DNA from: a virus
Strand: one strand, 5' to 3'
IMG/VR virus record: IMGVR_UViG_3300042261_002385
Location: 124,001-188,000 of that record
Length of the DNA: 64,000 nt
Within the stretch, counting starts at the first letter, position 1, and each line of letters begins with the position of its first letter. Shown here one piece after another: positions 1 to 64,000 of the stretch. The notes under the pieces are model-generated. The model did no database searches, had not been told where the DNA came from, and saw only the letters and a program-made list of their open reading frames with translations. The position numbers and the translations under genes were made by a program.

Positions 1-1875
1 TTTACCGATATTTAATATAAGTGATGATACCGCAATGACACCTGCTAAGATTAAAATAACAAGTCCACCTTTTAGTGCATCAACTGGTTTTAGAACTTTA
101 CCTATGATCTTAGTCGCAAAGGCGTAAGCAACAAATATAATTGCTGTTACTAATCCAAAAACTAACAACTTTAGTATCATACCAAGTGTGAGTTTGTCAA
201 ATGATGATTTAAACTTGGCGAATATAAAAGCTGACAACGCCAGTGATAGTGCCATCAAAGTAAACAACACCGGTAGTAGAATTACTTGTTTAAGAGACAA
301 TTTACCTAAGAATTTTGAGGCAAAAGCCACTATAAAAACTACTACACCCATAGCAAACCCTAAGAAAAGTATTCTTAATATTGTTCCATAACCTAATGCA
401 TCAATTGACTTTTTAAACATAGGTTTAGCAAATATAAATGCTGAAAGAGCCAAAGCTAATGACATAGTCGTCAAGAAAAGAGGTAGTAGTAAAACTTCTT
501 TTATACTTAATTTACCTAATTTATTAGTTGCCATAGCCATTAAAAACGCAACAACACTTATACTAGCTCCTAAAAATAATATTTTGAATATTGTGCCATA
601 TCCAAGTTTATCAAACGAAGATTTGAATTCTGAAAATATCGCAGCAGAAAGTGCGATAGCTAATGCAATAGCAACCATCGCAATAGGTAATAGTAATATA
701 GCAACTGGATTTGTTTTTTCTAATGAGTTTATCAGTTTCGCAATACCTAACGATACAACAGCAAACATACCGGCGATTAATATTGCGGTGATTGCTTGCA
801 TAAATCCGATAGGTTTAATCTGGTTTAAAGCGTGAGATGACCATGTGATACCTTTAGCAATCATAAACATTATCAGTGGTAGACCTAAAATAATTGCAAA
901 CATTTTACCCATTCCAATTGAAGTAGTCTTAAAACCAAAACCTCCACCACTCGCCTGTTGTGAGGTTGTTAAAGACGTAATCAAACCAGCGATACCTCTA
1001 GCGACTATAGCAAACATTACACCAATCAAAATTGCAGTCAATGCTTTCGGGATTGATATAGGTGTAATTTGTGCCAAAAATTTAGATGACATCATAATCC
1101 CTATTGACATAGAGACCATAAGAAGAGGAAGCATCACAGCTGCTTTTAGAACTGTTCCAAATGACATACTTTGCGTCTTCATCTTCATACCTCTGAACTC
1201 CACATCCTGAGATGTTGTCATCGCAGCAATTAATTTTGATATAGCCGGAGCTACTAAAGTGAAGAGTAGAGCTATTGAAGCAGCGGTCAAAATTTGAGGT
1301 ATAGTTATTGGTTTAATCTTTGATAATAACCAAGAAGAAACCATAATACCTAAAGATGCGATGACCATTATCGCCGAAGTAATTGCAGCTTCTCTTATAG
1401 TCATTGGTCCACCAGTTGCGCCCGTAATTTTAGCTACTCTTTCAAACGCAAAAGCTACTAACATAATACCAATTCCAAGTGCAATTACGGAAAGAATATT
1501 TACTTTACCTACAATTTTAAATGCTAAACCTATTGCTAATACGGCTATTGCGATTAATAAAATAGTTGCTACACCTTTTTTGAGTTGAGATTCTTTCTTA
1601 GGATCTCCACCTTCCATAGGTTCAGTTTTTTTATCATCATTTTTTTGTTTACAAAGACCAATTATGGTTTGTTGATTTTTAAGAATCTCTTGAGTATCAG
1701 TTTTTATAGATTTAATTTCAACACTTATTTGTTCCAAAGATTTACCAAAATCTCCAGATTGTAAGGCAGCACCCGTGTCTGACTTCTTTCCATCATCTTT
1801 CTTCTGTAAAGCCTCAACTAATGCTTCCAGTCCGAGTGATAAGTTATCTAATGCTGCTAATAATTGTTTATCCAT
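1..1875 (-). CDS. Large hydrophobic repeat protein, 5' part only (possible tail tape measure or membrane protein)
   Basis: The reading frame is open from an ATG at 1875 to the left window edge (625 codons visible, no stop), so the C-terminus is missing. The first 75 residues are polar and helix-prone (starts MDKQLLAALDNL), followed by a charged Lys/Asp linker. The rest is a run of long Ala/Ile/Leu/Val segments separated by short blocks such as SSFDKLGYGTI that recur several times, so the hydrophobic part looks built of repeated units of about 80-100 residues. This composition fits a tape measure protein with hydrophobic segments or a multi-pass membrane protein; I cannot decide which. A TTTTAATATATA element lies 23 bases upstream of the start, as for other late-type genes here. 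Confidence 0.75.
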   Translation of the reverse strand, partial: MDKQLLAALDNLSLGLEALVEALQKKDDGKKSDTGAALQSGDFGKSLEQISVEIKSIKTDTQEILKNQQTIIGLCKQKNDDKKTEPMEGGDPKKESQLKKGVATILLIAIAVLAIGLAFKIVGKVNILSVIALGIGIMLVAFAFERVAKITGATGGPMTIREAAITSAIMVIASLGIMVSSWLLSKIKPITIPQILTAASIALLFTLVAPAISKLIAAMTTSQDVEFRGMKMKTQSMSFGTVLKAAVMLPLLMVSMSIGIMMSSKFLAQITPISIPKALTAILIGVMFAIVARGIAGLITSLTTSQQASGGGFGFKTTSIGMGKMFAIILGLPLIMFMIAKGITWSSHALNQIKPIGFMQAITAILIAGMFAVVSLGIAKLINSLEKTNPVAILLLPIAMVAIALAIALSAAIFSEFKSSFDKLGYGTIFKILFLGASISVVAFLMAMATNKLGKLSIKEVLLLPLFLTTMSLALALSAFIFAKPMFKKSIDALGYGTILRILFLGFAMGVVVFIVAFASKFLGKLSLKQVILLPVLFTLMALSLALSAFIFAKFKSSFDKLTLGMILKLLVFGLVTAIIFVAYAFATKIIGKVLKPVDALKGGLVILILAGVIAVSSLILNIGK

Positions 1876-1898
1876 AAAAAACTTTTAGTATTCACAAC

Positions 1899-1910
1899 TA
1901 TATATTAAAA
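1899..1910 (-). promoter_or_regulatory. Late-type promoter motif of the left-edge gene
   Basis: TTTTAATATATA read on the minus strand, 23 bases before the ATG at 1875. It belongs to the longer-leader class of this motif. Confidence 0.5.
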
Positions 1911-1922
1911 TCAACATACTCT

Positions 1923-1934
1923 TTAGAATATATA
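1923..1934 (+). promoter_or_regulatory. Late-type promoter motif, divergent partner
   Basis: TTAGAATATATA about 22 bases before the ATG at 1957. The leader contains AAGGAG 11 bases before the ATG, one of the few Shine-Dalgarno-like sites in the window. Confidence 0.45.
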
Positions 1935-1956
1935 ATTAGAAGGAGAATGATTAATT

Positions 1957-2421
1957 ATGAAAATAAAACGACTTATTAAATATTATCTTTTAGGTGAATC
2001 TCTAAAAGAAATAGAAATGAATAGAATTCTAGATAAAATATCAAAAAAAGTAAAACTTACTGACAGAGAAAAGGGATTCTTAGAACTTTATAATCTAACA
2101 GTAACTAAATCAGAAGATAAAGATTGGATGATGTTATCAAAAAGTGCAACCTCAACAAAGGTAAAAGAACTAATCGACTCAAATAGAAAAGTAATTTGTG
2201 ACTTACACGATAGAAATGGAAAAATAGGTCTTCAAATTATAAATGTTTTAGATAGCATAGAAGAAGAATTCTCAATTTTAGAACTCAAAGGTGAAGAAAA
2301 TCACAAATTACAGGATAAATTTCTTTACAATTTAATATATAGTGTAAAGAAAAATGAATATTCTCTACAAGAACACGATGAGTATTTCGAAAAATTAACC
2401 GTAGAAGGTGGTGAAAATTAA
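1957..2421 (+). CDS. Hypothetical protein with possible capsid-targeting-like N-terminus
   Basis: 154 residues, mostly charged and helical, no recognised domain. It starts MKIKRLIKYYLLGES, which only partly matches the leader shared by many genes here: basic start and aromatics, but ending LGE rather than F-[IL]-x-E. The ATG is supported by an AAGGAG 11 bases upstream. Its 3' end overlaps the start of the next gene, so the two are probably cotranscribed and translationally coupled. Function unknown. Confidence 0.7.
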   Translation: MKIKRLIKYYLLGESLKEIEMNRILDKISKKVKLTDREKGFLELYNLTVTKSEDKDWMMLSKSATSTKVKELIDSNRKVICDLHDRNGKIGLQIINVLDSIEEEFSILELKGEENHKLQDKFLYNLIYSVKKNEYSLQEHDEYFEKLTVEGGEN

Positions 2422-2725
2422 AAAGTATCAAAATTTTATCTCTGAAGAAATATCAGGAACCGAGTTAGTTGGTCCAGTAGGACCGGCGTATGGTGAAACG
2501 AGAACTCAGAACAAAACAGTAAATAAGTCTCACACATCTCTTGTTGGAGTAGAAGATAGAAATAATCCAAATTCTCAGAACAGTCTCACAAGTGATCTTT
2601 TCTTTGAAGATGATTACAATAAAATACATAATGATTATCTGAAATCCGGTGGAAATCAGAATCAACTTACAGGTAACAAACAAGATGATATAGCTATAAT
2701 GTTAGATTTTTTACAAGAAAACTAA
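2411..2725 (+). CDS. Putative packaged internal protein with capsid-targeting-like leader
   Basis: 104 residues, polar and probably largely disordered (rich in Asn, Gln, Ser). The GTG at 2411 is preferred over the adjacent GTG at 2408 because it gives the N-terminus MKIKKYQNFISEE, matching the shared leader M-[KR]-x-x-x-x-[YF]-x-x-F-[IL]-x-E. By analogy with T4 internal proteins, cleavage after ISE would release the rest. It overlaps the end of the upstream gene by 11 bases. No enzymatic domain is seen. Confidence 0.7.
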   Translation: MKIKKYQNFISEEISGTELVGPVGPAYGETRTQNKTVNKSHTSLVGVEDRNNPNSQNSLTSDLFFEDDYNKIHNDYLKSGGNQNQLTGNKQDDIAIMLDFLQEN

Positions 2726-2765
2726 CTTTTTATATATAATTTGATAAAAACAGAAATCAAAATTT

Positions 2766-4112
2766 ATGAGTAAATTAATTAAACTAAACACAAGTGAGGA
2801 TAAAGCCCTTTTAAACGATATCTTAAATGATGAGTTAATAGTAATTGAAGACATACAGGGTTCTAAAATCTGGATTAAATGGGATGGTCAAAATTTTGAA
2901 ATAAGACCAAAGTCAATAACGAATGAACCAATCAATTTAATCGATTTAGCAATGCAGAATTACTATAATCCTGTCACTAAATTCTTCTCAGAATTAGATG
3001 ATAGAGTTAAAAGTTTACTTAATCGTAAGTGGTGGTTTTGTTTTGAGTATTTTCCTGATGAACAACCGGCTAATATTGAATATTCTAGAGTTCCAAAGAA
3101 TCATTTAGTATTGAGTTCTATAAATAAAGGTGGTAAATTTGAATTTAATATTGAAGAACTTGATGAATACGCAAGATTATTTGATGTAGATTTGATTCCA
3201 GTTATTTATCAAGGTCAATTGACCGAGACTATGAAAGAAGCAATTATCTACTTTCTAAACACATCTGAAGAAGATTTAGAGTATGTTTTTGGTGATAAAT
3301 CATTTTCTTACTTTTTTTACAAAATATTGAATCCAATTTCTGAAAACTCATTTTTGATGGAAGAAGATTTTCAACAGAATTTAGAAAAATTAATAATTCG
3401 AAGTTCAAAAAGAGATATATCTTTCGAGTTACTGAATCCACTATACAAAAGAATGAATGACTCAAACACAACTGAGTTTGTTGAAATCTACACACTAATA
3501 CTAATTAATTTCTTAAATTTCTGTCAATCAGTGCAATTAGAAAGTGTGAAATTAAAAGGTGATACAAAAGAAGAGATGTATATTTACTTAATTTGCAAAT
3601 TATTCAATATTTATGTATCAGAAGTAAAAGAAGACCTACTTAATTTTGATTTTGTTGTTCCGGAATTTTTTGATAAAGAAAAATTTAAAATAAACACTGA
3701 GTTAATTAAAAATAAATTGACTAAAGATTATCTTAAAGAAGATGATAAACTTGAATACATCTTCAAAGTAATTTTAGGCTCATTTAACAAGAAAAGAAAA
3801 AAACCAATTGGTATCTTTACAGAAAATACCGTAAAACTATTTAATAAATTTGTTGATGATATTGAAGTCTATTTAGGTCGATATCTAAATAAAATTCAAG
3901 AAATTGAACTTGGAAGAGCTGGATTGTTAGACTTTGGTGATTTCTTTGACATTCAGTATGATACAGATGCAGAAGGTCAGGTTTATCCAGATGTTTATGA
4001 TGAGTTTGAAAAAGAAGAAGAAACTGGTAAAAAGAAAAAAGGTAAAGGTGGTAAATTTCCAGTAGGAGCTCCAACTAAAGAGGCACCATCTAAAGAAACA
4101 CCTACTAAGTAA
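2766..4112 (+). CDS. Nucleotidyltransferase-fold-like protein (RNA-ligase-like), uncertain
   Basis: 448 residues. Near residue 55 there is IKWDG, resembling the K-x-D/N-G active site of ATP-dependent ligases and capping enzymes. Around residue 110 WFCFEYFP resembles the motif III segment of that superfamily. The middle is helical with no family I recognise. The C-terminus is a Lys/Gly-rich then Pro/Thr/Lys-rich tail (from about residue 420) that looks disordered. A TTTTTATATATA motif lies about 27 bases before the ATG. The stop overlaps the next start (TAATG), so the genes are coupled. The ligase-like reading is inference from two short motifs. Confidence 0.6.
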   Translation: MSKLIKLNTSEDKALLNDILNDELIVIEDIQGSKIWIKWDGQNFEIRPKSITNEPINLIDLAMQNYYNPVTKFFSELDDRVKSLLNRKWWFCFEYFPDEQPANIEYSRVPKNHLVLSSINKGGKFEFNIEELDEYARLFDVDLIPVIYQGQLTETMKEAIIYFLNTSEEDLEYVFGDKSFSYFFYKILNPISENSFLMEEDFQQNLEKLIIRSSKRDISFELLNPLYKRMNDSNTTEFVEIYTLILINFLNFCQSVQLESVKLKGDTKEEMYIYLICKLFNIYVSEVKEDLLNFDFVVPEFFDKEKFKINTELIKNKLTKDYLKEDDKLEYIFKVILGSFNKKRKKPIGIFTENTVKLFNKFVDDIEVYLGRYLNKIQEIELGRAGLLDFGDFFDIQYDTDAEGQVYPDVYDEFEKEEETGKKKKGKGGKFPVGAPTKEAPSKETPTK

Positions 4113-4312
4113 TGAACTCAATAAATCTAAATATGACTTCACTAGAAGTTAAAGCAGAGTTAAGACCCTTAAAGTGCGAATGGACACGTGAAATGGCTAA
4201 AGATTTACAACATCATAGAGATGTGGATATGAGTTCCTTTGAACTGTTTATTGCAAAACAAATAAGAGCTAATAATCGCAAAAATTCAATCAAAAATATA
4301 TTTCTTAATTAA
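4112..4312 (+). CDS. Small hypothetical protein
   Basis: 66 residues, starting in the TAATG overlap with the preceding stop, so it is probably made by translational coupling. It contains LKCEWTREMAKDL, an EWT-x-EM-x-x-DL pattern that I associate with short conserved proteins of large T4-like phages, but I cannot assign a function. Confidence 0.65.
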   Translation: MNSINLNMTSLEVKAELRPLKCEWTREMAKDLQHHRDVDMSSFELFIAKQIRANNRKNSIKNIFLN

Positions 4313-4344
4313 AAACCATATCTTCTATTCCATATATAAATTAT

Positions 4345-5574
4345 ATGAGAATCTCAAACGAATTAGAGTCAGTATACCGTTCCACAATCACTCAAAAGTT
4401 AGACAAAAAAACTAAATCTCTACAATTTTTACCAAAAAGTTTAGAAGAAATCAGTAAGAAAAAACATTTCTATTTTTCGGAAAAAAAACTGAAAACAGCT
4501 TATATTATTGACATCGTTCATAATATGATACTTAAGTACTACTTCAAAAAAGAAAACAAATTTACGATTAATGCGACTGTTTTAAAACAGAAATATGGAC
4601 ACGAGTATAAAGCTTATGTTGATTTTTTGATTTATAAACAAATTATAAAAATGAAATGTAACTATAAAGCAGGTGTTACTTCTAGAATTTATGAATTAAA
4701 TCCAATAACTTTTAAACAACCAATAAGTCGAGTAAAAAATGACGATAAGGTTCTTTTAAAAAAATATAAGAAAAAAATATACGACACAATAGATTTTGTT
4801 AAAAAAGATGACTCTTCAATTCAACCAGAAATTAGAGAAAAATTAATTTCAGACCTTTTTAGTGTTGATATTGACTTTCAAAGAAGTATATTCTTTTTGA
4901 ATTGCTTGAAAAAAGAAGATATTGACATATATAATAGAAATATCTATTCGGTAGAGTCTATTAACGACAAGCACATATTTTATCACTTCGATAACTATGG
5001 TAGATTACATACAAATTTTACAATACTAAAATCATTCATTAGAAAAAACTGTTTACTAATTGATGGAGAAGAAACTTGTGAGATTGATATCAATAATTCA
5101 CAGCCTCTTTTTTTGTGCAAGTTGATACAAGAAAGTGAAACTAATTGGGTGAATAAAGATGAATTTGATTTCTTTAGAAATTTAGTAATGAATGGTAACT
5201 TTTACCAGTATTTAATTCAAATTACCGGTGAAAAAGATAGAAATAAAGTCAAAGAAATGACCTATAAAGTTCTTTTTGGTCACAATAGAATAAACTCAAA
5301 ATCTGATAAAATATTTTCACAGTTATTTCCAACAATACATCATTTTATTAAGCTTTATAAAAAAGAATGGGGTAATCATAAAATAGTAGCTCATGACCTA
5401 CAAAGAGCAGAGTCAAATTTAGTCTATAACAAAATTATTAAAAAGATAATGTTACTACATCCAGAAATAAAGATTATCACAGTTCATGACTCAATAATAT
5501 TTGCAAAAAAATATAGACAAATTGTCCAATCTATTTTTGACTATGAATTATCAAATGAATTTAATTTAAAGTAA
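4345..5574 (+). CDS. Compact family A polymerase-like palm/fingers protein
   Basis: 409 residues. Three ordered motifs match the Pol I/T7 RNA polymerase superfamily. Motif A is EIDINNSQPLFL with D248 as the metal-ligand candidate. Motif B is R299-x3-K303-x3-Y307-x3-F311-G312, the same spacing as R659, K663, F667 and Y671 of the Taq O-helix. Motif C is VHDSI with H381-D382. A Tyr at the F667 position is DNA-polymerase-like (as in T7 DNA polymerase), whereas HDS is the motif C form of T7 RNA polymerase. No room exists for a 3'-5' exonuclease domain; the N-terminal 200 residues are basic and unrecognised. CATATATA lies six bases before the ATG. It could be a replicative, repair or RNA polymerase; activity is inferred. 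Confidence 0.7.
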   Translation: MRISNELESVYRSTITQKLDKKTKSLQFLPKSLEEISKKKHFYFSEKKLKTAYIIDIVHNMILKYYFKKENKFTINATVLKQKYGHEYKAYVDFLIYKQIIKMKCNYKAGVTSRIYELNPITFKQPISRVKNDDKVLLKKYKKKIYDTIDFVKKDDSSIQPEIREKLISDLFSVDIDFQRSIFFLNCLKKEDIDIYNRNIYSVESINDKHIFYHFDNYGRLHTNFTILKSFIRKNCLLIDGEETCEIDINNSQPLFLCKLIQESETNWVNKDEFDFFRNLVMNGNFYQYLIQITGEKDRNKVKEMTYKVLFGHNRINSKSDKIFSQLFPTIHHFIKLYKKEWGNHKIVAHDLQRAESNLVYNKIIKKIMLLHPEIKIITVHDSIIFAKKYRQIVQSIFDYELSNEFNLK

Positions 5575-5582
5575 ATTCAAAA

Positions 5583-5593
5583 TTTAATATATA
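5583..5593 (+). promoter_or_regulatory. Leaderless-class promoter motif
   Basis: TTTAATATATA, then ATTT, then the GTG start at 5598. Spacing is exactly four bases, so transcription would begin at or next to the start codon. Confidence 0.55.
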
Positions 5594-5597
5594 ATTT

Positions 5598-6137
5598 GTG
5601 ATAGATTTAAACAGTCCTAGATTATCTTTTATTCTAATTTCATCTAATTCTTTAGATGATATGATGTCTATATTGTGGGCAAAAAACTACCAGATTATTC
5701 CTATCAAAGGATACTATAAAGGTCAGTATGAGGACTCTGCAATGGCTTTTGCTCCTGTTGATAATGATGAGCTAAGAAAGGAATTAATATTTTTATTAAA
5801 TCACTTTAAACAAGAATGTGGATTTATTAAATACTTTGGAGAAACTGACGTAACAAAAGTTTTTGCAGATGGTTCTGAAAAACCAATGGGTATAACTCTC
5901 TACAATACAGATGAAGAAAATATATCCTATCTTTATAACGGTATGAGTTTTTCATTTGTTGAAAAAGTAAGATATTGGAAACCTACAAAATTAGAAGATT
6001 TTAAAGTAGGAATGTTAGTTGAATATCTAAACAATAATAAGTGGTATCAGAAAAAAATTGAAGATCCAAAGAGTGACTGGGATAGTATGTTCAAGCTACT
6101 GACTAAATACGATAAAGTAAGAGTAGCTTCAATTTAA
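5598..6137 (+). CDS. Hypothetical protein
   Basis: 179 residues starting at GTG, chosen because TTTAATATATA ends four bases upstream. An N-terminal alpha/beta domain (SFILISSNSLDDMMSILWAKN) is followed by a C-terminal beta-rich part with the block KVGMLVEYLNNNKWYQKKI, which looks like a small SH3-like or KOW-like barrel. No known family is recognised. It is convergent with the next gene and overlaps it by four bases at the stop codons. Confidence 0.65.
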   Translation: MIDLNSPRLSFILISSNSLDDMMSILWAKNYQIIPIKGYYKGQYEDSAMAFAPVDNDELRKELIFLLNHFKQECGFIKYFGETDVTKVFADGSEKPMGITLYNTDEENISYLYNGMSFSFVEKVRYWKPTKLEDFKVGMLVEYLNNNKWYQKKIEDPKSDWDSMFKLLTKYDKVRVASI

Positions 6138-6478
6138 TATTGTAGACTATCATATGTCTGTAGTAATCTCTGTGACAATTGTTCTTTTTGTTCTTCTGTG
6201 AGCTCCTGACTAAACTCATCTTCAAACCACTCAACTAACTGGTCAGCAACTACTTCTTCAGCCTCACCAGAACCGTGTTCATCATACCATTCTCTTTTAG
6301 TCTCGTATTCGTATCCGCCTCTACTAATTTCTTTGAGGTTTTCATCATCAACCCAGTTTTCGATTTCGTCATCTACTTTATTTTTAACATCATATTCAGG
6401 AAAATGGTGTTTTATCTTAGCCATCGTGAAATCAATGTCAAAGTCTCTAAAATTTTCATATTTTTTTAATACTCTCAT
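6134..6478 (-). CDS. Putative packaged protein with leader, acidic
   Basis: 114 residues, very acidic. The N-terminus MRVLKKYENFRDFD matches the shared leader as far as the Tyr and Phe positions but lacks a clean I/L-x-E site, so cleavage is doubtful. It overlaps the upstream leader-bearing gene by four bases (ATGA type) and forms a run of three such genes (6134-8247). Function unknown. Confidence 0.7.
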   Translation of the reverse strand: MRVLKKYENFRDFDIDFTMAKIKHHFPEYDVKNKVDDEIENWVDDENLKEISRGGYEYETKREWYDEHGSGEAEEVVADQLVEWFEDEFSQELTEEQKEQLSQRLLQTYDSLQY

Positions 6479-7239
6479 AGTTGAAAAAAATCTTTTAATG
6501 ATTTAAGGAAATTATTTATTTGTTGAATCTCTTGTTCATTTCCTTCCTCTAATATATATTTAATAGTTTCATTTTCAGAAACATATTTATAAGCTCTTAA
6601 TTTGTCACCATATTCAAATTCACCAAGAGATTTACCGATATATCTTTCTAAGTCTTGTTGTAAACCCTCTGAAGTTTCCCATCTTTCGAATACATCTGAA
6701 TCATCTTCATCATTATAATCTAATTCTTCTAAATCTGTAGTATCTAAGATATCAATTGATTTTTTGACAGAATCACCGAATCCTTCTCTATATACCCAAC
6801 TGTCATCACACATGTCTAATATATCCTGAGCGGTTTTGTTAAGGTGATTGATTCGTCTTTCGGTTTTATCTTTAACAGTTGCCCAAAGAGAAGTAGTAAG
6901 GTCTTCAAATAAACCAAACATTGAATAGTCATCATCAGAGTCAATTCCAAATTGATTGTCATTGTAAAGTTTATTTTCATAATCTTTTACTAAGTCAAGT
7001 AACTCATCAAGACCACCTTCACCAGTCAATTTTGAATCTATGAAAGATTTCAAATCAGATTGAAAATCTTCACTATTAACAATTTTTGTATCATGATAGT
7101 AATGTTTTTCATGAACATCAATTACCTTATTAATAGCATTCTTACATCTACCAACAGCTACCAAAAAATCAAATTCTAAGTCTTCATTTTCTGAATTGGA
7201 TTTACCCCAGAATTCCTCATATAGTTTAATAGTTCTCAT
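6475..7239 (-). CDS. Putative packaged protein with leader
   Basis: 254 residues, acidic and mainly helical. It starts MRTIKLYEEFWGKS, matching the shared leader in the Met-Arg, Tyr and Phe positions. No catalytic motif is recognised. It lies three bases after the preceding gene of the same type and overlaps the following one, so the three are almost certainly one transcript. Confidence 0.7.
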   Translation of the reverse strand: MRTIKLYEEFWGKSNSENEDLEFDFLVAVGRCKNAINKVIDVHEKHYYHDTKIVNSEDFQSDLKSFIDSKLTGEGGLDELLDLVKDYENKLYNDNQFGIDSDDDYSMFGLFEDLTTSLWATVKDKTERRINHLNKTAQDILDMCDDSWVYREGFGDSVKKSIDILDTTDLEELDYNDEDDSDVFERWETSEGLQQDLERYIGKSLGEFEYGDKLRAYKYVSENETIKYILEEGNEQEIQQINNFLKSLKDFFQL

Positions 7240-7242
7240 TTT

Positions 7243-8247
7243 TTATTTTATTTTTAAATGTATATAAAGCCAAAATGATTCTGGTTTAACGCTAATCAAT
7301 ACTTTATTAGACCATTTTTTTGTCATTAACCAATTTGTAAAATTGTTTTTGATATTTTGATATTCACCTTCATCAAGTTTTCCATTATCCCAACGACCAA
7401 CTCCGTAGTATCCAAAAGTTATAACTCTATCTCTCAACATAGGAGTAAGTTTTTTTTCAAAATAACCAGGAGTAAAAGTCTTCATATCTAGTTTAATCTG
7501 ACCTATTGTCAAAATATCTAAATAATTTAGATTGACTATCTCTTTCTTTAAGGAAGAGGCCGATTTTGATTCTAAACTTAGAATCCATTTTACAACTGAT
7601 TGTGATAGTTTAAATTGACCAATTGGAAATCTCATATCATATTCAATACCATATTCAAACTGACCAGAACAATTTAGTCCAAAATATAAACCAAGTTCAT
7701 TCTTACCATAGTCTATTAAATGAGTATATCTATCTAAACTTCTAAATCTTGCAAATATTTGTCTAACGAATTCAGAATTTAAATTCTGAAAAGAATAATA
7801 AAGTAGAAAATCTTCAGGACATAAAGACCAGTTAGGATTTGATTCTTTCAGACCCAAAGCTGTAAGTGACTTTAAAAATGAATTAAAAATACCTTTACCA
7901 GCTACACTCACTTCAGATTGAACCTCAATTGATTCACCCAATAACTCAGTTGTATCAGTAGAAGGTGTGACTACAGGTTGTTTATCCTGTATACCATTTT
8001 GTAGATAGTTTTCTATTTGAAGTTTTATTTCAAGTTTTGCTCTATCGTCTAATAAATTTACCGCATTTACTAAATCAATTGTTGGATTAATATCCTCTCC
8101 ACCATATAGTTTATTATGATCATCAATATATCTATTTACAATATTCAATATATATTCATCTTCACAAAGTGATTCTATCCACTTACCAAAAGACTCGAAA
8201 TCTTCAACAGATTCGGAAATAAATTGTAAATATCTTTTTATCAACAT
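7243..8247 (-). CDS. Putative packaged protein with leader
   Basis: 334 residues. MLIKRYLQFISESVED is a near-perfect leader ending in ISE, the I-x-E type of site cut by T4 prohead protease. A helical segment to about residue 90 is followed by a low-complexity Thr/Val linker and a folded C-terminal domain of about 200 residues (from SVAGKGIFNSFLKSL) without recognised motifs. The start is fixed by TTAATATATA four bases upstream. Confidence 0.75.
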   Translation of the reverse strand: MLIKRYLQFISESVEDFESFGKWIESLCEDEYILNIVNRYIDDHNKLYGGEDINPTIDLVNAVNLLDDRAKLEIKLQIENYLQNGIQDKQPVVTPSTDTTELLGESIEVQSEVSVAGKGIFNSFLKSLTALGLKESNPNWSLCPEDFLLYYSFQNLNSEFVRQIFARFRSLDRYTHLIDYGKNELGLYFGLNCSGQFEYGIEYDMRFPIGQFKLSQSVVKWILSLESKSASSLKKEIVNLNYLDILTIGQIKLDMKTFTPGYFEKKLTPMLRDRVITFGYYGVGRWDNGKLDEGEYQNIKNNFTNWLMTKKWSNKVLISVKPESFWLYIHLKIK

Positions 8248-8251
8248 AGTC

Positions 8252-8261
8252 TATATATTAA
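8252..8261 (-). promoter_or_regulatory. Leaderless-class promoter motif
   Basis: TTAATATATA then GACT then ATG at 8247, four-base spacing. Confidence 0.55.
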
Positions 8262-8894
8262 TTATAAATTTTGAAAGTATTTCAAAATTCTTTTACTTAG
8301 TCTGACTCTTGGATCTTCTTCATCTCTACCAAGGTCTTGATAACTCAAAATAAATCCAAAACTTAATAACATTCTATCAAATTTGAATTCTTCTGACCAG
8401 TGTTTATATAATGAGGCCTCAAAGCAGTATAAATCTTCTTCATCAATATTTAAAATATCTTTGTCTACATAAAAATCATAATTCTCTGATTTTAGACTAA
8501 TATTACATTTATAATTTATAAAACCATCAACAGTAGCATCATAATGTGGTCGGACTTTTCCACCAGAATTCATTTCAATTATTTGAAAAAAAACTCTATT
8601 TTGAGGTATTTCAATTGTCTGTGAAATCCTCTCAATAACACTATAGATTACACCAGGTATCTCTTGGTTGATAACATTGTTACTTGATTGAAATTTACAA
8701 ATTTCTATTGTTTCTTTTGTTTTAGAAACATCAAACATATAAGAATTTCCTTTTAATTCTTTACGAACCTCTTTGATGTGATTATTTGTCACTACCTGAT
8801 TTTCTATAGATAGTGAATTTATCCAATTAATAATTTCCGTCTTTTCATCTGAAGAGATGAATTTTTTTATTACTTTATGATTTTTAGATTCCAT
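8262..8894 (-). CDS. 2OG-Fe(II) oxygenase-like protein
   Basis: 210 residues. A facial-triad pattern is visible: H117-x-D119 in RPHYDATVDGF, then H165 in YKHWSEEF and R174 in DRMLLSFGF, the order H-x-D...H...R expected for Fe(II)/2-oxoglutarate dioxygenases (R binding 2OG). Beta-rich sequence surrounds it. The substrate is unknown; phage members of this superfamily can modify DNA bases or proteins. It overlaps the upstream small gene by 25 bases, indicating cotranscription. The superfamily call rests on motif spacing only. Confidence 0.65.
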   Translation of the reverse strand: MESKNHKVIKKFISSDEKTEIINWINSLSIENQVVTNNHIKEVRKELKGNSYMFDVSKTKETIEICKFQSSNNVINQEIPGVIYSVIERISQTIEIPQNRVFFQIIEMNSGGKVRPHYDATVDGFINYKCNISLKSENYDFYVDKDILNIDEEDLYCFEASLYKHWSEEFKFDRMLLSFGFILSYQDLGRDEEDPRVRLSKRILKYFQNL

Positions 8895-9115
8895 TTTGTC
8901 AAGAATTCTTTTGGTCCTGATATTTCCATAGTAGTTATTTCTGCCTTACTTAATAATTCCTGAGCTTTCTTCCCATCGACTACCATACTACAAAATCTGT
9001 GTGTTACTGGAAGTTCTCCAGATTCTGAACAAGGTATTGTTAAGATATTATCTCTTTTCATTTTTTCTCTCACTTGTTCTAATTTAGACTCCTCACATAA
9101 TATACAAATTCTCAT
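8870..9115 (-). CDS. Small hypothetical protein
   Basis: 81 residues with a C-x-x-C near the N-terminus (ILCEESK begins this segment) and two further Cys. Predicted alpha/beta. It overlaps the oxygenase-like gene by 25 bases. No family recognised. Confidence 0.6.
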   Translation of the reverse strand: MRICILCEESKLEQVREKMKRDNILTIPCSESGELPVTHRFCSMVVDGKKAQELLSKAEITTMEISGPKEFLTKWNLKIIK

Positions 9116-9123
9116 ACATTTAT

Positions 9124-9372
9124 TTATTTTTTTAAAAGATTTCTTATTTCTCTAGCTTCAATTAGCGTCATTGGTTTTCTTTTTGAAAAATCTACAATTT
9201 CTTTCAAATCTTCGATTGAGTATGAATTTAATAATAGTTCTTTAATACTTTCACACTCATGATAAGTCATGAGTAAAGCTTCTGATATACTATCGCTCCA
9301 TGTATTATCTTCAGATGAAACTAGAAATTTATTATCCGATCTTCTTTTTATTAGTTTTACCATTTTTGTCAT
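9124..9372 (-). CDS. Small hypothetical protein
   Basis: 82 residues, basic N-terminus then mostly helical, ending KPMTLIEAREIRNLLKK. An internal ATG four codons in is an equally possible start. Unknown function; placed between the fibre block and the oxygenase-like gene on the same strand. Confidence 0.55.
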   Translation of the reverse strand: MTKMVKLIKRRSDNKFLVSSEDNTWSDSISEALLMTYHECESIKELLLNSYSIEDLKEIVDFSKRKPMTLIEAREIRNLLKK

Positions 9373-9378
9373 TTATTT

Positions 9379-10353
9379 TTAATCATTGAATACTTCAAAT
9401 GTTAGTTGATTTTCTTCAACAAATTTTCTTTTAAGACCAGCCTGCATAGTCAAAACAATATTTCCGTTATCAATTGAATAAGTCCCAAGATGGCTTGTGT
9501 CTGGATCTGTGTTTAGAGATGTGACTACTTCTGATAGATCATTAGAAGTCAAATTAGAGTAAAAAGTAGTAATTAGTTGAGAATCTCTGAGTAAATTTAT
9601 TGATGTATTGACAATTGGATAAGAACTAGAGACAGTGCCAGTTATTGTTATTGGAGTTGTATCTAAATCTTGTTTAAGATAAATTTCAACTGGAGTGTAG
9701 TATAGTCTATCACTCAAATAATCTACAGCTCCATAATCGTATACGTTGAGAATTATTGAATCATCTTTAAAAGACAAACTGTATATTTGAATCCACATTT
9801 GTAATTGTTCGGTTGTCATGTAATTCCAGTTATTTTTCTCTTGAGTGGAAACCATAACTTTATTTCTTGGAAAACTATTATAAACTGGACCAAAATCCTC
9901 ATGAAAAGCTACATAGTAACCTTCCCCACCAAAAGGTGTTTTGACCCAAGATAAATTAAAACCTAAATTGTTCTCTAAAACTTCAACAACAAGTGTTCCG
10001 CTTGAAATAATTGTAGAACCATTAGAAAAATTTGTTGGATAGCTACCATTCGCTATAAATACACAACCTGTTTGATTTATTGTTCCAGAAGTGACTGTAG
10101 CAATATTACTAAAATCATCACCAGACACATAATTAGATATTGTGTATTCCTCACCAATTATTAAAGCGTAGTCAAAAAAACTCATATCAGTGCCAGTAAT
10201 TACTTCTGTCTGGGTTAGTAGAGCCTTATAACTAGAAATACTATATGTTCCATCAGTGACAATAAGACCACCATCTACTCTAAGATTTCCACTAAGAGTT
10301 AGATCACCGGAAAGTGTCTGATTAGCTAAATTATCAACGATATATTTTCTCAT
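9379..10353 (-). CDS. Appendage/tail fibre protein
   Basis: 324 residues, beta-rich, with many Ser/Thr/Gly/Asn residues. The N-terminus MRKYIVDNLANQTLSGDLTL shows the LSGDLTLSGNLRVDGG pattern common in trimeric fibre shafts. No enzymatic motif. It is the promoter-distal gene of a long minus-strand block of appendage genes. The exact structural role is inferred from composition and neighbours. Confidence 0.65.
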   Translation of the reverse strand: MRKYIVDNLANQTLSGDLTLSGNLRVDGGLIVTDGTYSISSYKALLTQTEVITGTDMSFFDYALIIGEEYTISNYVSGDDFSNIATVTSGTINQTGCVFIANGSYPTNFSNGSTIISSGTLVVEVLENNLGFNLSWVKTPFGGEGYYVAFHEDFGPVYNSFPRNKVMVSTQEKNNWNYMTTEQLQMWIQIYSLSFKDDSIILNVYDYGAVDYLSDRLYYTPVEIYLKQDLDTTPITITGTVSSSYPIVNTSINLLRDSQLITTFYSNLTSNDLSEVVTSLNTDPDTSHLGTYSIDNGNIVLTMQAGLKRKFVEENQLTFEVFND

Positions 10354-10368
10354 TCTATTTTTTAATTT

Positions 10369-12891
10369 TTATTGGTTTATATTTATAATTGTTAACACAT
10401 CATTCTCATCATAATAAGATAATCTATCTAATCCATTTGAATTTTTAAAAATATTACAACTATAATCTTCATAGACAGATGGAGTTCCTGAAACAGAAAG
10501 AACAGTCAATGTCAAATCAGTTTCACCACCAAAAGAAGCAGAAGCTATTGTAAGAGTATCATTAACAGAAAATCCAATTCCTGACGCACTGATAATAACC
10601 TGTGAGACAACACCGGATGAAACTTGTACATCAAAATATGAGTTTATACCAGAACCACCTGTTGCACCAACCGCCAAGTGTAATGTGTCAGGTGAAGCCG
10701 TGGCCGAGCTCCAAGTTATTGACGTGACTGTATTGTAATATGTAAGAAAATTATATTCATTAAGATTGTGAATTTTTACATCATTGTTTCTAAAATAGTC
10801 ACCAATTTCGTTGCCATTGAAAAGATCTTGAATAAAATTATTATAAAAATATTCCCCTACTGTATTTTGATTAAAATAGTTACCAATGATGTTACCAAAC
10901 GATTGAGCTCCACCATATCCGAAGTCATTCTGAATATTATTGTTGTTAAAATAATTACCAATTTTATTAAATGCAAAATTGTTAGCTAAAGTATTACTAT
11001 AAAAATTATCACCGATGGTATTAGAGAAAAAGTCATTACCAATATTATTATCATAAAAATAAGAACTTATTATATTTTTCTCAAAATTATCACCTATAGT
11101 ATTATAAATAGATTCACATCCAATTATGTTTTGATGTATGTTATTACCTAAATCATTATATGAAAAATTTTCTCCAAATTCATTACCAGTGGTATGACCA
11201 AAGAAAAGATTGCCTTTGACATTAGATTTACAAGAATTTTGTCTGAAATCATTAGCTCCATAGTTTTCAAAATCTCCTACAATATTATCATTGAAGTTAA
11301 ATCCAATTTCATTTCTGTAAAAGAAATTATAAATATCATTACTCACAAAATCATTAAAAATTTTGTTTTCATAGAAATCTCTATAAATATTGTTGTTTTC
11401 AAATCCATTACCAATATGATTTTCATAAAATTGAACTTCTCCAAAGTTTGCAATATCACCTATGATATTATTATAAAAGTAATCTCCTATCTTATTGTCT
11501 CTAGTAGTAGAGTAAAATTTATTAGCATTTCCTCCATTACCAAGAGTATTAGACTCAAACTCTCCACGAATTTCATTATTATTAAAACCAACACCAATAA
11601 TATTTTTTAAGAAACCATCAGAAAGAGTATTTATAATATTATTATTAAAGCCATTTCCAATTATATTATTTTGAAAGTCTTGTCCTGAGATTTTATTATT
11701 ATCAAATTGATTATTAATTCTATTTCTATAGAAACTACCAACAGTAATAATATTATCATTAAAATCTTCACCAACTGAGTTTCTTTGAAAATTAGCAGTT
11801 ATAATATTTCTTTGAAAATAATTTCCTATCTGATTCTGGTCAAAGTCATCATCTGTGATATTATGAGAAAAGAAATTACCTATTGTGTTATTGCTACAAT
11901 CATCATCAAAAGTGTTATTGTAACAATTATTTCCGAATCTGTTATTATAATAAGAACCATCTAAGAAAACGTTGTTTGATAATACAAAATTTCCTATACC
12001 GTCCTGTAGGTAAGAATTAGCATGATCCCCGATGTAATTATTAAAAGCAGTAACACCATCAAAAGTTCTAATATTATAGGATTCACTATCAACATTGGTC
12101 TTTTTAGGACTACCGAAGTTCATTATATAGTTGGCAGAATAGTATTTTATATCATTAGCAGTAACATCCCAAACTGAACCAGTCAATGACATGGCGGTAG
12201 CACTTGTTATTGTATCAATTTTAAAAACCTCTTCACTAAAGTATGGTAAAGCAATTACATCACCTTCTGAAAAGTTTGTGAAAACAGTATCAACACCAGT
12301 GACTATACCACCTACTACACTAACTGTTCCTGCCTGTGGATTATTTATATCATATAAATAATAATCATATCTCTTAAAATAAACTTCTCTATGGTCATAG
12401 TCAGTTCTATTATTCCACTCATCTATTCTTTCTGTAATTCTACCATATGCTGTTCCACCGGTATGCTCAGACTGAGTAAACGATATATCATATTTGATTG
12501 AATCTTTCGGAAAATCAGGCTGATATGCATCAATAGACAGAGCCGTGGCACTTATAGCCATCACAATAATTGAATGTGTACTACCGACTTTGTAACTATC
12601 TTCACTGTGAGTTGGATTTCCATAAATGTCATAATCTGGTTGGTCATAACAAGTTTTAAAATCCGATATTTCATAAAATCTACCAGGAACTAAATTTTCT
12701 GAAGTCACTAAACTAAGTAATGAGAAATATGTCACTATTGAATATGAACTAGAACCCCCTCCAGTATTGTTAGTATTTCCATTTTCATCTTTTTGACTGA
12801 AATTAGGCCCATCAAAACCAATATATTTAAATCCTGCTGGTGGGTTTGGCAAAGATGCGAAATCTGTCTCTTGAAAAATTAATCTTCTCAT
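10369..12891 (-). CDS. Giant Asn-ladder beta-helix appendage protein
   Basis: 840 residues. Roughly residues 290-690 are dozens of short imperfect repeats of about 10-11 residues with the theme I-G-N-x-F-x-x-N-x-I (for example NYFQRNIITANF), giving stacked Asn, Phe/Tyr and Ile positions. That is the signature expected of a right-handed parallel beta-helix with Asn ladders. The N-terminal region (FKYIGFDGPNFSQKDENGN) and a C-terminal domain rich in Ser/Gly flank it. Likely a tail spike or fibre recognising a surface glycan. A TTTAATATATA element lies 23 bases upstream. Confidence 0.75.
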   Translation of the reverse strand: MRRLIFQETDFASLPNPPAGFKYIGFDGPNFSQKDENGNTNNTGGGSSSYSIVTYFSLLSLVTSENLVPGRFYEISDFKTCYDQPDYDIYGNPTHSEDSYKVGSTHSIIVMAISATALSIDAYQPDFPKDSIKYDISFTQSEHTGGTAYGRITERIDEWNNRTDYDHREVYFKRYDYYLYDINNPQAGTVSVVGGIVTGVDTVFTNFSEGDVIALPYFSEEVFKIDTITSATAMSLTGSVWDVTANDIKYYSANYIMNFGSPKKTNVDSESYNIRTFDGVTAFNNYIGDHANSYLQDGIGNFVLSNNVFLDGSYYNNRFGNNCYNNTFDDDCSNNTIGNFFSHNITDDDFDQNQIGNYFQRNIITANFQRNSVGEDFNDNIITVGSFYRNRINNQFDNNKISGQDFQNNIIGNGFNNNIINTLSDGFLKNIIGVGFNNNEIRGEFESNTLGNGGNANKFYSTTRDNKIGDYFYNNIIGDIANFGEVQFYENHIGNGFENNNIYRDFYENKIFNDFVSNDIYNFFYRNEIGFNFNDNIVGDFENYGANDFRQNSCKSNVKGNLFFGHTTGNEFGENFSYNDLGNNIHQNIIGCESIYNTIGDNFEKNIISSYFYDNNIGNDFFSNTIGDNFYSNTLANNFAFNKIGNYFNNNNIQNDFGYGGAQSFGNIIGNYFNQNTVGEYFYNNFIQDLFNGNEIGDYFRNNDVKIHNLNEYNFLTYYNTVTSITWSSATASPDTLHLAVGATGGSGINSYFDVQVSSGVVSQVIISASGIGFSVNDTLTIASASFGGETDLTLTVLSVSGTPSVYEDYSCNIFKNSNGLDRLSYYDENDVLTIININQ
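10780..12000 (-). repeat. Asn-rich beta-helix repeat tract
   Basis: DNA coding the I-G-N-x-F-x-x-N-x-I repeats. Repeats are diverged at the nucleotide level, suggesting old expansion under structural selection. Boundaries approximate. Confidence 0.6.
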
Positions 12892-12943
12892 TTAATAAAA
12901 TTATTTTAATAAACTATATATTAAATGTTAAACTAAGACATTG

Positions 12944-14062
12944 TTAAAATCCTAATGCTTGTTTAATTCTTAGTGTAAAATTACTAACTACTGTCTTACA
13001 TTCTTCAGAGGTCACTAAAACACCACCTGATTTACTGAGTAATGTGTGTATTGCTAAAATGTTACTAGCTGTGGTTGAATAATAATAAATTCCATTTCCA
13101 CCATTAGCAGCTGTATCAGAAAAACTATTTAAAGTTCCGAATTGAGAATCCCAGTTTGTATGCCCTAAGAGTATTATTAAATTACAGTGAGATGGGTCAG
13201 TTGCATTATAAGTTTCTCTAAAGTATGCGTAGGTCGAAAATCCATTACTTTGAGTGCCATTCCAAATAACACTCGCAGTCATAAGACCACCACCATCAGC
13301 TCCTGAGTTACCACCTGACTGCCAACCAATTGGCCCAGAACCACTTCTACTACCTAATACAGTAAGTGGATGATATGTGCCACTTTGACTAGAACCATTA
13401 AACTGAGTATATCCTAAACTTGTGTAATAAAAATCCGTATCTACTAAAGTAGAAGTATCATTTGTGTAAAAAATAGACTGAGTAAAAGATGTTGTTGCAC
13501 CAGAAGAAGATGTGTAATTGACACCACTTCTTAACCATGGAGTCGTAAAGTTTCCAGAATCATACATGTCTCCACCTCCATCACTAATATAACTACCATT
13601 TCCATCAAGTCTATAAAAGTAAAAACTTGGATTTCTAAAATCAGACATATAGTTTCTTAGATATGAAGCAATAGTGTTTAAAGATAGGTATGGAGATGAA
13701 CTATAAGAAGTCCAGTAGCCATTAGTATTCAACCAAGCTGTGGCTTGTGTTGCAAAAACGAAATTCTGTGGACTACCGTGTTTGTTAGAAACATAATTTG
13801 CAATACTAATAAAAGATTCTCTGCTTGAAGTAGCACTACGCCAAAACTGCACAGATGCCGTTCTTCCATCAGGAACTGTCGTATCCCCTAAAACATTTTG
13901 ATTAGCAATGACATAACCTAGCTCTTCATCGGGCCCAGCAAACCATTCTAAAGAGGTAGTCAGTCCGGCAAAATTCGTTTCAGAAATAGATATATTCCCA
14001 ACTTGATTTAGACCAGGTATAGCCGTTCCACTATTATATGCAAATGCTCTTGATGTTGCCAC
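12944..14062 (-). CDS. Appendage/tail fibre protein
   Basis: 372 residues, beta-rich, high in Ser, Thr, Gly, Asn, Tyr and Trp. The start is GTG at 14062 (reads MATSRAFAYNSG), fixed by TTAATATATA four bases upstream. The C-terminal 100 residues (LIILLGHTNWDSQFGTLN...) look like a folded globular tip. No known family recognised; role inferred from the neighbouring fibre genes. Confidence 0.65.
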   Translation of the reverse strand: MATSRAFAYNSGTAIPGLNQVGNISISETNFAGLTTSLEWFAGPDEELGYVIANQNVLGDTTVPDGRTASVQFWRSATSSRESFISIANYVSNKHGSPQNFVFATQATAWLNTNGYWTSYSSSPYLSLNTIASYLRNYMSDFRNPSFYFYRLDGNGSYISDGGGDMYDSGNFTTPWLRSGVNYTSSSGATTSFTQSIFYTNDTSTLVDTDFYYTSLGYTQFNGSSQSGTYHPLTVLGSRSGSGPIGWQSGGNSGADGGGLMTASVIWNGTQSNGFSTYAYFRETYNATDPSHCNLIILLGHTNWDSQFGTLNSFSDTAANGGNGIYYYSTTASNILAIHTLLSKSGGVLVTSEECKTVVSNFTLRIKQALGF

Positions 14063-14066
14063 GTAG

Positions 14067-14076
14067 TATATATTAA
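14067..14076 (-). promoter_or_regulatory. Leaderless-class promoter motif
   Basis: TTAATATATA then CTAC then GTG at 14062, four-base spacing. It supports the non-ATG start. Confidence 0.55.
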
Positions 14077-14101
14077 TTTTTAATAATATAGTTAGTGACT
14101 A

Positions 14102-16831
14102 TCAACTAAATGGATTTATCTGACCTAATACTTGACTCCAAGTAGCAGAAGTTCTTAAAAATGTGAATCCAACTACATCAACTTTATTAGCAGAGGCAGA
14201 ATAAGTTCCACCAGCCCATTTAACACTCTGTGTGACTCCCTCAATATGAACAATTGTTGGTGAGTAAGCTGTAGCTCCTTGGCTAATAATAATAGTAGCT
14301 GTGACCGCTCTGTTATTAGTTGTTGGAACATTGACAAATTTAGCTGTGTAATTAGTTGAAGCCGTTCCGTGATACCAAATCGAACCTAAAGTGAAATCAT
14401 AAACAACATTAGATGCTGTAGCACCTGTTGGTTCTGAGCCGATAACTTCTATGACTTCAGCCAACTCAGATAAACCTGTAGATGAGAATGTGGCAGTAAG
14501 AGTCAAACTGTCACCTACTGATGTTCCACTTGTTCCAGCAGTACCAGAAGTGCCATTTGTTCCAGAAGTACCATTAATTCCAGAACTACCACTTGTGCCA
14601 GAAGTTCCTGCCTCACCACTTGTTCCAGAGGTTCCGGTCGTTCCGGATTCACCACTAGTGCCAGAAGTTCCAGTAGTGCCAGAAGTTCCAGACTCACCAG
14701 TAGTCCCAGAGGTTCCCGATTCACCGCTTGTGCCAGAAGTTCCAGTGGTTCCAGATTCTCCACTTGTTCCAGACGTTCCAGTAGTTCCTGCCTCACCACT
14801 TGTGCCAGAAGTTCCTGCCTCACCACTTGTGCCAGAAGTTCCTGCCTCACCACTTGTGCCAGAGGTTCCTGTATCACCACTTGTTCCGGACGTTCCAGAT
14901 TCCCCGCTTGTTCCAGACGTTCCAGTAGTTCCAGATGTTCCTGCCTCACCACTTGTGCCAGAGGTTCCCGTATCACCACTTGTTCCGGACGTTCCAGATT
15001 CCCCGCTTGTTCCAGACGTTCCAGTAGTTCCAGTAGTTCCAGATGTTCCTGCCTCACCACTTGTTCCAGAAGTTCCATTATCACCGGAAGTTCCGGATGT
15101 TCCTGTATCACCACTTGTTCCGGATGTTCCTGTATCACCACTTGTGCCAGAGGTTCCAAGACCACTACTTCCAGAGGTTCCATTTAAACCACTAGAACCA
15201 GAGGTTCCAGTAGAACCATCTATTCCATTGACACCACTTAGTCCGCTTGTTCCGCTTGAACCAGAGGTTCCTCGAGTACCGGAAGTTCCGGAAGTTCCAA
15301 CCGTTCCAGATACACCACTAGAACCAGAGGTTCCTCGAGTTCCAGAAGTTCCGGAAGTTCCTAAACCAGAAGTACCACTAGAACCAGCAGATCCGGATGT
15401 TCCAGACGTGCCACTAGCACCTGACGAACCAGAAGAGCCACTGCTACCCGAAGTTCCGGAGGTTCCGGAAGTTCCTTTAGTTCCGCTAGTTCCAGATGTG
15501 CCATTATCACCTGAACTACCAGATGTTCCGTTGATACCTGAGCTACCGGATGTTCCGGAAGAACCATTAAGACCAGCGGGTCCTTGAATGGCTCCCATAT
15601 CAACCCAACCATCAGCATTTGAGGCGGCTGACGTTGGATCATATATGTATAGATGACTAGTATCTTGTAAGATATATGTATCTAAAAGATTTGGTTGTGG
15701 TATAGAATAGGATGTTCCTCTACTTTGAGTTAGTGATGAGTATGATGCTTCTACACCCTGTGGACTTAAAGTCTGACCAGGTATACCCTGTGCACCAGAT
15801 GTTCCAGAAGTGGCGGAAGTTCCACTTGTTCCAGATGAACCTCCACCAGAAGTTCCAGATGAACCGCTAGTTCCAGATGAACCGCTAGTTCCAGTTTCAC
15901 CACTAGAACCTGATGACCCACTAGATCCAGATGACCCACTAGACCCAGATGAACCCGAACTGCCGGATTCACCACTTGTGCCGTTTTGACCAGAAGTTCC
16001 GCTTGAACCCGAAGAACCAGTTTCGCCAGAAGTTCCAGATTCACCAGAACTTCCACTTGAGCCAGAAGAACCGGAAGTTCCGTATTCTCCTGAAGTTCCC
16101 GATGTTCCATCAACACCTGATGAGCCAGCATCACCTTCTGCGCCACTTATACCAGAAGTTCCGGAAGTTCCGGTCACTCCGGAGCTTCCTGAGCTACCAC
16201 TTGTTCCAGTTGTTCCACTTTGACCAGAACTTCCAGAAGTGCCATTTGTGCCGTTTACACCTGATGAACCACTTGTTCCAGTTTCACCGGAACTACCACT
16301 TGTTCCAGTTGTTCCACTTTGACCAGAACTTCCAGAAGTGCCACTAGATCCTGACGATCCACTAGACCCTGAAGAACCCGAAGCACCGGACACACCTGAA
16401 GTTCCTGACGTTCCACTTGTGGTGCTAGAACTACCACCAGCAAAAGCTGTACCGTTAATTATCAAAGATGATGTATCAGAAGATAAAATAAATGGTTGAG
16501 ATTCACTACCAAGATTGATGCTATTCATCATAACAGAATTTCCATCTGTTGATATAGTGACACCACCTATATAGATTGTATTACCAGAAACATGAAGACT
16601 CTTCCATCTCAAACTAGATGTTCCCAAATCATATTGAGAGTCAACATCCGGTAAAACATGACCTGAGACGACTGTATTACTTGAAAGTATGCTAAATGTT
16701 GGAGAAGTCACTTCGGTAAACTGAAATGGAACTCCAGCTACCCAACCTCTTCCATTCCATTTGTATCTTACACCTTGAGCATTTACATAAACGTCTCCAA
16801 CATTCGGGTTATTTGGCCAATTTGTATTCAC
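14102..16831 (-). CDS. Collagen-like fibre protein, long
   Basis: 909 residues. An N-terminal domain (about 1-130) contains NPNVGDVYVNAQGVRYKWNG and DSQYDLGTSSLRWKSLHV, both typical of phage fibre attachment and shaft regions. Then come two long Gly-x-y tracts (about 135-340 and 420-750) dominated by GTS/GSS triplets. They are separated by a folded linker of about 75 residues containing QTLSPQGVEASYSSLTQSRG. A globular C-terminal domain of about 130 residues follows. Unlike animal collagen the triplets have almost no proline. Likely a flexible trimeric fibre. Confidence 0.8.
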   Translation of the reverse strand: MNTNWPNNPNVGDVYVNAQGVRYKWNGRGWVAGVPFQFTEVTSPTFSILSSNTVVSGHVLPDVDSQYDLGTSSLRWKSLHVSGNTIYIGGVTISTDGNSVMMNSINLGSESQPFILSSDTSSLIINGTAFAGGSSSTTSGTSGTSGVSGASGSSGSSGSSGSSGTSGSSGQSGTTGTSGSSGETGTSGSSGVNGTNGTSGSSGQSGTTGTSGSSGSSGVTGTSGTSGISGAEGDAGSSGVDGTSGTSGEYGTSGSSGSSGSSGESGTSGETGSSGSSGTSGQNGTSGESGSSGSSGSSGSSGSSGSSGSSGETGTSGSSGTSGSSGTSGGGSSGTSGTSATSGTSGAQGIPGQTLSPQGVEASYSSLTQSRGTSYSIPQPNLLDTYILQDTSHLYIYDPTSAASNADGWVDMGAIQGPAGLNGSSGTSGSSGINGTSGSSGDNGTSGTSGTKGTSGTSGTSGSSGSSGSSGASGTSGTSGSAGSSGTSGLGTSGTSGTRGTSGSSGVSGTVGTSGTSGTRGTSGSSGTSGLSGVNGIDGSTGTSGSSGLNGTSGSSGLGTSGTSGDTGTSGTSGDTGTSGTSGDNGTSGTSGEAGTSGTTGTTGTSGTSGESGTSGTSGDTGTSGTSGEAGTSGTTGTSGTSGESGTSGTSGDTGTSGTSGEAGTSGTSGEAGTSGTSGEAGTTGTSGTSGESGTTGTSGTSGESGTSGTTGESGTSGTTGTSGTSGESGTTGTSGTSGEAGTSGTSGSSGINGTSGTNGTSGTAGTSGTSVGDSLTLTATFSSTGLSELAEVIEVIGSEPTGATASNVVYDFTLGSIWYHGTASTNYTAKFVNVPTTNNRAVTATIIISQGATAYSPTIVHIEGVTQSVKWAGGTYSASANKVDVVGFTFLRTSATWSQVLGQINPFS
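14520..16440 (-). repeat. Gly-Thr-Ser/Gly-Ser-Ser collagen-like coding repeats
   Basis: 9-base-periodic repeats (plus strand looks like nnAGTTCCAG/AGTGCCAGA in series), interrupted at about 15590-15790 by a unique linker. The opposite strand is open by chance of composition and is not a gene. Confidence 0.8.
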
Positions 16832-16847
16832 TATTCATTTCTTATTT

Positions 16848-18479
16848 TTATATTACTCCATATACTCTTAAGCTATCTACTGTCCAAGTTCCACCAGAAG
16901 AACTTGTAGTTGTTATTGTTATAGTGGCTCCAGCAGCTATAGCCTCTGAATACTTTAAATTTCTACCAACATCATGTTGGTCAGATGTTCCAGTAGCATC
17001 GAGTCTAACTATTTTACTTCTTTTATTAACACCACCAACGACTATATTGAATGTTACTGTGGCATTAGTATTAGCATTAGTAAACAGACCACACTCTGAT
17101 TCAATTATAATTTTTGAATATGCATTTGCAGCTAAAGTATAGCTAAAAGCTGTAGTGTTTGTGCTACCACTCACCGGAGTTTCGTTTGCACTTAATAACA
17201 TAACTGTGCCAGAAGCTGGACTTAAACCTGAAGTTCCGGATGTTCCGGTGGTTCCTTGAGCACCTGAGGATCCACTTGTTCCTGATGTTCCTCTTGTTCC
17301 TCTTGTTCCTGATGTGCCATTCACACCACTGCTACCGGATGTTCCTGAGGTGCCACTGGAACCTAAGAAGTTCCCATCTACCCCAGAGGTTCCACTAGTA
17401 CCTATAGTTCCAGAAGTTCCACTGGTTCCTCTAGTTCCAGAAGTTCCCATAGTTCCTCTTGTTCCAGATGTGCCGTTTACACCAGAAGAGCCAGATGTTC
17501 CTCTTGTTCCACTTGTTCCTGATGTTCCGGTGCTTCCGGAAGTTCCAGAAGTGCCATTAACACCAGAAGTTCCACTGGTTCCTCTTGTTCCTGATGATCC
17601 ACTTGTTCCAGAGGTTCCTCTAGTTCCAGAGGTTCCGTTAACTCCGCTAGTTCCTGATGTTCCATTAATACCACTAGTTCCTGAGGTCCCTGATGTTCCA
17701 TCACCACCAGCAGCTCCATCAAGATTGACAACCCAATTTGAGTACGAAGATGAACCATATTTAGCCAATACTTCATATACTAACTCACCAGTAGAAGAAT
17801 TATAGCTTTCTACCTGACCTTCTATATAATTTGATGCATCATAAGATATTATTATTAATTGAGCGGCACTATATGATAAAGAAGGATCTACAGTAATACT
17901 ATATGTTGATGAAACAGCTGTAGTTGATAAATCAATAGCTGAGTTATATTCTACTCTAAATGAATCACCATCATAACCTGATGTTCCTGAAGTTCCAGCT
18001 GGACCTGTTCCACCAATAGGTCCAATTTCACCTACTGCAGTAACCCATTGATAATAGTCACCGTCATAAATATAGGTGTATAAGTTACCATATTCAGCAT
18101 CATACCAAAAAGAACCTGTTTTAATTTGACTTGTTCCAGTGCCTGTGGGTGTAGTTGATTGATAAAAGAATTTAGCAGATACAGCTGTTATGTAATTTTT
18201 AATTTCGTTGTTTATAAAAATTGGTGAGTTTTGTTGTAAAGTGTCTATCAGTTGTTTGATTCTTGGTAGTCCGAGTTTAGCTTCGTTATTAGAAGAAAAC
18301 GGAATATTTATCAATCTTTGACTTTTAAGACTGATAACAACCATATTGTTTTTTACATAAAGATTTATTACTGTAAATGGATTGACGGTGTATGTGACTA
18401 CTCCAGTATTATCCATTATTTGAATATTCGTATCGTTTGTTCCTAAAGGTCTTAAAAATTTATCCCAACTATAACTCAT
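16848..18479 (-). CDS. Collagen-like fibre protein, second copy type
   Basis: 543 residues. N-terminal domain (1-165, starts MSYSWDKFLRPLGTNDTN) differs from that of the neighbouring collagen-like gene. It has a short Gly-x-y stretch (GEIGPIGGTGPAGTSG), a unique segment of about 75 residues, then a main GTS/GSS tract (about 255-420). It ends in a beta-rich C-terminal domain of about 105 residues with SANETPVSGSTNTTAFSYTL, resembling small trimeric fibre heads. It sits 16 bases downstream of an upstream structural gene, in the same transcript. Confidence 0.78.
   Translation of the reverse strand: MSYSWDKFLRPLGTNDTNIQIMDNTGVVTYTVNPFTVINLYVKNNMVVISLKSQRLINIPFSSNNEAKLGLPRIKQLIDTLQQNSPIFINNEIKNYITAVSAKFFYQSTTPTGTGTSQIKTGSFWYDAEYGNLYTYIYDGDYYQWVTAVGEIGPIGGTGPAGTSGTSGYDGDSFRVEYNSAIDLSTTAVSSTYSITVDPSLSYSAAQLIIISYDASNYIEGQVESYNSSTGELVYEVLAKYGSSSYSNWVVNLDGAAGGDGTSGTSGTSGINGTSGTSGVNGTSGTRGTSGTSGSSGTRGTSGTSGVNGTSGTSGSTGTSGTSGTRGTSGSSGVNGTSGTRGTMGTSGTRGTSGTSGTIGTSGTSGVDGNFLGSSGTSGTSGSSGVNGTSGTRGTRGTSGTSGSSGAQGTTGTSGTSGLSPASGTVMLLSANETPVSGSTNTTAFSYTLAANAYSKIIIESECGLFTNANTNATVTFNIVVGGVNKRSKIVRLDATGTSDQHDVGRNLKYSEAIAAGATITITTTSSSGGTWTVDSLRVYGVI
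17220..17710 (-). repeat. Second collagen-like coding repeat tract
   Basis: Same GTS/GSS triplet coding repeats as at 14520-16440, in the adjacent gene; local duplication or recombination between the two tracts is plausible. Confidence 0.75.
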
Positions 18480-18494
18480 TTTTTATAATTTTTT

Positions 18495-19637
18495 TTAAAT
18501 TATTATATCCAAATTTACATTCACTCCACCTAAAGTATTATGAGCCAAGTCTGTAAAATTGAATGTAAGAGAATACGTTCCTACTACAGATATTGAATTA
18601 ACAAGACCTTGAGTGCCCATAATTAATAAATCAGAAGCCATTATGTTTATATTTCCATCTCTATTATCATCAATATAATCAATTAATAAATCAGTCAATT
18701 TATCTTTATAAATTACACTTGAGGTTCCCCAATTTACTAATGAGATAGTCGTTGAATAAGTTAAACCATCAGTTCCAGTGTTGTAAGGAGTTCCTGAAGT
18801 AGCTCCTGTGTAGTTAACAATATAACTACCAGTAGCACCGGATCTAGAATTAAAATAAATGACCGGTGGTGTTTCATCCGGCAGAGTAATTGTATCAATA
18901 TCAACATTAGGATGTTCTAAAACATAATTTATTAAAGAAAATGCTTGATTAGCATGAAACTCACTAATAAAATTTAAAAAAACAGTTCCATAAGTTTGGT
19001 CATCAATTATTATAAAGGTAGAATCAATTGATAGTGATTCTATGTAAGGTAGACCAAAATAAACTAAAGCTCTTTTTGGTGTTCCTTTATCGTATATAAC
19101 AATAGACTCACCTACAACATAAGATTTTATATCTGTATATTCTAAACCGGTAAAAGAAGTCGCACTTTGATTCAAATCATCATTAAAGAATGTATAATTA
19201 TCATCAATGACCCCTATCATCAAATCCAATATAACTGGATATTTAGAATTTGGATTTGTTAAATATAATTGAGGTATTCTATTAGAAGAATTACCAGTCA
19301 ATACTAACATTTGTGCGAAAGTATAGCTTTTTACTGGATAGTCATAGTAAGAATAATTAACATAATTATCAGCTTCAATGACTGACTTTGGATCGAAAAT
19401 TGCTTTTATTGCTAAAAAAGTTGCATTGTCTCCTAATCCTAAATGATTGAGTAAATAATTTGTTTGTCCTTTCTTTAAAATAACTCTACCTTTGAGTAAT
19501 TGTTTGTAAGGCATTCTGGAATCAGATACAAGTAATCTATCTCTACTTGTTGAGCCTTCTATTGCAACAAACTCACCATTAGTTACTTTGATATATTGAC
19601 TTGAGTTTCCAAACAAGGATGAACCACATACTGCCAT
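18495..19637 (-). CDS. Structural protein of the appendage block
   Basis: 380 residues, beta-rich, starting MAVCGSSLFGNSSQYIKV. An internal Gly/Thr-rich stretch (FNSRSGATGSYIVNYTGATS) is followed by a Thr/Leu-rich C-terminal domain with LIDYIDDNRDGNINI, a D-x-D/N-x-D-G-like loop that could bind calcium. TTTTAATATATA lies 21 bases upstream. No family recognised. Confidence 0.6.
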   Translation of the reverse strand: MAVCGSSLFGNSSQYIKVTNGEFVAIEGSTSRDRLLVSDSRMPYKQLLKGRVILKKGQTNYLLNHLGLGDNATFLAIKAIFDPKSVIEADNYVNYSYYDYPVKSYTFAQMLVLTGNSSNRIPQLYLTNPNSKYPVILDLMIGVIDDNYTFFNDDLNQSATSFTGLEYTDIKSYVVGESIVIYDKGTPKRALVYFGLPYIESLSIDSTFIIIDDQTYGTVFLNFISEFHANQAFSLINYVLEHPNVDIDTITLPDETPPVIYFNSRSGATGSYIVNYTGATSGTPYNTGTDGLTYSTTISLVNWGTSSVIYKDKLTDLLIDYIDDNRDGNINIMASDLLIMGTQGLVNSISVVGTYSLTFNFTDLAHNTLGGVNVNLDIII

Positions 19638-19676
19638 AATAAAATTATAATTTTAATCTATATATTAAAATTATAA

Positions 19677-22430
19677 TCACATAATATCGTTTACTTCAAT
19701 ATAATATCGTTCCTCAAGATTTGTTGAATTAGAAATTCTTGTTAATGTCAATTTTTTTCCTTTGTTTAAAGACAAATAAGGAATATTAGACAAAGTTGTT
19801 GAACCTGTGCCATGTATTTCATATGGAAGTGTCACAGAAGAACTAAAATCCACTAAGCTATTATTTGGACTAACATCAAATACCACATATGAAGAAGTTA
19901 TTCCAGTGACAGAAGCAACTTTATACTGACCAGAAAAGTCATACACAGAAGATGTTCCAACAAATAAATTATTCATTACGTAAGCATCTCCAACTTTTAG
20001 AGTATTTGATAAAATATTCACATCACCTTCAAAAGCTACTTCAAGTAGATTATCTTGTAGCAAGTTTATTGGTTTTGTGAAATCTATATCTAAGTTAGAT
20101 GATTTCCACAAATATGCTGAATTCTGAAGTCCTAAGTCTTTATTATAACTTACTGGTAAATCTATATCACCTAGTAACAAAGTTTCTGATGTTATTCCTG
20201 AAAAATTAGTTCTTATAAAGACATCTAATTTTTTATTTTCACTAGAAAACTGACTCGGAACAATATTCAAATCCATACTTTGTCTCAAATCTAAATCCTT
20301 ATCCATTACAAGTGTCAATCTTTGACCTTGGGGAAGCTCAAGTTCTACTTCATCATTATTTACAATTTGAATTAAAAATTTCTTGTTGAATGGAACATTC
20401 AATACCACAGGAACTGAGCCTTGAGCATTATACATTGAAGATGTATTTACAACTCTAATTTCACTGTATGTAGTATCTACTGTTTCTAGAGCTATTTGAG
20501 GAGGTGAACCAGGTATTAATCTTGACCTTACAGAAGTCGTGTCAGTAATCTGCATAGTGGAGTATAGCCTCAAAAGGTTCTCTAAATTCTGAATTTTACT
20601 ATTCAATACATTAATATCTGTTTGTGTATAAAGAAGAGTTTTTATGTTCTGAAGTTCTTCTTTGAATAAGAAATTATCAGCAATAATATTTACAAAGCTA
20701 TCATTGAAACTTGCTAATCTTTGCATAGCTTCATTGAATCTTATCATATTGAACTGAGAATTTATCGCCTCTGGATTATAAGCAGGAACTGTATTATCAT
20801 TAATAATGTTAAAATTTAATAATAAATTAAAAGCGTAAGATGTTCCGTCTTGTTGTTTTGTGTCGTTTGCCACTAATTTTTTATAAGTTGGAAATCTTAG
20901 ACTTGTCTCACCCTCTGTTTGGTTCTGATCCGGATGATTTAAAAACGATATACCATAAAGATTAGTAGCAGATGAGAAATTAGTTGTTCCATCTGCATTT
21001 GTAGTCTCTTTTTCTACTGTATAATACCAAAGAATTGCATTAAACTCAAAATCTTGAGGAACTTCCTCATTTACTGCTAATGAATTAAATTCATCAAATG
21101 TAGTTAAATTTCTACCTGTAACTGATTTTGGTGTATTCATTTTAGCATAGTGTCTGTAATCGAAATCAATGTTTAATCCATCTAAAGAAGATCCATCATA
21201 TACAGGAACACTTGTATCACCAGTAACACCAAAGTAATCTCCCGATCTTCTCTGTGAGTCACCTGTAGAAGTTTCATAAGTAAAATCATTTGTGTCAAAT
21301 TGTCCATAATATGAACCTGGATAATCTTGTGGATCCGAAACAATAGGTGAATTAAAAGTCTCAGCTCCCATTATTTCTGATTGATATTGTCTTGGTAAAA
21401 TAGGATATGTTAGATTCGGACCATAGTTATAATCAACCATAGTTCTAAATAAAATATCAGGAGTCTGGCCTGTATGATCTGGTATGTGAGCATAGACTTC
21501 AGTATAAGCTCTATTTGCTTCTTGAACGTTTGATAATCCATTTACTTCACCTATATACTGAATTAGCTTATTATAAACCAATTTAAATGTTCCAATTCTA
21601 TTTCCAGAATCATTAACGTTTGTTCCAAAACCTATGTCAAAAACAACAGTCTGACCAGCAGTTGGACCTGATGGAGCTATAACTTCTAAAACCTCTAAGT
21701 TTAATCCAGTTTCTGCTGTGTATCCATAATCATCTATTTCATTCAAAATCGAAACTATTTCAACACCTGATAGATTGACAATGTCACCAACTTTGAAATT
21801 TGTAAGTTCAGTATCTGGTCCTTCAAAATCTACTTCTAATAAGTTAGAAAATGGAGCAGGTAACCCACTTTGTTTAAAGTTAATACCATAATAAGACTTA
21901 GTAGTTCTTTCTTTCCAAAGTTGTTCTTTAAAAAAATCTGTTCCACCTTGTCCTAAAGAATTTGGAGAAAAGTCAGCTAAATCTCCAACGTATTCATTAT
22001 CTGGATCAGCAGGTTCAAAATCGATTAAGTTTAATTTTCTACACCATTTAAAAAAAATCTTTTCAGAGGTCGTTTCTAAAGACTCAGTTTTGTAGTTATA
22101 CTCATTTGAATTTAGACGACTCTCTCTTAAAACAACTTCATGATTGGCAACATAATTTCTTAAAGATTCTACTACTCCTTCAGCGAAGTTTGTAACTGGT
22201 GTTGCTATTCCACTTTTACTAAATGCGTTATCAAAATCCCAATAAAGAGGTTTTGAAATTGTTCCCGAAATTAAATTCTGTTTAGGAAAGTTTACTAAAA
22301 CATACTTTGAAAAGTACATTTTATAAAGTGGATTCTGATATGAAGCAGAAATATCTTCAGCTGCACTTGGAAATGCATAAAATGAAGTTCCATTAGGTTT
22401 TAGTGATTTATAAAGTGGTGTAGACGCCAT
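19677..22430 (-). CDS. Large structural protein of the appendage block
   Basis: 917 residues, mixed alpha/beta with many aromatic and Asn residues. It starts MASTPLYKSLKPNGTSFYAF. A helical stretch near residues 590-640 (LFKEELQNIKTLLYTQTDINVLNSKI begins there) looks like a short coiled coil within otherwise beta-rich sequence. Size and position between fibre genes fit a baseplate-wedge or fibre-anchoring protein, but no T4 counterpart is recognised. A TTTATATATA element lies 25 bases upstream. Confidence 0.65.
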   Translation of the reverse strand: MASTPLYKSLKPNGTSFYAFPSAAEDISASYQNPLYKMYFSKYVLVNFPKQNLISGTISKPLYWDFDNAFSKSGIATPVTNFAEGVVESLRNYVANHEVVLRESRLNSNEYNYKTESLETTSEKIFFKWCRKLNLIDFEPADPDNEYVGDLADFSPNSLGQGGTDFFKEQLWKERTTKSYYGINFKQSGLPAPFSNLLEVDFEGPDTELTNFKVGDIVNLSGVEIVSILNEIDDYGYTAETGLNLEVLEVIAPSGPTAGQTVVFDIGFGTNVNDSGNRIGTFKLVYNKLIQYIGEVNGLSNVQEANRAYTEVYAHIPDHTGQTPDILFRTMVDYNYGPNLTYPILPRQYQSEIMGAETFNSPIVSDPQDYPGSYYGQFDTNDFTYETSTGDSQRRSGDYFGVTGDTSVPVYDGSSLDGLNIDFDYRHYAKMNTPKSVTGRNLTTFDEFNSLAVNEEVPQDFEFNAILWYYTVEKETTNADGTTNFSSATNLYGISFLNHPDQNQTEGETSLRFPTYKKLVANDTKQQDGTSYAFNLLLNFNIINDNTVPAYNPEAINSQFNMIRFNEAMQRLASFNDSFVNIIADNFLFKEELQNIKTLLYTQTDINVLNSKIQNLENLLRLYSTMQITDTTSVRSRLIPGSPPQIALETVDTTYSEIRVVNTSSMYNAQGSVPVVLNVPFNKKFLIQIVNNDEVELELPQGQRLTLVMDKDLDLRQSMDLNIVPSQFSSENKKLDVFIRTNFSGITSETLLLGDIDLPVSYNKDLGLQNSAYLWKSSNLDIDFTKPINLLQDNLLEVAFEGDVNILSNTLKVGDAYVMNNLFVGTSSVYDFSGQYKVASVTGITSSYVVFDVSPNNSLVDFSSSVTLPYEIHGTGSTTLSNIPYLSLNKGKKLTLTRISNSTNLEERYYIEVNDIM

Positions 22431-22486
22431 TATAATAAGATTTTATTTTACAATCTATATATAAAGAAATCACGTTCTCTTTTTAA

Positions 22487-22906
22487 TTACTTAATCATTT
22501 TGACTATTTCGATAAAAGCCTTTTCTGTTCCTTTTATAACATATTCATACAAACCGAATGCATTATTTTTAGTTGGAACTTCATCGAAAAATTTAAGATT
22601 GTTTAAAATCTCATCTATATCATTTCTCCATTTTAGATAAAACTCATAAATATCAGCATCATTTATAAAACCTCTTACTTTAACATCTTTTGGATTCTTT
22701 GTATATGATTTCATAAATGAACTAAATTCACCACCTGACTCTTCAATTGTCTTTTCAATCATTGATTTAACTTCTTCAATAACCTCGGTGTATTTTGAAG
22801 AATCAGACGCATCAGTTTCTTCCGCGGTGGCTTGGCTTTCCTCTGGAACTTGAGCTTCGGTCTCATCCGCTTCTGTTAAAAATTGAACGTATTTTCTAAG
22901 TTTCAT
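22487..22906 (-). CDS. Putative packaged protein with leader, acidic
   Basis: 139 residues. MKLRKYVQFLTEADET is a clean leader ending in LTE followed by Ala, the same residue order as the T4 internal protein leader (F-I-A-E-A). An acidic Glu/Ala-rich linker to about residue 40 is followed by a helical domain. It lies inside the appendage block but has its own four-base-spaced promoter motif. Confidence 0.75.
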   Translation of the reverse strand: MKLRKYVQFLTEADETEAQVPEESQATAEETDASDSSKYTEVIEEVKSMIEKTIEESGGEFSSFMKSYTKNPKDVKVRGFINDADIYEFYLKWRNDIDEILNNLKFFDEVPTKNNAFGLYEYVIKGTEKAFIEIVKMIK

Positions 22907-22910
22907 ATGT

Positions 22911-22920
22911 TATATATTAA
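22911..22920 (-). promoter_or_regulatory. Leaderless-class promoter motif
   Basis: TTAATATATA then ACAT then ATG at 22906, four-base spacing. Confidence 0.55.
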
Positions 22921-22934
22921 TTTATGAAATTAAA

Positions 22935-25900
22935 TTACATCCAAGTTGCTTCAAATACACCATTATACCAGATTCCACCTTCCCACAATCCTTTTTTGTA
23001 AATACCATTTGTCCAGATACCTGACTTCCAATTACAATCAGAAAACTTACTGACTACTCTAAGATTTAAGTCAACTGGTGGTGCTTGAACAATCGAAAAA
23101 GCAGTGGCTACATATACTTTCGTCCACTTATTAACTACATCTTCCTCTCTATAAAGAACTTTATAAGTTTTAGGAGAAGTATTTCTTCCGAATGTTGCGC
23201 TAATTGGAGAATTAGAGTTGTTATCGATAATAGTAAGTTCATCACCAGTATTAAATTTAAATATTCCGTTCAAAGTCAAATAGTAAGCACCGATTCCATC
23301 ATTACCATAACCAATCATCTGTATATCCTCTAAAATACCACCATGCCAAGTTCCGGTTTTCCAATTCATATTGTAGGCGACTCCACCATAGAAGTCACCA
23401 TCAAACCAGTTACCAGTATACCAAATTGAATATTTATGAACATCTGATACATCTTCTTCACCTCTATCATTTATGTTTAATCGTGAATGAAATTCACCAT
23501 TCAACCAGTTACCACTATGCCAAATTGATGTTCTACTGTTAAACGAATTGACTCCAAATCTTGATTTTTTTCCTTCTCTTTGATTCCAAGTTCCATCATA
23601 CCAAATTCCATTTTCAAAATCACCAGCATACCAATTACCATCTAACCAGAATGATGGTTCATTATCTGTATTGAAAACACCGTCATTCCAGTCACCTAGA
23701 ACCCAGATTCCACCTCCAAACCTACCTTGGTCCCAAGTTCCATCATTCCAGATACCTCTATACCAAGTTCCATTCTTCCAATTTCCACCATACCAACGAC
23801 CATCAACCCAAATTCCTTGATTCCATGTTCCATCAAACCATCGACCATTATACCATATAGATGCTGATGGTGATGGCACACTTCCATATCTTATTTCACT
23901 TACCCTATCTTCTATATCTTTAGAATCCCATACTCCACTATACCAGTCACCAGATATCCACTGACCACTAATCCACTTACCACCAAACCATCGACCGCTT
24001 TCCCAGACACCTTTATACCAAATTATATCATTGTCGACTCCAATTACAGCTTCAGATATTTCAGCCTCAAGTATCCAAGAGAATTTTTGATAAATTTGAT
24101 TCAAATCAAGACCATCAATTAGTCTAAATCTATATCTTGAAAAGTCAACATTTGTTAGTGCATAAGTTTTGTTTGTCAGTATTTGATTATCAACACTTAA
24201 TTCTATTGATTTTTTTCCCATTTTATTGACACTTACATCAATTAAGTCAACTGGACTAAATTCGAAAAATGGATCTTGTCTTGAATATTTAACAAAACCC
24301 GTATCATTTCCAGACAATGGAACATTTCCATATGGGAAGTCTATATAGAAATTAAACTCATTTACGACTATCACTGGATGATAACCAAAATAATTTTGAT
24401 TAATTTCTTGAGAAGAAGCAGTTCCTCCATTAAACTCTAAAACAACACTATCATTTGTCTTTAGACCGTGTTTTTCAGAACAAAATATAAATAGATTACC
24501 TAAATAATTAGCAGTATTTTTTATCGGAACTGTAACTTGCTCTTCAAGATTCAAAATGTTCATAGACATTTCATTTTTGTAGTCAATATACATTATTGCA
24601 GATAGAGCTTGAAATGTCTCAGCATCAGACAACAATATCTTAGCGTAAGAATCTGTAGGTATTTTAAAGTTTAATTCTCTTTCATAATTGTAGTATTCAT
24701 TACCTGGAGGATAAACTATTTCTCTTCTCTGAAAAGCGCCCTTTTGAATATTATTTAATTCTTGTAAATCATCACTAATTTGTTTTAGTTTTCTTCTAGA
24801 AACTATATCTATGAAGTAATGAAAATCACCAATAGTATAATTTATATTTTTGTGAAACTCTATTATATACAATTCATCAGCAGAGTCATAATATTTATTC
24901 AAAACCAATAATCTTTCAGTTGTTGAACTTGGATTTCCTGCGACGTAAGGTGTGGAATTCCACAAATGGATATCAACAAATGTATTTATGAAAATTGATT
25001 GCCATTCTAAAACTAAATCCTTACCAAACTTTAAAGTATTTGAAGTTTTTTGTATTGGTGAAGTATAATTTGAATATGTGATTCCATTACTAGCTAAGTA
25101 TACAACAGAGTTTGTAGCAATACCTACACCATTACCAGACATTGGAATACCTCTAAAATCAGGCATCGCGAAATATTCTTTGTCTGCTGTAAATTTCGGA
25201 TTAGGATTACCTACGTCATTTAGACCTTCTAAGTAACTTAAAATATTATAAGTTGGTGTGTATTTAAAATCTAAGAATCCTTCTGTATAAGACATTGTAA
25301 ATTGGTTACCGGTCAAATACACGTTAGTTGCTAAGTTATAATATGCAGTGTAGTTATTAAATTTTGGAGATAAATTCAATATTCTATTATTTGAATAAGT
25401 GATTCCATAATTTCCAATTTCGACATCTAAAAAACTCTCGGTGTAAAGACTAATATCTTGAATTGATATCCACATATATCCAGTTCCTAACGGATCTCTT
25501 TCTGCCACCGTAAAGTCAAATTTAAACTGTGAGAATGAACCATTCAAAGTCAAATCTATATGAGTAGGAGTTGAACTAAGTGAATAAGGTATGCTATATG
25601 TTGCTAACTCTATCCAGGAAGAAGCTGATAAACCCTGAACACTAATACTTGAATATGTTCCTGTCGTTGCGTAAGTTCCTGATTGATAGTCATATGAAAA
25701 AGATACATTAGTGACGCCACTCATTGTAGGACTTATTATAGAAGCTGTTTGAGCTCCTGAACCAGAAGATGGTGAAATTTCAAGTGAGTTAGTTGATGAA
25801 GTCGTAAAACCAGTTACATTAAAAGTAGCAGCATGTGTCAAGCCTTGAACTAACCAATTTGAATAAGTAGCTCCTGTTTGTGGGTAAAGATTTACAGCTG

Positions 25901-28622
25901 TAATTTCATCAACATAGTTAGATTGAATTGCATAAGCTAGCGAAATAGGATGTGAATTAAATCTATTTTCAAATTCATCAACATCAGTATAAACGTTCAA
26001 ATTTACAATTGAAGCGGTGTAACCTTTCATATTGGTTATGATTGTGTCATTGAATTCAGTAAACATATAAATGAATTTACCGGATGCTAAAACGACTATT
26101 TTGTTTACAGTAAAATTACCATTTACATATGATGAAGATAATTTCATAGTATCTCCTACTTTTACTGGATATCCAAAATCAGTAGTTTTAAATATCATTA
26201 AATATTTGTAAATATAAAGTTCATCATTTGTTAGTGGATCACTAATCGCGGTAAGACCCATCGCGTTGTATCTTGATAGGAAATGATTATAAGTCGCTCC
26301 AAAAGTATCAGTTATCGTCGGAGCTAAAGGTTGTATTATTGAAGCCGTATTTGTAATTCTAGTAATTAAAGTCTCAGATTGAGTTGGTGAATATGAAAAA
26401 GTAGGTGAAATTAAAACCATAGACGATTGGTCTAAAGGATTACTACTATTATAATACTCAAATGTTTTTTGATTATCTGTCCAGTATGTCCACCAGTTTG
26501 TTTCACTTTGAGTCAAATAATCTGGAAAATCAGCAGGATATGTTATTGTTTCAAAATATAAATTACTGTTATTTGAAAATGATTTACCTCTTAAATTTAT
26601 TTCGTTTGGTAATCTATAGTCGCCAAAATCAGTAAAGAAATTAAGTTTAGAAGCAGCGTCATAGTCTAAAAATAAAAATTTAGATTTCAATCTGTTTTCA
26701 AAAGAATCATCTAATTTTATAAAATCTCCTGACGAATAAGTAGCATATCTATAAAGAGATTCATTACCACATATCATCAACTCTGTTCCATTGTAGTCAA
26801 AAATTTCATTTGGAAAATACGTTGTCAATATCGATGGATTAGAAGAGGTTATAGATATTGTGTTAGAGTATGAATTACCATATCCTATTGTTGGAAAGTT
26901 ATTTATATTGAAAGTGAAAATTCCGGTTTCGGATGATGACATTTTCATACCAGTATAGATGAAATTATCAGTTGTTCCTTTTCTTGTAATATTAAGTATA
27001 TCACCAAAATCTTCACCTAAGTCAAGATATAAAAAATCGAACAGACCATTTGACTTATTTACATCATAAACAATTATTTTACTATCATCCGTAGTTATAA
27101 ATACTAATTCTTTATTGGCTGGTATAGATTGTGTAAAATATTGAAAGCTTAAATTCCAAGTGCTTGTATTAGTATAATATAAATCATTTATATTATCTAA
27201 TAATAAATAATCGTCATCATCATCAATAATTTGTGATATTCTTCTTCTGTAGGCGGTCCATCCAGCTATTGTTTCTTTGAATTCAATAAAAACACCATTT
27301 CTACCACCAATTATAAAGTTGTTGTTTTGATTAAAAATAACTTTGTTATAATAGAACGTATCAAAATCTCTAATTCTTAATCTTCTCCAGTTATTACCAC
27401 TATCATCTGTCAAATAGATAGAGTTCAAATCACCAACTACCACACCTCTTAAATCACTATAGAAAGATATAGAACGTAGGTTTATCGAATATTTATTGTC
27501 TAAATCTAAATTATATTTCTGAATCTGAAAATCATGTTTTCTTATTCTTAGTAATATACCAGTATCTCCACATATCCAGTAATATTTAGAAGTCTGTGAA
27601 ATACTTCTTAAGTTAAGTTTGTATTTGTTAGAAATCAAATTTGAGACGCCATTTTGATGACAAATTATTGTTCCAAATTCACCAATTGTTATAGTTCTTT
27701 CAGGAATGGAGTATGTTATTCCATCAAGTGCATAAGACTGAGTGCCGTGTTTAATGATATCATAATGATTTATTTCAAATAGGTTATTATAATTAACTTT
27801 ATTTCTTAGCATCCAGTTTTTGTTTTGAACAAACTCAAATGGATCGCCAAAGTCAATAGGATAATATCCTTTTCTTAATCTTTGTAGATGAAATTGTCTT
27901 CCCGCATTTACATTACCCAGTTTTACATAAACACTGTATCTGACACAGTTCTGATAGTTTTGAAAAATAGTGCTTCTCACTAAGAAACGATTCTCAACGG
28001 TGTATATTCCATTCTGTTCATCTAAATACTCATACTCAATAGTTGAACCCAAATTTCTAAGTATTGTATATTCACCTTTGAAATATACCTCAGGGTCTAT
28101 TGTATTGGCTAAAACAATTCTTGTTTTTTGGTCTTTAAGTAGAATTCTGTGCCCCTCTAAAACTAAAACACCGTCAATAGTAAAGTTATCTTCAAGTCTT
28201 GAATCCAAGTCTGTAATTTCAATAGTAGATGCAATATCAACTTGATTATAATTTTTTATTGAATCATCAATCAATCTTCTTGGTGTAAATAAAGTTTTTA
28301 ATGAAAGTCCATATTCACCTAAATACTTGTCATAATATTCTACTGAAGTTGTCGCATTTATTGGCTCTGCGTTAAATGCCGGTATTAAAGTGTTTGTATA
28401 TTGAGAACCATCAATGCTGATATACCAAGATCTTGGAGTGTGAGCTCCTAAGACATCATAAATGTTATTAAAATTATTTATTGGTAGATAAGTTGCACCA
28501 CTTAGTGCTTTTGAATAAAATCTTACTAAAGATAACTCCTGTAAATAAAATTGATAGTCATCATCTATCAAGTTATCACTAGACATATTCCATCTATTAT
28601 ACTCTGAGTTATATTCCCACAT
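22935..28622 (-). CDS. Giant appendage protein with beta-propeller-like and WxxG-repeat regions
   Basis: 1895 residues, the largest gene here. Around residues 300-420, blocks such as YYWICGDTGILLRI and GVVVGDLNSIYLTDDSGNNW follow the G-x-x-G-x-I...T-x-D-x-G-x-x-W pattern of BNR/Ycf48-type beta-propellers. The centre is beta-rich. The last 360 residues, after WYKGVWESGRWFGGKW, contain about 35 W/F-x-x-G units, broken by two unique inserts and resuming at WKSGIWTNGIYKKG. Probably a fibre or baseplate adhesin. It starts 11 bases upstream of the stop region of the small gene at 28625. Confidence 0.78.
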   Translation of the reverse strand: MWEYNSEYNRWNMSSDNLIDDDYQFYLQELSLVRFYSKALSGATYLPINNFNNIYDVLGAHTPRSWYISIDGSQYTNTLIPAFNAEPINATTSVEYYDKYLGEYGLSLKTLFTPRRLIDDSIKNYNQVDIASTIEITDLDSRLEDNFTIDGVLVLEGHRILLKDQKTRIVLANTIDPEVYFKGEYTILRNLGSTIEYEYLDEQNGIYTVENRFLVRSTIFQNYQNCVRYSVYVKLGNVNAGRQFHLQRLRKGYYPIDFGDPFEFVQNKNWMLRNKVNYNNLFEINHYDIIKHGTQSYALDGITYSIPERTITIGEFGTIICHQNGVSNLISNKYKLNLRSISQTSKYYWICGDTGILLRIRKHDFQIQKYNLDLDNKYSINLRSISFYSDLRGVVVGDLNSIYLTDDSGNNWRRLRIRDFDTFYYNKVIFNQNNNFIIGGRNGVFIEFKETIAGWTAYRRRISQIIDDDDDYLLLDNINDLYYTNTSTWNLSFQYFTQSIPANKELVFITTDDSKIIVYDVNKSNGLFDFLYLDLGEDFGDILNITRKGTTDNFIYTGMKMSSSETGIFTFNINNFPTIGYGNSYSNTISITSSNPSILTTYFPNEIFDYNGTELMICGNESLYRYATYSSGDFIKLDDSFENRLKSKFLFLDYDAASKLNFFTDFGDYRLPNEINLRGKSFSNNSNLYFETITYPADFPDYLTQSETNWWTYWTDNQKTFEYYNSSNPLDQSSMVLISPTFSYSPTQSETLITRITNTASIIQPLAPTITDTFGATYNHFLSRYNAMGLTAISDPLTNDELYIYKYLMIFKTTDFGYPVKVGDTMKLSSSYVNGNFTVNKIVVLASGKFIYMFTEFNDTIITNMKGYTASIVNLNVYTDVDEFENRFNSHPISLAYAIQSNYVDEITAVNLYPQTGATYSNWLVQGLTHAATFNVTGFTTSSTNSLEISPSSGSGAQTASIISPTMSGVTNVSFSYDYQSGTYATTGTYSSISVQGLSASSWIELATYSIPYSLSSTPTHIDLTLNGSFSQFKFDFTVAERDPLGTGYMWISIQDISLYTESFLDVEIGNYGITYSNNRILNLSPKFNNYTAYYNLATNVYLTGNQFTMSYTEGFLDFKYTPTYNILSYLEGLNDVGNPNPKFTADKEYFAMPDFRGIPMSGNGVGIATNSVVYLASNGITYSNYTSPIQKTSNTLKFGKDLVLEWQSIFINTFVDIHLWNSTPYVAGNPSSTTERLLVLNKYYDSADELYIIEFHKNINYTIGDFHYFIDIVSRRKLKQISDDLQELNNIQKGAFQRREIVYPPGNEYYNYERELNFKIPTDSYAKILLSDAETFQALSAIMYIDYKNEMSMNILNLEEQVTVPIKNTANYLGNLFIFCSEKHGLKTNDSVVLEFNGGTASSQEINQNYFGYHPVIVVNEFNFYIDFPYGNVPLSGNDTGFVKYSRQDPFFEFSPVDLIDVSVNKMGKKSIELSVDNQILTNKTYALTNVDFSRYRFRLIDGLDLNQIYQKFSWILEAEISEAVIGVDNDIIWYKGVWESGRWFGGKWISGQWISGDWYSGVWDSKDIEDRVSEIRYGSVPSPSASIWYNGRWFDGTWNQGIWVDGRWYGGNWKNGTWYRGIWNDGTWDQGRFGGGIWVLGDWNDGVFNTDNEPSFWLDGNWYAGDFENGIWYDGTWNQREGKKSRFGVNSFNSRTSIWHSGNWLNGEFHSRLNINDRGEEDVSDVHKYSIWYTGNWFDGDFYGGVAYNMNWKTGTWHGGILEDIQMIGYGNDGIGAYYLTLNGIFKFNTGDELTIIDNNSNSPISATFGRNTSPKTYKVLYREEDVVNKWTKVYVATAFSIVQAPPVDLNLRVVSKFSDCNWKSGIWTNGIYKKGLWEGGIWYNGVFEATWM
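22940..24030 (-). repeat. WxxG (Trp-x-x-Gly) tandem repeat region
   Basis: Codes repeated [WF]-x-x-G-x-[WF] units at the C-terminus of the giant protein. MORN-like in periodicity but Trp-rich. Two non-repeat inserts at about 23060-23310 and 23430-23570. Confidence 0.65.
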
Positions 28623-28624
28623 AT

Positions 28625-28855
28625 TTACTTTTTAACTTTTAAAGTCCAAATGGCTGTTTTACTATCAACAGTTACCACAGATTTTAATACTTTAACTTTT
28701 GATTTTTTAAGTATAATTTTCATTTCCTCTATGAAGTCGTCATATTGATAAATATCTTCAACGTATTCAGCAATGTCAATTTTAAACTCAAATTTTTCTG
28801 AAAAAATTAAGTCATAAATTAATTCCTCTTTATTTCCCACGTTGGAAGCTACCAT
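28625..28855 (-). CDS. Small hypothetical protein
   Basis: 76 residues from the ATG at 28855 (MVASNVGNKEEL). The frame is open further upstream to 28912, but TTTTAATATATA lies between that point and the chosen ATG, so the shorter form is preferred. Alpha/beta with a basic C-terminus. It precedes the giant appendage gene by three bases and may be a chaperone or accessory protein for it; function unknown. Confidence 0.6.
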   Translation of the reverse strand: MVASNVGNKEELIYDLIFSEKFEFKIDIAEYVEDIYQYDDFIEEMKIILKKSKVKVLKSVVTVDSKTAIWTLKVKK

Positions 28856-28863
28856 TTTCAGTT

Positions 28864-28875
28864 TATATATTAAAA
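28864..28875 (-). promoter_or_regulatory. Late-type promoter motif of the appendage block
   Basis: TTTTAATATATA eight bases before the ATG at 28855, decides that start. Confidence 0.5.
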
Positions 28876-28922
28876 CTTTGAAGTTCTTAATCAAATATAA
28901 TTGGGTAAACAAAAACTAATGA

Positions 28923-28928
28923 TATATA
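28923..28928 (+). promoter_or_regulatory. Leaderless-class promoter motif
   Basis: TGATATATA then AATT then ATG at 28933, four-base spacing; divergent from the motif at 28864. Confidence 0.45.
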
Positions 28929-28932
28929 AATT

Positions 28933-29019
28933 ATGAAACTAATCAACTTTTTTCTAAAACCATTTGATGCTATAATGAGATGGAAAATTAAAAAACAATT
29001 AAAAGTGTATAAAAAATAA
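28933..29019 (+). CDS. 28-residue basic peptide upstream of phoH
   Basis: MKLINFFLKPFDAIMRWK then a Lys-rich tail. The N-terminal half is amphipathic and hydrophobic, the C-terminal half is strongly basic. It directly follows a promoter motif at the four-base spacing and ends nine bases before phoH. It may be a real micropeptide or just a leader for phoH. Confidence 0.4.
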   Translation: MKLINFFLKPFDAIMRWKIKKQLKVYKK

Positions 29020-29028
29020 TCTTTTTTT

Positions 29029-29784
29029 ATGAGTAAATCTAAGTCCGAATTAAATCGTGAAATCCAAGAAGGAGTAAACGACTATGAGTATAAAAAAAAT
29101 ATTCGAAAGAAAAATTCTCTAACTAAAGAAGAATTTCAAAAAAATGGAGTTAGATTGTCTGATAAACAAAATGACTTATACAAAGGAATCAGAAATAACA
29201 TTTTGACTGTTGTGCATGGACCAGCTGGAACAGCAAAAACTTTTGTGACTTGTTATACTGCTCTCGCGTTACTTGCAGACAAAAAAATTGAAAAAATAAT
29301 TATTACAAAACCTATACAAGAAAGTGGCGAAAACTTAGGATTTCTACCAGGATCATTAGAAGATAAATTACATCCATACAAACAATCCTACTACACTACA
29401 TTTTGTAAAATTATAGGTAAAGTTACAACTGACTTTTTGTTTTCTACTGAAGAAATAATTTTTGAACCATTAGCTTATATGAGAGGTTCAACTTACGACA
29501 ACTGTATTATGTTATTAGACGAGTGTCAAAACGCATCAATCAAACAATTGATGTTATGGATAACCAGATTAGGAACAGATTCACGAGCCGTAATGATGGG
29601 TGATACTTCACAATATGATGTAAGAAAAAAAGATTCAGGATACAACGACTTCATCAAAATGGTTGATGGGATGGTTGACCTAAATCTTTTTGAATTTACG
29701 AATGAAGATATAGTTAGAAATAAGTTTCTTATTGAGATCGCTAACAGATACGATAAATATCGAAGTGAGCAGAAGGATTTTTAA
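29029..29784 (+). CDS. phoH: PhoH-family ATPase
   Basis: 251 residues. Walker A GPAGTAKT at 64-71, followed by IITKPIQESGENLGFLPGSLEDK, which is the characteristic P-x-x-x-x-GE-x-LGFLPG segment of PhoH. Walker B is MLLDECQNA. A C-terminal MMGDTSQYDV...DGMVDL segment matches the end of the domain. PhoH-like proteins are common in large phages; they are ATPases tied to RNA metabolism and phosphate stress in bacteria, with phage role unsettled. The long basic N-terminus (1-45) is extra to the minimal domain. It is convergent with the next gene, overlapping four bases at the stops. Confidence 0.92.
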   Translation: MSKSKSELNREIQEGVNDYEYKKNIRKKNSLTKEEFQKNGVRLSDKQNDLYKGIRNNILTVVHGPAGTAKTFVTCYTALALLADKKIEKIIITKPIQESGENLGFLPGSLEDKLHPYKQSYYTTFCKIIGKVTTDFLFSTEEIIFEPLAYMRGSTYDNCIMLLDECQNASIKQLMLWITRLGTDSRAVMMGDTSQYDVRKKDSGYNDFIKMVDGMVDLNLFEFTNEDIVRNKFLIEIANRYDKYRSEQKDF

Positions 29785-30737
29785 TCTTCTTCTTCATCAT
29801 AATATTCTTCAGTATCTTCTTCTCTTTGAACACGTCCGCTGCTTTGAATTAAAACATAATCAAAGTTATAGTTTTGAGAGTTTGAAAATCTTCCCTTATA
29901 AGTATCATAGAATTTGAAGGTGTCTAAATAAGGATAATAACTTAGATTATGGTTTTCTAAAATAACATAGAGATGTCTTCTCTCGGGATTCCCATCAATA
30001 TCTACATAAAGTTCAGACTTTGCGTTTTGTTCCCATTTTGTAAGATAACCATTATCTTTTGCCCACTTTTTAAAAATATCTACATCGTGATCGTAGACAG
30101 TGTAGATACGGTCCATAAATTTATAAACATTGTCTGAATTAAATTCTTTTATTTCATCCCACAAAAGAGCTCTAGCTCTGACTTGTCCATCATCAGTCAG
30201 TAGGACTAACATTTTGACTGGATTTACAGCGTATAGAGTCATGAATTTATTTCTATCGGGTTGTCTCATACAAGAATTCCAAAGAGAACCGTATCGACAA
30301 CCATCTGGTCTAAAATAATTATCTTCTAAATAGTATTTTTTTATATCTTCACCTTCAACAACGATAAGTTTTTTTGGATCGTAGTTGAAATATGATTTGT
30401 AGTAGTTAACAAACTTCTCTACATCAGAGTCAGCAATTCCGAATTCATTAAATGCTTCTTTAGACAAAAATCGTTTTATAAAACGACCAACTTTAATTTT
30501 AGTTCTACCCACACCATCACCAAAAGGATCTTTTCCTTCATCATTTTTGATGATGTCGTATTTAGATTTAGGCAGATAAGAAAGAGTATCAATTTCATCA
30601 TCTTCTCTTTTAACAAAGTTTCCTTCTTCTTTTATCAATCCACTCATGCCGTGAATTAAAATTTGAGAGATTCTAAAATGTGTGCTTCTATCTAAGAAGT
30701 TCATCATTTCATGGTCAAAAATAAGTCGATTATACAT
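29781..30737 (-). CDS. Conserved phage-type hypothetical protein
   Basis: 318 residues. The central GCRYGSLWNSCMRQPDRNKFMTLYA and KMLVLLTDDGQVRARALLW segments look like a conserved core seen in other large phages, with Trp, Cys and Arg positions that could form an active or binding site. I cannot name the family. The C-terminus is a Glu/Asp/Tyr tail. It is divergent from the gene at 30755 with only 17 bases between start codons. Confidence 0.65.
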   Translation of the reverse strand: MYNRLIFDHEMMNFLDRSTHFRISQILIHGMSGLIKEEGNFVKREDDEIDTLSYLPKSKYDIIKNDEGKDPFGDGVGRTKIKVGRFIKRFLSKEAFNEFGIADSDVEKFVNYYKSYFNYDPKKLIVVEGEDIKKYYLEDNYFRPDGCRYGSLWNSCMRQPDRNKFMTLYAVNPVKMLVLLTDDGQVRARALLWDEIKEFNSDNVYKFMDRIYTVYDHDVDIFKKWAKDNGYLTKWEQNAKSELYVDIDGNPERRHLYVILENHNLSYYPYLDTFKFYDTYKGRFSNSQNYNFDYVLIQSSGRVQREEDTEEYYDEEED

Positions 30738-30754
30738 TTTAATATATAGTTTAT
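30738..30754. promoter_or_regulatory. 17-base divergent start-codon spacer with shared TA motif
   Basis: Contains AATATATAGTTTAT. Reading plus, TTTAATATATA ends six bases before the ATG at 30755. Reading minus, CTATATATT abuts the ATG at 30737. Both genes must initiate from this spacer or from within each other. Confidence 0.5.
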
Positions 30755-30967
30755 ATGCAGTTTATTGTAGAATTTAAGTCTTTTTATAAAGTAGGTGATG
30801 TAGTCAAAATTGAATACTGGTGGGATGATATGATCACACCTGTAAAAGTTATTGAACAAACATCACCAAGAACAATCAAAGTTACTCATAATATTCCAGA
30901 ATCTAAAATTCAAAATGCTCCTGATGAAATCATTAGCACTTCAGATATTATAGATATTGCTAGATAA
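30755..30967 (+). CDS. Small hypothetical protein, SH3-like barrel pattern
   Basis: 70 residues, beta-rich: FKVGDVVKIEYWWDD-type start of a small barrel (actual text KVGDVVKIEYWWDD), followed by PVKVIEQTSPRTIKVTH. The pattern resembles KOW or SH3-like nucleic-acid or protein binding modules. Start supported by the promoter motif six bases upstream. Convergent with the peptidase gene, overlapping eight bases. Confidence 0.6.
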   Translation: MQFIVEFKSFYKVGDVVKIEYWWDDMITPVKVIEQTSPRTIKVTHNIPESKIQNAPDEIISTSDIIDIAR

Positions 30968-32159
30968 TCTCACCTTTTCCATCTTCATACATTTTATCTA
31001 AAAGATAATCATAGAAGAATTTATCATATTCAAGATTCATATCTAAATATTGTTCTTTAATTATTTGTAACTCCCAATATTCTAAATTAGAATCGGTGAA
31101 CTTACTCATAATCCAATCATACTTAGGATCTTTATTCGAAACCGAATCAATGTTTATAATATTAGAAATTGGCTTGATGTCATAAAAATCATCATATTGG
31201 TCATAAGCATATGACATATCCATTAAACCGGAACCACTGTCGTAATATTTTTTACCACTTCTTCGATTTCTCTTCTTCTTTTTACCTCTGTTTGAGTAAA
31301 TTTCAGACATACTATCACCATATCCGACACTATCATCATATTGACCATAGTCATATGTTTCATATCCATAATCTTTACGACCGTAGGTAGGGTAAGAATA
31401 ATCTTTCCATTCGTGAACCTCAGGATTACGTTTTGTAGGAAGACTTTCCCAATTAACTTTTACACAAGCTTCAGCCAAATCTGTTAAGTGAAGAATATCT
31501 TGAGACTCATTAGTAGTATGTTCTTTGTAATAACCAACAGAAACATTAGTACACTCTGGAATTAAGTGAGTAAACTCAGCAGAGTCGGTATAAACACCAC
31601 CTGTATCTTTTTTATAAGACAAACTACGAGTCTGATTTAATTCTTGACACAGTGCGTCAGCGAAATCATCAGAACAACAACGAGAAGAAGATTGATAAGT
31701 AATAATAGAAGATACATCACGTCGGTCAAAAGAAATGATGCGGTCATAATTTCCTTTGAAGAATCCGAATTTAGCGGCATTTCCCGAACCAATACATCCA
31801 ACTTCCTCACCAATGAAGAAATAGTAAAGACCTGGAACTTCATTTTTAATCATCCAAAGAAGAACTGTGATACCAGCTTTGTCGTCAGCTCCTAAAGTAG
31901 TTTTACCATCAGTTTTGATTAAATTCTGGTCAAAAACGTGAGTTACTGTGACATAGTCTTTTGATACCGTATCTAGGTGAGCTGCGAAAATTGAACGACT
32001 TTCACCAATTTTATAAAAGTAGTTTCCCCACTCGTCTTTTTGCATACCTTTTGGAAACAACTCTCTCATTGATGCTACGAGTTGGTCCTCGTGTCCATAA
32101 GGAACTGTTTTAGAGGTTAATCTTAAAAATGTTTCAAATACAAATTCTTCTACTTTCAT
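30960..32159 (-). CDS. M20/M42-type metallo-aminopeptidase with Tyr-rich C-terminal extension
   Basis: 399 residues. Metal-ligand motifs of the co-catalytic zinc exopeptidases appear in order: AAHLDT near residue 60, LGADDKAG near 93 (Asp), FIGEEVGCIGSG near 115 (Glu-Glu) and SFDRRDVS near 145 (Asp). A distal His follows in YKEHTTNE near 213. The closest resemblance is to tripeptidase T/M20-like enzymes. From about residue 245 an extra Tyr/Asp/Gly-rich segment and a KKKKRNRRSGKK patch replace any usual domain, then a helical end. It is expressed from a Bacteroidota-type promoter directly upstream. Likely recycles peptides or processes a host peptide. Confidence 0.8.
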   Translation of the reverse strand: MKVEEFVFETFLRLTSKTVPYGHEDQLVASMRELFPKGMQKDEWGNYFYKIGESRSIFAAHLDTVSKDYVTVTHVFDQNLIKTDGKTTLGADDKAGITVLLWMIKNEVPGLYYFFIGEEVGCIGSGNAAKFGFFKGNYDRIISFDRRDVSSIITYQSSSRCCSDDFADALCQELNQTRSLSYKKDTGGVYTDSAEFTHLIPECTNVSVGYYKEHTTNESQDILHLTDLAEACVKVNWESLPTKRNPEVHEWKDYSYPTYGRKDYGYETYDYGQYDDSVGYGDSMSEIYSNRGKKKKRNRRSGKKYYDSGSGLMDMSYAYDQYDDFYDIKPISNIINIDSVSNKDPKYDWIMSKFTDSNLEYWELQIIKEQYLDMNLEYDKFFYDYLLDKMYEDGKGEII

Positions 32160-32163
32160 ACTA

Positions 32164-32195
32164 CAAAGATACGGAACTTATTAACAAAATACAAA
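32164..32195 (-). promoter_or_regulatory. Bacteroidota-type (host sigma) promoter
   Basis: On the minus strand TTTG, 20 bases, TATCTTTG, ending four bases before the ATG at 32159. Exact match to TTTG-N19-20-TAnnTTTG. Confidence 0.65.
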
Positions 32196-32254
32196 TATTC
32201 CTCTATAAATATCATTGTTTATAAGAAAAATACTCAAACAAACAAAATATTTTT

Positions 32255-32361
32255 TGATATATAACATTAGCTGTTCGCTAACTTATGTCGGGTATCAAAA
32301 GGATACCTTTGAGATTTAGAAATGAATCAAAGATATAGGTCTAAAAATAAAATGAATAACT
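32255..32361 (+). promoter_or_regulatory. Unusually long leader with hairpin upstream of the SHOCT gene
   Basis: TGATATATAAC near 32255 resembles the late-type motif but lies about 95 bases from the ATG at 32362. The leader holds TAGCTGTTCG (32268-32277), complementary to 33306-33315, and a hairpin GGTATC-aaaag-GATACC (32291-32307). It also holds a possible 20-codon upstream frame at 32322-32384 overlapping the gene start. Confidence 0.4.
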
Positions 32362-33294
32362 ATGGCAAAACAAATTGCAAGTAGCAATTCCAAGCCAGGA
32401 GCTTGGATTGTATCTCCTAAAGATAGGGGAAGAAAACAAATCAAAAGTGGAAAAGTCTTCTTAAAAGACGGAGACGAATTCGAAATCGAATTATTTAACT
32501 CACTAACCGTTTCAGTTCTGTCTGATATAAAATTAAACGGTCAATCAATCTCAAAAACAGGATTAGTCATAAAACCAGGTCAACGTGTTTACTTAGACTG
32601 CTTTATTGATGATAGAAAAAAATTCAAATTTTCAACATACGAAATTGAAAACTCTGGAGAAGCATTAGATGCTACTCAGAACAATGGTGTATTAGAAGTT
32701 TTCTTTTATAAAGAAGATGTTATTACTTTAGATAACTGGCAAAGAAAGTTTGATAGAGTGATAGTTGAAAAATACTACCCTTATAATCCTTACCCGTGGT
32801 ATAATCCATATAGAGTCTATTGTGGTTCAGGAACAATTAGTGGTGGAACAGTAGTGACTACAAACGGTAATCCTTTTAATATTAATGCTTCTAGTGGTCT
32901 AATTGGTGAAACAACAACTGCTTATAACTCATCAAATAATATAAATTGTAGTTATACTTCTCAAGTTGATTTATCTAATTTAAATGTTGCTGGTTCTCTT
33001 TCAACAAACTCTATTGAAACAGGTAGAGTTGAAAAAGGTGAAAAATCAAAACAACAATTCACTGAGGTAGATATGGAATTTGAGAAACATTATATTGCTT
33101 CTACTATTATACAAATTCTTCCAGAAAGTAGAAAACCAGCTGAAGTAAAGCAAATGAAAACTAAACAAAGTCAGTTACTTTCTTCAGATGAAGTGATTAA
33201 TCTTATCAAAAAGTTAGGTGATTTACATTCATCAGGAATCCTAACAGATGAAGAGTTCTCAAAAAAGAAAGCAGAACTACTTTCTAAAATCTAA
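32362..33294 (+). CDS. Virion- or surface-type protein with C-terminal SHOCT domain
   Basis: 310 residues. The N-terminal 140 residues are beta-rich (starts MAKQIASSNSKPGAWIVSPK) with no known family. A Pro/Tyr-rich stretch (YYPYNPYPWYNPY) and a Ser/Asn/Gly linker follow. The last 30 residues (VINLIKKLGDLHSSGILTDE and on) are a textbook SHOCT module: a helix, LHSSGILTDEEF, then KKAELL. SHOCT modules mediate oligomerisation or membrane association in bacteria. The gene stands alone with its own long leader and a strong terminator, so it is independently regulated. Confidence 0.7.
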   Translation: MAKQIASSNSKPGAWIVSPKDRGRKQIKSGKVFLKDGDEFEIELFNSLTVSVLSDIKLNGQSISKTGLVIKPGQRVYLDCFIDDRKKFKFSTYEIENSGEALDATQNNGVLEVFFYKEDVITLDNWQRKFDRVIVEKYYPYNPYPWYNPYRVYCGSGTISGGTVVTTNGNPFNINASSGLIGETTTAYNSSNNINCSYTSQVDLSNLNVAGSLSTNSIETGRVEKGEKSKQQFTEVDMEFEKHYIASTIIQILPESRKPAEVKQMKTKQSQLLSSDEVINLIKKLGDLHSSGILTDEEFSKKKAELLSKI

Positions 33295-33323
33295 AACTAA
33301 ATAAACGAACAGCTATAAATGAA

Positions 33324-33351
33324 AAGAGAGACTTAGGTCTCTCTTTTTTTT
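33324..33351 (+). terminator. Rho-independent terminator
   Basis: AAGAGAGAC-ttag-GTCTCTCTT (9 bp stem) followed by a T run. It ends the SHOCT gene transcript and abuts the stop of the convergent kinase gene. Confidence 0.85.
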
Positions 33352-34213
33352 AGAAATGTTTTTTGACTTCCGATGAAACCTCATCAATAGTCATTTGACC
33401 ACCTGATTTATTTCTTGTATTTACAACAACATCATAATTTCCTTCAGGTTGAGGTTTAGTATAAATCCAATACTCTTTTTCATCTTCTTTTATACCTAAT
33501 TTATTTAAGAATTCATCAACCCAAGATTGATCTGTAAATAACTCTTTTACAGAATTTTTATTCCATGATTTTTCACTATCTACACCACCCTTCTCAGGTT
33601 TTGCCTCATACTTAAAACAATAAGCACCAACAAAAACTCCTTTAGGATCTCTAGCATCAGTTCCTTTTCTTCTTTCTATATTCAAAATTAAATGATCAAT
33701 TGGAGCATGTACTAAAATCCATTTTGGTTTTGATAGTCCTGATTTAGTAGCGCACTCTAATATTGTTCCTTGAACATCATCATATATTACATTTTTTTGT
33801 TGATTAGTTCTTCCAAATGTTCCATTTTTATCTTTAAGACCTATTTTTGATATTTTACCACTTTTTGCTTCTTGTGCCATAAACCATCTAGCCGCTTTTT
33901 CAAAATCATCAGTACCGGGACTTGTTTTATAAGGACATCCAGGATATATTTCAGATAACTTAGGTTTATCTTCATTACCAAAATTTTCCATTCCCGCCTC
34001 CTCATACATCAAATTATAAAATGAGTCTACGGCTAGAACACACCAATCAGGTGATAGATTTTTAAGAGCTGCACTTTTACCAGAACTAGAAGTTCCATCT
34101 AAAAGTATTTGTTTTGATGGATTTGATAATTCTTCAATGCTTGATTGTTTGACATCAATCCCCGGAAGTGATTCACCTTCCATAAAATTTTCGTATAACT
34201 TTAAGTATTTCAT
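33350..34213 (-). CDS. P-loop kinase-like protein with capsid-targeting-like leader
   Basis: 287 residues. MKYLKLYENFMEGESL is a leader match (ends MEGE rather than I-x-E). A Walker A GTSSSGKS lies at 40-47 right after ILLD, the arrangement of small-molecule kinases and chloramphenicol phosphotransferase/zeta-toxin-like P-loop proteins. VLAVDSFYNLMYEE carries the Asp expected after strand 2, and HLILNIERRKGTDARDP supplies Arg residues like a lid. It would be the clearest enzyme among the presumed packaged proteins. Substrate unknown. Confidence 0.7.
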   Translation of the reverse strand: MKYLKLYENFMEGESLPGIDVKQSSIEELSNPSKQILLDGTSSSGKSAALKNLSPDWCVLAVDSFYNLMYEEAGMENFGNEDKPKLSEIYPGCPYKTSPGTDDFEKAARWFMAQEAKSGKISKIGLKDKNGTFGRTNQQKNVIYDDVQGTILECATKSGLSKPKWILVHAPIDHLILNIERRKGTDARDPKGVFVGAYCFKYEAKPEKGGVDSEKSWNKNSVKELFTDQSWVDEFLNKLGIKEDEKEYWIYTKPQPEGNYDVVVNTRNKSGGQMTIDEVSSEVKKHF

Positions 34214-34234
34214 AATTTTAATATATATTAAAAG
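34214..34234. promoter_or_regulatory. Palindromic bidirectional promoter spacer
   Basis: Only 21 bases separate divergent ATGs at 34213 and 34235. The core TTTTAATATATATTAAAA is a perfect palindrome, offering the late-type motif on both strands 7-8 bases from each start. Confidence 0.6.
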
Positions 34235-35596
34235 ATGAAACTTAAAAGATATTTACAATTTATAAAAGAATCTCTTAAAGAAGATTTAGAGTCAGGTAAA
34301 ATCTGGGAATTAGATGAAGACCAGATTCGTGAATATCTAATAGAATTAGATGATGCTGGATATTTAATCACTGTAGGTTTTGGATTTGTAAAAAGAGAAA
34401 CTATACATCGTTACCATAGACCTTCAGTAGAAAAAGATTTTTATACTGAAAAAATGCTTGCTGGTGAAGAAATTAGACCAGCTTACAATATAGTAATAGA
34501 AAAATCAAGTGATTTAAGTAAAGAAGATGTGACAGACTCATTGAAGTTTGCTTGCTCAATTATAGAAGGAGAAGGTGACTGTGATGTAGAATTAATAGCT
34601 GGTGATGGTGGAGTTTTAGATATAGATGCAGTATTAGTTCAGGGTGGATTTTTTACTGATGTTGATCCAGAAGATGAAAATTCTGGTATAGAATTAGAAG
34701 GATATAATGCATCACTATCAATTTTTGCTAAACAAAAAAACACAATTAAAATCAAACCACAAGATTTAGAAGACTATTACGGATGGGATGTTTCAGTAAA
34801 AAAAGAAGGTCAGTTATGGGCTGAAATTGATTTAGAAGACTTAGCTGATTTTATCCTATCACCAAGATCCGAATACAAAGATTCTTTAGTTAAAGGACAA
34901 GAATATATGTGGGATTATTATGATATTTCAGCTTACTATCCAGATATAATTTCGCTTTTTAATTATAGTGTAGATAAAGAAAATGAAGTTTTAGTAGTCA
35001 AAGCAATAATTAAAGAATTAGGTGGATATGAACAAGCTATAAATCATATCGGAGATGAATGTGATAATCAAATTTATGAAGAGGTTAAAGATATGACAGA
35101 AGAAGAACTTATTGAATATCTGCTATCAGAAAGGTTTTATAAAACTATCAAACAATTAGCAAGTCATTCAATGGTCCTACAAGAAATCAGGGACACAATA
35201 GCTAACTGGGAGATGTCAGCTCATTGTGACGAAAATTATGACCAAATAGTAAGTAATTTTGATGGTATAGTTAATGATGAATTAGGTCAATATGAAAAAG
35301 TAGTGAAAGAAGTCACTAAATATTACAACTCAAAAGACGCTGAAGGAAATCAAGTAAGAAGAGAGTATAAAGATAATGTTACTTATTATCAATTTCCATA
35401 TAGTAATGATTGGATTTCGGAAACGGATTCTGAATATTTATACAATAAAGAATTAGATGACCTTTTTAGAGACTTTGTTAGAGAATCAGATATTGATAGA
35501 ACTTTAAATCCAAGAATTTCTGACTACGGTGATGTCAATAAAGAAGAAATGAATAAAGATATTAAAGCTTACTTAACTAGATACTTATCTGAATAG
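34235..35596 (+). CDS. Putative packaged protein with leader, acidic, 453 residues
   Basis: MKLKRYLQFIKESLKE is a clear leader ending in IKE followed by Ser. The mature part is strongly acidic with alternating helices and beta segments and no motif I recognise; the C-terminal half has several Tyr-rich stretches. Divergent from the leader-bearing kinase gene across a 21-base palindromic promoter, so two cargo candidates may be co-regulated. Confidence 0.72.
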   Translation: MKLKRYLQFIKESLKEDLESGKIWELDEDQIREYLIELDDAGYLITVGFGFVKRETIHRYHRPSVEKDFYTEKMLAGEEIRPAYNIVIEKSSDLSKEDVTDSLKFACSIIEGEGDCDVELIAGDGGVLDIDAVLVQGGFFTDVDPEDENSGIELEGYNASLSIFAKQKNTIKIKPQDLEDYYGWDVSVKKEGQLWAEIDLEDLADFILSPRSEYKDSLVKGQEYMWDYYDISAYYPDIISLFNYSVDKENEVLVVKAIIKELGGYEQAINHIGDECDNQIYEEVKDMTEEELIEYLLSERFYKTIKQLASHSMVLQEIRDTIANWEMSAHCDENYDQIVSNFDGIVNDELGQYEKVVKEVTKYYNSKDAEGNQVRREYKDNVTYYQFPYSNDWISETDSEYLYNKELDDLFRDFVRESDIDRTLNPRISDYGDVNKEEMNKDIKAYLTRYLSE

Positions 35597-36166
35597 TTAC
35601 ATATTCAAATATTCCTTTAATTTCATTAACATATAGTCTGTAATTAAATCAGATGAGTTTACTGAATTAATGAACTTAATATCTACTTTGACGGATTTAC
35701 TAATCTTCTCTTCTTCAGAACCATCCCCTTTCGGTATTACTTCGTGGTAGTCTCTTTCGTTTAAAGGTAGAATAAAAGGGTGATATCTATTAGTATGACC
35801 TTTACTAATATAAAGAGGTTTATACTCTTCTTCAATTTGAAAATCCTCTCTTAAAACAATTCCAGCTTCTTCTTCTAATTCTCTTAAAAGAGCCATTTTC
35901 GGTGTCTCACCTGTTTCAATTCCACCACCAACAACAGTTGCATGGAATTCCTGACTATCTACATACTTAAATGTTGGAATATATTCATATCTTAAAACCA
36001 TTTGATTTGATTCAATTAAGTAAGGAATACAAACAACACAATCTTTTTCTTTAATAAGTGACCAGTCTTCATATTTGACGACCTTCATTTTATCATCTTG
36101 ATAAAGGATTTCATCATCTGGTTCAGTGAATTCGTTTTTTGGTTTAAGTTTTGAGAATTTTTCCAT
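35597..36166 (-). CDS. Nudix hydrolase
   Basis: 189 residues. The Nudix box is complete: GGIETGETPKMALLRELEEE then AGI, fitting G-x5-E-x7-REU-x-EE-x-G-U, near residues 80-102. Flanking order (strands VVCIPYLIES, VLRYEYIPTF upstream; HPFILPL downstream) resembles ADP-ribose pyrophosphatase-like members. Substrate could be ADP-ribose, NAD-derived or modified nucleotides. It follows TTAATATATA at four-base spacing and lies three bases downstream of the glycosyltransferase gene. Confidence 0.88.
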   Translation of the reverse strand: MEKFSKLKPKNEFTEPDDEILYQDDKMKVVKYEDWSLIKEKDCVVCIPYLIESNQMVLRYEYIPTFKYVDSQEFHATVVGGGIETGETPKMALLRELEEEAGIVLREDFQIEEEYKPLYISKGHTNRYHPFILPLNERDYHEVIPKGDGSEEEKISKSVKVDIKFINSVNSSDLITDYMLMKLKEYLNM

Positions 36167-36169
36167 AAA

Positions 36170-37366
36170 TTATATATTAATTTCTGGTTTAATAAAATTA
36201 TTGTTTTGTATACAAAGTTTAATCTTTTCAATAACCATTTCGGATGATATTTCAGTTGAACACTCATAATTTTTATTTCTTGGGCAATATGACCAACCAT
36301 TTTGACTATGATTTGGAACAGTTATATCATTCCAACAAGAATTACAAACATTAGGATTGAAGACTCTATATGGATTTGAAAACTCACTGTTTGGATTTGA
36401 AAAACCTGAAATCATAACAACTGGTTTATTGAGAGCCCAAGCTAACCATGAAAGACCAGAACCAAGACCAATAAAAAAATCACAATGAATTAAGTCCGTA
36501 ATTCTTTCTTGTAATGGAAAATCACCAGTTTTATTAACAACTCTATTGGGTGCTGAGTTGACAATTCCATCTTTTCCGAAATTGTCATTTTTATCTATAC
36601 ACAAAACATCATAACCTATTGATACTAAATAGTCAACAACTTCTTGCCAACCAGTTTTATTGTTCCAATATTTATACTGTGCCGTGCTTTGAACTCCAAT
36701 ACAAACATATGGTTTTTGATGGAACCTATCAGTGTTCTCAACAAATATATTTGGTCTTTCTTCAACATAATCCATACCCAACATATCAGAAGCAACTTTA
36801 GAAAGAGTTACCGTTCTAAGACTTGGAATTCGAGAGTAGAAACCTAAATCAAAACTAGCATAATAACAATGACATGGTGTATAAAAACAAAAGAATTTTC
36901 TACAAGAACTATTTTTTAGACCAGGAATTATTGTATTATCACCTCTATCTGGATTTGGTTCAACATCAGTAAATGAAATATCAGTATAGACATTTTCAAA
37001 CAAGTCTTTGAATGCGCAACTAACATATAATTCACATTTATGAAGTTTTTGAAATCTATCTACTTGAGCCATCCATGCAATACAATCACCTAAAGCGTGG
37101 CTATCAAAATTCAATTTAACTTTTTTTCCTTCTAAATTCATTTCATCAGAAAAAATTAAATTATCTTCAAAATATACTTTTACTTGATATTTTGTGAATT
37201 TATAATTGATAGAGTGAGGATCGTAACTAGTCAAACTCTCATTTGTAACAACATTTAAAAGTTCAGTCTTACCATCAGTGATTATTATGTTATATGACCT
37301 CCAATTAGGACAAATGATTTGAATATGACAACCATCGCAATAACTAACTGTAATTTTTGGACTCAT
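36170..37366 (-). CDS. TibC/BAHT-like O-heptosyltransferase
   Basis: 398 residues. The N-terminal half includes NFDSHALGDCIAWMAQVDRF, the typical opening of bacterial autotransporter heptosyltransferases (GT9-like). The C-terminal GT-B half has VCIGVQSTAQYKYWNNKTGW and FIGLGSGLSWLAWAL for donor binding. It ends with four Cys in the pattern NVCNSCWND...YCP...YECS, matching the iron-finger cysteines known in TibC. Family members add heptose to protein Ser residues. In a phage this could glycosylate a virion protein (the Ser/Thr-rich fibres are candidates) or a host surface protein. Confidence 0.8.
   Translation of the reverse strand: MSPKITVSYCDGCHIQIICPNWRSYNIIITDGKTELLNVVTNESLTSYDPHSINYKFTKYQVKVYFEDNLIFSDEMNLEGKKVKLNFDSHALGDCIAWMAQVDRFQKLHKCELYVSCAFKDLFENVYTDISFTDVEPNPDRGDNTIIPGLKNSSCRKFFCFYTPCHCYYASFDLGFYSRIPSLRTVTLSKVASDMLGMDYVEERPNIFVENTDRFHQKPYVCIGVQSTAQYKYWNNKTGWQEVVDYLVSIGYDVLCIDKNDNFGKDGIVNSAPNRVVNKTGDFPLQERITDLIHCDFFIGLGSGLSWLAWALNKPVVMISGFSNPNSEFSNPYRVFNPNVCNSCWNDITVPNHSQNGWSYCPRNKNYECSTEISSEMVIEKIKLCIQNNNFIKPEINI
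36171..36180 (-). promoter_or_regulatory. Leaderless-class promoter motif
   Basis: TTAATATATA then ATTT then ATG at 36166, four-base spacing; it overlaps the end of the upstream heptosyltransferase gene. Confidence 0.5.
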
Positions 37367-37396
37367 TACAATTATATACTAATAAATGATACAGGT

Positions 37397-38035
37397 TTAG
37401 TATTTATAGTTCTTAGTAGATTTACGACACTTAATTTGACTTTTCACATTATTCATTTCTGAACTACCAAACTCAAGTCTAGCATTTTTTCTTTTCATTA
37501 CTAAGCCTTCAATCATATCAATTGGTGTTAGTTGATTGAAAAGATCGTAGAATCCATTAAGATAAGATTTGACTCGTAATACATTTTCAGAAACTGTGAA
37601 TAAGTAATCTTTTTCTGAATTAATTTGACCATAAAGCTGGTCTAAAAGACTGACTCTTTCTTCAAATGTTTTACCAACTAAATATTCGCCATCAAAGCAT
37701 AGAATATCAAAAATTACAAACTTATGATTGAATGGTTGACTAGTTTCATCCAATTTTGATTTATTGAGATATTCGCCATTAAGTATCATCCATCCACCAT
37801 TTCCTCTATAAAGAGACTTGACTTCTTCATCGGTCAGTCTAAAATTAGTTAGTCTTTGATTGTGACGGTTCATCACGATAAATTTAAGACCATTTGTAAA
37901 AATCAAACAGTTAGAACCATTGAGTTTTGGCTGTGCTAAAAGACTATCATTGTCCCAGAAGTTTAAATCATCCGGCGATATAGCATTTTTAGGTCGAGGA
38001 GGATAAATATAACGATAGTTTATATATTTTGGCAT
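37397..38035 (-). CDS. ATP-dependent polynucleotide ligase (nucleotidyltransferase domain only)
   Basis: 212 residues. Motif I PKLNGSN with K37 as the AMP-accepting Lys. Motif III near residue 88, LNGEYL; motif IIIa FVIFDIL; motif IV IEGLVMKRK; motif V VKSQIKCRK near the C-terminus. No OB-fold or C-terminal domain is present, so it is a minimal ligase, closer in size to small RNA or DNA ligases of phages. The Asn in K-x-N-G (instead of Asp) is seen in some RNA ligases. Preceded by a host-type promoter. DNA versus RNA substrate cannot be told. Confidence 0.78.
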   Translation of the reverse strand: MPKYINYRYIYPPRPKNAISPDDLNFWDNDSLLAQPKLNGSNCLIFTNGLKFIVMNRHNQRLTNFRLTDEEVKSLYRGNGGWMILNGEYLNKSKLDETSQPFNHKFVIFDILCFDGEYLVGKTFEERVSLLDQLYGQINSEKDYLFTVSENVLRVKSYLNGFYDLFNQLTPIDMIEGLVMKRKNARLEFGSSEMNNVKSQIKCRKSTKNYKY

Positions 38036-38039
38036 ATCA

Positions 38040-38071
38040 CAAAGATAGTAAATTAGGTATTAATTGACAAA
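38040..38071 (-). promoter_or_regulatory. Bacteroidota-type (host sigma) promoter
   Basis: TTTG, 20 bases, TATCTTTG on the minus strand, four bases before the ATG at 38035. Same architecture and -7 sequence as at 32164. Confidence 0.65.
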
Positions 38072-38091
38072 TTTGTAAAATAAATTTTTAG

Positions 38092-38162
38092 AGGTTGGGG
38101 ATAGAATTTCACTACCGTAATGGACTTTGCGAGTCCACGCCTAAATACTCAGCCACCCAACC
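38092..38162 (-). tRNA. tRNA-like gene, possible tRNA-Cys(GCA)
   Basis: 71 bases fold as a cloverleaf on the minus strand. Acceptor GGTTGGG/CCCAACC has 7 perfect pairs. The D arm is GCT...GGC, the anticodon stem TGGAC/GTCCA and the loop TCGCAAA (anticodon GCA). The T stem is GGTAG/CTATC with one wobble. Discriminator is T, as in Cys tRNAs. Odd points: C instead of T at position 33, no GG in the D loop, T loop TGAAATT instead of TTCRANY, and no encoded CCA. It may be a diverged tRNA, a decaying one or a tRNA mimic. Confidence 0.5.
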
Positions 38163-38169
38163 GTGTTTA

Positions 38170-38310
38170 TTAAGAATTAATTTCCTCTTGAAGTTGATAC
38201 ATTAATTGTTGATACTGAAAATCTTGAGCCATTGATATCAAATCAGGTAGATTTTCAAAATCAATTTCAGGATTTTCTAAATAATCATTGATAACTTGAG
38301 TAGTGTCCAT
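38170..38310 (-). CDS. Small acidic protein, 46 residues
   Basis: MDTTQVINDYLENPEIDF begins it and it ends in a Gln-rich helix. ATG at 38310 with TATATTTG (-7-like) about 15 bases upstream and a run of A before the start. It ends seven bases before the tRNA-like gene, so they may share a transcript. Together with the tRNA-like gene it fills the 38036-38356 interval. Confidence 0.5.
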   Translation of the reverse strand: MDTTQVINDYLENPEIDFENLPDLISMAQDFQYQQLMYQLQEEINS

Positions 38311-38324
38311 TTTTTTTATTTATA

Positions 38325-38332
38325 CAAATATA
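38325..38332 (-). promoter_or_regulatory. Possible host-type -7 element
   Basis: TATATTTG on the minus strand upstream of the 46-residue gene. The -33 element is weak (ATTG at 18 bases). Confidence 0.35.
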
Positions 38333-38356
38333 CAAATAAAAATTAAAAGTCAATAA

Positions 38357-39178
38357 TCAATTAAATATATTTTGTTTAAATCTCATGGTCCCATCAGGAT
38401 TTAAGGTGCAAATAAATTGAAATTGTGTTTGATAAAATCCATCGATTTCTTTATCCGAGATGAATTTATCAGAAACGCCTTCGAAGACTGACCAATTCTG
38501 TTTACTTATTAATTCACAACTATAAGAGTCACAAACTCTTACCACTAAATATTCACTACTACCAATATTTAGATTTATTATCTGACCTGGTTCAAATTTT
38601 AGATTTGAAGTAAATGCAACTTTATATTCATTTTTAATTAAATCAAAGTAATTGAAAACTGACTTCTCTAAATATTCACTTCTGAAATAACTATTATTTA
38701 CCGGAATTAAGCAATCTGATATATTTACATATTCAGCTAAGTTAAATTCATCAAAAGATGGAATATATTTCCAATTTTTACCAGTATCATTATCATATCC
38801 AAAAAAACTTCTTAGAGAGTTTAGTAGGAAGTCATAAGTTTTTGGCGCTTTTTGTTTTAACATAGAAAGACCAGTTCCATACCCACCATCGGATAAAACT
38901 ATTTGAACACCAGAAAGTTGGTAGAATTTTATTTGTAGAATATCTTGTAATATTTTTTGTGTATTAAATTCATACTCAGTATCAGAGTAGTAAGAATCAT
39001 CAGTAATAGAGGGTCTTTTTTTAGTTCTTATACCATAGGTGTTAGAATTATTTCTTATTACAGCTTGTCCACCGGTTCCTATTCTTAAGTCATTATCACC
39101 AAAGATAAATAACTTTTCAGGAGTGGATTTTACATCATCAACTGACCAATATCCGTTAAAAATTTCAATTTCTTTCAT
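38357..39178 (-). CDS. Conserved phage-type protein with FGDN-GGQA core
   Basis: 273 residues. Residues about 20-60 read LFIFGDNDLRIGTGGQAVIR followed by YGIRTKKRPS. This arrangement (F-G-D-N, R-x-G-x-GGQA, then GI-x-TK-x-x-S) recurs in uncharacterised phage and bacterial proteins and looks like a nucleotide- or ADP-ribose-type Rossmann/macro-like site. The last third (FEPGQIINLNIGSSEYLVVR) is a beta-rich appended domain. It overlaps the upstream gene by 14 bases within an operon. Confidence 0.6.
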   Translation of the reverse strand: MKEIEIFNGYWSVDDVKSTPEKLFIFGDNDLRIGTGGQAVIRNNSNTYGIRTKKRPSITDDSYYSDTEYEFNTQKILQDILQIKFYQLSGVQIVLSDGGYGTGLSMLKQKAPKTYDFLLNSLRSFFGYDNDTGKNWKYIPSFDEFNLAEYVNISDCLIPVNNSYFRSEYLEKSVFNYFDLIKNEYKVAFTSNLKFEPGQIINLNIGSSEYLVVRVCDSYSCELISKQNWSVFEGVSDKFISDKEIDGFYQTQFQFICTLNPDGTMRFKQNIFN

Positions 39179-39530
39179 TTGTATTTTTGTAATTTATGTG
39201 ATCTGAAATTGTTGGTAGTTTTGTTTCTTTCCACTTATCAATTCCAAGTAAATAGTCTATTTTCTTTTGTCTGAGTGTTTGTTTATCATAAATACTCATC
39301 ATATCGATATAATTTCCAATTAATTGTCGGTCAATAGAACACCTAATGCCTCTTTTTGAAACATATTCTCTATAAACAGGTGTGTGATATTCATAGGCAT
39401 AGTATTGACCATAATCGTGGTCAAAATAATCCCCATCATCATACCAATAATAAAACCAATCATTATACTCTTGATAACTTTCTTTATAAATATCTCGAGC
39501 TAAAATGTCCCATTTATTCTTTTTCATCAA
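39165..39530 (-). CDS. Tyr/Asp-rich hypothetical protein
   Basis: 121 residues; an aromatic and acidic stretch (YYWYDDGDYFDHDYGQYYAY) near residues 27-46 is striking, followed by a basic helical end. It overlaps both neighbours by 14-17 bases, so it is an operon member. Function unknown. Confidence 0.55.
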   Translation of the reverse strand: MMKKNKWDILARDIYKESYQEYNDWFYYWYDDGDYFDHDYGQYYAYEYHTPVYREYVSKRGIRCSIDRQLIGNYIDMMSIYDKQTLRQKKIDYLLGIDKWKETKLPTISDHINYKNTNERN

Positions 39531-39861
39531 CTAGTTTTCCTATTCTCCAATCTCTTACATTAATCTTGAAGTCCTCAAAAGAATGAGATTGTGACATTAT
39601 TTCTATTTTAGTATTTATTTCTTCTATTAAGTCTTTTAATTCCGAATCTCTTACTCTACCCCATCCATCATAAACACAAACTATTTCGTCTCTTTTAGAT
39701 GCGACAAACCACATAGTTGCGTTTTTATAGATATCTAAATATTGTTGAGTTTGTTGGACATACTCAATTCCCGATTGACGAGTTTTACCATCAACGTTAA
39801 TATAAACTACAAATATAGGATTGTTTAGGTCTAGCTCTTGATTTTTTTGAGATTGAAACAT
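39514..39861 (-). CDS. Hypothetical alpha/beta protein
   Basis: 115 residues. Core PIFVVYINVDGKTRQSGIEY and MWFVASKRDEIVCVYDGWG suggest a single alpha/beta domain. TTAGTATATA lies about 13 bases upstream of the ATG. Unknown function. Confidence 0.55.
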   Translation of the reverse strand: MFQSQKNQELDLNNPIFVVYINVDGKTRQSGIEYVQQTQQYLDIYKNATMWFVASKRDEIVCVYDGWGRVRDSELKDLIEEINTKIEIMSQSHSFEDFKINVRDWRIGKLVDEKE

Positions 39862-39897
39862 AAGTTTTCTCTTTTATATACTAAAAAAGAAAAAAAG

Positions 39898-40377
39898 TTA
39901 ATCTAGATATCTTACGTCTTTATGTGGGTCTTTAGATTGACCAGAATGTGTCCATAGTCTAGCAAATGGTGTAGTGAAAAAATTGTTATAAATTAATGTA
40001 TCATCTATATGTAGGTTTATTCCCATCTCTTTACAATATTCACCTTTGACTTTGTCCCAGTCTTCTGGATTAAATTTTCTTTGAACTGTGCCATCAGGAA
40101 ACTGAATTTTTCCAGTCTGTTCAGCTCCAATGCTTTTTAAATAGTCATATACTGAAAATTTGTGCGTCCATTTAATACCAAAGTCATTTAATTGTTTTTC
40201 AAATTCACTATCCCAACGACCACCTGTAATAATATGGACTTCACCTCCTGAGTTTACAAAAGATTGTGTAAGAAATGCGAAGAACTCTGGCATTCCATCA
40301 ATAACACCGTGAACATCAAGTCCAATTTTAAATTTAGAACCTAATTCTTCATTTACCATATTAGTAAATTTTTTCAT
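39898..40377 (-). CDS. HAD-like hydrolase with leader-like N-terminus
   Basis: 159 residues. GLDVHGVIDGM (D21 and likely catalytic Asp, with H replacing the usual Asp at +2) is HAD motif I, VHIITGGR is motif II, and NLHIDDTLIYNNFF is motif IV. The unusual DVHG rather than DxDG means activity is uncertain. It starts MKKFTNMVNEELGS, a shortened version of the shared leader with VNE at the candidate cleavage site. TTAATATATA lies six bases upstream of the ATG. Confidence 0.7.
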   Translation of the reverse strand: MKKFTNMVNEELGSKFKIGLDVHGVIDGMPEFFAFLTQSFVNSGGEVHIITGGRWDSEFEKQLNDFGIKWTHKFSVYDYLKSIGAEQTGKIQFPDGTVQRKFNPEDWDKVKGEYCKEMGINLHIDDTLIYNNFFTTPFARLWTHSGQSKDPHKDVRYLD

Positions 40378-40396
40378 AGAAAGTATATATTAAATA

Positions 40397-40789
40397 TTAA
40401 AAATATCTTCTTAAAACCTTATTCAGCTTAGCTTCTCTTATTTCATCAGGTTCAAGTGACAATTCAGTATATTCAATAAATATAGTAAAAATTAAACCAG
40501 GTAAAAAGAAAAATAAAAAACTTATCAAGTATCCTAAAAAAATTGATACTATCACATTTAAACTTAAATAACTATCAACTAAATAGATAGAAAAAAAATT
40601 GATAGAAGTAAATAACAAAGAAAATAATACTAGATATTTTTTTTCAGATTTTGCAAAATCATCACTGTAAATTGAAAAGAAGATACCTGCAAAAGAACCA
40701 AAAGATGCTAATGCTGATAAAGATAGAGCTGATATCAAAAGATTTTTAAAGCTTTTTCTGAAAATCTTTTGCATTTTATAAAAGAACAT
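40397..40789 (-). CDS. Small multi-pass membrane protein
   Basis: 130 residues. Three hydrophobic segments (about 20-38, 48-72, 75-105) separated by short charged loops, basic N-terminus inside, and a charged C-terminal tail ending KLNKVLRRYF. No signal-peptide cleavage site evident. Unknown function; an inner-membrane modifier such as a holin-like or superinfection-exclusion protein is possible but unsupported. Confidence 0.55.
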   Translation of the reverse strand: MFFYKMQKIFRKSFKNLLISALSLSALASFGSFAGIFFSIYSDDFAKSEKKYLVLFSLLFTSINFFSIYLVDSYLSLNVIVSIFLGYLISFLFFFLPGLIFTIFIEYTELSLEPDEIREAKLNKVLRRYF

Positions 40790-40793
40790 TAAT

Positions 40794-41420
40794 TCAATTA
40801 TTTTTTTCTAAGAATGTCTTAGTGTAGACATCTTTTATAGCTTGAACACCATTTGGTTTAATTTCTCGAGTTCCTATTCCAGCAAAATTTTGATATAGTA
40901 TTTTTGGACAATTACACTCAACATATGACAATGAAGAATAAGACCACCTAAACCATTTGTCTCTCATTTGGTCAAAAACATAAACTTCTTTTTGATTATT
41001 TATAGCCATTTGACAAGCGTATCCGGTTCCACCGTCTACCATATCATATTTTCCTTTATTGTAATATCCTTTTGGATTCTTTTCACCTTTTTTTACAATT
41101 GAACCAATTGCGATTACTTGTTCAGAATACTTTACTTGTGCCCAATTACGAGCAAGTAGATTCATATATTTATGAATACCATATCGATTTAACCATTTAT
41201 TTGCCCTATTTACCTCAACAACGCCTTCTTTATAATCATCTTCTGATATTTCAACTTTATTATCCGAGACGTGATAAGATGTTTTGTAAGAGTAAGCACG
41301 AGTTTTGACTCCAAATTCTTTTCCAATATTTTCCCATTCAGTGTCTGAACCAACAGCACCTCCGGAATGACAAACAATATTTGTCAAATCTAACTTTTTG
41401 TTATCAAAAATATCAATCAT
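40794..41420 (-). CDS. SLOG-superfamily Rossmann protein
   Basis: 208 residues. VCHSGGAVGSDTEWENIG near residue 17 is the S-G-G-A-x-G-x-D motif of the SLOG/DprA-like nucleotide-binding superfamily (YspA/TALE-associated type). A C-terminal FAGIGTREI fits the closing strand. Members sense or process nucleotides, several in phage-host conflict. It overlaps the next gene by eight bases. Confidence 0.7.
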   Translation of the reverse strand: MIDIFDNKKLDLTNIVCHSGGAVGSDTEWENIGKEFGVKTRAYSYKTSYHVSDNKVEISEDDYKEGVVEVNRANKWLNRYGIHKYMNLLARNWAQVKYSEQVIAIGSIVKKGEKNPKGYYNKGKYDMVDGGTGYACQMAINNQKEVYVFDQMRDKWFRWSYSSLSYVECNCPKILYQNFAGIGTREIKPNGVQAIKDVYTKTFLEKNN

Positions 41421-41673
41421 CTAACAATTCTCTTAGTAAAAATTCTCTGTTAAGTTCAGTATTTTTGTCGAAAATGACACTAATTTGTGAAAAAACTCTT
41501 CCTTCAAAATAAGTATTTGATACAGTGATTTTATATTTTGAATTAAGATAAAATGGATTAACATACTTTATAAGTAACATTCTTGCATTGTCTATATTAG
41601 TTACAACTTCCGGAAAGGTGTATGTTTTTAAAATCTGTTCTTTATTTTCTAAATATAAATTTACCTCTGTCAT
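41413..41673 (-). CDS. Small hypothetical protein
   Basis: 86 residues, alpha/beta (starts MTEVNLYLENKEQILKTY). Overlaps both neighbours (8 and 4 bases), a tightly coupled operon member. No family recognised. Confidence 0.5.
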   Translation of the reverse strand: MTEVNLYLENKEQILKTYTFPEVVTNIDNARMLLIKYVNPFYLNSKYKITVSNTYFEGRVFSQISVIFDKNTELNREFLLRELLDD

Positions 41674-41858
41674 ACACCTAAATTTTTTTTATATATTCTT
41701 TTTATTTTCAAAACTCTACTTTGTATTTTAAAAAACTTATTTTTTTTATTTATCATTTCATCATAAAGAGAAATACTTACACCACCCATACCATAAGAAG
41801 AGTTTATTTGCATCTTTAACAACATCAATTCATTCCTTAGTTTATTCATGATGGTCAA
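41670..41858 (-). CDS. Small basic hypothetical protein
   Basis: 62 residues, helical and Lys/Met-rich, starting MTIMNKLRNELMLLKMQ. ATGA-type overlap with the following gene and 17-base overlap with the upstream metallophosphoesterase. Unknown function. Confidence 0.5.
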   Translation of the reverse strand: MTIMNKLRNELMLLKMQINSSYGMGGVSISLYDEMINKKNKFFKIQSRVLKIKRIYKKNLGV

Positions 41859-42441
41859 TTTGATGAATTTCTCTTTTTTCCATAATTCTCATAATATCTC
41901 CTATATTAAAAGGTCGATATTCTCCAAAAATTCTATAAGCTACATCTACTCCGACATCCATAGAACGACCGTAATCAGGAATTGAACCGTGACTGTGTCC
42001 ATAAAGATGAATTACTCCTTTGTGACTTCCATTCCAAACTCTATGTGAATAGTGTGAAAGGAATAACTCAGTTTTTCCTAAACTAAGATGTAAAACATCT
42101 TGAACAGATGAAAAAAGGTCGATGGGATTAAAAGTAGTGTCGTGAAATTTTACTTCTTTGTCAACAATATGTTGGTCGTGATTTCCTAAAATAAGATGTA
42201 TATTCTGACAAACAATTGAGTCTCTGAACAATTTGATATTATGTATGCCTCCAAAACTCCAGTCTCCTAAATGATAAAGTATATCGTCTTCTTTTACATA
42301 GCGGTTGATACCATCAACTAAAGCTTGGTTCATTTCCCAAACAGAATTAAAGTTTCGATAACCTCTTTGCCAACGAGAAACACCGGGTCCGGCTATATTT
42401 GTATGGCCATAGTGAGTGTCTGATGTTATCCATATATTCAT
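41842..42441 (-). CDS. Calcineurin-like metallophosphoesterase
   Basis: 199 residues. Full motif set: SDTHYGH (D8, H10), HLGDWSFGG, LILGNHDQH, LFLSHYSH and LYGHSHG. Compact YfcE/MPE-like family size. Possible cyclic-nucleotide phosphodiesterase or phosphatase; substrate unknown. It is first in a minus-strand operon reaching to about 38357 and has a host-type -7 element upstream. Confidence 0.85.
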   Translation of the reverse strand: MNIWITSDTHYGHTNIAGPGVSRWQRGYRNFNSVWEMNQALVDGINRYVKEDDILYHLGDWSFGGIHNIKLFRDSIVCQNIHLILGNHDQHIVDKEVKFHDTTFNPIDLFSSVQDVLHLSLGKTELFLSHYSHRVWNGSHKGVIHLYGHSHGSIPDYGRSMDVGVDVAYRIFGEYRPFNIGDIMRIMEKREIHQIDHHE

Positions 42442-42445
42442 AAGA

Positions 42446-42453
42446 CAAATATA
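42446..42453 (-). promoter_or_regulatory. Host-type -7 element, weak -33
   Basis: TATATTTG before the ATG at 42441. No good TTTG at 19-20 bases, so a weaker member of the host-type class. Confidence 0.4.
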
Positions 42454-42514
42454 GTTATTTTTTTAGAACTTTAATAATGTCAATATATAAAATATAAAAA
42501 TTATTAATCACTTA

Positions 42515-43387
42515 ATGAAAAAACTCTCTTCTCAAGTCGGTAACACTCCTCTTTTAAAAATCTCAGATAGAATATTTGCAAAATTTGAAGGTCAAAATCC
42601 TTCTGGTTCAGTGAAAGACAGAATGGCATCTTATATTATAAATGACGCCGAAGAAAGGGGATTAATAAAAAAAGGTGATACAATTATTGAAGCTACTTCT
42701 GGAAACTCTGGTATTGCTTTTGCTTTTTTGGCTTCCGAAAGAGGATATAAGTGTATTATTGTTATGCCAAGAAATATGTCAGAAGAAAGAAAACAAATGT
42801 TAAGACTATATGGGGCAGAATTAATCGAAGTTGAAGATGGTAAATTTGATGAAGCAATTGCACTCAGAGATAGATTAGCTGAAGAAAACGGATACTTCAA
42901 TCCAAATCAATTTCACAACCCACTCAATATAGAAGCTCATATAAAAGGAACAGGAGTTGAGATTTTATATCAACATACAAACACTATTTTAGCTTTTGTT
43001 GATGGAACAGGAACAGGTGGAACTCTTATGGGAACTACAAGACTTTTAAAAATGTATCATCCAAATATGCACGTTGTAGCAGTAGAACCAGCAGAATCTC
43101 CAGTAATGTCTGGTGGAGAACCTGGTTTACACGGAATTCAAGGAATCGGAGATGGTTCTAAATTTATGGTCGATTTGAAAGAAGTTGATGACATTATTGT
43201 TATATCTACAGAAGAAGCCATTCAAAGAGCAAAAAGACTTGCTACTGAACAAGGTCTATTTGTTGGAATAAGTTCTGGGGCTAACATCTTAGCGTCTGAA
43301 AGATTTTTAGAAAAGAACAGTCACTTAGAAGGTAATATCATAACTATTCTTTGTGATAGAGGTGAGAGATATCTTTCTTGTTTTTAA
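42515..43387 (+). CDS. cysM: Cysteine synthase (O-acetylserine sulfhydrylase, CysM-like)
   Basis: 290 residues, full length for the family. K34 in GSVKDR is the PLP Schiff-base lysine, TSGNSG near 65 binds the substrate carboxylate, GTGTGGT near 170 cradles the PLP phosphate and SSGAN near 265 closes the site. It would convert O-acetylserine plus sulfide (or thiosulfate for CysM types) to cysteine in the cytoplasm. CysM rather than CysK is favoured by overall look, not proven. An auxiliary metabolic gene for cysteine supply, perhaps to feed virion protein synthesis or redox control. A CAATATATAAAA motif lies about 30 bases upstream. Confidence 0.92.
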   Translation: MKKLSSQVGNTPLLKISDRIFAKFEGQNPSGSVKDRMASYIINDAEERGLIKKGDTIIEATSGNSGIAFAFLASERGYKCIIVMPRNMSEERKQMLRLYGAELIEVEDGKFDEAIALRDRLAEENGYFNPNQFHNPLNIEAHIKGTGVEILYQHTNTILAFVDGTGTGGTLMGTTRLLKMYHPNMHVVAVEPAESPVMSGGEPGLHGIQGIGDGSKFMVDLKEVDDIIVISTEEAIQRAKRLATEQGLFVGISSGANILASERFLEKNSHLEGNIITILCDRGERYLSCF

Positions 43388-43427
43388 TTTTTTAAAATTA
43401 ATATATATCTAAAACTTATTGATAATA

Positions 43428-43952
43428 ATGAGATATTTACAACTATTTGAAAACTTTGACGATAATAAGCCAGTAATCGATGCTCTTAAAACTATCCTAA
43501 GATGCATTAATAGTGGAAAAAAAATATCATCTGAAATAAATGGCGGTAAGTTAATGGACTTACACGATAAGTGTGAAGATCCGCAAGTGCAAGAATTTTT
43601 AGTGAAAGCAGCTGAAGTAGCAGGAGAAGAAATTCAAGGAACTATTATTGATTTAAATTTTGAATTTGATAAAAATGAATTAGAAGGTTTAATTAGAATA
43701 TTAGAGGCGAATCCAGAAAAAGATGAAGATTCTAATTTTAAAATCGAAAGATTTACAAAATTAACAAATGAGTCTTTACACAATTTTCATCATATATCCG
43801 AAGAAGAGTTAAATCTATTTTCTCAAGTTCCAGCCCTCGAAGAACTAATTACTAAAATGAAAGTTAGACTTGAAAAAGATGGTATACATTTCGATGAAAA
43901 CGATTTAGAGACTGTAGAAATTCTTAAGTCACAAGGAATAATCACTGAATAA
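43428..43952 (+). CDS. Putative packaged protein with leader
   Basis: 174 residues from ATG at 43428 (MRYLQLFENFDDNKPV). A TTG nine bases upstream is in frame, but the ATG gives a leader-type N-terminus. The leader matches in basic start, Phe and Phe positions and lacks a classical I-x-E site. The mature part is acidic and helical, no known motif. TTAATATATA lies 20 bases upstream. The end overlaps the convergent homing-endonuclease gene by 11 bases. Confidence 0.68.
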   Translation: MRYLQLFENFDDNKPVIDALKTILRCINSGKKISSEINGGKLMDLHDKCEDPQVQEFLVKAAEVAGEEIQGTIIDLNFEFDKNELEGLIRILEANPEKDEDSNFKIERFTKLTNESLHNFHHISEEELNLFSQVPALEELITKMKVRLEKDGIHFDENDLETVEILKSQGIITE

Positions 43953-44646
43953 AAGATTTTAGACTATCCCAAAGTATTCTAAAAACATCATCTATCTGAT
44001 CATATCTAATTTTAATTAGATTAATAAAATTCTCTTCAGAGAATATTTCTTTCTTTTTATCTAATTCTTTGAATTTATCAAAAGTCTTTACACCACCGAT
44101 TTCACTTATCGGTTCAAAATGGTGTCTACCTAAAAAATCAACACAAATAATATATTTAGGTAGATAAAAACTGAAACCATTCCAATTTTCAATATATTCT
44201 ACATTCCATTTATTTAGAAAATCTTGGATCTCTTTTTTTCCGACTAAATCTGATTGAGTAATTTTATCTAAAATAATTGACTCTTCATTTTGTCGAAATT
44301 CAGGTGCTTTTCCTTCTAAGTGACTTGTGGGCCTTTGTTCATATACGACTCCATTATAAACAATTTTAATATTATTTAAAGCACCTGTATATTGAGTCAA
44401 TGAGTAATCATATTTTTCTCCCCAAACTTTTTTAGATTCTTTTATAAACTCTTCAGTTGTTTTTTTATCAATTTTTTTCTCTGGGCATCTTCCAGATAAA
44501 TGCTTGGAAACATTTTGATTATAAACTACACCATCAAGCTCAATTTGAACTTGCTCTGTAAGCGTAATTTTATCAGGTAAGTTAGGATAATTATACTTAT
44601 ATCCGTGTTTATTTCTAGCCTTTTCTAAGAAATCTCGTTTTTTCAC
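43942..44646 (-). CDS. Vsr-like (EDxHD) homing endonuclease with DUF723-type repeats
   Basis: 234 residues. Two copies of a DUF723-type repeat (1-60 and 65-118) end in KHLSGRCPE and SHLEGKAPE, the DNA-recognition part of such enzymes. The nuclease part follows: FYLPKYIICVDFLGRHHFEP with D170, H175/H176 and E178, then GGVKTFDKFKELDKKKE and LIKIRYD, typical of Vsr-like free-standing homing nucleases. It starts with GTG, four bases after a TATATA motif. It lies beside uvsX, a plausible homing neighbourhood. Confidence 0.75.
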   Translation of the reverse strand: MKKRDFLEKARNKHGYKYNYPNLPDKITLTEQVQIELDGVVYNQNVSKHLSGRCPEKKIDKKTTEEFIKESKKVWGEKYDYSLTQYTGALNNIKIVYNGVVYEQRPTSHLEGKAPEFRQNEESIILDKITQSDLVGKKEIQDFLNKWNVEYIENWNGFSFYLPKYIICVDFLGRHHFEPISEIGGVKTFDKFKELDKKKEIFSEENFINLIKIRYDQIDDVFRILWDSLKSFIQ

Positions 44647-44650
44647 ATAT

Positions 44651-44660
44651 TATATATAAA
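44651..44660 (-). promoter_or_regulatory. Leaderless-class promoter motif
   Basis: TTTTATATATA then ATAT then GTG at 44646, four-base spacing. Confidence 0.5.
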
Positions 44661-44667
44661 AAATCCT

Positions 44668-44710
44668 CACCCTCTTTCAAGATTTTTTTTATTTTTATTG
44701 AAAGGGGGTG
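44668..44710. other. 13-bp hairpin upstream of uvsX
   Basis: CACCCTCTTTCAA (44668-44680) pairs with TTGAAAGGGGGTG (44698-44710) with one G-T wobble; the loop is A/T-only apart from its first base. It lies between divergent promoters and may be a terminator, an insulator or an RNA element. Confidence 0.55.
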
Positions 44711-44717
44711 TTATTAA

Positions 44718-44728
44718 TTTAATATATA
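44718..44728 (+). promoter_or_regulatory. Late-type promoter motif of uvsX, long leader
   Basis: TTTAATATATA followed by a 24-base A/T leader to the ATG at 44753. Confidence 0.5.
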
Positions 44729-44752
44729 AAAATAAAAAAATAGAATTTAATT

Positions 44753-45973
44753 ATGGCTAAAAAACAAGAATCGGGCAAAAAATTTGAATTCTCTAAGATT
44801 GGAAATATTATGAACAACATTGCTAAAAATGTTCCAATTATTATTGATGACAAAATCAAAGAAAAAAGTTTTATCTCTACAGGAGTTTATTTATTAGATG
44901 CTGCATTATCAGCTAAATTACTCGGAGGTGGAATTCAATCAAACAGAATCACTGTATTCGCAGGTGAGTCTGGAACAGGTAAATCATTCTTAGCATACTC
45001 AGTTGCTAAACACGCACAAAAAGCAGGATATGGTATCGTCTATATCGACACAGAATATTCAGTAGAATTAGGAGAAATTAATAAATTTGGAATTGACGCA
45101 TCACCTGAAAAATTCATTTTAGTTCGTTCAAATAAAGTAGAAGATATCAATATTACATTGAGTCAATTATTAGACGAATTGAAAGAAGCTAAATTATCAG
45201 GTCAAGAAGTTCAACCACTTATGATTGTATTAGATTCAATTGGACAGATGGCTTCTAATAAAGAAAAGGCTGACTTACTTAAAGGAGATATTAAACAGGA
45301 TATGACTAAAGCTAAAGCAATTGGTTCACTATTCCGTTCAATTAATACAGACTTAGGATTCTTAGAAATTCCTATGGTGGTTTGTAACCATACTTACTTG
45401 ACTCAGGATTTATTTCCACAAGAAGTACTAAAAGGTGGTCGTTCATTAGTTTACTCAGCATCTGTAATTGGTATGATGTCTAAATCAAAACTTAAGACAG
45501 GAGAGGAAGATGATATGGACTTAGGTCAATCTGGTATTAATGTTCTCTTCAAGACAGCTAAAAATCGTTTAGCGAAACCTAAGAAAATTAGATTTGATAT
45601 CTCTTTTAATCATGGTATGAATCCTTATACAGGACTTGATGCTTTCTGTCGTCCAGAATACTTTGAACAAATTGGAATTGCTCAAGGTAAAATGGACGTA
45701 GACAAGAAGACCGGAGAAATGAATTTCACACCAGGTGGAAACAGATGGTATGTAAGTCACTTAAGTAAGTCGTTTACAACTAAACAATTATTTACACAAG
45801 AAATATTTACAGAAGAGGTTCTTAAAAGAATGGAGCCTATCGTGAATGAATATTTCCGTTACAAATCTTTAGATGAAATTGAAGAGATTGAAAAACAATT
45901 TACAGAAATTGAAGAAGAAGATGATACAAACGGATTTGTAGATTCAGCAGATGCTGATGATATCTTTGGATAA
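44753..45973 (+). CDS. uvsX: UvsX-like RecA recombinase
   Basis: 406 residues. Walker A GESGTGKS at 71-78; Walker B LMIVLDSIG near 153-161; RecA-core VYIDTE and a Gly/Ser loop follow. The C-terminal tail is acidic, as in T4 UvsX. It forms filaments on single-stranded DNA for recombination-dependent replication and repair. It is followed 38 bases later by the histone-like small gene, so they likely share a transcript. Alternatives such as a host RecA are unlikely given the divergent core and length. Confidence 0.9.
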   Translation: MAKKQESGKKFEFSKIGNIMNNIAKNVPIIIDDKIKEKSFISTGVYLLDAALSAKLLGGGIQSNRITVFAGESGTGKSFLAYSVAKHAQKAGYGIVYIDTEYSVELGEINKFGIDASPEKFILVRSNKVEDINITLSQLLDELKEAKLSGQEVQPLMIVLDSIGQMASNKEKADLLKGDIKQDMTKAKAIGSLFRSINTDLGFLEIPMVVCNHTYLTQDLFPQEVLKGGRSLVYSASVIGMMSKSKLKTGEEDDMDLGQSGINVLFKTAKNRLAKPKKIRFDISFNHGMNPYTGLDAFCRPEYFEQIGIAQGKMDVDKKTGEMNFTPGGNRWYVSHLSKSFTTKQLFTQEIFTEEVLKRMEPIVNEYFRYKSLDEIEEIEKQFTEIEEEDDTNGFVDSADADDIFG

Positions 45974-46011
45974 ACTAAACCTAATAAGGTTATAAAAAAT
46001 AAAAAGCTAAA

Positions 46012-46182
46012 ATGTCAAAACAAGAAGTTTATGAACAATTGAAAGCACTGTGGGCTGAGTTTGAAGCAAACCACAACGCAACAAGCAAAGTTTCTGATAC
46101 AAGAGCGCGTAAAGCTTTAGGTGAAATTAAGAAATTGGTTACTCCTTATAGAAACGCATCTGTTGAAGAAGCAAAAAAATAA
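46012..46182 (+). CDS. Histone-H1-like (Hc1-type) small DNA-binding protein
   Basis: 56 residues, starting MSKQEVYEQLKALWAEF. The segment KVSDTRARKALGEIKKLV then PYRNASVEEAKK resembles the short Hc1/histone-H1-like proteins of Bacteroidota (core T-R-x-R-K-A-x-x-x-x-K-x-L). It would bind or compact DNA. It sits in the uvsX transcript, which fits a replication or nucleoid role. The resemblance is over about 25 residues only. Confidence 0.6.
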   Translation: MSKQEVYEQLKALWAEFEANHNATSKVSDTRARKALGEIKKLVTPYRNASVEEAKK

Positions 46183-46192
46183 TTTTCAATAA

Positions 46193-46411
46193 ATGAAATA
46201 CAAGATTAAAGAGATTCTTTCAGAAAGAAATGTTAATGTTGATAACTTTCCAATTGAGACCCTATATAAAGTAGGAATGGACAATGTGAAAGAAAACATT
46301 GAGTTTTATTTTGATAAGACTTATACTTGTGAATCAGTTATAAAGGAATTATTTATTCGAGGTATAATTAATTATATCCAGAAAAAGAGTTTTCCTTATT
46401 TAGAAAAATAA
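46193..46411 (+). CDS. Small hypothetical protein
   Basis: 72 residues, mixed helical, starting MKYKIKEILSERNVNVDNF. It lies ten bases after the H1-like gene and before a terminator; probably part of the uvsX transcript. Not obviously a leader-bearing gene. Unknown function. Confidence 0.55.
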   Translation: MKYKIKEILSERNVNVDNFPIETLYKVGMDNVKENIEFYFDKTYTCESVIKELFIRGIINYIQKKSFPYLEK

Positions 46412-46451
46412 GGTGGTGGAGTCGGAAGTAATTTCGAGCCTTTTTACAGTT

Positions 46452-46482
46452 AAAACCTTCAGATTATTCTGAAGGTTTTTTT
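46452..46482. terminator. Shared convergent terminator
   Basis: AAAACCTTCAG-attatt-CTGAAGGTTTT (11 bp) followed by T. It ends the uvsX transcript on plus; the minus gene's stop codon at 46464 lies in the loop, so it can act in both directions. Confidence 0.75.
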
Positions 46483-46934
46483 ATTGAAATAAAATATAAT
46501 TTATAAAAAAGTATTGAGTAGAAAATTATATTCAAAGTTCCATAAATTGGCCACAAATGTAATCTATGACCAAAAAAAATACTTAAAACATCAATTAAAA
46601 TTATTGAACCAACAAAGAGAGGAAAAATCCAGTAAATTTTTTTAAAACTTTTTGAAACAATATAATTGTGAAATTTATATTTCCATTTTAGATACGGATT
46701 TTGTAGTTGAGATATTTTGATTTCTCTATCACAAGATTTACAAAGAATTTTAAAGTCTTTAAGATCAAGAATCCTTGATAGTAGGACACCATCTACCAAG
46801 TCAATTTCTTCTTTACAGTTGTAACAAACTTGTCCTTTTCGAATATTCCACTCTAAGTTTTTTCTCCTATTTGAATAAAACATAAGAATAAAAAACAATA
46901 GTATTGGAAGTAAGCAATAAATTAAACTAAACAT
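46464..46934 (-). CDS. Membrane protein with zinc-ribbon-like loop
   Basis: 156 residues. An N-terminal hydrophobic anchor (1-20) is followed by CYNCKEE and LCKSCDRE, a C-x-x-C...C-x-x-C zinc-ribbon-like pair. Two more hydrophobic segments (about 103-122 and 132-150) follow. Unknown role. It overlaps the next gene by one base. Confidence 0.6.
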   Translation of the reverse strand: MFSLIYCLLPILLFFILMFYSNRRKNLEWNIRKGQVCYNCKEEIDLVDGVLLSRILDLKDFKILCKSCDREIKISQLQNPYLKWKYKFHNYIVSKSFKKIYWIFPLFVGSIILIDVLSIFFGHRLHLWPIYGTLNIIFYSILFYKLYFISIKKPSE

Positions 46935-47389
46935 TAAGCTAAAATTAATTCTAAGAATTTATCTCTTTTTTCAGATTTAGAGAGTTTTTTTATACAATCT
47001 GGACCAATTCCGGACAAAATTGAAGTTGGAACTGTCAATCGCTTACCACATTTTCCACAAAACCCTTCGTGCCAAACTTCTAAAAAATCACTTACACTGT
47101 CATTGATTAGATTCTTCAACATATAGGTAAAAACTTTTACTGATTGTGAATTTTCACTTATCGGTGATTTTTTTCCGTGTTTAAAATTTCCCTGTATACA
47201 AGTTCCAATATATGTATACTGGTCAGGACCAGTAAGAACACTCACAAAAAATAGATTAGAATCTTTAGCTTGTTTTATTTTGTAAGTAAATCTATTACTT
47301 GTTTGAGTATTCAAAAAAGTAACAACTGATTTACCAGAAAACATAAATTTGAGAGCATCTTTTGAGTTAGAAATTTTGTGACCGTTCAT
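46934..47389 (-). CDS. DUF6011-like zinc-binding protein
   Basis: 151 residues from ATG at 47389 (MNGHKISNSK). The frame is open back to 47431, but the host-type -7 element lies within that region, so the short form is favoured. C-terminal FCGKCGKRLTVPTSILSGIG followed by PDC matches the DUF6011-type segment (C-x-x-C-G-x-x-L-T-x-x-x-S-x-x-x-G-I-G-P-x-C) found in many phage proteins of unknown function. Confidence 0.68.
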   Translation of the reverse strand: MNGHKISNSKDALKFMFSGKSVVTFLNTQTSNRFTYKIKQAKDSNLFFVSVLTGPDQYTYIGTCIQGNFKHGKKSPISENSQSVKVFTYMLKNLINDSVSDFLEVWHEGFCGKCGKRLTVPTSILSGIGPDCIKKLSKSEKRDKFLELILA

Positions 47390-47406
47390 AGTGGAATTAT
47401 TTACTA

Positions 47407-47437
47407 CAAATATAATATAAATAAACGTCAAATCAAA
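47407..47437 (-). promoter_or_regulatory. Bacteroidota-type (host sigma) promoter
   Basis: TTTG, 19 bases, TATATTTG on the minus strand, about 17 bases before the ATG at 47389. Confidence 0.6.
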
Positions 47438-47443
47438 ATTTGC

Positions 47444-47470
47444 ATAAAAAAACCGAGATTAAATCTCGGT
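47444..47470 (-). terminator. Rho-independent terminator
   Basis: ACCGAGAT-tta-ATCTCGGT then a T run on the minus strand, right after the stop of the gene at 47476. Confidence 0.8.
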
Positions 47471-47475
47471 CTAAA

Positions 47476-48036
47476 TTATTCAGAATATCTTTCTTTATGA
47501 AGCTCTTCAATTTTTTGAATTTCTTCTTCAGTCAATTTATCCCATATTGAACTTAATGACTCTTTAACGCCTTCTAAGCTGTCCCACTCACACTGATAAC
47601 CAATCTCTTCCCAGAAGTATTCTGTATCAGTCTCAATCATATATTCCCAGTAGGTCATTTCTTCTCTTGCTATTTCTTCACCATCGTTCCATCTAGTAAT
47701 TCCAGCAAAGTCCATGCCTCTTTCAGAATATTCACATTCAAGAGAAACTTCAAAATCTTTAGATATTTTTTGCCAAAGTCCTTCAGTTGGTGACCAAGCA
47801 GAATAACCTTCAATAAACATCATTGAGTCTCCTTCATAATATTCAATGTTAGAAAAAACAGTCCATTTTGAACCCCAGTCTTCAACGTCTTCACAAGATT
47901 CAAAAAGTATATTGTAGTTATCAGCATGAAGAGAACCTTTAGTTTCAATTTCTTCACATTTTAAAGATTGGTTTAATTTTGTAAGATTTTCTGGTTCTCC
48001 AGTAATTCTTACTTTGTAGTCACAGTCATTTGCCAT
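47476..48036 (-). CDS. YubB/DUF1281-like ferredoxin-fold protein
   Basis: 186 residues, very acidic. The start MANDCDYKVRITGEPENL and the block GYSAWSPTEGLWQKI with later ERGMDFAGI resemble the YubB (ferredoxin-like) family common on plasmids and phages. Function is unknown for the family. Own terminator downstream. Confidence 0.62.
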   Translation of the reverse strand: MANDCDYKVRITGEPENLTKLNQSLKCEEIETKGSLHADNYNILFESCEDVEDWGSKWTVFSNIEYYEGDSMMFIEGYSAWSPTEGLWQKISKDFEVSLECEYSERGMDFAGITRWNDGEEIAREEMTYWEYMIETDTEYFWEEIGYQCEWDSLEGVKESLSSIWDKLTEEEIQKIEELHKERYSE

Positions 48037-48120
48037 AATTTATAAGATTTAGATATTTTCTATCATATAACTTATGATATGGAAAGTTTAATATATACAA
48101 TAATAAAAATAATTTTAATT

Positions 48121-48414
48121 ATGAAAATATTAAAATATGAATCTTTCTTAGAAACCATGCAGTTTGCAGCTCTTACAAATGCTCAGAGATTAGCTAAACA
48201 AGAAGCTGAAAGAAGAAAAGCTAAAAAAGAGGAAGAAGACTCTAAGAAGAATATTCCAGCAGAAGATAAGGATGATTCTAAATACATTAGTCATCATGAT
48301 GTTCAAATGGAAGGAGAAGAAGGCCAAACTCAAATGGAAGGAGAAGAAGGCCAAACTCAAATGGAAGGAGAAGAAGGCCAAACTCAAATGGAAGGAGAAG
48401 AACCAGAAAGATAA
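48121..48414 (+). CDS. Putative packaged protein with leader and 9-residue tandem repeats
   Basis: 97 residues from ATG at 48121 (MKILKYESFLETMQFA); the frame also opens at 48079, but TTTAATATATA lies downstream of that ATG, so the shorter form is preferred and gives the leader. A basic helix (ALTNAQRLAKQEAERRKAKK) follows, then an acidic stretch and four copies (last partial) of QMEGEEGQT. Small charged composition is like T4 internal proteins. Confidence 0.7.
   Translation: MKILKYESFLETMQFAALTNAQRLAKQEAERRKAKKEEEDSKKNIPAEDKDDSKYISHHDVQMEGEEGQTQMEGEEGQTQMEGEEGQTQMEGEEPER
48304..48404 (+). repeat. 27-base tandem repeat
   Basis: Three identical 27-base units from 48304, 48331 and 48358 and a partial fourth, coding QMEGEEGQT. 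Perfect identity implies recent expansion; copy number may vary between isolates. Confidence 0.9.
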
Positions 48415-48433
48415 GGAAAACATGAACAATTCA

Positions 48434-48439
48434 TATATA
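48434..48439 (+). promoter_or_regulatory. Leaderless-class promoter motif
   Basis: CATATATA then GTTT then ATG at 48444, four-base spacing. Confidence 0.5.
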
Positions 48440-48443
48440 GTTT

Positions 48444-49151
48444 ATGAATATTGTAGCAATTGACCCCTCACTTATATCAACAGCACTTGTGGTAAGTTCA
48501 GGTGATACATTCAAAATCTATAATTATTGTAGAGAGTCTAAAGTTTATGGTAAAAAAGGAATTACCAAATGGTTTAAGTCTGCAGAAGAATTTGTAGAAT
48601 ATAAGTTCATAGAATATAGAGAATTTCAAGACTATTCAGAAGGAGAGTTAACAAAACTAAAAGACTATGATAAAATTACTGACCAAATTATAGTAGATAT
48701 CTTATCAAATATAGATCCATCAAAAGAAACTAAAGTAGGTATCGAAGGGTATAACTTTGGAGCTCAAGTAGGTGACCTTATTGATCTAGTAACTTTTTCG
48801 ACACTTTTAAGAAAAAAACTTTATGATAAAGTTAGTAAAGACATATGGGTAATGTCACCATCTACTTTAAAACTAGAATCCTGTAAATTAACTTATGAAC
48901 CAATTAGAACTGAAATTGGAAAAAAAGTAGTTAAAATAAAAGAAGAGTATCGAAATAAAATAGGTATACCTGGTGGTAAATTCACTAAGAATGATATGGC
49001 ACTTGCAATAATTGAAAATGAAAATCTAAATGATTATTGGTCTAAACATTGCAAATTGATTAGAGATGACCTTAATTCTGTATCAACAATACAAAAACCC
49101 TATGAAGATGTGAATGACGCTTATCTAATCTATCAAATACTAAACAAATAA
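48444..49151 (+). CDS. RuvC-like resolvase/nuclease
   Basis: 235 residues. RNase H-fold motifs in order: VAIDPSLISTALVV (D7), VGIEGYNFGAQVGDLIDL (Glu near 98) and a C-terminal DVNDAYLI (Asp pair near 225). This is the RuvC/poxvirus-A22-like pattern for Holliday-junction or branched DNA cleavage, consistent with a T4-like phage that must resolve replicative DNA before packaging. It could alternatively be another RNase H-fold nuclease. Confidence 0.72.
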   Translation: MNIVAIDPSLISTALVVSSGDTFKIYNYCRESKVYGKKGITKWFKSAEEFVEYKFIEYREFQDYSEGELTKLKDYDKITDQIIVDILSNIDPSKETKVGIEGYNFGAQVGDLIDLVTFSTLLRKKLYDKVSKDIWVMSPSTLKLESCKLTYEPIRTEIGKKVVKIKEEYRNKIGIPGGKFTKNDMALAIIENENLNDYWSKHCKLIRDDLNSVSTIQKPYEDVNDAYLIYQILNK

Positions 49152-49173
49152 ATAATTTTTTGATAAAATTCAT

Positions 49174-49893
49174 ATGAAAGAAATAGTCTATCCATATGGA
49201 TCTAGTCACTTAATTGGTGAAAAAACAAGAGAAAAACTTTTAGCTAATAAGATTGATAAAATTGAGATACCGAGTTCCAAAGACGCAACACAAGCCACAA
49301 CTTTAATACAATTTAGTGGAGGAATTGACTCAACTTTTGTGCTTTGGTGGTGGCTTTTAAATCACCCGGATGAGTATTGTGTTGTGCATCATATTGATAT
49401 GATGCATTTTGAAAAAAGAAACAAAGAAGAATTAGATGCTGTTGATAGAGTTTTGAGATGGTTGGATTCACAAGGTCTTAAAAACTATTTTTATTTGCAA
49501 AATCCATTTGATTATGGTAATATACCGGGTGTAGTTTATGACGTAGAAGTTTGTGGTTTTTTAGCTGGAATAATTTTGTATTCAGAAAGATTCAAATCAA
49601 TATCCAAAGTTTTTTTTCCAATATATGGACATGAGACAACAAGAGAACAAATCAGAAAGGAAGTTATGCATTTGACTGCGAAAAGAAAAGTAGAGTGTAT
49701 TTATCCACTTGTTGGTTTATCAAAAACAGATGTTATGAAAATGATGCCTTATGAGCTTTTAAAACTGTGTTGGTATTGTAGAGTTCCCTTAGATGGTAAA
49801 GCTTGTGGTAATTGTCATACTTGTGAACAAGTTCTTAAAGGAGAACCTGAAGTCATAGAAGAAAATCTAAAAAACTATTTAAAAGATTTCTAA
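49174..49893 (+). CDS. QueC-like PP-loop ATPase (7-deazaguanine pathway candidate)
   Basis: 239 residues. SGGIDS at 48-53 is the ATP-pyrophosphatase P-loop. A C-terminal cluster CRVPLDGKACGNCHTC spells C-x8-C-x2-C-x2-C, the zinc motif of QueC (7-cyano-7-deazaguanine synthase). Phages use QueC with other Que/FolE and a transglycosylase to put 7-deazaguanine bases in DNA. No partner gene is in this window, so the pathway role is an inference. A different PP-loop amidotransferase-type role is possible. Confidence 0.72.
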   Translation: MKEIVYPYGSSHLIGEKTREKLLANKIDKIEIPSSKDATQATTLIQFSGGIDSTFVLWWWLLNHPDEYCVVHHIDMMHFEKRNKEELDAVDRVLRWLDSQGLKNYFYLQNPFDYGNIPGVVYDVEVCGFLAGIILYSERFKSISKVFFPIYGHETTREQIRKEVMHLTAKRKVECIYPLVGLSKTDVMKMMPYELLKLCWYCRVPLDGKACGNCHTCEQVLKGEPEVIEENLKNYLKDF

Positions 49894-51960
49894 TTACATT
49901 TCATCGACCCAAGGTTTCTTACCTCTTCTATCTAATTTAGCTAATAATTCTTTCCACTCTTCCGGTTCAAATTTAATAGCATTTTCTTTTAAGAATGTTC
50001 CAATTTGTTTCTTAATATCCTCATTAGGTAGTTTAGTAGTGTGTCCCATCCAAGCAAATGCATCAACAAAACCACTTTTACAACCTCTATTCATTTGGTC
50101 ATTTATGATGTCCATTCTACCATATTCTGCAGCCCATTTGATTACGAAGTTTTTACCATTTTCCTCTTGTTTAACACCATACTTTAGAAGCATTTGATAC
50201 CCAGCAAAATAAGATTCACCAATCTCAGTTCTACTTTTCCAAGAACCTTTACAAACTTTTCTTATTGGTAAATTAGAATTGAAATTAGGATCGGCTCCTG
50301 CTTTCAGACAAAATTCTAAAGCGTCCTCATCACAAACTATATTATTGAACACATCACCAGTTAGAACTGCGTGATTTTGAACTAAAAGTTTTATCATTTC
50401 CATATTCTTAGCCTTAGCTATTGCTGAATCTGAACCTTTTTGAAGATTTGCAGTTCCACCTAAAGCGAATATCATTTTAACTCTTTCAATATCATCATCT
50501 TCTACAGCATTTATCAAAGCTTTTCCATTGTCTCTGTTAATATCAGCTCCGTACTCCTTAACATATCTTTGTAAATCCTCGGCTGTTATCTGTCTTTCTC
50601 TACCGGTCTCTGGGTCTGGAATTGTTTTTTTGATAATAAATTTCTCGGCTTCTTTTGCCTTTTTTCTTCGTTCAATTTCATCTTGACTAAGAGGCTGTAA
50701 AATGTCCCAAATACTATCACTTATTCCATACTCACTTTCCCATTGTCTTAAAAGAGATTTAAACTCACCACCAATATAACTGTTATTTACAGTCTGACAA
50801 GCACCATTTGAATAAGTTCTATCAGGTTTGATAGTAACTCCAAGAGTCCACCTACTATTTGTGGATGATAAGTTAAAATTATAAATATAATATTGAATGT
50901 TATACTCACCAAGATAGCTATTCCAGTAGCTTTCAGAATTTACAATACAGTGAGAACAGTGAGCATTTAACATTTTATTAGCAGCATATGAATTTACTTC
51001 AACTACCATAATACCAGATTCATTATAAAGAACTTTACAACCTTTTACACCAAGTAAATCATTAACTTTATTTATCTTTTCTACTCTATCTGAATAACCT
51101 TCAGAGCCAGATGCATCTAAGTGTTGTTTAGCGGCTCTAATAAATTCAACAAGTGGATTATCCATTGTAGTGAATCTAAATAAACGGCTTCTCCATACTA
51201 ATTTACCAAAATTAGGATTTGGTTTTCCATCTCTTGTAGTTTCATATCTATCTTCTAACATCTCACCAAAGAAAGTTTTCCAAACGATTTCTTTCTTTTC
51301 TTCTGGTTCGATACTTTCAAAACCATTAGCAATCTCCACAAGCTGTTCCATTTGAAGTTCAGTAGCAGCATTAGCAGCTTTCTTTAACTTTGGAGGAAGA
51401 GTATCAACAATCTTTTTAACTTTTCTATACTCACCCAATTTATCTAACTCATCAGAGAGAATTTCAGCATTTGTATGATTGTTCGAAGGATTCGGAATTG
51501 ATTCATCTATAAAGTTGATATCAAACTTCTTAGGTAGTTTATCTAAAAGGTCTTTATATTCAATTAGAAGTGCATAAAGTCTTTCAACTTCTTCGTAAGA
51601 AATATTCTCAACAAAATACATATAAACAAAGTTATAAAGATATCCAATGTTTGGTTGAAACAACTCTCTTAGTTTAACAAACTCTTCATTTCTTTCAAGA
51701 TTTCTTACTTGTTCATCTGTAAGTCTAACATCTCTCATTTTCATTCTGATTTCGTTATACTGTTCAGGTGAGAAATCTCCTTTAGAAAGACCTCTCTTTT
51801 CACCGTGTCTAAGTTTATAATCTAATTCGGAATCGATTAATTTTAAATCTGTAGCCAATTTTTTAATAATAAATTGGTCTTTCAAAAACTTTTTAGACTT
51901 ATCTAAATTTTCATTTAGAGGTTCTAAATTCCTAAATTGATTATATCTAAATAATTTCAT
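49894..51960 (-). CDS. Large putative packaged protein with leader and ankyrin-like repeats
   Basis: 688 residues. MKLFRYNQFRNLEPLNEN matches the basic, Tyr and Phe positions of the shared leader; the downstream NEN could serve as a cleavage site. A long helical segment (to 250) is followed by a domain with AHCSHCIVNSESYWNSYLGE and WTLGVTIKPDRTYSNGACQT, and then ankyrin-like repeats from about 475 (GKALINAVEDDDIERVKMIF, SDSAIAKAKNMEMIKLLVQN). No catalytic motif identified. Ankyrin repeats suggest a protein-binding effector. Confidence 0.72.
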   Translation of the reverse strand: MKLFRYNQFRNLEPLNENLDKSKKFLKDQFIIKKLATDLKLIDSELDYKLRHGEKRGLSKGDFSPEQYNEIRMKMRDVRLTDEQVRNLERNEEFVKLRELFQPNIGYLYNFVYMYFVENISYEEVERLYALLIEYKDLLDKLPKKFDINFIDESIPNPSNNHTNAEILSDELDKLGEYRKVKKIVDTLPPKLKKAANAATELQMEQLVEIANGFESIEPEEKKEIVWKTFFGEMLEDRYETTRDGKPNPNFGKLVWRSRLFRFTTMDNPLVEFIRAAKQHLDASGSEGYSDRVEKINKVNDLLGVKGCKVLYNESGIMVVEVNSYAANKMLNAHCSHCIVNSESYWNSYLGEYNIQYYIYNFNLSSTNSRWTLGVTIKPDRTYSNGACQTVNNSYIGGEFKSLLRQWESEYGISDSIWDILQPLSQDEIERRKKAKEAEKFIIKKTIPDPETGRERQITAEDLQRYVKEYGADINRDNGKALINAVEDDDIERVKMIFALGGTANLQKGSDSAIAKAKNMEMIKLLVQNHAVLTGDVFNNIVCDEDALEFCLKAGADPNFNSNLPIRKVCKGSWKSRTEIGESYFAGYQMLLKYGVKQEENGKNFVIKWAAEYGRMDIINDQMNRGCKSGFVDAFAWMGHTTKLPNEDIKKQIGTFLKENAIKFEPEEWKELLAKLDRRGKKPWVDEM

Positions 51961-51962
51961 AA

Positions 51963-53651
51963 CTATCTTCTTATGTGTAATTTTTCAAATATTCTTTTTA
52001 GTTCCATATCCCAAACTTTCTTGGATTCTCCTTTGAGATATTTATTTTTTAATTCAGCAGCTAATTCATAATTCTCTTCTTCAACTGCGTTTTCAATTTC
52101 TTGTTGAATTTCACTAATCGTCATCTCATCATAAGACTTTTTCTGAACAGGTTGTTCCTCATCTTTATTTTGTAAAGACTGTCTAACAAGTCTATCTACA
52201 TCAGATTCTTCTTCAGACTCTGTTTGAGTTTGTTTCCATCTTTGCTCATCTTCAATTTCTTTTTGTTGTCTTTCCCACTCTTCAATTTCTCTTTTGTAAT
52301 CTTCAATATCATCAACAATATATTTGATAATCTTTTGAATTTCTGATTTAGCGTGTGAGGAACTAAATCTTTCTTGATTAATTACAAAACGACCACCTTG
52401 TAAGTCAAAACTTGAAAATATGCTATTCATAATTTCTAAGAATTGTTCATCAGTTCTACAAACATCTGCTCTTTTCTTCAAATATTCTTTAAACTCAGGT
52501 GATGATTTTTCAGCTTCTGAATATGCTCTTTCTTTATCATAAGCTAAAATTGTGAAAACTCTTGTTTCTAATCTTTTATATTGATTAGACTCTGGAAACA
52601 TATTTACGAATGTCAGTAACATTTCAAGTGCAGGTGGACCATATCTAAAATCCTGAGCTTCATCTTTAAAAGAAGAAGTAGCTTTTTTAATAATTTTAGC
52701 AGTTTCTTTATCCTTTTTGACAGCTCCTGATTGTAAAAATAAGTATATGCCTTTAATAGTTTCATGAATCAACATTGGAAAATCAATACCAGCTGCTTTA
52801 ATTACAATTTTAGTAGCTTCTTTTTCCAATAACATTGACATTTCATAATAGTTACCAGATTGACTTTCCCAGATTACTTGACAAGCACCTGCCATACCCT
52901 GAGGCATATTTTTCATCATCTCTGACTTTCTATTGATTGGAATAACCCAGTCCATTTTATCAGCTAAGTCAGACATTCTAACCCAACAATCTAAAATTTG
53001 TTTTCCTCTATTTCCAAAAATATTTTGTAATTCAGTCTCAACCGTTTCAGAAAATCTTATGATATCTTTAGTTGCTTTACCAGCAGCTTGAGTAATCATA
53101 TTTAAAATCTTTTTCTTTTCAATTGCTGCAACTAAATTCGTTCCAGGAGTCTGTTCTCCTTCTTCTTGAGTCTGTTCTGCTTGTTGTCTTCTATTTTCTT
53201 CATCTCTTTCATCCTGTTCTTCTTGTTGCTCAGGAGTAGGTTGTTGAGATTGTTGAGGCACTTGTCTAACATCAGATATCTCAGAAGAAACCTGACCTTG
53301 TGGAACTAATTTTATTTGTAATTCAATAGGCTTTATAGATGTCTGTAGAATTTCATCAAACTCTTCTCTAACGACTGTCTCTGCTAAAACCTCTAAACTT
53401 CTAATTCTAGCTGACATTTGTTCAGGATTAAGTTGCCGACCATCTTGAGATGTCATCAATATTTGATTAGATTGTCTCATATTCTGGTCAAACTCTGGCC
53501 AAATTCTTGGCATTTGACCTCTTTCATCATCAGGACTAACACCCAATGCTCTTCTGGCTTGTTCTTCAGATTTAGCCATAAAATCCGATGGAACACCTTT
53601 ATTACCTTCTAAATCAACTTCTTCATTTATAAATTTATCAAATGATTTCAT
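51963..53651 (-). CDS. Large putative packaged or head protein with leader
   Basis: 562 residues. MKSFDKFINEEVDLEG is a leader-like start with INE as the site. Glu/Gln-rich coiled-coil regions lie at about 145-170 and 445-490. The middle is a helical domain (about 185-420). The C-terminus contains MTISEIQQEIENAVEEENYE, a typical UVR-like or coiled-coil helical pair. Probably structural or packaged; could be a head scaffold. It lies three bases before the ankyrin gene on the same strand. Confidence 0.68.
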   Translation of the reverse strand: MKSFDKFINEEVDLEGNKGVPSDFMAKSEEQARRALGVSPDDERGQMPRIWPEFDQNMRQSNQILMTSQDGRQLNPEQMSARIRSLEVLAETVVREEFDEILQTSIKPIELQIKLVPQGQVSSEISDVRQVPQQSQQPTPEQQEEQDERDEENRRQQAEQTQEEGEQTPGTNLVAAIEKKKILNMITQAAGKATKDIIRFSETVETELQNIFGNRGKQILDCWVRMSDLADKMDWVIPINRKSEMMKNMPQGMAGACQVIWESQSGNYYEMSMLLEKEATKIVIKAAGIDFPMLIHETIKGIYLFLQSGAVKKDKETAKIIKKATSSFKDEAQDFRYGPPALEMLLTFVNMFPESNQYKRLETRVFTILAYDKERAYSEAEKSSPEFKEYLKKRADVCRTDEQFLEIMNSIFSSFDLQGGRFVINQERFSSSHAKSEIQKIIKYIVDDIEDYKREIEEWERQQKEIEDEQRWKQTQTESEEESDVDRLVRQSLQNKDEEQPVQKKSYDEMTISEIQQEIENAVEEENYELAAELKNKYLKGESKKVWDMELKRIFEKLHIRR

Positions 53652-53659
53652 ATAATTAA

Positions 53660-54031
53660 TTATTTTTCAAAATAAGAATCAATCTTTTCTTTTTCTTCTT
53701 TAGAAACTTCTGTGTAGATTCTCTCAAATCTATCCATCACTTCTTTTGCTGCGGCTAATGGAGCATCTTCTTCAGATGGAATTTCTGTTGGGGTAATTCC
53801 TGGACGAGTTGGTCTTGGAATTGTAGTTGGAGCCGGAGTTGTAGTCGGAGATGGTTTTGTCTCTGTTCCAGCCAACGGAGCATCTTCTTCTGACGGAATT
53901 TCTGTTGGTGTGATTCCTGGACGAGTTGGTCTTGGAATTGTAGTTGGAGCCGGAGTCGTAGTTGGAGATGGTTTTGTTTCCGTCATCACAAACTCTTCGA
54001 CAAATCTCTGATATTTTTTGATATAACCCAT
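53660..54031 (-). CDS. Putative packaged protein with Pro/Thr-rich duplicated segment
   Basis: 123 residues. Start MGYIKKYQRFVEEFVMTET fits the leader (VEE site). Two consecutive copies of a 38-39-residue unit begin TETKPSPTTTPAPTTIP and end PSEEDAPLA; then a short charged helix. The proline-rich linker-like part is presumably extended. A TTTTTAATATATA motif lies 19 bases upstream. Confidence 0.7.
   Translation of the reverse strand: MGYIKKYQRFVEEFVMTETKPSPTTTPAPTTIPRPTRPGITPTEIPSEEDAPLAGTETKPSPTTTPAPTTIPRPTRPGITPTEIPSEEDAPLAAAKEVMDRFERIYTEVSKEEKEKIDSYFEK
53754..53985 (-). repeat. Two-copy 117-base tandem duplication
   Basis: Codes the Pro/Thr-rich unit twice with a few silent and conservative differences, so the duplication predates recent divergence. 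Confidence 0.85.
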
Positions 54032-54139
54032 TGTTATAATTTATTTTTAGTATATATTAAAAATGAATATTTACTTTTTTAGACTAAAAAAAGAGTTTTA
54101 CATTTAAATATATAAGTAAGAAAAAATTAAATATTTAAA

Positions 54140-54718
54140 ATGAAAAGATTTTCAGAATTACAAAAGAAATCAAAAGTTAGAAGAATTTTCGAAGCAGAAG
54201 AAGGAGCAAATCTTCCATCTAACTACAAAGATATGTCAAAAGAAGAACTTATAAAATTGATGTCAGGTCAAGCTGGTAAAGAAGAAGATAATGAAAAAGA
54301 AGATGAAAAAGAAGACAAACAAGAATCATCAAAAGAAGGTGGTGATGTGGTAAAATTCTTTTCTAAATTATTCGAAAGTAGAGAAATGGCTCACATATAT
54401 CACTTAACGGTAAAAGGTGAGATGGGTTCACACGCAGCTCACTTAGCACTAAATGAATACTATGATGGAATTCTTGGTTTTATTGATGAAATGATTGAAG
54501 TTTATCAAGGTCAATATGGTATAATTGAGGGTTATGAAACAATTGATACTTCGGAGACTCAAAGTAAAGATAAAATTGATTATTTTGAAGAACTTGTTAA
54601 ACAAATCAGAGAAGATAGAAAATCAATCAATAGCGAAGATACTCATATTCATAATATCGTTGATGAAGCAATTGCTTTAATGTATAAAACACTATATAAG
54701 TTAAAATATAACAAATAA
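54140..54718 (+). CDS. Putative packaged protein, charged N-terminus
   Basis: 192 residues. MKRFSELQKKSKVRRIFEAE is a variant of the shared leader in which the F-x-E site is displaced to about residue 18 (IFEAE). A Glu/Lys-rich linker is followed by a four-helix-like domain (about 75-190) with several His near residue 80 and 175. TTTAAATATATA lies 25 bases upstream. Terminator follows. Confidence 0.65.
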   Translation: MKRFSELQKKSKVRRIFEAEEGANLPSNYKDMSKEELIKLMSGQAGKEEDNEKEDEKEDKQESSKEGGDVVKFFSKLFESREMAHIYHLTVKGEMGSHAAHLALNEYYDGILGFIDEMIEVYQGQYGIIEGYETIDTSETQSKDKIDYFEELVKQIREDRKSINSEDTHIHNIVDEAIALMYKTLYKLKYNK

Positions 54719-54722
54719 AAAT

Positions 54723-54750
54723 AAAACCCACTTACAGAGTGGGTTTTTTT
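54723..54750. terminator. Shared convergent terminator
   Basis: AAAACCCACT-tacag-AGTGGGTTTT (10 bp) with T run on plus; the minus gene's stop codon at 54732 lies in it. Confidence 0.8.
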
Positions 54751-55031
54751 ATTTCTATATTTTTGTAATATCTAATTTTTATAATATTTTTAGAGTATCT
54801 ACTCATTATTGATTTATTTAATGAAAATTCATCTTTAACATTTAAACCTAAATCAAATATCTTACTAATCGTTCTTTTTCTATTTACATTTTTAGAACCA
54901 TATTCAACTATTTCTGAGGAAGTAGTCATTGGTATATAAGGTACCCAAACGTATCCAGGTTCTAAATTAGAACTCTTCTTTCCTATTTGAATTTTCTGTT
55001 CACCAGGTATTTGATTTTGGTTAACAAACAT
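54732..55031 (-). CDS. Small protein, possibly structural
   Basis: 99 residues. A core EPGYVWVPYIPMTTSSEIVE has the G-Y-V-x-x-PY-x-P look of phage head-protein segments, but the gene is far shorter than any major capsid protein. Its N-terminus overlaps the next gene by 11 bases. Role uncertain. Confidence 0.5.
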   Translation of the reverse strand: MFVNQNQIPGEQKIQIGKKSSNLEPGYVWVPYIPMTTSSEIVEYGSKNVNRKRTISKIFDLGLNVKDEFSLNKSIMSRYSKNIIKIRYYKNIEIKKPTL

Positions 55032-55227
55032 TTTTGTAGATTTTATTTATAGAACTTTTTCTTCTTAAAGGTCTTTCGAAAATACCTAACTTTCTGAGTA
55101 TTTCTAAGTCTATTTCTTTTGCTACTTGCTCAGATAAAATTTTAGTAAGTTCAGATTCTATGTCTCTTGTAGAAGTAGAAACAGTATTATTACTATCAAC
55201 CACACCTTTGACTTTATACTTTTTCAC
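55021..55227 (-). CDS. Small hypothetical protein
   Basis: 68 residues. Contains ILSEQVAKEIDLEILRKLG, a helix resembling segments of phage capsid proteins, followed by a basic end. It overlaps the gene above by 11 bases; the two together may make a small virion component. No firm assignment. Confidence 0.5.
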   Translation of the reverse strand: MKKYKVKGVVDSNNTVSTSTRDIESELTKILSEQVAKEIDLEILRKLGIFERPLRRKSSINKIYKNVC

Positions 55228-55250
55228 TAATTATTTTAGTATTAGATAAG

Positions 55251-55568
55251 TTATTTGTTTTCAGTATAAAGATACTTTCTACCTTCATCATTATAACTAT
55301 TCATGTTTTGTAGAAAAGTATCTAATTTATCTTGTGTATCGTCTAAATTTTTTTTAATTACTTGAAGAGCAAAAATTGAATCATCTATCTGATCATTACC
55401 TTTTTGAGAATCACTTACATAATTATTTAACTCACTTGTTAAAGACTCAATAGTTTTAGTCTTATCTTTGATAGAATCCGATATTTCAGTAATCTCTTTT
55501 ACAATTTCTTCAATTCTGTCAGGTGATATATCAACCTCTTCAGTCTCATAAAATCTTTTAATTCTCAT
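55251..55568 (-). CDS. Putative packaged protein with leader-like start, coiled coil
   Basis: 105 residues from ATG at 55568 (MRIKRFYETEEVD); an upstream in-frame ATG at 55625 lies beyond the palindromic promoter, so it is not used. The body is a long predicted coiled coil (about 15-95). The leader is a variant without the central Phe-x-Ile-x-Glu. Confidence 0.6.
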   Translation of the reverse strand: MRIKRFYETEEVDISPDRIEEIVKEITEISDSIKDKTKTIESLTSELNNYVSDSQKGNDQIDDSIFALQVIKKNLDDTQDKLDTFLQNMNSYNDEGRKYLYTENK

Positions 55569-55604
55569 AGAAAGTGTTTTAAAATTTAATATATATATTA
55601 AATT
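55569..55604. promoter_or_regulatory. Palindromic bidirectional promoter spacer
   Basis: TTTAATATATATATTAAA lies in the 36 bases between divergent ATGs at 55568 and 55605, giving the late-type motif on both strands. Confidence 0.55.
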
Positions 55605-56285
55605 ATGAAACGTAGAAATAAACATCTAATACTAGAGTTCACCGAATTCAATCTTCAGCGTTTTAATCCTGACTCAGCTAGAGCATCAGTTCATGTTGAC
55701 GATCCTAAATTGAGTATCGATGCATTTGATAAACATCAAGATGCAATTAGAGCAGCGATGTCAAGAATCACTGATATCTTAATGAATGTTAAGGGAACAA
55801 CTGCTTACTCACAACTGAGAAGTAAACTAGCTCTCGAAAAACAAGATATTCAAAATTTAAAAATTCAGAAAATTGTTAAGAACGGTATTAAATATGATTG
55901 TTACGTTGTAGTCACTATTGATGATGAAGATTATTGGGGCGTAGTTGAAGATATTTTAGGTCAAAATACAGAATTTACTTCAGAATTGTTTAAAGATATG
56001 GACCTTTATCAACCAATAGAATGGACTATTAAAATTAAAGGTCTTGTAATCAAAACAATTAAAGAGTGGTTGAAACCAGAACCCGGAAATTATAGATTAT
56101 TAAATAATGAAGTAATTTGCTATTCACAAGAGACAGGAAAACTCTTAAAAATGGAACAGGGAATTGAAATAGAGTTGATAAGAGCCTATGACGAAAAACT
56201 ACTTATTCGTTATGAGTCGAATGTTTATAGTTTAGTAAATGATAATTATATCTATTTTAATTGGTGGTTTGAAAAAATAGATTAA
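55605..56285 (+). CDS. Hypothetical protein, leader-like start
   Basis: 226 residues. MKRRNKHLILEFTEFNLQRF contains LEFTEF, a loose version of the leader site, and then a helical segment followed by beta-rich sequence with IDDEDYWGVVEDILGQ and a C-terminal SH3-like stretch. No family recognised. Convergent with the fibre gene, overlapping four bases. Confidence 0.62.
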   Translation: MKRRNKHLILEFTEFNLQRFNPDSARASVHVDDPKLSIDAFDKHQDAIRAAMSRITDILMNVKGTTAYSQLRSKLALEKQDIQNLKIQKIVKNGIKYDCYVVVTIDDEDYWGVVEDILGQNTEFTSELFKDMDLYQPIEWTIKIKGLVIKTIKEWLKPEPGNYRLLNNEVICYSQETGKLLKMEQGIEIELIRAYDEKLLIRYESNVYSLVNDNYIYFNWWFEKID

Positions 56286-57553
56286 ACTATTCTAACTCTC
56301 AAAGCTCCAGCATTATGATAAAACTCACCTAAAGATATACCACCAGCAGCGGCTGCAGCATCATTAGCATAGTTTCGACCGGAAGCGTAACTTGACATCT
56401 TAAGTCTATCCGCAGAAAATGTTCCATTTACTTGCAAATTTGTATGTATGTATATACCATATCCACCAACTGTAGGAACGGTGGAGCTATTTCCTATCAT
56501 GTAAAATCTGATTTCGCCTATTGCAGGGTTGCCAAATGTTATTAATCTTGAATCACTAGTTCCACTTCCAGTTGTATTAATATAAGCGCGACTGCCAAAA
56601 TAAAGTTCATCATATGGACTTGTAATACCAGCCGGGACCGAATAACCGTACGAAATAAGACCGGATGATTGTGAAGCACCTGTGCTAAGTTTTTTCCAAA
56701 GTCTTATTCCCGCGCTTTCATTGGTCTGTGTAATTTCAAAATTTGTCCAACTATCCGACACACCAGTAGTAAAAGGCGAAAAAGAAGATGACGTTTGCAC
56801 TCTAAGCTGTGACCTAGACAAATTTCCGGTAGTTGAAGATCCTATAAATATTCTACCATTACTTGGATTAATTTTCGGAGAAACAGTTGTATTAGTATAT
56901 AAAAGTGTAGTTCCAGTCGAATTTGCAAATATTAGATATGAAGTACCAGACACTGAGTAAGAATTAACACCAACATTTGTAGCATTTGTGGCAAATGTAG
57001 AGTAAACAGCACTTGTTGCGTTACCTACTGTAATAGATCCAGGGGCAATCCAAGATGATTGACCAGAACCACCAACACCGGAAGTCATTATATAGTTTGC
57101 GTTTGAAGAATTTTGTAGTCTATTCAAAGTCAAAGTTCCAGACGTCACATGGTCTGCATCTAAGTTTGTGATTAAAGAACCGTCTCCTATAAAATTGCTT
57201 GAGGATTTTATAACTCCAGTCACATCTAATGCGTATGCGGGTGAGTTATTTCCAATTCCAACATAAACACCGTCATCATAAATATTTGAGTCAGCTACAG
57301 TAGTCGATGTAGTAAATTTAGGTATTTTATTCACCGTTCCTGAGCCACCAATTGAAACAGAATTCTCACTACTATAAGTAGAACCATCCCAAACATAAGG
57401 TAGTCCATCATTTAAGTCCCAGACTCTCATACCTACATATTTCCATTCAATAAAGTCACGATGAGTGTAAAAAGATTGAGAACCAACAACAAATCTATTA
57501 TCTATTGGAACTGATGAATTTAGATAAAACTGGTCTATAATCTGTATTGCCAT
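56282..57553 (-). CDS. Tail fibre-type protein
   Basis: 423 residues. KIPKFTTSTTVADSNIYDD-type (residues 78-96), VGIGNNSPAYALDVTG and LDADHVTSGTLTLNRL are characteristic of phage and bacterial fibre shafts with SGTL-type repeats. Beta-rich tail. TTTTATATATA lies four bases before the ATG, fixing the start. Confidence 0.78.
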   Translation of the reverse strand: MAIQIIDQFYLNSSVPIDNRFVVGSQSFYTHRDFIEWKYVGMRVWDLNDGLPYVWDGSTYSSENSVSIGGSGTVNKIPKFTTSTTVADSNIYDDGVYVGIGNNSPAYALDVTGVIKSSSNFIGDGSLITNLDADHVTSGTLTLNRLQNSSNANYIMTSGVGGSGQSSWIAPGSITVGNATSAVYSTFATNATNVGVNSYSVSGTSYLIFANSTGTTLLYTNTTVSPKINPSNGRIFIGSSTTGNLSRSQLRVQTSSSFSPFTTGVSDSWTNFEITQTNESAGIRLWKKLSTGASQSSGLISYGYSVPAGITSPYDELYFGSRAYINTTGSGTSDSRLITFGNPAIGEIRFYMIGNSSTVPTVGGYGIYIHTNLQVNGTFSADRLKMSSYASGRNYANDAAAAAGGISLGEFYHNAGALRVRIV

Positions 57554-57557
57554 ATAC

Positions 57558-57568
57558 TATATATAAAA
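57558..57568 (-). promoter_or_regulatory. Leaderless-class promoter motif
   Basis: TTTTATATATA then GTAT then ATG at 57553, four-base spacing. Confidence 0.55.
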
Positions 57569-57583
57569 TTTTAATTACTCATA

Positions 57584-59107
57584 TTAAAAATTAAACTCAT
57601 ATAAAGTAGAGTTTGTAAATGTTGGAGGTGAAGTCCATTTATAAATATAAAATTTCTTACCAGCCCATAGACCAGTAGGAGAAGAAAAAATAGATGAAGT
57701 AGCTGAAAAGGAGGCCGAGAACGTTACTCCGAAATCATCATAAATATTTGATAGTGTTCCCCAATCAAAATCATAAATAAAATAAAAATAAGCCCCTGAA
57801 CCAAACAAATCTAGTTCTTTATTTTGTTTGAAAGACAATTCTTTATTCAAAGATAATAAACCTATATTTGTCATAGTAGCTAAAGTAGAATAACCATAAA
57901 AATATGGATATATCCCTGTTAAGGTTGTAGAAGCAGAGCCCGACTGTGTTCCATCACTAACTACTATTTTAAATTCAGTCGAAGTCGCTGATATAGGTGA
58001 TATTACTATTCCAGTGGAAGTTCCTTCAACATTTTGTTCTCCTACTCCTGATATAGCAGGGTAAGCTCCCGGTATCATGTTTTGTAAAGATGTAATAAGA
58101 GTTGGAAAAGTTCTTTTTTTAATTTTCCATTTGACTTGAGGAGATGGAAAAGTTCCAACTTCAGCATATCCACCAGAATAGGCACCAGTCAACTCAATTT
58201 GACCTTCAGGTGGTAAGTAAGGAAAAACAATTCTTTTTAACATCTCAACAATCGGTGATGAAGAAAAAGTAGAGCCAATAGCCAAATCATTAAAATCTAT
58301 AGGCATCATTCTACTATCTGTAAATTCAAGAGGATAGTCATTCATATAAACTGGCTGACCATAAAAATTTAATGATGATCCAGTTACTCCTAAAAATCCT
58401 CCAAGTGCTGAAAGTGGTGGAAATGAAATCTGATCCCAGCTAGTAGAAGCAGTTGACCCGGTCAATCCACTAAACATCAGTGTCTCTAAGTTACCTGGAT
58501 TATTAGAAGATAATGGAAAATTTATTTCATTAACAGAAACTGTTCCATAGTCACTTATCACTGAAATATTTCCGGAATTTATAAAATCTAATGATGTTGA
58601 GTTCTGTGTCAATCCGGTCACTATCTGAGATTGTATCAGCGGAGAATCCTGAAAAGTTGACGCACCAGTTCCGGATATTATTAGAATTTTAGTCGCCTCG
58701 TTTGATACTGTATCTAATTTAGTATTATAAAAAAAATGGTCAGTATCACTAGATAATAATGTAGAATCCATTATATTCACTGTTTGAGGATCAGTATAAG
58801 AATACGTTCCAGAATAAGCTCTTTTTCCGAAATATAATTTCCGACCTTTCAAATCTCTACTAGATGGATTGAGAGTGTCTATTCCAATGTATGAAACTGT
58901 TGAACCTGTTGTGTTTTTTGTTTCTTTGAATGGAAAACTTACATTTAGTGAGAATACCGCATTTCTAACAGATTCTGCTAAAATTAAACCAGAAGTATTG
59001 TTTCTTAGATTATAAAGAATTACATTGTTTAAATCAGAGCTTGTTCCACCAAGCTCGTAACCAGTAGATTGAGTAGCGGTTCCTATATTTATACTAAATG
59101 TAGCCAT
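57584..59107 (-). CDS. Structural protein, paralogue B of a duplicated pair
   Basis: 507 residues. Shares with the upstream gene: MATFSINIGT-like start, YIGIDTLNPSSRDLKGRKLY, DHFFYNTKLDTVSNEATKI, YPLEF and SSPIVEMLKRIVFPYLPP (same order). Beta-rich C-terminus. Probably an appendage or baseplate subunit. Confidence 0.7.
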   Translation of the reverse strand: MATFSINIGTATQSTGYELGGTSSDLNNVILYNLRNNTSGLILAESVRNAVFSLNVSFPFKETKNTTGSTVSYIGIDTLNPSSRDLKGRKLYFGKRAYSGTYSYTDPQTVNIMDSTLLSSDTDHFFYNTKLDTVSNEATKILIISGTGASTFQDSPLIQSQIVTGLTQNSTSLDFINSGNISVISDYGTVSVNEINFPLSSNNPGNLETLMFSGLTGSTASTSWDQISFPPLSALGGFLGVTGSSLNFYGQPVYMNDYPLEFTDSRMMPIDFNDLAIGSTFSSSPIVEMLKRIVFPYLPPEGQIELTGAYSGGYAEVGTFPSPQVKWKIKKRTFPTLITSLQNMIPGAYPAISGVGEQNVEGTSTGIVISPISATSTEFKIVVSDGTQSGSASTTLTGIYPYFYGYSTLATMTNIGLLSLNKELSFKQNKELDLFGSGAYFYFIYDFDWGTLSNIYDDFGVTFSASFSATSSIFSSPTGLWAGKKFYIYKWTSPPTFTNSTLYEFNF

Positions 59108-59109
59108 AT

Positions 59110-60765
59110 TTAAAATATAAATTCAAATTCACCAACACCGATATAACTACAAGTTCCTAAAGTCCTATACAAATAGTAATTTCCAAAATAAGTATAAGGA
59201 GTTGCTATAGTAATAGAATTTGAATAAGTAAATGATGAATATGTAAAATTGTTATAATCATGTAAGTAAAAGCCATTTGGGTCCTTAATATATTTTAGGT
59301 ATCCATACGTTGAAGGATAAGCAAAATATAAATATCCACTACCATCAACATCCATATTAATAGATTGGCTTAGACCAGGATAAGGAACAATTTTCTTTGT
59401 AGAAGAAATAGTCACACCAGTAAGAATACATCTTACCGAATCAGCTCTATCTACTTGCTGTTGAGCAGTTCCATCAACAACTAAGAAGTCTAAACTACTA
59501 GTTCCAACAAACGCACTCACAAACGGTTGTATAAAATTAATTGAAGCAGTAGCACTATATGAATAACCCCAAGGAGCTATCCATTGGTTTGAAACCTGTA
59601 GTCCATAATCAATCGAACCAGTTGCTGAACTATAGGTCGAACCACTAGCAGATAAGATAAGAGTGTTACCTGGAGCAGCCGAGTAACTGTAACCACCAAC
59701 ACTAAATGTAGGAGTAGAATAAGTTACTGAGTTTACTATGTAATAGTCTCTTATGTATTCATTTGAATCTCTAGCATAAGTCTTGATAGAAAAATTCAGT
59801 GTTATTGAAGGAGTTGTTCCAACTTCAGCATATGTTGTTCCAGTCACATTATTTACTGCAGTGATGGATAAGTCTGGAGCTATATACGGATATAATAACT
59901 TCCTAATCACTTCAACTATAGGCCAATTTTGATAAGCAGAGTTTATTGTTGAGTAATATGATGATGAAGTAAATGAGTCACCTTGTAAGATTCCACCAAT
60001 AGTCTCAGGAACAACTTGTCCATTTACTATAAACTCTAGAGGATATCCATTTACATAGCTTGAGCTACCATAAATGTAAGTTGGTGAACCAGTAGAACCA
60101 ATTACCGATGTTGTGACATCAGGATCAGCCCATCTCAAAAATCCGTTAGGATAAGTTCCATAATATTTTAAAATTTTACCATTAGATGCAGTGGCATTAG
60201 TTTCAGCAACTGTTGGAAAAGCTACTCCATTTATTCCTACTCTGCCAGAACTGGAATAAATATTTATAGCCCCACCTGCTAAAGACGGATTTTTAATGTC
60301 TAGATTTATCGCACTTTGAGTTAAACTATAACTAGCAGCTATAAAAGGAGCTGTATAAAAAAGACTAGAATCAGTTCCAGCCAATATGGAAATTTTCGTT
60401 TGGTTCTGTGAAACACTCTCTGGTTTTGTATTGTAAAAAAAGATATCGGCATCTGACGTATTAAGTAATGCATCACTGACGACATCTAAATTACCAACAG
60501 TTCTTTTACCTAAAAGAATTTTTTTCTTTATGTCTCTGTCTTCTGGATTTGCCGAATCGATTCCAATGTATTCAGTAGATATTGCATCTGGTGTGGTAAG
60601 TTTAAAAGCAGCTGAGGCCCAAGATGTAAAAATTGCGTCTCTTAAGTCCTTAGGAGATATTTTTTTCTGAACGTTATCAGGTAAATCAATTAACGCTGAG
60701 TAAATATCTGTTTTTCTTAGAGATTCTGTTATAGTTCCTACATTTATACTATAAGTTGCTGACAT
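59110..60765 (-). CDS. Structural protein, paralogue A of a duplicated pair
   Basis: 551 residues. The same framework as the downstream gene: YSINVGTITES, YIGIDSANPEDRDIKKKIL, ADIFFYNTKPESVSQNQTK, GYPLEF, NWPIVEVIRKLLYPYIAP. The C-terminal halves differ more, suggesting tip diversification after duplication. TTTTTAATATATA lies 19 bases upstream. Confidence 0.7.
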   Translation of the reverse strand: MSATYSINVGTITESLRKTDIYSALIDLPDNVQKKISPKDLRDAIFTSWASAAFKLTTPDAISTEYIGIDSANPEDRDIKKKILLGKRTVGNLDVVSDALLNTSDADIFFYNTKPESVSQNQTKISILAGTDSSLFYTAPFIAASYSLTQSAINLDIKNPSLAGGAINIYSSSGRVGINGVAFPTVAETNATASNGKILKYYGTYPNGFLRWADPDVTTSVIGSTGSPTYIYGSSSYVNGYPLEFIVNGQVVPETIGGILQGDSFTSSSYYSTINSAYQNWPIVEVIRKLLYPYIAPDLSITAVNNVTGTTYAEVGTTPSITLNFSIKTYARDSNEYIRDYYIVNSVTYSTPTFSVGGYSYSAAPGNTLILSASGSTYSSATGSIDYGLQVSNQWIAPWGYSYSATASINFIQPFVSAFVGTSSLDFLVVDGTAQQQVDRADSVRCILTGVTISSTKKIVPYPGLSQSINMDVDGSGYLYFAYPSTYGYLKYIKDPNGFYLHDYNNFTYSSFTYSNSITIATPYTYFGNYYLYRTLGTCSYIGVGEFEFIF

Positions 60766-60792
60766 TAAGAATTACTTTTTTGATTATATATT

Positions 60793-60826
60793 AAAAAGAA
60801 AAAGCCTGATGATGTCACCAGGCTTA
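60793..60826 (-). terminator. Rho-independent terminator
   Basis: AAGCCTG-GTGACATCAT-CAGGCTT on minus followed by TTTTTC; ends the gene at 60841 and sits just upstream of the structural gene's promoter motif. Confidence 0.75.
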
Positions 60827-60840
60827 AAATAATTTTCTTT

Positions 60841-61242
60841 TTAATTAAATAGAAACTCTAGCTTCATTAAGTCTTTAACTTTAGCAGTTTGTAGTTCTAA
60901 ATCTTCAAAGTTTATTTTTTCAAAAGGAATTTCATTCTCTACATCCATAAGACTTTTCATCTCCTGAGTAAAAGATTCAGGATCTGTCAGACTTACAGCA
61001 CCTGTAATTGTATTACCATCATTGTCTAGTGCTGGTCTAGGAATTCCATTTTCATCTTTTTCTACCCACTTATCTAAAATTCTCTTTTCCATTTTTAGCT
61101 TATCCTCAACAATTGAAGAAAGTTCTTTAATTATTCTGGATAAACGAAAAGCTGTTGATGCTTTAATATCTAATTCTATAAGAATATTTAAAGACTCGAT
61201 AGTTTCATTAGTTAGTTGAGAATTTTTTACTATTATTGACAT
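60841..61242 (-). CDS. Hypothetical helical protein
   Basis: 133 residues, helical, starting MSIIVKNSQLTNETIESLNI. A Leu/Ile/Lys-rich N-terminal helix pair and an acidic C-terminal half. No recognised family. It ends in a terminator and starts 24 bases after the methyltransferase gene. Confidence 0.6.
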   Translation of the reverse strand: MSIIVKNSQLTNETIESLNILIELDIKASTAFRLSRIIKELSSIVEDKLKMEKRILDKWVEKDENGIPRPALDNDGNTITGAVSLTDPESFTQEMKSLMDVENEIPFEKINFEDLELQTAKVKDLMKLEFLFN

Positions 61243-61266
61243 TGTTGATTTTTTTTTATTTTTATA

Positions 61267-61974
61267 TTATTTAATTGACAAATTGTTTAACCTGTTTTTC
61301 ATCATTTCAAAATAAGATTCTTCTTTTTCTATAAGAATGAAATCTCTTTGTAACCTCTGACATGCTTCTCCAACAGTTCCAGTTCCAGCAAAATTATCAA
61401 GAACAATATCACCTATATTAGAGTGCTTTTCAATCAAATTTGTTATAAGTGAAAGTGGTTTTTGAGTAGGATGTTTAAGTCTCTCTTTACCATGACAAAT
61501 AGGATACTTGTAAAAACCATTATCATATTCTGAATTAAATACAGGCTTGCTATCTTTTACAAAAGTAAAGAAATACTCAGTAGCGTTAGATAAATAATTT
61601 ATTTTAGAGTTAATTGGAACTGGGTTTGTTTTAATCCAAGCACAGACTCTTGGTTGTTTAAAGTCAAATTCTTCAGCCGCCTCTTTTATCTCATTCGATT
61701 TCCATATATCATAAAATACGATAAGAGTTCCTCCTTTTCTAAGAATTCTAGACCATTCTCTGAACAAACTTCTAAAATCAAGTTCGATTTTATCCCAATC
61801 ACCAAAATCTATTGATATATTATATTTTGTTGCCATTTCTTCCGGTGTGTCTTGAGAAATTTGTTTAAAGTTTGAACTTCTAGATATCAAATATGGTGGA
61901 TCTGTGATTATTAAATCAACACTTTCACTGTTGATTTTTGGTAATTCTTGTAAACAATCCCCTAAAATAATCAT
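61267..61974 (-). CDS. Beta-class DNA methyltransferase (N6-adenine/N4-cytosine)
   Basis: 235 residues. DPPY at 25-28 (motif IV) precedes the SAM-binding FAGTGT near 195 (motif I), the order of beta-class amino-methyltransferases. Between them lie FREWSRILRKGGTLIVF and KHPTQKPLSLI, both typical. It probably methylates phage DNA to protect against host restriction or to modulate regulation; no cognate endonuclease is nearby. Start fixed by AAATATATA four bases upstream. Confidence 0.88.
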   Translation of the reverse strand: MIILGDCLQELPKINSESVDLIITDPPYLISRSSNFKQISQDTPEEMATKYNISIDFGDWDKIELDFRSLFREWSRILRKGGTLIVFYDIWKSNEIKEAAEEFDFKQPRVCAWIKTNPVPINSKINYLSNATEYFFTFVKDSKPVFNSEYDNGFYKYPICHGKERLKHPTQKPLSLITNLIEKHSNIGDIVLDNFAGTGTVGEACQRLQRDFILIEKEESYFEMMKNRLNNLSIK

Positions 61975-61978
61975 TAAC

Positions 61979-61987
61979 TATATATTT
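61979..61987 (-). promoter_or_regulatory. Leaderless-class promoter motif
   Basis: AAATATATA then GTTA then ATG at 61974, four-base spacing. Confidence 0.45.
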
Positions 61988-62007
61988 GAAAGACATGTTC
62001 TCTACAA

Positions 62008-62018
62008 TTTAATATATA
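62008..62018 (+). promoter_or_regulatory. Late-type promoter motif
   Basis: TTTAATATATA seven bases before the ATG at 62026. Confidence 0.5.
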
Positions 62019-62025
62019 AATATAA

Positions 62026-62811
62026 ATGAAGAAAATTATGTTATCTGTTTATAACATACTCAAAGACTTGATTTTTTCTCAGAAGAAAATTGATAAATCA
62101 AAACTTCCATCTCAAGGACTTTTTTATAAAGATGACCTTAATATATTTATTAAAAGGGCAAAAGAAGAGGATATAAACGAGTATGAAAGAAATTTCGTAA
62201 AGAATAATTTAGGTCTAATAATTCAAAAAGTAAAACAGATAGTTGAAAATAATATTATTTTATCTAAAGGTTATTTATTTGAAGACCTAAAAAGTATAGA
62301 CGTTGTTTTCATTTTTCTTGAAATTGTAAAATATACTAAAAACCAAAGCATTGTCATAAATTATGTTGATGAAATTAATAACAAACTAGACGATATTGAG
62401 TTTAATCAAACTACATTTAACTATCATAAATTAAGTGACGAAGTTATGAAAAACTATAACCGTGAAGAAAAAAACTTTAAACTTAATGGATACACATACA
62501 CATTACCTTCAATTGGAGTAGAAAATAGTTTAACCTTCTTTTTGTTCCACAAATCAACATCACAAGATTCTCACGTTTATCAGAATCTTTTCTATGACTT
62601 CACATATTTTGTTGGAGATAAAAACTTTTTGACTTTTCAAGAGATTGAAAATCTGATACAAATTTTCAATCAAGATATTGAAAAAGAAGAATTAGAGAAA
62701 GTTAAAAAAACCTTAGAAGTCTTTATTCCGCTACAAAAATATTCTCTAATAAAAGACGGCAAAGAAATAGATATAAATTCTAAAATAGATTTAGAAAATA
62801 TCTGGAAATAA
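62026..62811 (+). CDS. T4 gp26-like baseplate hub/chaperone protein
   Basis: 261 residues. The segment KLPSQGLFYKDDLNIFIKRA then KEEDINEYE near residues 24-54 resembles the L-P-S-x-G-x-F-Y start found in gp26-type baseplate hub proteins of T4-like phages. The rest is helical. Homology is inferred from one segment. TTTAATATATA seven bases upstream. Confidence 0.55.
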   Translation: MKKIMLSVYNILKDLIFSQKKIDKSKLPSQGLFYKDDLNIFIKRAKEEDINEYERNFVKNNLGLIIQKVKQIVENNIILSKGYLFEDLKSIDVVFIFLEIVKYTKNQSIVINYVDEINNKLDDIEFNQTTFNYHKLSDEVMKNYNREEKNFKLNGYTYTLPSIGVENSLTFFLFHKSTSQDSHVYQNLFYDFTYFVGDKNFLTFQEIENLIQIFNQDIEKEELEKVKKTLEVFIPLQKYSLIKDGKEIDINSKIDLENIWK

Positions 62812-62836
62812 AAAAACCTCCCAATATGAGAGGTTT
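62808..62836 (-). terminator. Rho-independent terminator
   Basis: AAACCTC-loop-GAGGTTT followed by T run on minus, after the TROVE gene's stop; it overlaps the 3' end of the plus gene. Confidence 0.7.
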
Positions 62837-62840
62837 GAAG

Positions 62841-64000
62841 TTAAACGAGTGATATAGATTTAATATCATTATATAAAGCCATTTTATCAGTCTCCATAAG
62901 TTTCATAATATCAAAAACTTTATCAGAAAAACCAGCTAAACAAAAAACATTACTTTCAGGTAACTGTAAAGTTCCATAACCAGCCAAGTCCCAAGAGTAA
63001 ACAAACGGATTAGCATCAAATCTTTTCTTGTAAGCTTTGAACTCAGAAGAAGGACTAGTATAACCCACCCAACCTTGCATATCACTTAAAATAATAACTC
63101 GGTCATATTTTTTGTTTGCTTTTTGAAAAATTGATTTAAAGTTAGTTCCACCACCAGAATACTTGAAGCTGTTTCTGATAGACATAACAGAATCTAATGG
63201 ATTATATGATTTATAATTAGCATTTGTTGCAAAAGTCATAACATCACAGTTATTAACTTTAGCTAAAATAGCACCAAATAGTGACGCTATTTCAGATGCT
63301 CTACCCATCATAGAACCAGAAACATCCATAACTACTAGTGTTTCACCATCAAATTTAGGAACGTTCTGAACAGAAATTTCCAACGCTTGGTTGATAGCAA
63401 CTAAGACCTCTCTAACTTCTTTTGATTGACCAACTTTTTCAATCTCATCAAAAGCTGTAGTGAAACGAAAAGGTAAAACTCGTGATTTTTTAATTAAATT
63501 CTCATCAACTAACATCTCACAAGCAGCCTTAACAGATTGAGGAGACTGAGTAATTATGTTTCTTAGATTTCTAAGAAGAGCAAAATATCCAATCTTTCTA
63601 GTTTCAATCAACTCAGACCAAGCATTTGATTTTAAATCAGCTAATTCTTCTTCAGACTCAGCAACTTGACCAACTTTAGACAATTTAGCTTCCCAAGTGT
63701 CTGTATTTTTAAGTTCACCTTTAATAAGTAACTCAAGTGCCTCTTTATTTCTAAATGTAGGAACCGGGTGAACTAAATTTACAATATCCACAAGTTTAAC
63801 TTCTTTATTCTCACCTTTATACTTAGCTAATTGATAACCATCAAATTTATCAAAAGCCTTAGCAAATCCTTTTTTCAAAGCATTTGGAAACTTTGGATTG
63901 TCTTTTTCGGTTTTATAAGCCAAATAATAAGAAAGAATTTCGGTCATATCATCAACTCTAACGACAACTTTGTTGTAAAAATCTTTACCCCAATCAGCCC
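62841..64000 (-). CDS. TROVE-domain Ro60-like protein, 5' end beyond window
   Basis: Open to the right edge; the frame continues upstream of the in-frame ATG at 63947 (preceded by FYNKVVVRVDDM), so the N-terminus is missing. HEAT-like TROVE part with YFALLRNLRNI near visible residue 121, and a vWA domain with the MIDAS motif VVMDVSGSM (D208, S210, S212 from the internal ATG). GGGTNF and ILSDMQGW complete the metal site. Ro60 proteins bind misfolded and Y RNAs. A terminator follows. Confidence 0.88.
   Translation of the reverse strand, partial: ADWGKDFYNKVVVRVDDMTEILSYYLAYKTEKDNPKFPNALKKGFAKAFDKFDGYQLAKYKGENKEVKLVDIVNLVHPVPTFRNKEALELLIKGELKNTDTWEAKLSKVGQVAESEEELADLKSNAWSELIETRKIGYFALLRNLRNIITQSPQSVKAACEMLVDENLIKKSRVLPFRFTTAFDEIEKVGQSKEVREVLVAINQALEISVQNVPKFDGETLVVMDVSGSMMGRASEIASLFGAILAKVNNCDVMTFATNANYKSYNPLDSVMSIRNSFKYSGGGTNFKSIFQKANKKYDRVIILSDMQGWVGYTSPSSEFKAYKKRFDANPFVYSWDLAGYGTLQLPESNVFCLAGFSDKVFDIMKLMETDKMALYNDIKSISLV

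Follow-up and report, generated by a model that had tools for sequence, protein, structure and literature searches.

The window, a stretch of 64,000 nucleotides of DNA covering bases 124001-188000 of a 436,265-bp viral record, contains at 4345..5574 (+) an ORF for a 409-aa protein with the features of a minimal superfamily A (TV-Pol-like) polymerase. All residues named in an earlier, sequence-only reading of this ORF are present. The N-terminal half of the protein (approximately residues 1-133; 4345..4743, +) is winged-helix-like in the AlphaFold2 secondary structure and stands in place of the exonuclease domains of Pol I. It is followed by a helical segment at the position of the thumb (residues 135-207; 4747..4965, +), with helices at 135-150, 161-171, 178-188, and 193-207, which we infer to be the thumb. 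The next element, a beta-hairpin with the sequence GR220-x-HTNxT (4999..5022, +; strands 213-215 and 221-223), carries an invariant Arg and is the counterpart of Pol I motif 1. Motif A, D248-I-N-N-S-Q253-P (5086..5106, +), provides the catalytic Asp and, five residues further on, a Gln at the steric-gate position, which corresponds to E710/E615 in Pol I. Motif B, R299-x3-K303-x3-Y307-x3-F311-G312 (5239..5280, +), forms the O-helix (residues 299-311 in the model) and is in register with E. coli Pol I. Q353-x2-E356 (5401..5412, +) lies in the long helix preceding motif C and aligns with the Q849 region of Pol I, and motif C reads H381-D382-S383 (5485..5493, +).

We assessed the conservation of these positions in an alignment of 76 homologues, comprising 35 bacterial and 41 phage rows. 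R220, D248, Y287, K303, E356, and D382 are invariant (76/76); both catalytic Asp residues, whose loss in homologues had been raised as an argument against a polymerase, are thus retained throughout. S252 and Q253 are each present in 75 of the 76 sequences, bearing out the Gln noted at the E615 position, and N251 and Q353 are each present in 74. The residues flanking the motif C Asp vary slightly more (H381 in 71/76, S383 in 69/76). The spacing of motif B is as described earlier and K303 never changes, but R299 is not invariant (R in 51 and K in 22 sequences; 32/35 bacterial rows have R, and phages have either of the two), and position 311 is F in 65 and Y in 10 homologues. The Tyr reported at the F667 position holds for 40 of the 41 phage rows (Y307), but not for the bacterial rows, which mostly have Phe, suggesting that this ddNTP-type Tyr is a clade feature. 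No invariant Asp was found in the fingers, where TV-Pols have a conserved one; in the phage alignment E273 is nearly invariant. Judged from these sequences, the motif pattern is beyond chance.

AlphaFold2, run with 65 homologues, gave a confident model (pLDDT 91.0, pTM 0.85). Hairpin, palm, and fingers occupy approximately residues 213-405, after the thumb-position helices and the winged-helix-like half, in agreement with the core of about 200 residues proposed earlier; the palm, whose absence had likewise been named as an argument against a polymerase, is present. According to the model, the protein has shortened fingers, no exonuclease, and no RNA polymerase (RNAP) N-terminal domain. A Foldseek search of the PDB returned the apicoplast DNA polymerase first (E=3e-4, probability 1.00), followed by POLRMT and M. 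smegmatis Pol I. The TM-scores were modest (0.26-0.45), indicating that the match covers the core and not the whole chain, and E was <=0.001 for only 3 matches. The N-terminal half gave short, weak matches to MarR-type wHTH proteins (E 0.2-1). The identical pipeline applied to the 448-aa protein encoded upstream returned RNA ligases, which serves as a specificity control for the polymerase match. In a viral structure library the nearest entries were two proteins of 403-409 aa, one of them named 'Putative DNA polymerase I', and further matches of 400-450 aa included a 'DNA polymerase' of Rheinheimera phage Barba31A. A profile comparison against six enzymes of the Pol I type put motif B, the Q-helix, and motif C in register, with a marginal E=0.038 in this single comparison, and motif 1 gave a second, short profile match.

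Sequence databases did not reveal the family. The window protein had no match in Pfam or NCBIfam, including none above the cut-off to PF00476 (DNA polymerase I family), and nothing significant in PHROGs, and PDB sequence searches with the protein and two profiles gave chance matches only. Hence, standard databases are blind to this enzyme, which is small and DNA polymerase I-like but intact. The fold, the conserved two-metal Asp pair, and the O-helix Lys are established computationally, and the structure matches and conservation agree with the original proposal of a minimal polymerase of family A type; its catalytic core is intact.

That proposal had also seen mixed hallmarks of DNA and RNA polymerases, of which the RNA polymerase side came down to the HDS of motif C and is not upheld: Pol I aligns in register and T7 and SP6 RNAP do not, the gate is Gln where RNAP has Gly, and most homologues have Phe at the position of T7 Y639. 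A single-subunit RNAP transcribing a class of phage genes would fit the HDS, which T7 RNAP shares, the appearance of POLRMT among the fold matches, and the failure to find an RpoB-type gene in this phage and five huge-phage relatives, and an equal suggestion has been published for divPolA2 (PMC11348598). We nevertheless regard it as quite improbable, because, besides the Gln gate, Phe occupies the T7 Y639 position in 65 of the 76 homologues, profiles of T7 and SP6 RNAP (two sequences only) gave no correct alignment, a 409-aa protein has no room for a long RNAP-type N-terminal domain, and the bacterial homologues are housed in mobile elements.

The gene lies in a conserved neighbourhood, which we examined by counting gene order in 39 sampled phage loci. 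Upstream, at 2766..4112 (+), is a gene for a 448-aa protein with an RNA-ligase fold (AlphaFold2 pLDDT 70.6; Foldseek match to T4 Rnl2 with E=2.4e-6 and probability 1.00), which is present in 36/39 loci and adjacent in 29. A 66-aa ORF (4112..4312, +) separates it from the polymerase gene and has a homologue at the same place in 14/39 loci. Downstream, a gene for a 179-aa protein (5598..6137, +) occurs on the same strand in 36/39 loci, in 35 of them adjacent. The three larger genes thus share strand and order in most sampled loci. Homologues of the 448-aa protein are encoded in all Mahaphage-type records with the polymerase except LR756511, and additionally in LR756500. No helicase family was found among the adjacent window genes.

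This arrangement would be expected if the polymerase and the RNA-ligase-fold protein formed an RNA- or nick-repair pair, with the polymerase filling in missing nucleotides before end joining; jumbo phages are known to couple RNA ligases with nucleotidyltransferases (PMC7824862). However, the two genes are far apart in LR756501 and LR756504, showing that the pairing is not universal, and the families listed beside the bacterial homologues include no ligase-fold neighbour. Moreover, aligning motif I by eye placed E28-D29-x-Q-G-S of the 448-aa protein against E-K-I-H-G-T of T4 Rnl2, so that the apparent position of the nucleophile Lys is an invariant Asp (Asp29), making ligase activity doubtful. 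The Lys of a KWDG in the window's protein is not conserved, and we rejected the neighbour as an active ligase. Altogether a repair pair appears very improbable.

We also looked for other replication proteins of this phage. The genome encodes family B polymerase genes, a gp61-like primase, and homologues of gp41 and UvsX, and had no match to PF00476, PF07733, or DNAG_N. The primase of the window's record was identified by a phmmer match to gp61 (E=3.6e-7), a Phrog_47 search of that record being negative; Phrog_47 primases were present in 5/5 huge-phage relatives searched. In the sampled phages the polymerase gene is not beside other located replication genes, which counts against the accessory role that we favour below. 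The family B polymerase and the gp61-like primase imply that the 409-aa protein is neither the sole replicase nor the sole primase. We rejected the role of replicative polymerase on account of the family B genes, and that of sole primase because gp61-like primases are present, although no DNAG_N domain was found. A plasmid Rep function was dismissed since both Hymenobacter plasmids that encode relatives have a rep gene of their own, and a defence function for lack of a meaningful PADLOC match. The family B matches of this phage (G000:C1:203506-203952, -, and 317539-318897, +) lie in two ORFs of ~500 aa, >100 kb apart, that cover mostly different parts of the profile and look like a split PolB. 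LR745206 and LR756502 contain similar pairs; those of LR756501 and LR756504 are less complete.

Homologues of the polymerase were found in >100 viral contigs and in huge-phage records of 595-735 kb. All phage genomes >634 kb in the study of Al-Shayeb et al. belong to the Mahaphage clade, for which infection of Bacteroidetes is predicted. More distant homologues are present in assemblies of Bacteroidota, Opitutae/Opitutaceae, and Pirellula and on the two Hymenobacter plasmids. Among 396 genomes searched with a profile, all from one phylum and taken around a Fluviicola genome (Bacteroidota), 14 matched. As far as homology searches can tell, huge phages of the Mahaphage group commonly carry the polymerase, and in Bacteroidota it is sporadic. 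In a tree of the 76 sequences, 40 phage sequences and one 7.6-kb MAG contig form a single clade (support 100/99), while the LR756511 protein is placed among bacterial sequences with weaker support (88/77). Well-supported branches force at least two changes between phage and bacterial carriers. The idea of a distinct branch, put forward from the window protein, has thus gained the support of fold, conservation, and tree. The MAG contig (L054) is binned as bacterium UBA1459, groups with a huge-phage sequence, and is probably a phage fragment inside the MAG.

The sampled bacterial relatives are often near integrases, HTH_17 (excisionase-like) genes, and restriction or methylase genes; their neighbour proteins included integrases (9/84) and one resolvase. 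Two loci stood out. A Flavobacteriaceae homologue (L069:7245-9484) is directly followed by a 5'-3' exonuclease gene (PF02739), which contrasts with the published description of TV-Pols as never being linked to nucleases (PMC2579912). In LR756511 (L051:4563-7009) the homologue overlaps the start of a gene for a 428-aa PF00476 polymerase (ATGA), so that two small superfamily A polymerases are encoded in one operon; the same phage has a DNA_pol3_alpha gene.

Sugar selection can be discussed from the residues at two positions. In the Klenow fragment E710 excludes rNTPs, T7 RNAP has Gly at the equivalent position, and T7 Y639 selects ribose. The Gln gate and the predominance of Phe at the T7 Y639 position would weakly favour dNTPs in this family. 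To our knowledge, a steric-gate Gln is unprecedented among characterised enzymes, and a preference for dNTPs is for this reason a guess.

Our best guess at the predicted activity is an accessory, dNTP-preferring repair or priming polymerase. Stated in full, we hold it somewhat likelier than its opposite that the protein is a minimal superfamily A polymerase of the TV-Pol/divPolA type with its catalytic site intact, and that it would act as an accessory DNA-templated, dNTP-preferring enzyme and not as the main replicase. Palm, reduced fingers, and thumb-position helices would be combined with a winged-helix-like half that may bind DNA, without an exonuclease. Such an enzyme could extend short primers, or make them, where there are gaps, damaged forks, or alternative start sites, working beside the family B polymerase, the T4-like primase, the helicase, and UvsX. 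Mobile elements in Bacteroidota hosts probably share the gene with the phage or were its source.

Alternatively, the protein could be a primase or prim-pol that binds ssDNA template and initiates de novo by means of its N-terminal half or of a small partner, for instance the 179-aa product. Prim-pol activity has been predicted for TV-Pols, and for CcPol-MP, an A-family enzyme, primase activity is proven (PMC2579912, PMC7581432); the conserved same-strand downstream gene and the DNA-binding-like N-terminal domain seen with Foldseek are consistent with such a role. Against it speak the gp61-like primase already encoded by this phage and its huge-phage relatives and the failure to see a D5-type helicase, either beside the phage gene or among the Pfam families shown for the bacterial neighbours. 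We consider a primase unlikely.

Because Pfam, NCBIfam, and PHROGs overlook this second polymerase, which is conserved in the largest known phages, the replication or repair inventory of these phages is incomplete. With 409 aa, no nuclease, and an unusual Gln gate, the protein is a compact test case for sugar selection, and also for the idea that a TV-Pol-like enzyme existed before either Pol I or T7 RNAP. A bolder version, which we deem distinctly unlikely, is that a separate minimal superfamily A family, with a D-I-x-N-S-Q-P motif A and a Gln gate, spans Mahaphages and mobile elements of Bacteroidota, would start and extend chains with both rNTPs and dNTPs, and might be a living example of the primase-polymerase state proposed as ancestral.

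Two other features of the window deserve mention. Several ORFs start with a leader such as MKLRRYGQFIxE or MKYLKLFEEF, namely 2408-2725 (+), 6134-6478 (-), 6475-7239 (-), 7243-8247 (-), 22490-22909 (-), and 34232-35593 (+), with ~28 more elsewhere in the genome. Of the 486 ORFs, 34 carry such a leader, and shuffling gave an expectation of 2.3. We take these leaders to resemble the T4 capsid targeting sequence of internal head proteins, and the ORFs are candidates for packaged or ejected proteins. At 10369-12891 (-), an 840-aa ORF of short Asn-rich repeats (e.g. IGNYFxxNxI) possibly encodes a beta-helical fibre protein.

Minimal or truncated superfamily A polymerases are already known as TV-Pols (2008), PolA-SSB primases (2020/2023), and divPolA2 (2024). 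Compared with Pol I (PF00476) and T7-type RNAP, the window protein shares the palm catalytic Asp pair, the spacing of the O-helix Lys, and the HD of motif C. It differs in having no Pfam match and a Gln gate where Pol I has Glu and RNAP has Gly (T7 G542), and its 409 aa, with a wHTH-like N-terminal half, include no promoter-binding N-terminal domain. The PolA-SSB primases, including CcPol-MP, which was shown to prime DNA (PMC7581432), and the further PolA-SSB pairs of Rice 2023 (PMC10061031), likewise have an A-family catalytic domain with truncated N-terminal domains in mobile elements. However, those enzymes are closely similar to housekeeping Pol I, and their genes share an operon with those of an OB-fold partner and a helicase, whereas the 409-aa family has diverged strongly from Pol I and no OB partner is known for it. 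DivPolA2 of barbaviruses (Yutin et al. 2024, PMC11348598) is also a second small PolA-type protein beside a family B replicase, maybe for repair or as an RNAP, with an N-terminal globular domain and no exonuclease. A barbavirus protein was among the Foldseek matches of the window protein. An hhalign comparison with its representative AUR84708 (430 aa) aligned motifs 1, A, and C (E=8.6e-4, one comparison), and a profile search of the AUR84708 genome gave no match. AUR84708 has a Glu gate and FDE in motif C, in contrast to Gln and HDS here.

The closest correspondence is with the TV-Pols (Iyer, Abhiman, Aravind 2008, PMC2579912). This group, of which CcPol-MP is a member, was defined as minimal superfamily A polymerases carried by mobile elements and viruses. 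TV-Pols have a core of 400-600 aa without a nuclease domain and occur in viruses and mobile elements of bacteroidetes, planctomycetes, and verrucomicrobia beside integrases or resolvases. The window protein has their pre-palm beta-hairpin with an absolutely conserved Arg (R220), the RRM-like palm with two metal-binding Asp (D248 and D382), and the RxxxK of the fingers (R299-x3-K303), and its context is viral, with bacterial relatives near integrases. The TV-Pol thumb consists of two antiparallel helices; the model has helices 135-207 at this position. A profile of our family did not match Microcystis phage Ma-LMM01, named in the TV-Pol study, and a Pol I profile and motif patterns located no TV-Pol there either. 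In contrast to the all-helical TV-PolN, the N-terminal half here is winged-helix-like; the Arg of RxxxK is replaced by K in many huge phages, a D5 helicase partner was not found, and one relative neighbours a 5'-3' exonuclease gene (L069) and another overlaps a PolA-type gene (L051). Overall, without claiming membership of the TV-Pols as proven, we would class the family as a TV-Pol-like variant, marked by its Gln gate and by an N-terminal half that is winged-helix-like.
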